This document shows, in pieces, positions 1-20,330 of a DNA stretch of 20,330 nt. Origin of the DNA: Oscillospiraceae bacterium (GTDB lineage: Bacteria > Bacillota_A > Clostridia > Oscillospirales > Oscillospiraceae); assembly GCA_021771675.1 (NCBI GenBank), contig JAETOP010000068.1:1-20330 (forward strand), given 5' to 3'. Made by a program: the position numbers and the translations under genes. Each line of letters opens with the position of its first letter. Position 1 is the first letter of the stretch. The notes under the pieces were generated by a model that ran no database searches, was not told where the DNA came from, and saw nothing but the letters and a program-made list of their open reading frames with translations.

Positions 1-167
1 TGGGACGCCGCTGCGCAGGTTTCGTCCGCGTCATCCCCGGCGCAGACAACCGGCGTCCCGGTGTCCGGGTCGCCCTCCGCCGCCAGCGCGGACACCGGCA
101 AAAGGCCGAGTATCAGCGTCAGCACCAGCAAAAGGCTGAACGCTCTTTTTTGTATGGTTGCCTTCAT
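1..167 (-). CDS. Secreted protein, N-terminal fragment (signal peptide)
   Basis: Only the first 55 codons are in the window; the gene continues past the left edge. Translation from the ATG at 165-167 begins MKATIQKRAF, followed by a hydrophobic stretch (SLLLVLTLILGLLPVSALAA). This is a classic Sec signal peptide with an Ala-x-Ala cleavage site near residue 30. The mature part starts acidic (EGDPDTGTP) and contains two cysteines. A strong ribosome site (AAGGAGG on the minus strand, about 178-184) fixes the start. It lies only 36 nt after the stop of the seven-zinc-ribbon gene with no hairpin between, so it probably belongs to the same transcript. The signal peptide style matches the SLH surface proteins elsewhere in the window, but the fragment is too short to name a family. 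Confidence 0.8.
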   Translation of the reverse strand, partial: MKATIQKRAFSLLLVLTLILGLLPVSALAAEGDPDTGTPVVCAGDDADETCAAAS

Positions 168-203
168 TAAGTTTTTCCTCCTTTTAATTTTGTAAGATGC
201 AGG

Positions 204-1838
204 TCATCCGTTGTTTTCTTCGGGCGGCCCCGTGCTGTGGGGCGTAAAATCAGGAGCACGCGCCACTGCTGTCCCGGCCGGAGTCTTTGCCTCCAGCTTC
301 GCCTCCTCCAGAATACCGTCATAGTATCTCCGCTTCGCCATGCTGACACGGCCCGAACACACGGGACAGCCGCTTTTCTGCACGCCCGCCCTGCGGGAAA
401 TGGGGGCTTTCCACACATGGCCCTCCTCACACAGCCACCATACCCGCTGCGCACTTCCGTAGGTGAACATCTCCGGCGTCAGCTTCCCGTTGAGGGTGGG
501 GTGCCACTGGGCGGCGATTTTGGGGTGGGTGGTCGCCAGATCGTTGAAGCCCGCCAGCACCCGCCTGTTCATGCAGTAAGGGCAGCCGCTGTTCTTCTGC
601 GTCCGATCCGAGATTTTGGCCGTCCACTCATGCCCCTTGGAGCAGCGCCACCAGACCCGCAGGTCGGTACCTGCGGACAGCGTTTCCGGCCTGCGTTTCC
701 CGTTCTTTTTCGGATGCCACTCCGCTGCAATCATGGGAAACAGTGCGGCAAGGCTGTTTTCCTCCGGGAGAATGACTCTGTTGGCACAGACTGGACAGCC
801 GCTGTGCTGAAGCGTCCGGGAGCTGATGACCGCCTCATAGGTATGTCCCCTGGGACACAGCCACCACGCCTTGGCGTGGCTCCCGGCGGTCACCTCCGTG
901 GCTTTCCGGCTGTTTTTCTCCGGGTGCCACTCCCCGGCAAGCTCGGGATGGGTCGTGGCAAGGTCGTTGAAGCCGGGCAGCAGCTTTTTGTTGGCGCAAT
1001 AGGGACATCCCGTTTTCCGCATGGTGCGGGCGCCCACCACCGCTTGATACGCATGGCCCTTTGGACAGCGCCACCAGACTTTTTTATTGCTCAAGGGCGT
1101 CACCAACTCCGGAGTAAGTGCGCCGTTTTTCGTGGGATGCCACTCGGCGGCAAGCTCCGGGTGGGCGGAGGCAAAATCATTGACGCCCGGGATCGCCAGC
1201 CTGCCGGCACAGACCGGACAGCCCACGCCGGCAGCCGTGCGGGAGGCGATGCTGGCCTGCCACGCATGGCCTTTCCCGCACAGCCACCAGACCTTTCGCT
1301 GTGCTCCGGCCGTCACCGCCCGGGGCGTCAAAGCACTGTTCTTGGACGGGTGCCATTGGCGGGCCAGCTCCGGGTGAGTGGTAGCCAAATCGTTTTCTCC
1401 GGGAACCAGAACACGGTTGGCACAGACGGGGCAGCCGGTGCCGCTTATGGCCCGGGATTTCACGATGGCCTTCCACTCATGGCCCTTGTCACAGACCCAC
1501 CATGCCATGTGGTGGCTGCCCAGAAGCACATCCGCCGGAGTCACCTTTCCATTTTTTGTCGGATGCCACTGTGCGGCGAGGTCGGGCCGCTGGGAGGCCA
1601 GGTCATTCTCGCCTGGCCATGCCCGCTTGCCGGCGCAGTAGGGGCAGCCGCTCCCAGTCGTCCTGGTGTAGACTGCGGCCTGCCATTCGTGGCCCTTTTC
1701 GCATTTCCACCAGACGCTCCGCTTGCTGCCGTAGGTGATCCCCTCCGGCGTCAGCGGGGCGTTTTTTGTTGGGTGCCACTCCCGAAGCAGTTCGGGCCTG
1801 TCATACTTTCGGCAGTGGTCATATAGAGTTGTTCTCAA
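204..1838 (-). CDS. Seven-repeat zinc-ribbon protein (DUF4379-like)
   Basis: The protein is 544 aa and consists almost wholly of seven tandem repeats of about 71 aa. Each repeat has the pattern (I/L)AxxWHPxKN - TP - WWxCxxGHxW - SR - GCPxCxxR - (N/D)DLAxxHPE. The four Cys/His ligands per repeat (C..GH and CPxC) match the family called probable zinc-ribbon domain, DUF4379 (PF14311). That family is common in phages and integrative elements and is often fused to a Vsr-like nuclease. No nuclease domain is visible here: after repeat 7 there are only about 50 residues of a charged, disordered tail. The start is a TTG at 1836-1838; an in-frame TGA three codons upstream excludes a longer start, and a GGGTGG-like ribosome site precedes it. 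It sits 30 nt after the upstream small zinc-ribbon gene, so the two are co-transcribed. Binding of nucleic acid is inferred from the fold; no substrate is known. Confidence 0.85.
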   Translation of the reverse strand: MRTTLYDHCRKYDRPELLREWHPTKNAPLTPEGITYGSKRSVWWKCEKGHEWQAAVYTRTTGSGCPYCAGKRAWPGENDLASQRPDLAAQWHPTKNGKVTPADVLLGSHHMAWWVCDKGHEWKAIVKSRAISGTGCPVCANRVLVPGENDLATTHPELARQWHPSKNSALTPRAVTAGAQRKVWWLCGKGHAWQASIASRTAAGVGCPVCAGRLAIPGVNDFASAHPELAAEWHPTKNGALTPELVTPLSNKKVWWRCPKGHAYQAVVGARTMRKTGCPYCANKKLLPGFNDLATTHPELAGEWHPEKNSRKATEVTAGSHAKAWWLCPRGHTYEAVISSRTLQHSGCPVCANRVILPEENSLAALFPMIAAEWHPKKNGKRRPETLSAGTDLRVWWRCSKGHEWTAKISDRTQKNSGCPYCMNRRVLAGFNDLATTHPKIAAQWHPTLNGKLTPEMFTYGSAQRVWWLCEEGHVWKAPISRRAGVQKSGCPVCSGRVSMAKRRYYDGILEEAKLEAKTPAGTAVARAPDFTPHSTGPPEENNG

Positions 1839-1868
1839 AATCCATCACCACCCTTCGCCGGGCCGCCG

Positions 1869-2222
1869 TCAGCGGGTAGTCAGGCCCGCAATCAGTGCGG
1901 ACTTGGCCTGCTCCGCCGTGGCTCTGGGCCGGTTATCCCCAGTGAGATATTTCAGCGCACCGTTCCAATCATGGAGGTCGGTATCCCTGGCTGGGAGATT
2001 CCTCACCTTCTCCGCCAGCTCTGCCCGCTGGATATGGTCTAAAAAGCGCAGGTCAGATAAGTAGTCGCAGCCCATTTGAATGGACATCAAATCCAGCAGA
2101 GACATCTTAACTGGCTTTCCTTTTTCTATGCCCTGCTCGCAGTCACGACATATCTGCCGGCCCTCTGACACCGGGGCACCGCAGCAGACGCAAATATCGT
2201 TGATGAGATAATACGGTTTCAT
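1869..2222 (-). CDS. Small zinc-ribbon protein, unknown function
   Basis: The protein is 117 aa. The N-terminus holds two Cys pairs (CVCCG and CRDC, residues about 12-28), the pattern of a zinc ribbon. The rest is predicted helical and charged, with no recognised enzyme motif. The start ATG at 2220-2222 has a modest AGGCGG ribosome site. Similar small proteins beginning PYYLINDICVCCG-like are familiar from clostridial accessory regions, but I know of no assigned function. It is the first gene after the candidate invertible promoter segment and reads into the seven-zinc-ribbon gene 30 nt later. Its expression would therefore depend on the orientation of that segment. Confidence 0.7.
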   Translation of the reverse strand: MKPYYLINDICVCCGAPVSEGRQICRDCEQGIEKGKPVKMSLLDLMSIQMGCDYLSDLRFLDHIQRAELAEKVRNLPARDTDLHDWNGALKYLTGDNRPRATAEQAKSALIAGLTTR

Positions 2223-2250
2223 TTCAATCGCCGCCTGTCCAAGAGTTCAT

Positions 2251-2266
2251 CACAAAATCAACATTT
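2251..2266 (+). repeat. Inverted repeat, left copy (site A)
   Basis: CACAAAATCAACATTT is the exact reverse complement of 2509-2524. It is embedded in a perfect palindrome, with 12-bp arms 2247-2258 and 2263-2274 around CAAC. That is the shape expected of a tyrosine-recombinase core site: two arms around a short crossover region, here probably ATCAACAT. Confidence 0.65.
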
Positions 2267-2304
2267 TGTGATGACCAGCGGAGGGCAAAGCCCCTGAATT
2301 GGGC

Positions 2305-2359
2305 CGAAAAATCCAAAAGGAAACGCCCGTCTCCTCTGTACCAAAGAGCGGACGGGCGT
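2305..2359 (-). terminator. Leftward terminator-like hairpin inside the invertible segment
   Basis: ACGCCCGTC (2351-2359, minus sense) pairs with 2323-2331, with an inner CTCT/AGAG stem. In the leftward transcript it is followed by TTCCTTTTGGATTTTTCG. It would end transcription coming from the recombinase gene before it reaches the zinc-ribbon operon. A second hairpin (GCCGCAAA 2370-2377 with 2388-2395) lies beside it and has no T-run. Confidence 0.5.
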
Positions 2360-2428
2360 GAAAAGGCATGCCGCAAAAAAATGAGTCTTTGCGGCTTGGA
2401 TTATTGCGCCCAAAAGCCAGAAAATACC

Positions 2429-2457
2429 TTGCACTTCAAAAGGGCGCATGATATAAT
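2429..2457 (+). promoter_or_regulatory. Strong extended -10 promoter inside the invertible segment
   Basis: TTGCAC (2429-2434), a 17-nt spacer and a perfect TATAAT (2452-2457) preceded by TG-A, the extended -10 pattern. As drawn it fires rightward from about 2464 into a GC hairpin (2528-2544) and then antisense to the recombinase. No rightward gene follows, so a promoter of this quality is unexplained unless the segment inverts. Confidence 0.6.
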
Positions 2458-2508
2458 TTCTTCATGATATGTAGCCGGGAAGCCCTGTTGCGGCGGTCTT
2501 TCAAGGCG

Positions 2509-2524
2509 AAATGTTGATTTTGTG
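2509..2524 (-). repeat. Inverted repeat, right copy (site B)
   Basis: AAATGTTGATTTTGTG pairs exactly with site A in inverted orientation. It is flanked by GGCGAA (2505-2510) and TTCGCC (2526-2531), a short dyad that could serve as recombinase arms. Confidence 0.65.
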
Positions 2525-2558
2525 CTTCGCCGGGATTCCCGGCGTTTGCGCTATTTCT

Positions 2559-2576
2559 GCGAAATGTTGAAATTGT
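2559..2576 (-). repeat. Third, partial copy of the recombinase-type site (site C)
   Basis: GCGAAATGTTGA at 2559-2570 repeats 2506-2517 exactly in the same orientation. Extended to 18 bp (GCGAAATGTTGAAATTGT) it differs from site B at two positions. It ends two bases before the recombinase stop codon. Between sites B and C lies a perfect hairpin (2528-2534 with 2538-2544, loop ATT). Confidence 0.5.
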
Positions 2577-2577
2577 C

Positions 2578-3420
2578 CTATGAGACAAGCCGCAGCTGTT
2601 CAAGCTGTCTGGTATGCTCGGCTCCGGTGGCCACAAGATAGATGCGGGTAGTTTCGATAGAGCTGTGGCCCAGCACATCGGCCAGTTGGGCGATGTCTTT
2701 GCAGGATTTATAAAAAATCCGGGCGAAGAGGTGTCGCAGATTGTGAGGATAGACCTTTTCCGGGGCCACGCCCGCCGTCCTGCAGATGGCTTTCATCTCC
2801 GCCCAAATCTGGCGGCGGCTCATGCTCTTTCCGCTTCTGGTGATGAATATCTCGCCGGAGGCGATTTTGTTTTTCCGGGCGTATTTCAGCAACTTGCGGC
2901 ACAGCTTATTGGTCAGCAGAATCACCCGGATCTTTCCTTTCAAGGAGATTTCCGCCCGCCCTCGCTGAGCCGCCTCCACAGTGAGATAGCGCACCTCGCT
3001 CACCCGTACACCGGTGGCGCAGACGGTTTCCATGAGCAGGGCAAGCCGTTCTTTCCCGCTGCCCTTGGCCGTGGACACCAGCAGGTCAAACTCCTCCCGC
3101 GTCAGCTCCCTGGATTGATCCCGGAACAGCCGCCGCTGCACCTTTAGAAATTTTACCCGGATGTCCCAACCCAAAAATCGGAACAGGCCGTTGAGGGCGG
3201 CCAGCATGGAATTGACGGTACTTGGGGCGTGGCCGGTGGAGAGAAGAACTCCTTTCCACTCCGCTGCCAGCTCCTGTGTCGCCGCCCTGCCGTCCAGCCA
3301 GGCGGCAAAGGCCCGCACATCCCGCAGGTACTTTTCAATGGTTCCGGGTGCGTGTTCCTCCCGGCGGAGATAGTGGCCGTAAGCCGTGATTTGCTCTGTG
3401 GTCAGTCTGTACTCATTCAT
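2578..3420 (-). CDS. Tyrosine recombinase / DNA invertase candidate
   Basis: The protein is 280 aa, the usual size for XerC/D-like phage integrase family members. It has an N-terminal SAM-like core-binding domain (residues about 5-85) and a C-terminal catalytic domain. Visible catalytic residues are R139 (ATGVRVSE), K161 or K163 (LKGK), H226 and R229 (HNLRH), H252 (LGHSS) and the nucleophile Y261 (TRIY). The set is complete, so the enzyme should be active. The start ATG at 3418-3420 follows a CGGAGG ribosome site. Its 3' end abuts the inverted-repeat segment at 2251-2576, typical of invertases that flip a nearby promoter. An alternative is that it is the integrase of a small element whose other genes have been lost. 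It lacks the N-terminal arm-binding extension usual in long ICE integrases. Confidence 0.85.
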   Translation of the reverse strand: MNEYRLTTEQITAYGHYLRREEHAPGTIEKYLRDVRAFAAWLDGRAATQELAAEWKGVLLSTGHAPSTVNSMLAALNGLFRFLGWDIRVKFLKVQRRLFRDQSRELTREEFDLLVSTAKGSGKERLALLMETVCATGVRVSEVRYLTVEAAQRGRAEISLKGKIRVILLTNKLCRKLLKYARKNKIASGEIFITRSGKSMSRRQIWAEMKAICRTAGVAPEKVYPHNLRHLFARIFYKSCKDIAQLADVLGHSSIETTRIYLVATGAEHTRQLEQLRLVS

Positions 3421-3582
3421 ATAAAGAGCCTCCGTTCTCCAAAGTATGAGGTTATTTTACCTTGGCAGAGGTTTTCTATAACGGCAAAGAAAATGCCCTT
3501 CGTCTTTTTTGTGGGGCGGTGCCATCGGCCGCAGCTTTGTTCCCTCCAGCCGGCCGCTTGCACGGGTATCGCCGGAAAAGGG
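3421..3582. other. Non-coding spacer upstream of the recombinase gene
   Basis: No gene is supported here. The first 60 bases must hold the recombinase promoter. A leftward TAAAAT lies around 3455-3460, but I see no convincing -35 partner. The remainder is GC-rich and unassigned. Confidence 0.4.
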
Positions 3583-3625
3583 CAAAGAAAAGTCCCGCAG
3601 AAGCCTTTTAGGCCTCTGCGGGACT
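3583..3625 (-). terminator. Terminator of the PIN toxin operon
   Basis: A perfect 11-bp stem (AGTCCCGCAGA at 3591-3601 with 3615-3625) has an inner GCC/GGC stem and is followed leftward by TTTTCTTT. It lies 61 nt after the PIN gene stop. Confidence 0.75.
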
Positions 3626-3686
3626 CATCCCTTTATCCAATGATAAGAAAAACATCCGATGGGCGTTTTCGTATTCTCGGCGTCTC

Positions 3687-4100
3687 TTATTTTGCGCTTA
3701 AAATGTCCAGAAACTCTTTCGCTGTGACGATGAACGGCCTCACCGGGAAGTGCTTCATGTTGCCGGTGACAAGGTATGCTTCATCGTCTCGCCTTTCGAC
3801 AACGACCTCATAAAATGGCAGATCTTTCATATCGGGGAGGATTTCGCCGGTTGGTGTTGGCTGGATCCGTTCACCATATTTTTTAATCGTATCAAGCAGG
3901 GCGCTGACAGCTTCTTCTGAAAAATGGAATTTTGCGCGTCGGAGCACTTCGCCGTACTCATGGAGGATTTCATCGCTATATAGTGCGATCACCTCGCCTG
4001 AAAAGAGCTTTCCGACCACAAGAACGGTGGCAGCGTCATCATGGCTGGACAGCAACGCAGACACAAGGACATTGGTGTCAATCACTGCATAGCAGATCAT
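3687..4100 (-). CDS. PIN-domain toxin, COG1569-like putative RNase
   Basis: The protein is 137 aa and is a single PIN domain. Acidic residues sit at the expected places: D8 in VIDTN, E44/E48 in DEILHEY, and D106 in DDEAYLVTGN. The final motif usually reads GD; here it is GN (N114), a small deviation. PIN toxins are Mg-dependent endoribonucleases that cut tRNA, rRNA or mRNA in the cytoplasm. The ATG directly follows the antitoxin stop codon (TAA-ATG), with GGAGGT as ribosome site, so the pair is translationally coupled. Pairing of a RelB/DinJ-like antitoxin with a PIN toxin of this type is known in clostridia. The RNA target cannot be read from the sequence. Confidence 0.85.
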   Translation of the reverse strand: MICYAVIDTNVLVSALLSSHDDAATVLVVGKLFSGEVIALYSDEILHEYGEVLRRAKFHFSEEAVSALLDTIKKYGERIQPTPTGEILPDMKDLPFYEVVVERRDDEAYLVTGNMKHFPVRPFIVTAKEFLDILSAK

Positions 4101-4394
4101 TTATGCACCTCCGCACCGTGTTTGCCGAATCTCCTCGTTAATTTCATCCAAGGTCAAATCCTGGACGCCATTCTGCTTCGCTTCAGCACGCAGAGCAAGA
4201 AACGCCTGCATCCCAGAGGCCCTTGTCACCTCTTTAGACGCTTCAATTTCAAAGGGGATCCGTCTTTCCCGCACAACAGCCCGCGCAAAAACATTGAAGG
4301 CCGTCGTGGCATTCATGCCAAAGTCGGCGCATAGCTGATCGAATTGACGCTTCAGCTCCTCGTCCATGCGGATACTAAAAGTAGCTTGTGCCAT
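4101..4394 (-). CDS. RelB/DinJ family antitoxin
   Basis: The protein is 97 aa. The N-terminal half (TFSIRMDEELKRQFD, then GMNATTAFNVFARAVV and RIPFEI) is the ribbon-helix-helix DNA-binding domain of the RelB/DinJ family (PF04221). The C-terminal half should wrap the toxin. A start seven codons upstream is possible, but the strong AAGGAGG at 4402-4409 lies inside that extension and is correctly spaced for the ATG at 4392-4394, so I chose the shorter form. It is coupled to the PIN toxin with zero spacing. It very probably represses its own promoter at 4418-4445. It resembles the second antitoxin in this window (9300-9581) over the dimerisation region. Confidence 0.87.
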   Translation of the reverse strand: MAQATFSIRMDEELKRQFDQLCADFGMNATTAFNVFARAVVRERRIPFEIEASKEVTRASGMQAFLALRAEAKQNGVQDLTLDEINEEIRQTRCGGA

Positions 4395-4417
4395 GTTCAG
4401 CACCTCCTTCATCATCC

Positions 4418-4445
4418 ATTATATTCAAAAACTCGAAAATTACAA
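4418..4445 (-). promoter_or_regulatory. Promoter of the antitoxin-PIN operon
   Basis: On the minus strand: TTGTAA (4440-4445), a 16-nt spacer and a perfect TATAAT (4418-4423), about 24 nt upstream of the antitoxin ATG. Confidence 0.65.
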
Positions 4446-4478
4446 TAGATATGAACTGATTAGGTGCGAATTACAATA
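4438..4478. repeat. Direct repeat overlapping the antitoxin promoter, candidate operator
   Basis: AATTACAATA occurs at 4438-4447 and again at 4469-4478, 31 bp apart (about three helical turns). The first copy covers the -35 box. This suits binding of ribbon-helix-helix antitoxin dimers on one face of the DNA; binding is inferred. Confidence 0.4.
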
Positions 4479-4518
4479 AATTTTACGCAATATTCATATA
4501 TGCCGTAATGCTTTTCTC

Positions 4519-4746
4519 TCATTGCGCATGAGGAGCGTTGTCTTTTTGATATTCCAGAATATCTCCGGCATCACAATCAAGCGCCTCGCAAATCGCCGCA
4601 AGGGTTGAAAAGCGGATCGCCGTCACCTTGTTGTTTTTGATTTTTGACAGATTCACATTTGAGATCCCCACACGGGCGGCAAGCTCGTTTAGGGACATTT
4701 TCCGCTCCACCATCATACGGTCTAATCTTAAAACTATTTTCCCCAT
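4519..4746 (-). CDS. Xre/Cro-type HTH regulator (YozG-like)
   Basis: The protein is 75 aa and almost entirely a Cro/C1-type helix-turn-helix. SLNELAARVGISNVNLSKIKN forms the HTH, followed by IRFSTLAAICEALDCDAGDILEY, the standard tail of the short HTH_26/YozG group. The ATG at 4744-4746 has an AGGCGG ribosome site. It follows the DUF2975 gene by 23 nt in the same direction. This two-gene arrangement (a DUF2975 membrane protein plus a small Xre protein) recurs widely in Firmicutes. The protein probably regulates its own operon and perhaps others; the inducing signal is unknown. Confidence 0.88.
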   Translation of the reverse strand: MGKIVLRLDRMMVERKMSLNELAARVGISNVNLSKIKNNKVTAIRFSTLAAICEALDCDAGDILEYQKDNAPHAQ

Positions 4747-4769
4747 TTCTACACCGCCTGCAGGAAAGG

Positions 4770-5333
4770 TTAAAGAAGTCCATCGACATCTTTTTCAAGC
4801 TCGGCGCCGTGAATGAAAAACTGCGTCAGGCAAAGCACGATAATGCCCACGGAAAACCCATACAGATCAACGCTTGTCTCAACCGCATCCACTCCAAGGA
4901 TAAGGCGGCATAATACCCTCATAATCAGCCCGACGACAGGAACAGAGATGGAGAAAATACCGATCTCTCTCAGCATACGGATATTATCCGCCTGAAACGG
5001 AGTGCTCTCTTCCGATTTCTTTATCACCAGATGCAGGTTTCTGAATACCATGGCCATAAGCCCGAGAATAATGACAGCTCCGATTCCAAAGAGAAACAGC
5101 GTTCTCATCTCCACATTGCCGTTTTCCACGGGAGCAATTATTTCAAAACCATAGGCGTTTAGCTCGGCACCATATTCCTCTGCACTGATTCCCACAAAAT
5201 ACTTTACCCATTCGGGAGCCACAAGGGAGCATACCGTTGCAGCAAGCATTAAGGCGACACCCACCCAATGAAATACCTCCAGAATTTTGGTGATGATCTC
5301 CGCAAGCCTGATAATCCACTTTTTTCTCATCAT
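4770..5333 (-). CDS. DUF2975 family membrane protein
   Basis: The protein is 187 aa with four predicted membrane helices at about residues 20-40, 78-98, 124-145 and 157-176. The segment after helix 2 (STPFQADNIRMLREIG) is the hallmark of DUF2975 (PF11188). The function of the family is not established; partners are small Xre regulators, as here. The ATG at 5331-5333 sits 5-6 nt from AGGAGG; the next codon is also ATG and could serve instead. A promoter is visible at 5365-5393. Confidence 0.87.
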   Translation of the reverse strand: MMRKKWIIRLAEIITKILEVFHWVGVALMLAATVCSLVAPEWVKYFVGISAEEYGAELNAYGFEIIAPVENGNVEMRTLFLFGIGAVIILGLMAMVFRNLHLVIKKSEESTPFQADNIRMLREIGIFSISVPVVGLIMRVLCRLILGVDAVETSVDLYGFSVGIIVLCLTQFFIHGAELEKDVDGLL

Positions 5334-5364
5334 CCGTGCCTCCTATTCGGATTTTGTTGATAGG

Positions 5365-5393
5365 AGCATAACACAGAGTTTTATATTTTTCAA
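5365..5393 (-). promoter_or_regulatory. Promoter of the DUF2975-Xre operon
   Basis: On the minus strand: TTGAAA (5388-5393), a 17-nt spacer and TATGCT (5365-5370). Just upstream is a 9-bp dyad, 5398-5406 with 5412-5420 (TTTTTAATG...CATTAAAAA), a possible operator for the Xre protein. Confidence 0.55.
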
Positions 5394-5539
5394 TATGTTT
5401 TTAATGTTTATCATTAAAAAATATATTTAATGCGTTAATTTTTGGCTTGTGAAATTAGAGAGGGACTGATTATAGAATTACATCTCGGAAGCAAACGGAA
5501 TTTGTTACCGAGTCTCCGTGCAGAGTCCCGATAGAAAGA

Positions 5540-5564
5540 GGGCGGAGGGATTAACCCTCCGCCC
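5540..5564 (-). terminator. Hairpin after the 925-aa SLH gene
   Basis: A perfect 10-bp GC-rich stem (5540-5549 with 5555-5564, loop of 5) lies about 20 nt downstream of the SLH gene stop and is followed leftward by TCTTTCTATC. The T-run is weak, but the position is right for a terminator. Confidence 0.65.
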
Positions 5565-5583
5565 CAGTCACATGCGATTTAAC

Positions 5584-8361
5584 TTATGTTGCATTTCGAT
5601 ATATAAAGGTCACAATCTGCGCTCTGGTGCAGTCGGCTTCCGGGCTGAACAACCCTCCGCCTGTGCCGGTGGTGATCCCCTCGGCCACAGCCCACAGGAC
5701 TGCATCGGCATAGTAGGCGTCAGCCGCCACATCCGAAAAGGCGTTGCTTTTGCTCACCGCCGGGGAACCCGCCGCACGGTAGAGGAAGGTCACGGCCTGC
5801 CCTCGGGTACAGGTGGCGTCCGGACTGAAGGTGGTGGCGCTGGTGCCGGAGGTGATCCCCCGCTCCACGGCCCACAACACGGCATCATAGTAGTATTCAT
5901 CGGTCTGGGCATCCGTGAACGGGTTGGCGTCATCGACTTTGGGAGAGCCAGCCGCCCGCCAAAGGAAGGTCACCATCTGCGCACGGGTGCAGGAGGCGTC
6001 CGGGCTGAAGGTCGTTTCACCGGTGCCTCCGGTGACCCCCTTGGCCACCGCCCAAATTACAGCGTCGTAGTAATAGGCGTCGGCGGGAACATCGGTGAAG
6101 TTCACCGGCTCCACATAGCCGATGACATACTTGGAGAAATGGCGGGTGGTGAAAATCACCGTTTTCGTATGGAGGTCATACATGGTCTCGCAAGCGGAGA
6201 TATTGCCGTTATCGTCCATAAACCAGACCACCACACCGGCAGGGTCCTGATTGTCCGGCAGCTCATGGGGGATAGAGACCGTGATCAGACCGCCGCCAAA
6301 ATTGCTGATTACCTTGCCGCCGCTCTTGATGCTCAAATCAAATACGGGCGCATCCCCCACTGCCGCCTGCTGGCGGCTGTTCAGCTCTTCGGTGCTCACC
6401 GGCTCCACCGTCAGAGTGATGGTGCTGCCGGCCTGCTCCACCAAAGCGGTCAGAGCCTTCGGAGAAAGGGAGACCTCGCCGCTTTTCAGTTCAATGGTCA
6501 CATCATTTTGGTTGTCTGCCGCATCCTGCAGGCCGCCGGAGGGCAGAGAAACAGAGGCACGACTGCCAGCGTCGATGGTAATGACGGAGCCCTCATCTGC
6601 TTTCTCCACGGCCTTTGCCAGTTGGGAGTTTGACACAGAGCTGCCGCTGACGGCGACGCTCACATCATCCCCGGAGCCGCTGACGCTGGAGTTACCGGAG
6701 CCGCCGGAGCTGGAGCTGCCGCCACCCTGATATGTCACTGAGACGGTACAGGAGGCCGTTGCTGTTCCCGCTGCAGCGGTAAAAGTATAGGTTGCGGCGG
6801 CGTTGGGCAGAGAGACCGTCCAAGTTCCATCCACACCTGGGGCGGGAGAGTAGGCGGTATTGTCGCAGACCACGCTGGCCGTCTGATCTGCCGGGATATT
6901 GCTCACCGTCAGCGTGACGGTGCCTCCGCCCGAAAGGGAGGGTGGGGTTGCCGTGATGGTCAGAGCGGGCGGATCCGGCTCTTGTGTCTGTTTGGTGTAT
7001 GCGGCTGTGGTGATTTCGCTGACCAAGTTGTTCTTCACTACGATTGCTTTTACAGTGGTCGTATCGGAAATGGTGATAGCCTCGCTGTACTGGGCGCTGC
7101 CCGTGGTCGGCTCACTGCCGTCGGTGGTGTAGTAGATCACCGCTTCCTCATCTTCAGACCCCGCAGAGATTGAGACGGGCTGTGTTTCGGTAAATGCTGC
7201 TCCGCTCTCGGGAGTAAAAGTGGGAGCATCGGGAATCAGGCCGTCCCGCCATGTAGTCAGGGTGGCGGTCAGGGCGGGAGCATTGGGATTGTCCTTTGCA
7301 CTCCCAACATCCACCCCCTGGGCCGTCAGAAAATCAAAAGGCGATTGATTTTCTGCGGCCAGAGGCATGACGCTGAACAGGGCAATGGATTCTGTTGTTT
7401 CGGCGGGAATCTCCTTTTGCGCACATCTCTGGAGCAGCGCGGCAATCTGGAAGTTTGACACCGGGGTTATGGGGTGGAAGGTGGTCTCCGAGGTGCCGCT
7501 GATGATCTCCCGCTCATAGAAGAACTGGATTGCCTCTACCTGCTCGTCTGTGCAGCCGGCCAAGTCGGTGAAGGGGCTATTCCATGTTCTTGTTGCCGTG
7601 AGTTTGGACAGCTCCGGCTGAAATTTCTCGTAGAACTCCACCGTCATCTCCGCCCGTGTGGTAGAGCCAGAGTCGGTGTTATTGATAAAGGTTTCCTTGT
7701 TCGCTGCATATGCGGAGAGGAAAGCATTTACCCCCGCAACAGGGATCGTATCTCCGCCATTAAATGTACCTTGGGCAGTACCGCTTATCAGGCCCGCACC
7801 ATAGAAGCAGTTGACGGCGGGAGCGTACCAGGACTCCAATGTATCAGTAAAAGTAGTAGTCATCGCCGTTTTATTGCTCCGGCAGCCGGTAGCCCGCCAC
7901 AGCACCACTGCAAACTCGCCCCGTGTCACGGTGCCGGTGGGGTTGAAAGTATTTTCGGCAGTTCCGCTGATGATCTTGGCTTTGTACAAGGCCGTGATGG
8001 CCGTTTTCTGATCGTCTGTGCAACTCTCTATGTCGGTAAAGTTTGGCTCCGTGCCTCCGCCAGCCATGGTATCAATGTCCGACCGGAGGTTTTCATGCTC
8101 GTAAACCATTTCCGCCATCTGTGCGCGGGTAATGGCGTCTGTTGAGGTCACGGGCGTCTCATCACTTAATTGGGCGGTTTCTTCTCCAGCAGTATCATCG
8201 GTTCCCCTGCTGGTTTCGCCGCCGGCCTCGTTGTTGACAGTCTCAATCGCCTCTGTTCCGTCCATTGCGGCATCTTCCTCGCCGCTGGCCAGCGCCGGCA
8301 CGGACAGCAGGCTCAACATCAGGCAAAGACTTAATACACTTGCCAGTATTCGATTTTTCAT
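5584..8361 (-). CDS. Secreted SLH-domain surface protein, 925 aa
   Basis: The signal peptide covers residues 1-25 (LLSVPALA-SG), followed by a Thr/Glu-rich linker. Residues about 75-320 hold three divergent SLH-like repeats (FTDIESCTDDQ...IISGTAENTFNPTGTVTRGEFA, and two more). Residues about 375-460 resemble the chitobiase/beta-hexosaminidase C-terminal domain (YYTTDGSEPTTGSAQYSEAI). Then come an Ig-like stretch, a Ser/Gly linker (GGGSSSSGGSGNSSVSG) and a beta-rich region. Residues about 755-925 are three canonical SLH domains (AYYYDAVIWAV...TFSPDASCTRAQMV). The SLH triad should anchor the protein to secondary cell-wall polymer; the middle may bind carbohydrate. No catalytic motif is visible. 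The ATG at 8359-8361 has AAGGAG 8 nt upstream. It is a single-gene unit ending at the hairpin 5540-5564. SLH blocks at both ends are unusual. Confidence 0.9.
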   Translation of the reverse strand: MKNRILASVLSLCLMLSLLSVPALASGEEDAAMDGTEAIETVNNEAGGETSRGTDDTAGEETAQLSDETPVTSTDAITRAQMAEMVYEHENLRSDIDTMAGGGTEPNFTDIESCTDDQKTAITALYKAKIISGTAENTFNPTGTVTRGEFAVVLWRATGCRSNKTAMTTTFTDTLESWYAPAVNCFYGAGLISGTAQGTFNGGDTIPVAGVNAFLSAYAANKETFINNTDSGSTTRAEMTVEFYEKFQPELSKLTATRTWNSPFTDLAGCTDEQVEAIQFFYEREIISGTSETTFHPITPVSNFQIAALLQRCAQKEIPAETTESIALFSVMPLAAENQSPFDFLTAQGVDVGSAKDNPNAPALTATLTTWRDGLIPDAPTFTPESGAAFTETQPVSISAGSEDEEAVIYYTTDGSEPTTGSAQYSEAITISDTTTVKAIVVKNNLVSEITTAAYTKQTQEPDPPALTITATPPSLSGGGTVTLTVSNIPADQTASVVCDNTAYSPAPGVDGTWTVSLPNAAATYTFTAAAGTATASCTVSVTYQGGGSSSSGGSGNSSVSGSGDDVSVAVSGSSVSNSQLAKAVEKADEGSVITIDAGSRASVSLPSGGLQDAADNQNDVTIELKSGEVSLSPKALTALVEQAGSTITLTVEPVSTEELNSRQQAAVGDAPVFDLSIKSGGKVISNFGGGLITVSIPHELPDNQDPAGVVVWFMDDNGNISACETMYDLHTKTVIFTTRHFSKYVIGYVEPVNFTDVPADAYYYDAVIWAVAKGVTGGTGETTFSPDASCTRAQMVTFLWRAAGSPKVDDANPFTDAQTDEYYYDAVLWAVERGITSGTSATTFSPDATCTRGQAVTFLYRAAGSPAVSKSNAFSDVAADAYYADAVLWAVAEGITTGTGGGLFSPEADCTRAQIVTFIYRNAT

Positions 8362-8594
8362 GCGTTCTCTCCTTTGCTTTTCTTTTGAGGTGTGGGAGTC
8401 AGTACACTCCGTATACCAGATCTATTGGCATATTCGTGGAGATATTTCGACACATAATAAAATAGTTATTCAGATGCGGGATGCTGGAGTTTTTCAAACA
8501 GATCCCGATTTTCCCACCGTTGCCCTGAAATGGTCTGCGCAATATGTTATCTTGTAAGAGGGCGGGGGCCCCGCTCCGCATCCCGGGCGAAACA
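8362..8594. other. Leader/promoter region of the SLH gene
   Basis: No gene is supported. AT-rich sequence around 8430-8465 is the likeliest place for the leftward SLH promoter, but I could not pair convincing -35 and -10 boxes. A GC palindrome (GCGGGG/CCCCGC) lies near 8560-8573. Confidence 0.4.
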
Positions 8595-8732
<138 letters not shown>

Positions 8733-8735
8733 GTC

Positions 8736-8765
8736 AGTATATTGCGTCGCCCGCATCCTTGTCAA
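8736..8765 (-). promoter_or_regulatory. Consensus sigma-A promoter reading into the CCTG/GGCA tract
   Basis: On the minus strand: perfect TTGACA (8760-8765), an 18-nt spacer and TATACT (8736-8741). It is among the strongest promoters in the window, although no gene with a ribosome site follows before the terminator at 8600-8641. Confidence 0.7.
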
Positions 8766-9034
8766 CCCCTTGCGCAAAAGATCTATAAACAATACCAGCA
8801 TCAGTTTAGCACATTTACCCAGAAAAATCCATAGCCGGTGAAAACAAATTTGCAGTATTGCGGAGTCAAATTCAGGTGGCAGGGCATCAAAAAAGCCGAA
8901 CTGACACCCAGCTTCCCCGACAAATCTATTGTAATTGAGGGGCAGATGTTCCACATTGGCTATTGCGCCGTAAATCTTTTCTCTTGCCTGTAAAATGTTT
9001 CATGGAAGTAAAAATATTCAGCATAGTAAATCGC
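8766..9034. other. Unassigned non-coding stretch after the YafQ toxin gene
   Basis: No gene is supported. A 93-codon leftward frame runs through it into the repeat tract, but it has no ribosome site and its end is built from the repeat. I see no clear terminator for the toxin operon here. Confidence 0.4.
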
Positions 9035-9307
9035 TTAAAATAAATCGCTGTGCGATCCCGTTCGAGTGAGATATAAAATCAGCTCACCCCCGTCCACTTC
9101 GTAGATCAGCAGCCAATCCGGGGTGATATGGCACTCACGACACCCTATATAATCCCCGGAAAGCGAGTGATCCCTGTTCTTCTCTGGCAACGATTCCCCC
9201 GCCGCCAGCTTTCTAATCACATCGGTCAGCAGGGAAATATCAAAGCCACGCCTTTTTATGCGTTTCAAGTCCTTTTGAAATTTTGTGGTTGGCCTTATGT
9301 TATACAT
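9035..9307 (-). CDS. yafQ: YafQ-type toxin (RelE superfamily mRNA interferase)
   Basis: The protein is 90 aa. The pattern RDHSLSGDYIGCRECHITPDWLLIYEVDGGEL...LYLTRTGSHSDLF is typical of YafQ. Residues equivalent to the E. coli active-site set are present: H47, H60, D64 and H86. Such toxins bind the ribosome and cut mRNA during translation. A TTG two codons upstream is possible, but GGAGGAG is too close to it; the ATG at 9305-9307 has better spacing. The start overlaps the antitoxin gene end by 8 nt, giving coupled translation. It forms a pair with the DinJ-like antitoxin. Confidence 0.9.
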   Translation of the reverse strand: MYNIRPTTKFQKDLKRIKRRGFDISLLTDVIRKLAAGESLPEKNRDHSLSGDYIGCRECHITPDWLLIYEVDGGELILYLTRTGSHSDLF

Positions 9308-9581
9308 CGGCAAGCAGCTCCTCCATCATCTGATCGACATTGGAATAGGTCTTGCCAAGGCTCGGATCGGCCTTCATTCTCTTTGCTTCCTGGATTGCTT
9401 CGACGGTTTCAGCGTTCGGTACATCGCCGCTGATTTCAAAGGGTATTCTGTATTCCCGTACCGCCTTACGCGCAAAAACATTGAAAGCCGTCGTCATCGT
9501 CATTCCCATATCAGCACAGAACGCCTCAAACTGTTCTTTCAAATCCGCATCCATACGAATGTTAATATTTATATTTGCCAT
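9300..9581 (-). CDS. dinJ: RelB/DinJ family antitoxin
   Basis: The protein is 93 aa. The ribbon-helix-helix domain (INIRMDADLKEQFEAF, MTTAFNVFARKAVREYRIPFEI) is followed by an acidic helical tail that should neutralise the toxin. The ATG at 9579-9581 has AAGGAG 9 nt upstream. It is the first gene of the pair with the YafQ toxin. The promoter at 9614-9642 contains an 8-bp dyad suited to autorepression. The core TTAFNVFAR...RIPFEI is nearly the same as in the antitoxin at 4101-4394, so cross-regulation is conceivable. Confidence 0.9.
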   Translation of the reverse strand: MANININIRMDADLKEQFEAFCADMGMTMTTAFNVFARKAVREYRIPFEISGDVPNAETVEAIQEAKRMKADPSLGKTYSNVDQMMEELLADV

Positions 9582-9604
9582 AGGTAGCAGCTCCTTTCAC
9601 TCTT

Positions 9605-9642
9605 ATTATATACATTGTATATATTTTTATTTACAATGTCAA
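9605..9642 (-). promoter_or_regulatory. Promoter and operator dyad of the dinJ-yafQ pair
   Basis: On the minus strand: TTGACA (9637-9642), a 17-nt spacer and TACAAT (9614-9619); a perfect TATAAT (9605-9610) lies just beyond and could serve as an alternative -10. ACATTGTA (9612-9619) and TACAATGT (9632-9639) form a perfect 8-bp inverted repeat spanning the promoter, a likely antitoxin operator. Confidence 0.65.
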
Positions 9643-9662
9643 TAAGCAGTGCGCAAAAGACA

Positions 9663-9797
9663 AGTGGAAATATCCAGTTTGAAAACCGCTCTAAAATTTC
9701 CGCTATCTATATTTTACAGAAATTCAGGGTATTTATATTTCCGTTTATCTTGATTAGTGGAAATAAAAGAGATATAATAAGCGTTGAAATTTCCACT
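9663..9797. repeat. Two inverted-repeat pairs with equal spacing, candidate fic operators
   Basis: Pair 1 is AGTGGAAAT (9663-9671) and ATTTCCGCT (9696-9704). Pair 2 is AGTGGAAAT (9756-9764) and ATTTCCACT (9789-9797). Both pairs have a gap of exactly 24 nt, and pair 2 encloses the fic -10 box. A further half-match (ATTTCCGTT) lies at 9737-9745. The C-terminal winged helix of Fic is a natural candidate binder. Confidence 0.5.
9750..9778 (+). promoter_or_regulatory. fic promoter
   Basis: TTGATT (9750-9755), a 17-nt spacer and a perfect TATAAT (9773-9778), about 54 nt upstream of the fic start. Confidence 0.65.
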
Positions 9798-9831
9798 TAT
9801 GATTTTGAAGATGTGAAAGGAGCTGAAGGTT

Positions 9832-10980
9832 TTGGGAAATCGAGCAGGTTATTTCAAATCAAATCTGTCCGGTGATATGGCTTATCAATCATTTGTTCCG
9901 GCCCCGCTGCCGCCTGTACCGCCGGTTGATTTGGGAAGTGAGGGCTTAAATCTTTTAATACAGGCAAACCGGCAGCTTGCGCTTTTGGAGGGCCTTGCCG
10001 CCCGTATTCCCAACATGGACTTGTTTGTTTCCATGTATGTACGGAAAGAGGCGCTTCTGTCCTCGCAGATTGAAGGCACACAGGCAACCCTTGACGATGT
10101 GCTGGATCCGCTTCTGGACGAAAACGCAAACCGGAATGTGGCGGAGGTCATCAACTATATCAAAGCAAGTGAATTTGCCGTCAAGCGTCTTCAGGAGCTT
10201 CCGCTGTGCAACCGTTTGATAAAGGAAACCCATGCAGTGTTGATGGAGGGTGTCCGTGGGCAGGAAAAAAGCCCTGGTGAGTTCCGTTACTCTCAAAACT
10301 GGATCGGTGGCCAAGGCAGCACACTGAAAAATGCCAGATATATCCCCCCCAATCCGGAGGATATGAAAGAGGCTATCTCGGATTTGGAGAAATACATGAA
10401 TGCAGAGGATAGTCTGGATCCTCTGGTTCGTGCAGCGCTGATCCACTATCAGTTTGAAACCATCCATCCCTTTTTAGACGGAAATGGGCGTGTGGGGCGG
10501 CTCCTGATTACCCTGTTCCTGATGGAAAAGAAGATCCTGACGACTCCTGCACTCTATATCTCTTATTTTCTGAAGCGGAATCGGATTGAATACTACGACC
10601 GTATGACGGAAGTACGCCGAAAAGGGAACTATGAGCAGTGGATCACCTTCTTTTTGCAGGCGGTCATGGAATCGGCGGAGGATGCAGTCCACACAATCGA
10701 CCAACTGACAGCCCTGCATGATAAAAATATGGCGAGACTGTTAGACGGTGTGGCAAAACGGCAGGCCGATACGCTGAAAAAGCTGTTTGCCTATCTGGAG
10801 GCGAACCCAATCATTGAGGTGAAAAAGACCTCGCATGCTTTAGCTGTAGCCTACAATACAATCGCAAGAGCTGTGGCTGTTCTGGTGGAAAAAGGAATTC
10901 TGATTCAAAGTGAAAAAGCCGGGAAAACACGCATTTTCTCCTATTCTGAATATTTGGATATATTGAGAAAAGATACCTGA
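9832..10980 (+). CDS. Fic family protein (AMPylase-type) with winged-helix tail
   Basis: The protein is 382 aa. The Fic_N-like region contains the inhibitory helix motif SxxxEG (S77 to E81-G82), which marks a class II, self-inhibited Fic. The catalytic motif HPFLDGNGRVGR (212-223) is intact, with the catalytic His at 212. The enzyme family transfers AMP or related groups to protein hydroxyls. Residues about 312-375 (KKLFAYLEAN...SHALAVAYNTIARAVAVLVEKGIL) look like a winged helix, as in other Fic_N-Fic-wHTH proteins. I chose the TTG at 9832-9834 because AAAGGAG precedes it at proper spacing; an internal ATG at residue 16 has only a weak site. It is the only rightward gene here, with its own promoter and terminator and no visible antitoxin partner. 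The protein target is unknown. Confidence 0.9.
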   Translation: MGNRAGYFKSNLSGDMAYQSFVPAPLPPVPPVDLGSEGLNLLIQANRQLALLEGLAARIPNMDLFVSMYVRKEALLSSQIEGTQATLDDVLDPLLDENANRNVAEVINYIKASEFAVKRLQELPLCNRLIKETHAVLMEGVRGQEKSPGEFRYSQNWIGGQGSTLKNARYIPPNPEDMKEAISDLEKYMNAEDSLDPLVRAALIHYQFETIHPFLDGNGRVGRLLITLFLMEKKILTTPALYISYFLKRNRIEYYDRMTEVRRKGNYEQWITFFLQAVMESAEDAVHTIDQLTALHDKNMARLLDGVAKRQADTLKKLFAYLEANPIIEVKKTSHALAVAYNTIARAVAVLVEKGILIQSEKAGKTRIFSYSEYLDILRKDT

Positions 10981-10982
10981 CA

Positions 10983-11011
10983 AAAACACCCACCGTTCTG
11001 GTGGGTGTTTT
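10983..11011. terminator. Bidirectional terminator between fic and the ICE-type HTH gene
   Basis: A perfect 12-bp stem (AAAACACCCACC 10983-10994 with 11000-11011, loop of 5) has T-runs on both strands. It ends rightward fic transcription and can also stop leftward reading from 11166-11915. Confidence 0.88.
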
Positions 11012-11113
11012 CCATTTGGAACTGTATTATATTATGCCTGCGTTTTTGGCCTGATTACATCCACGAAGTCGGTACCCTCATCATGCCCGAGACAATGCTA
11101 CAAAGGGAAGCTG

Positions 11114-11171
11114 GTCTAACGCAATGGGAAGAGCCCCGGCAAAGGCCGAGGCCCTTCCTATTATGTTAGAC
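11114..11171 (-). other. Long hairpin at the end of the sigma/HTH gene pair
   Basis: The stem 11127-11140 with 11145-11158 is fully paired in the leftward RNA if two G-U pairs are allowed (loop AAAG). It is framed by GTCTAAC (11114-11120) and GTTAGAC (11165-11171). The outer repeat overlaps the HTH gene stop codon. There is no T-run, so it is more likely an RNA end or stability structure than a textbook terminator. Confidence 0.5.
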
Positions 11172-11348
11172 GGTGAAAATACGGATGCAGGTCAGAAGCA
11201 CGATCCGAAGCTCTTGGTACAGATCCTCATCGAATACTCTGTTCACAACAGCCTCCTTGGTCAGCAATGGGTCATAAAGCATCAGCAGCTCCTGGGCCGC
11301 CGTTTCATTCCCAGCCTTGGCGGAAAGGAGCAATTCTTTGAAGTTCAC
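11166..11348 (-). CDS. Small HTH protein, conjugative-transposon Orf8-like
   Basis: The protein is 60 aa. MNFKELLLSAKAGNETAAQELLMLYDPLL is the conserved opening of the short helix-turn-helix proteins of Tn916-type elements (HTH_16). The start is GTG and its bases overlap the sigma gene stop (GTGA), a 4-nt overlap showing tight coupling. It is full length for the family. In Tn916 the equivalent pair helps turn on conjugation genes; none of those is present here, so this is probably a remnant or a regulator acting on an element elsewhere. Confidence 0.75.
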   Translation of the reverse strand: MNFKELLLSAKAGNETAAQELLMLYDPLLTKEAVVNRVFDEDLYQELRIVLLTCIRIFTV

Positions 11349-11755
11349 CCCCTGCCACCTCGCATCTCCTTCTGCACCTTCTGGAGCGCCCGGTAGTAAA
11401 CTGCGGTCACGCCCTTGTAGCCCAACCCCAGTTCCTTCGCCAGTTCATCAAACTGGCGCTCGTCCAGAATGTGCGCCAGCAGGACATACCGCTCCCGGTC
11501 TGTCAGCCCAATCAGAACTTGAAGCAGCCGCTGGTTCTCCATCTGGGCCAGCGGCGGCAGACCAGCCAGCATATCTACCTCCTCCGGCCAGAGGTCAGAG
11601 GAGATGGCGTCGTCAATGCTGACTTCACAGGCGCTTTGCCGGATTTTCTTTTGGATGTACTGATACTTTTTCCGCTTTGCTGCCGTAATCAGATAGGCCG
11701 TAAACCGGTTTTGTATCGCATTGATGGGGTCACTTCCATCGTTCCGCATACTCAT
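11345..11755 (-). CDS. Sigma-70-like factor, conjugative-transposon Orf7-like
   Basis: The protein is 136 aa. AIQNRFTAYLITAAKRKKYQYIQKK is the typical start of Tn916 Orf7-like sigma factors. The C-terminal part (LTDRERYVLLAHILDERQFDELAKELGLGYKGVTAVYYRALQKV) is sigma region 4 with its HTH. The frame is open further upstream, but AAGGAGG at about 11762-11768 points to the ATG at 11753-11755. It overlaps the upstream small ORF by 26 nt and the HTH gene by 4 nt, forming one unit. It probably directs RNA polymerase to element promoters. Confidence 0.8.
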   Translation of the reverse strand: MSMRNDGSDPINAIQNRFTAYLITAAKRKKYQYIQKKIRQSACEVSIDDAISSDLWPEEVDMLAGLPPLAQMENQRLLQVLIGLTDRERYVLLAHILDERQFDELAKELGLGYKGVTAVYYRALQKVQKEMRGGRG

Positions 11756-11915
11756 GGTGGATTTCCTCCTTATCGTCAAAGTGAAAGTCATCGTCCAACG
11801 ATAAGGGCGGTCCACGGCAGCGGGGAAAGGGAATATGGCGGTATAATGCCTCCAAAGCGGCATACTGAAGCTCATCGCCCGGGACATACCTTTCATAGTG
11901 AATGTCTCTAACCAT
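11730..11915 (-). CDS. Small ORF upstream of the sigma-like gene, unknown function
   Basis: The protein is 61 aa (MVRDIHYERYVPGDELQYAA...), acidic in its second half with DDDFHFDD. No family is recognised with confidence. Support for its being real: it ends inside the sigma gene start in a coupled overlap, and small ORFs in this position are common in ICE regulatory units. Against: only a GGGGGC-like ribosome site is visible. Confidence 0.5.
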   Translation of the reverse strand: MVRDIHYERYVPGDELQYAALEALYRHIPFPRCRGPPLSLDDDFHFDDKEEIHHEYAERWK

Positions 11916-12048
11916 TGGCAGGCCCCCATTTCGACTGAGAGTTTATGGCAAGCTAAAACTCTATCGGGAGGGTCAGGCGGTGATCTGTGCAGCCCTTCAT
12001 CAAGGCCAATTCAGACTCCTGCCTCAGCTTCATTTTTGATGTGACAGC

Positions 12049-12116
12049 AAAAAATGGCCGGACACAAGGAACTCCAAGGGTACTGCCACCCCAAGATTTC
12101 CTCGTGCCCGGCCATT
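12049..12116 (-). terminator. Strong terminator upstream of the sigma/HTH unit
   Basis: A 19-bp stem in the leftward RNA (12053-12071 with 12098-12116, two G-U pairs) is followed by a run of six T. A small inner GGGT/ACCC stem sits in the loop. It insulates the sigma/HTH genes from the AP2 and sortase genes. Confidence 0.75.
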
Positions 12117-12196
12117 CAATGGGCCGCCATTCTATGCCAGCGGATCTACAGCTCGGTATTTCAATTCGGTCAATATTTTGTTGTAGCGTTCCCCCT
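12049..12196 (-). ncRNA. Candidate short leader or small RNA
   Basis: The extended -10 promoter at 12203-12211 starts a leftward transcript at about 12196 that meets a very strong terminator (12049-12116) within 150 nt. The product would be either a small RNA or the terminated leader of the sigma/HTH unit 130 nt further on. No convincing ORF lies inside it. Confidence 0.35.
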
Positions 12197-12202
12197 TCCT
12201 GT

Positions 12203-12211
12203 ATTATACCA
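12203..12211 (-). promoter_or_regulatory. Extended -10 promoter
   Basis: On the minus strand: TGG followed by TATAAT (12203-12208). There is no good -35 box, as is usual for extended -10 promoters. It lies in a 383-base stretch (11916-12298) without a supported gene. Confidence 0.5.
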
Positions 12212-12298
12212 TACCAACCCGGCTCGTAAGTTCCATAAATTTCAAGAATATCCCAGCGTGTTACATGGCTGGACCGGCGGAGCTGGTCGTGGTCAGCA

Positions 12299-12874
12299 CT
12301 ATTGCTCCATCCGCCATCGCTGCGGACGGCTACACGCATTCAGTTCTCGCAGTTCCATTAGACGGGAGGCGAAAACATGGACTGCCTCCTCCTGCAGCTC
12401 CCCGATTTCGTCCAGCACCTCATCCCGGAGCGCTTCTGCCTTGCGGTAGATGGCGACAGCCTCCCCGAAATTCCTGTACCGCCCCAGAAAAAACTGCTTC
12501 CGCGCAAAGGAGATCTTCGCCAGCCACAGTCCCCGGCTCCGGCTCACCCCCCTGGCCCCGCTGGTGTTGTTCACCGGGAGCTTTTTGGAATAAGCGATCT
12601 CCAGACAGGTGCCACCCACATAGGTACGACTGTTCTCTCGTCGCTCTCTACCATAGCACCCACAGCTGAGAGTTCTGCCCTGCAGGAGTTTATTACTGCT
12701 CACAATAGTCTCTTTCCCACATTCGCACCGGCACAGCCAGTAATAGCAGCCGTCTGCGGCCTTGTCCCCGGTGAGCCTCAAAACAGTCAGGCGGCCAAAC
12801 CGCCGGCCTGTCAAATCCCGAAATTGATTTCCACGGACTGGAGCATCGCATGCCTGAACGGACTGTTCCATCAT
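12299..12874 (-). CDS. AP2-domain DNA-binding protein with zinc knuckle
   Basis: The protein is 191 aa. The N-terminal segment TGRRFGRLTVL (22-32) is followed by a Cys-rich site (CRCECG at 48-53 and SCGC at 70-73), a likely zinc knuckle. Residues about 98-150 (NTSGARGVSRSRGLWLAKISFARKQFFLGRY) match the bacterial/phage AP2 domain, which binds DNA. In phages this layout often accompanies an HNH nuclease; none is present here. The remainder is a charged helical tail. The ATG at 12872-12874 follows AAGAGGAA; the second codon is also ATG. It stands about 95 nt after the two-helix membrane gene and may be read from the same transcript. Its target is unknown. Confidence 0.78.
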   Translation of the reverse strand: MMEQSVQACDAPVRGNQFRDLTGRRFGRLTVLRLTGDKAADGCYYWLCRCECGKETIVSSNKLLQGRTLSCGCYGRERRENSRTYVGGTCLEIAYSKKLPVNNTSGARGVSRSRGLWLAKISFARKQFFLGRYRNFGEAVAIYRKAEALRDEVLDEIGELQEEAVHVFASRLMELRELNACSRPQRWRMEQ

Positions 12875-12969
12875 GTTCCTCTTCTCCCTTCGGCAAAGAG
12901 CATTGTTCCGTCCTGATTTATGGCTCGTTCAAGGCCGGATAGCGTTTACATTTCCCTATCTACAACCGG

Positions 12970-13266
12970 TCATTTTGGCTCCTGTCCCCTTGACCGCTCT
13001 CCATCGGGCAATCCCTGCGCCCTTTTCCTGTCCAGCAGCCAAGTACCCGCCATGCAGAGCAAACCTGTCAGCGACAGGATAGCTATGGCGATCCAATAGT
13101 CAATGTGGGCAGGATCCCGCAGGTCTGGGATGCCCTGCGCCGTGAGCTGGGCCGCACGGTAGTTGGAGATGAGAAGTAGCACAGTTGCACATACCATCAG
13201 GAAAATGCAGAGGAATGTGATCCCCCACAATACATAGCCCAGCCACTTTCTCATGCTTTCCTTCAT
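12970..13266 (-). CDS. Two-helix membrane protein, sortase partner
   Basis: The protein is 98 aa with two predicted membrane helices (residues about 9-34 and 58-80), a short outside loop (YRAAQLTAQGIPDLRDPAHIDY) and a basic, polar C-terminus. No family is recognised. The start overlaps the sortase stop (ATGA), so the two are translated together. That arrangement suggests it works with the sortase at the membrane; no activity can be read from it. Confidence 0.7.
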   Translation of the reverse strand: MKESMRKWLGYVLWGITFLCIFLMVCATVLLLISNYRAAQLTAQGIPDLRDPAHIDYWIAIAILSLTGLLCMAGTWLLDRKRAQGLPDGERSRGQEPK

Positions 13267-13862
13267 AAAGCGTCTCTCCCTTCCTGTGAGTCTGCCTTTG
13301 GAAGTGCCTCAAAGCGCACCGTCAGTCGATCCTTGTCATCCTCCGTACAGGTAAAGAGGGTCAGCGGGTACTCGCCTGAAATCATCTCCCTCACCGCAGA
13401 GGGTGGCAGGACATAGGACTCCGCCACCACAAATTGCCATACCTGCCCATCCACCCCGGTGAAAACCAGCTCTGCGCCGGGGGAGAGTTCCTTCAAATGA
13501 CCGAAGAAGCCGGGATAGTTGTGGGCACCGAGCACCATGTTCTCTGCGGCGATGGAGCCATAGTACCGGCAGGGAGAGATCTTCAGCTTTTCATCGGTCA
13601 GATCGGCCATGACCGGCAGTTCCCGGTCAATCTCCGGGATGGAGAGATACCCGATATAGTCATAGCCGTCTATTTCCACAGTCGGCATATCCGAGGCGAC
13701 CGAGTTTACATTTCCCGCTTGGATCTGCGCCTTCAGTTCCGTCAGAGTCTTGGATGCCGTGAGGGCTGCCCGCCATGGCTGGGAGAGTCTGAACAGACAT
13801 ACCGCCAGCACCGCAATGCACGCCATCTGGCACAACATTAGCAGCCTTCGTTTCAGCATCAT
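13263..13862 (-). CDS. Sortase family transpeptidase
   Basis: The protein is 199 aa. One N-terminal membrane helix (residues about 6-26) is followed by the sortase beta-barrel: DYIGYLSIPEIDRELPVM, then H114 (GAHNYPG), C172 in LTLFTC and R179 in DKDRLTVRFE. These are the His, Cys and Arg of the sortase active site. The length and motif spacing suit the smaller class A/D-type enzymes; I do not assign a class. Sortases join surface proteins to peptidoglycan or to pilin partners outside the membrane. The gene lies 67 nt after the giant SLH protein gene, separated by a 13-bp hairpin. Neither that protein nor the 925-aa one ends in a visible LPxTG-type signal, so the substrate lies elsewhere. The ATG is at 13860-13862 with GGGAG upstream. 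Confidence 0.85.
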   Translation of the reverse strand: MMLKRRLLMLCQMACIAVLAVCLFRLSQPWRAALTASKTLTELKAQIQAGNVNSVASDMPTVEIDGYDYIGYLSIPEIDRELPVMADLTDEKLKISPCRYYGSIAAENMVLGAHNYPGFFGHLKELSPGAELVFTGVDGQVWQFVVAESYVLPPSAVREMISGEYPLTLFTCTEDDKDRLTVRFEALPKADSQEGRDAL

Positions 13863-13886
13863 GGTTTCTCCCTTTCCATATTTACG

Positions 13887-13914
13887 AGGAAAGGGGGCTG
13901 AAGCCCCCTTTCCT
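13887..13914 (-). terminator. Perfect 13-bp hairpin between the giant gene and the sortase gene
   Basis: 13887-13899 pairs with 13902-13914 around a 2-nt loop. The T-run is only the TTTCC inside the stem, so termination is probably partial. It could lower sortase expression relative to the surface protein. Confidence 0.6.
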
Positions 13915-13929
13915 GCGTAGATTTTAAGG

Positions 13930-16900
13930 TTATGCGTAAGCCCGATAGAGGAAGGTCACAATCTGGGCGCGGGTGCAGGAAGCATCCGGGCTGAAGGTGC
14001 TGGCGCTGGTGCCAGCTGTGACGCTCTCGGCCACGGCCCACTTCACAGCGTCGGCGTAATAGGCGCTGTCAGCCACATCCACGAAGGGGTTCGTCCCGCT
14101 GGTCGTGGTTCCGACGGCCCGGAACAGGAAGGTCACAATCTGTCCGCGGGTGCAGGTGGTGTCCGGGCTGAAGGTGGTGGCGCTGGTGCCTACGGTGATC
14201 CCCTGCTCCACGGCCCACAGTACAGCGTTATAGTAGTAGGCGCTGGCGGGGACATCGGTAAAGGGATTGACGCTGCTCTTGGGTGCCGGGGAACCGGCGG
14301 CCCGCCACAGGAAGGTCACGGCCTGGGCCCGGGTGCAGGCGGTGTCCGGGCTGAAGGTGGTGGCGCTGGTGCCGGAGGTAACGCCGTTCTCCACGGCCCA
14401 CGCCACCGCATCATAGTAATAGGTGCCGGTGGAAACATCGACAAAGGCAACCTCGGGCTGCTCCCCAATCTTAGCGAAGCTGGCTTCCACCGTGACCTTG
14501 GAGGTGGGCATGGTGAAGGTGTACTGGGTGTCGCTCTTTTTTGTGAGCTTGACCGCACTGCCGTTCTTGTCGGTGACGGTCAGATCGTCCAGCTCGTAGC
14601 CGGAGTCTGGCTTTACGGTGATGGTCACAGTCGTACCCTTGCTGGCGTTCTTGGGTGAGACGGAAACAGAACCGTTCTTGGTGCTGTCCACGGTCACAGC
14701 GTAGGTGGTCGTCCCGCCGCCGCCACCGCCGGAACGGTTGGAAATGGTCAGGGTGCCGTCCACATAGGTAATGGTGTAGTTCTCCCCAGCATTTGCTCCG
14801 CTGGCCTTGATGGTGTAGTTTCCAACCGTATTCGTGTCCGTGGCGGAGCAGGTCAGCGTGGGTACCGTGGTCAGATTGTCGCCTTTTTTGAGCCCGCTCA
14901 CCATATAGGTGAATTCCGGCAGCGTGCCGCCCACATAGACGGACTTGTCATCCGCTGTGATGGTCAGCGGGGCGGGCGAAATGCTGATGACTGCCGAACC
15001 CGTCACAGAATGTTCGCCGGACTCGACCTTCCAGTAGACAACCGTAGTCCCCGCATTCTTGACCTCGACCTTCGCATCGGACAAGGTATTTGCCTCGGTG
15101 CCGTAGGTCACGGTCGCTCCCTCGGGCGCATTCACTGTGATGCTGTGATTTTCCGCGTCGTATACGCCGGTGTACCCTTCTGCGGTCACATCGAGCCCAG
15201 ACACATTCACGGAATAGCTCGCCTCGGCAGTGCCGGAGTAGTTCCCCGTGAAAGAAATTGTGAATTTGTGGTTGGTCATGTCCTGCGTCACGGTGTAATC
15301 CGTGTCCTTGACGAGCACAGTGCCGTTATAAACCACCTGGATGTCGGCCTTCGCCGCCGCCTCGTCAGACACATAGCTGCTGTTCACGCCGGTGATGGTC
15401 ACGCTTTCAGATGTGAGGGCCAAAGCGGATACCGTCAGGTTCTCGCTGGTGAAGAAATCCTGCCCGTCATAGGCAAGCGTGATCGTGCCGGAGCCCGCCT
15501 TCGTGTAGGATACGGCCCCAGTGCCGCTCAATTCCGCAATATCCGACGCCAGGGTGAGGCCGTCCGGCAGTGTGGCGGAGCACAGAGTTTTGCTGTCCCC
15601 GAAGGTCCCGCCGTCCAGAGCGGTGGTGTCCAGGGTGTTGACGCCCGCTACTGCCTCAATATCAGTCGTCTTGACTGCCCAGTTCGTCCCAGTCAGGGTC
15701 ATCTGGTCGGGAGTTCCGGTCAACGCACCTTTTTTGAGATAGGTGTCATTCGAGGTATGCCCGGTGCGGGTTGCGGATACAGTCGTGAACGCCATGCAGT
15801 CCTTTACGGTCAGGGCGCCCGTGCATTTTCCGGCGAGGCCGCCGGCGTTTGCCGCATAGTTCCTCGTGGAGTCGTTGCTGGCGGAGACCGTTCCAACGGC
15901 CACGCAGTTCTCCACGGAGCCGCTCATCTCGCCGGCGATGCCGCCTGCGGCGCTTTCCTCACCAAAGACGGGGAGGGAGCTGTCGTACTTGAGCTCCGCC
16001 TTGATATTGCCCTTTGCGGTGCAGTTCGATACTGCGGAGGCCGTCAGGCTGCCGCCGACGCCGCCCGCCATGGCAAATTTGGGCGCCGTCACGGAGATGT
16101 CGCCCGTGTACTGGCAGTTCGTCACGGATGCACCGGTCTGGGAGCCGATCAGGCCGCCAGCATAGAGGTAGCCGCCGGTGGCGTTCTGCACCTTGGTGCT
16201 ATGCGTCGCCGTGACAGACACCGTGGAGCTGCAGTCAGAGACGGTCGCACCGTTACCACAAGCTACCGCAGGCCCGATATAGAGATTTTCACCGTTTGTT
16301 GTCGCCGTTGTGAGGGCAACGCTGCCGGCGAAGCTGACATTGGACACCTCGGTGCCGTCGGAATACCCCACGAGCCCGATGTACTGCGGCTGATTGTCTT
16401 TCCATTCAGAACTGTTGATATTAAAGGTCACGGTATTGCTCTGGCCGTCGATCTTGCCGGAGAAAGGCGTCACTGCAGTTCCCAGACCGATAGCCGTGTC
16501 CCCAGTCAATGTCAGGTCTGCGGCCAGCTTCACATAGGCCTTTGACAGGGCGACCGCTTTTGTGGTTGCGTCTGCGCCGCTCATGCGCCCGCCCAGCACT
16601 GCGGCCTGGGCCGTCTCATCGTCGGCAATGGCCTTGACCAGATTTTCATAGTCCGTCAGGGAGCGGATGACATACGCATCGCTCCAGCTCTGGTAGGGCA
16701 GGGCGTCGTCTGCGACATTCCCATTGTGGGTCAGATCGGCATACAGCGTCGCCCCATCTGCGCTGAACAGGTCGGCGGACTTCACGCCGGCAGCGTTGAC
16801 CACATAGAGGGAGGTGTTGAAGTAGTTCCCGGCGTCGGAGGTCACGGGAACCTTCAGAGCCCCGTCTGCCACGCTGGCGGAATTGTCACTCAGCTTCCAG

Positions 16901-19900
16901 CCCTCGGCATCCGTTGCCGTCATTACATGGGAGCAGTTCGTGAAGTTCGCCTTGCCCCAGACGGTGCCGCCGGACAAAATCATGCCCGCTGCGCCGCCGT
17001 GTGCGGCGGTTACGCTGCCGGAGTTCTCACAGCCACTGAAAGTCAGGACACTGGATTCAATCGACCTTCCGACGATGCCGCCAGCGTTGTTGTTGCTTTG
17101 AGCGGTGGCGCTCACTGTGCCGCTGTTTTTGCAGTTTGTGAAGGACGCAGTAGTCGCACCCACATATCCCACAATGCCGCCTGCCGGGGCGGAATGGCTC
17201 TCCAGTTCAGTCTGGCGGGTCGCTGTGATCGCCCCGGTGTTCTCGCAGTCTTCAAAGGTCGCGGTAGTAGATGAGACCGTGCTCACGATACCGCCTGCCA
17301 GTGCGTTGCCCTGGGAGAGGGTGGTGCTGTTGTCCAAAAGGGTGAGGGCGGCGCCCGCTGTAATGGCTCCGGTGTTCTTGCAGTTCTTGACCGTCAGGGA
17401 GGCGCCACCGCTCTGTCCGATGAGGCCGCCCGCGGGGGAGGTGTTGAAGGTCGCGCCCACGGTCAGGCTTGCGCTGTTTTCACAGTTCTCGACGGTGACA
17501 TCGCCTGCTGTTACGCCGATCAGCACGCCGCAGGAATTGCTTTTCATCGCAAGGGTGACCGAGCCTGCGGTTTTCACATTCTGGATGGTCGCGCTTGTGT
17601 TGGTATAGCCCGCTTTGTTAAACAGGCCGCCCGACACGATGACATAAGTATCGTCGTTCGGCTGGACCTTGCCGTTAAAGAGGTCGTTCTCCACATTCGG
17701 GTCAGTGGAGACGGATATGGTCTTGCTGGTGTCGATGTCCAGGGTGATGGTGTGATTGTCGCCATCGAATGTGCCGTTGAAGGTGTAGTCCCAGCGGTTC
17801 GCCCAGGTACCACTGCCCGTCTTGTAGTAGATCTGCTCGAAGCCGATGCCATAGAAGCCATCCTCGGTTTTGAGCGTCACATCGCTGACCAGCTTATAAT
17901 GGCTGCTCAGCAGGGCTTTCACTGTATTTGCGTCTGTGGCCGTCTTTCCGAACAGGGCAAACTCCTCTGCCGTGCCGATGCCGGCGGAGATATGGGACAG
18001 AGCGATGAAGTTCGCCGCGGACTTCAGCTCATAGGGAGAGCTCTCCGTTCCTTCGCCCTTGATCTCGCTGACCCAGCGGGCGGTCAGGGTGGTGTCGCTA
18101 ATGTAGTTCCACTTGCTCAAGCCTTTGCCATCTGAGCCAGTGATCTTTGTCTCGCCCAGATACCAGCCGTCGAAATCATAGTTGGCCTTGGTGGGGACGG
18201 CGAAGGTGTAGTCGCTGCTGCCATAGGTCACGGTGGTCGAGGTAGACCCCAGCGTTCCGCCATTGGCATTCAGCGTCACATTGACGGAGACATTCTTTTC
18301 CGCCAGCGACTCCTTGAGCTCCGCCAGCGTCTTACCCTCATTCACACTCTTGTCCACATAATACTGGAGGGTTTCGGACAGGCCGTTGTAGGTCTGCTCA
18401 TAGGTTTTCAGGCTGTTGATCTGGGTGTTGAGGTCGTCGCCGGTCTTGTCCAGATCCACGGCGTTCAGGCTGGTGATCAGCGTGTCTGCCGAAGATTTTC
18501 CATCTGTGTCCGCCGTCACCAGGAGGGCATTATTGTCGGTGTCCTTCAGCTCATCGTAATACCCTTCGGGGAGGATCAGGCAGGTCGTTTCCCCGGAGAC
18601 CAGCTTGCCCGGCGTGTAGCTCTCGCCGTTGCGGGTCAGGCTTGTCACGCTCTGGGAATCGGCAACCAGCGCCAGCGCATCGCCGAACTCGGTCTGCAGC
18701 GCCCAGTTTGCGAAAGCCGTCTTGGCCTCGGAGCCGGCGTTCAGACCCTGCCCGATGCCGGTGGTCACGGTGCTATTGCCGATGGTGTAAGAGCTGCCGG
18801 CCCCGTCGCCTGTACCGGGGAAGTCGCTTCCGTTCGTTGCGGTCACGGTCCCCCCAGTGATGGTGATGACGCCCATGGCCGCGCCGTTTGCCCACGCGGT
18901 CTTGGTCGTATCCGTGGACAAGGCGCCGATGCTGCCGCTCCCGATGCCGGGGGCGTACTGGCCGCCGGTCGCATTGACGGTACCGCCGGAAATGGTGATA
19001 GTGCCGCTCCCGCCGCCGCTGTAATCACTGATACCTGCGGGTGTATCCATACCGCCGCCGCCGATACCGGCCCCGTAGATGCCGCCCGTTGCGGTGACGG
19101 TGCCGCCGGAGATGGTGATTACGCCGCCGTTGTTGTCTTTGCTGTGATATTTGCCGCCGCCGTCACCGATGCCGGCTCCATATTTCTGCTTCGCGGTTGC
19201 GGTGACGGTTCCGCCAGTGATGGTGATGACATCGCCGGATTGGTAATCGCCGCCGCCGATGCCGGCAGAGCAACCCTCGGCAGTGACGGTGCCGCCGCTG
19301 ATGAGGATGGTTTTCGCACCGTTGAAGCCGTAGACCTTTCCGATGCCCGCACTGCCATGTGCGCTGCCCACATCGGCTTTCCCAGACTTTGCGGTGACAG
19401 TGCCGCCCGAAATGGTGATGTTCGAGGCGTTGGAGCCGCCGCCGATGCCGGGGCCGCCGTAGGAGGTGCCTTTGTCGCCGGTTGCGGTGATGGTGCCGCC
19501 CGAAATGGTGATGTCTCCGGCGGTGTAGTAAGCCTTATGCTCGCCATTCGGCCTACCGCCGCCGTTTGCACCGATGCCCGCTCCGCCGCCGACATTGTAT
19601 GCACCAGAAATTTCCCCTCCAGCGGTAGCGGTGAGAGAACCACTGCCCATAATGGTCAGCGAGGCATCCTGCTTGACCCAAAGGCCGGCAAAGCTGACAT
19701 CTTTCCCATAATTTTCGGAATCATCATACACACCGGATTTCAGCGTGTTCTCGGTGTCCTCGGCCAGCGTCAGCGTGACCTTGCCGCCGGTGATGGCGAA
19801 GGCGCAGGCCGTTTCCAGCGTGGCCTGTCTGCTCACATCAATATTCACACCGTTCAAAGTGATGTTGTGCGTGCCGCCCGTCACAGTGATGGTGTTGGTT

Positions 19901-20330
19901 GTACTGCTTGTGGCGTCCCCATCATCACTATTAGCACTGGCACTGGCCTGCGAGATGACATACTCACCCGTGTAGGCGGTCTCTTCTGTCGCATCCCCCT
20001 GCTTATAGCCGGTGGCCGTGATGACGATGGAGCCGTCGGCAAGATCGAGCTTGTCGTCACTCTCTTCATTCAGCGGCATGATCTGCCGGGTGAAGAACGC
20101 CGCCGCTTCCTCCAGCGCGGACATATCCAGCGCCTCGGCCTCATCGACGGTCAGCTTGTCGATGGCGTCATAGATGGCGCCGACCTCCGCATAGACCTCG
20201 GCCTGCTCCTCCTTGTCCATCTTCTCCAGCGTGTCCGCGTCGAGCAGCGCGTCAATGCGCTCCTGCAGGGCCGATACAGCGGAGTCAGCCGGGATGGACT
20301 CTTCCGCTTCCTCCGCAGGCTCCTTCGGAG
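13930..20330 (-). CDS. Giant secreted beta-repeat surface protein with C-terminal SLH triad (5' end missing)
   Basis: At least 2132 aa; the frame stays open to the right edge, so the start and signal peptide lie outside. The in-frame ATG at 20220 is internal. In order: an acidic helical segment; a Gly-rich array of about ten repeats of the type ITISGGTVTATGG..GAGIGGG (about 20000-18780), as in carbohydrate-binding beta-helix proteins; a Listeria-Bacteroides (InlB B-type) repeat (NANGGTLGS...YDFDGWYLG, about 18280-18060); long GLUG-like repeats (NCENSASL, GGIVG, NCKNTG; about 17600-15750); Ig-like stretches; an MBG-like domain (LTITADDKSVYVGGTLPEF, about 14985-14740); a further InlB-like repeat; and three SLH domains (about 14460-13933). 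This is an adhesin-like surface protein held to the wall polymer by its SLH triad. No catalytic motif was seen. Confidence 0.9.
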   Translation of the reverse strand, partial: PKEPAEEAEESIPADSAVSALQERIDALLDADTLEKMDKEEQAEVYAEVGAIYDAIDKLTVDEAEALDMSALEEAAAFFTRQIMPLNEESDDKLDLADGSIVITATGYKQGDATEETAYTGEYVISQASASANSDDGDATSSTTNTITVTGGTHNITLNGVNIDVSRQATLETACAFAITGGKVTLTLAEDTENTLKSGVYDDSENYGKDVSFAGLWVKQDASLTIMGSGSLTATAGGEISGAYNVGGGAGIGANGGGRPNGEHKAYYTAGDITISGGTITATGDKGTSYGGPGIGGGSNASNITISGGTVTAKSGKADVGSAHGSAGIGKVYGFNGAKTILISGGTVTAEGCSAGIGGGDYQSGDVITITGGTVTATAKQKYGAGIGDGGGKYHSKDNNGGVITISGGTVTATGGIYGAGIGGGGMDTPAGISDYSGGGSGTITISGGTVNATGGQYAPGIGSGSIGALSTDTTKTAWANGAAMGVITITGGTVTATNGSDFPGTGDGAGSSYTIGNSTVTTGIGQGLNAGSEAKTAFANWALQTEFGDALALVADSQSVTSLTRNGESYTPGKLVSGETTCLILPEGYYDELKDTDNNALLVTADTDGKSSADTLITSLNAVDLDKTGDDLNTQINSLKTYEQTYNGLSETLQYYVDKSVNEGKTLAELKESLAEKNVSVNVTLNANGGTLGSTSTTVTYGSSDYTFAVPTKANYDFDGWYLGETKITGSDGKGLSKWNYISDTTLTARWVSEIKGEGTESSPYELKSAANFIALSHISAGIGTAEEFALFGKTATDANTVKALLSSHYKLVSDVTLKTEDGFYGIGFEQIYYKTGSGTWANRWDYTFNGTFDGDNHTITLDIDTSKTISVSTDPNVENDLFNGKVQPNDDTYVIVSGGLFNKAGYTNTSATIQNVKTAGSVTLAMKSNSCGVLIGVTAGDVTVENCENSASLTVGATFNTSPAGGLIGQSGGASLTVKNCKNTGAITAGAALTLLDNSTTLSQGNALAGGIVSTVSSTTATFEDCENTGAITATRQTELESHSAPAGGIVGYVGATTASFTNCKNSGTVSATAQSNNNAGGIVGRSIESSVLTFSGCENSGSVTAAHGGAAGMILSGGTVWGKANFTNCSHVMTATDAEGWKLSDNSASVADGALKVPVTSDAGNYFNTSLYVVNAAGVKSADLFSADGATLYADLTHNGNVADDALPYQSWSDAYVIRSLTDYENLVKAIADDETAQAAVLGGRMSGADATTKAVALSKAYVKLAADLTLTGDTAIGLGTAVTPFSGKIDGQSNTVTFNINSSEWKDNQPQYIGLVGYSDGTEVSNVSFAGSVALTTATTNGENLYIGPAVACGNGATVSDCSSTVSVTATHSTKVQNATGGYLYAGGLIGSQTGASVTNCQYTGDISVTAPKFAMAGGVGGSLTASAVSNCTAKGNIKAELKYDSSLPVFGEESAAGGIAGEMSGSVENCVAVGTVSASNDSTRNYAANAGGLAGKCTGALTVKDCMAFTTVSATRTGHTSNDTYLKKGALTGTPDQMTLTGTNWAVKTTDIEAVAGVNTLDTTALDGGTFGDSKTLCSATLPDGLTLASDIAELSGTGAVSYTKAGSGTITLAYDGQDFFTSENLTVSALALTSESVTITGVNSSYVSDEAAAKADIQVVYNGTVLVKDTDYTVTQDMTNHKFTISFTGNYSGTAEASYSVNVSGLDVTAEGYTGVYDAENHSITVNAPEGATVTYGTEANTLSDAKVEVKNAGTTVVYWKVESGEHSVTGSAVISISPAPLTITADDKSVYVGGTLPEFTYMVSGLKKGDNLTTVPTLTCSATDTNTVGNYTIKASGANAGENYTITYVDGTLTISNRSGGGGGGTTTYAVTVDSTKNGSVSVSPKNASKGTTVTITVKPDSGYELDDLTVTDKNGSAVKLTKKSDTQYTFTMPTSKVTVEASFAKIGEQPEVAFVDVSTGTYYYDAVAWAVENGVTSGTSATTFSPDTACTRAQAVTFLWRAAGSPAPKSSVNPFTDVPASAYYYNAVLWAVEQGITVGTSATTFSPDTTCTRGQIVTFLFRAVGTTTSGTNPFVDVADSAYYADAVKWAVAESVTAGTSASTFSPDASCTRAQIVTFLYRAYA

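What the first reader, a model, noticed from the sequence alone, without database searches (positions are those of the whole stretch)
2251..2524. Candidate invertible promoter (phase switch) beside its own tyrosine recombinase
A perfect 16-bp inverted repeat encloses 242 bp that carry a strong extended -10 promoter pointing right and a terminator-like hairpin pointing left. A complete tyrosine recombinase gene ends about 50 bp away. As drawn, the promoter reads into no gene and the hairpin blocks leftward transcription, which fits an OFF state. Inversion would place the promoter about 90 nt before the small zinc-ribbon gene. Invertible promoters with adjacent recombinases are known in gut bacteria; one that controls a zinc-ribbon/secreted-protein operon is not known to me.
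Basis: partly seen in the sequence, partly recalled or inferred. Interest (0 to 1): 0.82.

Follow-up and report, generated by a model that had tools for sequence, protein, structure and literature searches.

The report
Flip-flop DNA switch for surface genes
A bacterium, probably from the gut, carries a short stretch of DNA with a start signal for gene reading that a neighbouring enzyme can probably flip over, turning genes for zinc-finger and surface proteins on or off; dozens of relatives carry the same switch, found in both positions.

Summary
The perfect 16-bp inverted repeat is the core of two 20-bp quasi-palindromic recombinase sites, A 2251-2270 and B 2505-2524. A third site, C (2558-2577), was missed; it starts right after the recombinase stop codon.

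This is one member of a large family. Of 71 loci with enough sequence (70 relatives plus the window), 62 have the same layout: recombinase, site, about 230 bp, inverted site. The 6-nt spacer differs between loci but matches within a locus, as strand exchange requires. The enclosed promoter, at a fixed position, points at the recombinase (OFF) in 48 loci and away (ON) in 12. Homologous segments occur inverted between loci. A terminator often opposes the promoter. The window is OFF.

Downstream there is usually a large, apparently secreted protein. In 30 of 62 loci a DUF4379 zinc-finger gene, a small zinc-ribbon gene or a catalytically dead recombinase gene lies near the start; the window has the first two. 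A 2025 paper reports read-proven Clostridia invertons that are probably this family. Inversion of the window's own locus, and any feedback role of these genes, remain untested.

The parts
2251..2270 (+). Recombination site A: CACAAAA-TCAACA-TTTTGTG, near-perfect palindrome with 6-nt spacer
   Evidence: spacer identical to B and C
2505..2524 (-). Recombination site B: CACAAAA-TCAACA-TTTCGCC, inverted relative to A; A x B inverts about 254 bp
2558..2577 (-). Third site C: GACAATT-TCAACA-TTTCGCA, same direction as B, directly after the recombinase stop codon; corresponds in position to site 1 of the relatives. A x C would invert about 307 bp, B x C would delete 53 bp (inference)
2271..2504 (.). 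Interior of the invertible segment (234 bp)
2429..2457 (+). Extended -10 promoter TTGCAC-17-TGA-TATAAT; points at the 3' end of the recombinase gene in the drawn (OFF) orientation
2323..2358 (-). Intrinsic-terminator-like hairpin reading left, away from the promoter; in OFF it lies between recombinase and operon
   Evidence: -21.1 kcal/mol; counterparts at -12 or below in 46 of 60 segments against 1 of 60 shuffles
2370..2395 (-). Central hairpin GCCGCAAA...TTTGCGGC; similar hairpins seen at this place in several relatives
2578..3420 (-). Tyrosine recombinase, 280 aa, PF02899 + PF00589, R-K-H-R-H-Y all present; presumed invertase
1869..2222 (-). 117-aa small protein with N-terminal zinc-ribbon motif; first gene of the switched operon
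   Evidence: (PF18912 below cut-off)
204..1838 (-). 544-aa protein with seven DUF4379 treble-clef zinc fingers (PF14311); second gene
3..167 (-). First 55 codons of a gene with a signal-peptide-like N-terminus (judged by eye), cut by the window's end; presumed start of a large surface protein
   Evidence: sequence; no Pfam match to this piece; pattern in relatives

Best explanation
A phase switch. The recombinase encoded at 2578-3420 binds 20-bp sites made of two inverted 7-bp arms around a 6-nt overlap (TCAACA here) and exchanges strands between oppositely oriented sites A and B (or A and C), flipping a ~254 bp (or ~307 bp) segment. The segment holds one extended -10 promoter and an opposed terminator. 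In the drawn orientation the promoter reads into the back of the recombinase gene and the terminator keeps leftward read-through out of the operon: OFF. Flipped, the promoter lies about 90 nt before the operon: small zinc-ribbon gene, seven-finger DUF4379 gene, then a secreted (probably surface) protein. Shown by sequence: sites, spacer rule, recurring promoter and terminator, both orientations across the family, intact catalytic residues. Inferred: that this locus inverts in cells, that transcription follows the promoter, that the three genes are one transcript, and that OFF is stabilised by antisense transcription into the recombinase gene.
For: Sites and chance. Recombinase with all catalytic residues, as in all 80 first recombinases checked (79 relatives and the window; L037 could not be translated without a stop). 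Family: 232 relatives found, best 80 kept. Of 71 loci (70 relatives plus the window) with at least 330 bp after the gene, 57 had both arms above threshold; 53 of these 57 have identical 6-nt spacers, 33 distinct spacers, permutation mean 2.9 and maximum 11 in 10,000. Counting also loci with weaker arms and five site pairs set by hand, 62 of 71. Promoter: score at least 10 in 46 of 60 segments against 2.9% of shuffles; -10 to site distance 45-48 bp in 43 of 60. Orientation 48 OFF, 12 ON, 2 unclear. Inverted homology: L047/L050 84% over 220 bp on opposite strands; L007/L009, two loci of one MAG, 72% over 170 bp inverted while about 1 kb of downstream flank is 80% identical in the same direction. 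Opposed terminator. A large ORF starts within 2.2 kb downstream in 47 of 62; of 51 loci with a large ORF, 42 have a signal-peptide-like start. Published read-proven inversion in what is probably the same family.
Against: No reads and no second assembly of this locus: the window's own inversion is unseen (no whole genome held). 9 of 71 loci show no spacer-matched pair. The -35 is poor and the strict scan finds no promoter. Homology strand disagreed with the promoter call in 6 of 55 segment pairs, one of them the window against L064; all six are hits of 40-59 bp across the palindromic central hairpin. The best-matching relative, L037, has a recombinase that does not translate as one open frame, so some switches may be locked. 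A terminator-like hairpin at -12 or below also lies on the promoter's own strand in 21 of 60 segments. Inverton group 139 was matched on size, class and enzyme type only; its IR motif is in a supplement I could not read.
Confidence: 0.92

Rival explanations
1. A locked switch: sites and recombinase descend from a working inverton, but this copy no longer flips, or flips only through an enzyme elsewhere.
For: The window shows one state only; assembled loci are mostly OFF (48 of 62; 17 of 20); the recombinase of L037 does not translate as one open frame.
Against: The window's recombinase is full-length with all catalytic residues, and all three sites keep the same spacer.
Confidence: 0.06
2. The recombinase is the integrase of a mobile element and the repeats are attachment or excision sites, not an inversion switch.
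For: Pfam and PHROGs name the protein integrase-like; sites B and C are direct repeats and could recombine by deletion; relatives occur on 21 plasmid records, 20 of them under 60% identity.
Against: The nearest sites are inverted and enclose 234 bp without an ORF over 80 aa; the same layout recurs with different genes downstream; only 1 viral contig and 3 phage records (all under 60% identity) hold relatives.
Confidence: 0.01
3. The repeat is a regulator operator or terminator and lies beside a recombinase by chance.
For: Site A is itself nearly palindromic and could be a hairpin.
Against: 0 of 300 shuffles hold such a repeat; spacer matching in 53 of 57 loci; both promoter orientations at fixed geometry.
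Confidence: 0.005

Closest known systems
Inverton group 139 with invertase group 35 in hCom2 gut strains (PMC11892184; passages, and sections 6 and 8 read)
   Same: Tyrosine recombinase next to a short inverton; 32 of 33 in Clostridia; inversion shown by reads, e.g. Intestinimonas butyriciproducens DSM 26588, outer length 255 bp, and Clostridium sp. D5, 257 bp (from the coordinates printed); ours mostly 245-320 bp
   Different: The IR motif could not be compared (supplement not available). In what I read I saw no spacer matching, no terminator opposed to the promoter (only a general remark that some motifs may mark termination), no DUF4379 or zinc proteins (0 hits for zinc and DUF in the main text) and no dead recombinases; S-layer homology occurs 0 times. 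The paper does note, for group 145, recombinase genes placed so that an inverton could regulate them
fimS with FimB/FimE of Escherichia coli (search listing with starts of abstracts)
   Same: Promoter on a ~314 bp segment inverted by tyrosine recombinases, surface structure downstream
   Different: Recombinase only distantly related (NF007370/NF007371 DNA-invertase models, 31 and 28 bits against cut-offs of 221 and 222). FimE is an active second recombinase; the operon genes here are zinc-finger proteins, or in relatives catalytically dead recombinases
Clostridioides difficile RecV switches such as the flagellar switch (search listing with starts of abstracts)
   Same: Clostridial promoter-region inversion by a tyrosine recombinase; Rho takes part in flagellar switch control
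   Different: That RecV acts on several distant loci is recalled; here each switch has its own adjacent recombinase and an intrinsic-type terminator inside the segment
PsrA tyrosine invertase of streptococci (one search hit; search listing)
   Same: Small tyrosine recombinase that inverts DNA between inverted repeats
   Different: About 35% identity; rearranges hsdS genes, not a promoter

Membership tests
Invertible promoter worked by a tyrosine recombinase | Inverted recombination sites enclosing a promoter | tested here: met
   (sequence only; promoter activity not measured)
Invertible promoter worked by a tyrosine recombinase | Identical overlap region in the two sites | tested here: met
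   TCAACA in A, B and C; family 53 of 57
Invertible promoter worked by a tyrosine recombinase | Recombinase with intact catalytic residues | tested here: met
   R-K-H-R-H-Y in the window protein
Invertible promoter worked by a tyrosine recombinase | Both orientations exist | tested here: inconclusive
   Met across the family; not testable for the window's own locus
Invertible promoter worked by a tyrosine recombinase | Inversion changes transcription | not testable with these tools
   No RNA or read data
Inverton group 139 / invertase group 35 (PMC11892184) | IR motif of the group | not testable with these tools
   Motif is in supplementary files; none could be read
Inverton group 139 / invertase group 35 (PMC11892184) | Adjacent tyrosine recombinase, Clostridia, outer length about 255 bp | tested here: inconclusive
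   Recombinase and size fit (window A-B outer length 274 bp); the window's taxon is only inferred from relatives
FimB/FimE-type DNA invertase | Passes the NCBI tyrosine-type DNA invertase cut-offs | tested here: not met
   31 and 28 bits against 221 and 222
XerC/XerD housekeeping recombinase | Passes the equivalog cut-offs | tested here: not met
   XerD 117 of 329.6 bits, XerC 101 of 335 bits
Mobile-element integrase | Sites in direct orientation at the two ends of an element | tested here: not met
   A and B are inverted and 254 bp apart; the only direct pair, B and C, encloses no gene

The most novel reading that the evidence does not exclude
The first gene or genes behind these switches are orientation-dependent feedback regulators of the switch itself. 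Made only in ON, a catalytically dead recombinase (in many relatives) or a multi-finger DUF4379/zinc-ribbon pair (in the window) would bind the switch or join the active recombinase and lock or bias the orientation, giving the phase switch a memory. Opposing this, OFF would be held by the promoter's antisense transcription into the recombinase gene.
Probability: 0.27. Interest if true: 0.85.

Novelty: new member of a known kind. Interest (0 to 1): 0.6.

Why it matters
It gives a sequence-level rule for recognising this class of switch in Clostridia: arms like GACAAAA/TTTTGTC, a matched 6-nt spacer, a promoter at a fixed place and, often, an opposed terminator. One chromosome-sized contig (G241) carries seven such switches with seven different spacers, six OFF and one unclear in the assembly, so a repertoire of hidden surface proteins can be predicted and tested by read mapping. 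The conserved dead recombinases and zinc-finger genes at the head of many switched operons raise a testable question: do phase switches carry their own memory or locking factors?

Tried and rejected
Own genome for paralogous copies: none held. Viral contigs and phages as a source of strain-level pairs in both orientations: 1 contig and 3 weak records, not useful. Locating the published Intestinimonas inverton by coordinates: the genus search reached two genomes, and no place matched. Avoidance of shared spacers within a genome: two genomes repeat a spacer (CANAZG loci L073 and L078, TTAATA; G161, TCAATA), all seven differ in G241. Because about 3.6% of between-locus comparisons share a spacer, this is about what chance gives, so I do not claim avoidance. 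A defence-system reading: no PADLOC match for the three proteins. A known RNA at 1-4000: no Rfam match at gathering scores. A recent tandem duplication as origin of sites B and C: compared by eye, the stretches after each differ, so not supported.

Rows left out of counts: 71 of 81 loci (80 relatives plus the window) had at least 330 bp after the gene; 14 of the 71 fell under the arm threshold and were not in the 57. The four of the 57 without matched spacers were L012, L041, L066 and L071; three of them have a matched pair elsewhere. In one search the site pair was set by hand for five loci (L012, L028, L041, L071 and the window); nine loci remained without a matched pair (L014, L020, L042, L043, L053, L061, L066, L070, L080). 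In some searches the two loci of unclear orientation were left out; one search looked only at the 170 nt upstream of or around the promoter's start in each segment. The orientation call takes the better strand, so the shuffle control is also best of two strands; the shuffles keep base composition only. In some searches spacer identity was part of the search rule or score, so those counts do not test the spacer rule; one search gives the false-positive rate. Loci that lie on the minus strand were first searched the wrong way round and redone. Searches covered 22 loci; one gave a pair with identical spacers when read the right way, the other seven did not, two of them for lack of sequence.

Full report
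What is there. The window holds, on the minus strand, a tyrosine recombinase (3420-2578), then about 350 bp without a credible gene, then a 117-aa zinc-ribbon gene (2222-1869), a 544-aa gene with seven DUF4379 treble-clef fingers (1838-204) and the start of a gene with a signal-peptide-like N-terminus (167, cut by the window's end). The gaps between these three genes are 30 and 36 bp. A scan found no promoter-like site in 1-2300 on either strand, and three terminator-like sites (one in the genes' direction) against 2.6 in shuffles, so one operon is likely but not shown.

The repeat. 2251-2266 and 2509-2524 form a perfect 16-bp inverted repeat; 0 of 300 dinucleotide shuffles hold one at comparable spacing. 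Searching the core with up to 3 mismatches gave four places, 0.44 expected: the two arms, a third at 2562-2576 with 2 mismatches and one distant match with 3. Written as recombinase sites, the three are A CACAAAA-TCAACA-TTTTGTG (2251-2270), B CACAAAA-TCAACA-TTTCGCC (2505-2524, minus) and C GACAATT-TCAACA-TTTCGCA (2558-2577, minus). B and C point the same way, so A could invert with either, and B with C would delete 53 bp. Two other loci show a 53-bp offset: L028 with three sites 53 bp apart and L255 with its first site 53 bp after the stop codon.

Family. A genome scan with the recombinase found 232 relatives, of which the best 80 were kept; their titles name Bacillota, many of them Oscillospiraceae. 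Of 71 loci (70 relatives plus the window) with at least 330 bp after the gene, 57 had two sites by arm score alone. In 53 of the 57 the 6-nt spacers were identical; between loci the mean was 2.8 of 6; 33 distinct spacers occurred; shuffling partners gave at most 11 matches in 10,000 trials. With weaker arms admitted and five pairs set by hand, 62 of 71 have a matched pair. A spacer free to vary between loci but matched within a locus is expected of a tyrosine-recombinase overlap region (established knowledge of Cre/Xer-type recombination, recalled).

Promoter and orientation. In each segment the best promoter was scored on both strands. 48 point at the recombinase, 12 away, 2 are unclear; the window points at it. 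Scores of at least 10 occur in 46 of 60 segments against 2.9% of shuffles; 54 of 60 have the extended TG, 57 a TTG at -35, and the distance from the -10 to the site is 45-48 bp in 43 of 60. Because the geometry is the same in both classes, whole segments appear to be turned, not just promoters. Direct comparison agrees: L047 and L050 share 84% over 220 bp on opposite strands; L007 and L009, from one MAG, share 170 bp at 72% inverted while their downstream flank is 80% identical over 997 bp in the same direction. Over all segment pairs with hits, homology strand and promoter call agree in 49 of 55; the six disagreements (one is the window against L064) are hits of 40-59 bp that all cross the palindromic central hairpin, which matches either way round. 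Short agreeing hits may owe their agreement to the same hairpin, so the long pairs carry the weight.

Terminator. On the strand opposite the promoter, in the first 170 nt of the segment, a hairpin with a T-rich tail at -12 kcal/mol or below occurs in 46 of 60 segments, on the promoter strand in 21, in composition shuffles in 1. In the window it is -21.1 opposite and none on the promoter strand. In OFF it lies between the recombinase and the operon, so OFF is insulated. In OFF the promoter reads across sites B and C into the recombinase gene from behind. That this antisense transcription stabilises OFF is inference.

Second sample. The genus of L037 holds 86 genomes; 34 have the recombinase, at 75 places. 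I fetched 20 of the 75, from four genomes rich in copies. All 20 have a spacer-matched pair: 17 OFF, 1 ON, 2 unclear. The same search rule fires in 0 of 400 shuffles and at 0 of 57 places further downstream. G241, one 3.58-Mb contig, has seven switches with seven different spacers.

What is switched. Downstream on the same strand, a large ORF (450 aa or more, DUF4379 excluded) starts within 2.2 kb in 47 of 62 loci. Of the 51 loci with such an ORF at any distance held, 42 have a signal-peptide-like start by a crude pattern and 14 match a single S-layer-homology query; some are not surface proteins (L017's is a fused recombinase-like protein). In L008, L017, L068, L073 and L078 the next genes look like polysaccharide genes (nucleotidyl- or glycosyltransferases, an exporter), judged from recall on reading, so the cargo is not only secreted protein. 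On a named plasmid, Pusillibacter faecalis pMM59_01, the gene annotated after the recombinase is an S-layer homology domain protein and a switch lies between. In 30 of 62 loci one of three gene types lies within 2.5 kb: DUF4379 (13), the 117-aa type (6), or a second recombinase-like gene (15, counting an 81-aa piece in L013 and a split frame in L004).

Dead recombinases. These second genes keep the two-domain tyrosine recombinase fold: PF02899 reaches its cut-off in four of five scanned and PF00589 in two of five; the AlphaFold model (mean pLDDT 83.9, pTM 0.54) matches XerA, XerD and lambda integrase (the XerA superpositions are poor overall, rmsd about 16 A, lambda integrase 5-6 A). They lack the catalytic set: the HxxR histidine is Arg in all nine seeds and the tyrosine is missing; of the 120 listed of 1182 database relatives, none has all six residues, none has that histidine and all lack the tyrosine (the other 1062 were not examined). 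They evolve under constraint, dN/dS 0.06 in one pair and 0.39-0.53 in three pairs of one trio. In 150 genomes of the family of L002's genome, 12 such genes were taken (E below 1e-60; weaker hits were taken for active relatives and not each checked); 9 of the 11 with upstream sequence follow an active recombinase, two do not. Of 19 DUF4379 genes, 17 have upstream sequence; 11 of these follow an active recombinase, 10 of them with a detected switch, and 6 do not. Strict site detection failed for four of the eight dead-recombinase loci in which the dead gene directly follows a recombinase; a relaxed search found a repeat in two of these four. So the link is strong but not absolute. The window itself has no dead recombinase.

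Known or new. A 2025 survey of a defined gut community reports inverton group 139, 33 invertons, 32 of them in Clostridia, tied to tyrosine recombinase invertase group 35, with changing orientation ratios by reads, including an Intestinimonas inverton of 255 bp outer length (PMC11892184; passages, and sections 6 and 8 read). Size, class and enzyme type fit; the motif could not be compared. The searches for DUF4379, S-layer homology with inverton terms (30 of 165 listed), catalytically inactive tyrosine recombinase with phase variation and these genera with invertons listed no paper whose title or shown abstract describes DUF4379 or dead recombinases behind such switches; the library holds only open papers, and I did not read those papers. 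I therefore call the switch a new member of a known kind and keep the feedback idea as a separate, unproven case.

Noticed in passing
Relative loci, e.g. L005:7122-7973, L019:7120-7968, L031:7128-7979, L073:7143-8030: A conserved clade of tyrosine-recombinase-like proteins without the catalytic residues, ending in an LLEQEQLxVGW-like motif, encoded directly behind the switch, often ahead of a large secreted protein
   Followed up: yes
8691-8732: 10.5 perfect copies of CCTG, about 330 bp upstream of the start of the 925-aa S-layer-homology gene (8361-5584, minus): a possible slipped-strand contingency repeat
   Followed up: no
2525-2557: The 33 bp between sites B and C hold a strong GC hairpin (CGCCGGG/CCCGGCG) that the rightward OFF transcript would cross; might weaken antisense transcription of the recombinase
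   Followed up: no
L037:6001-6833: The best-matching relative's recombinase (83% identity in the best segment) does not translate as one open frame, yet its switch is kept; perhaps a locked switch
   Followed up: partly
L028, 3-362 bp after the recombinase; L255, +53/+304: Extra or displaced proximal sites at 53-bp offsets, as in the window
   Followed up: partly
L008, L017, L068, L073, L078 downstream of the switch: Genes that look like polysaccharide synthesis or export follow the dead recombinase, suggesting some switches control surface sugars
   Followed up: no
3687-4415 and 9035-9581: Two toxin-antitoxin-like pairs: PIN domain with RelB, and RelE with RelB/DinJ
   Followed up: no
9832-10980: Fic-domain gene (PF13784 + PF02661)
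   Followed up: no
13930-20220 and 13263-13862: Very large surface-protein-like gene with 177-bp repeats at its 3' end, next to a gene resembling sortases (below NCBIfam cut-offs)
   Followed up: no
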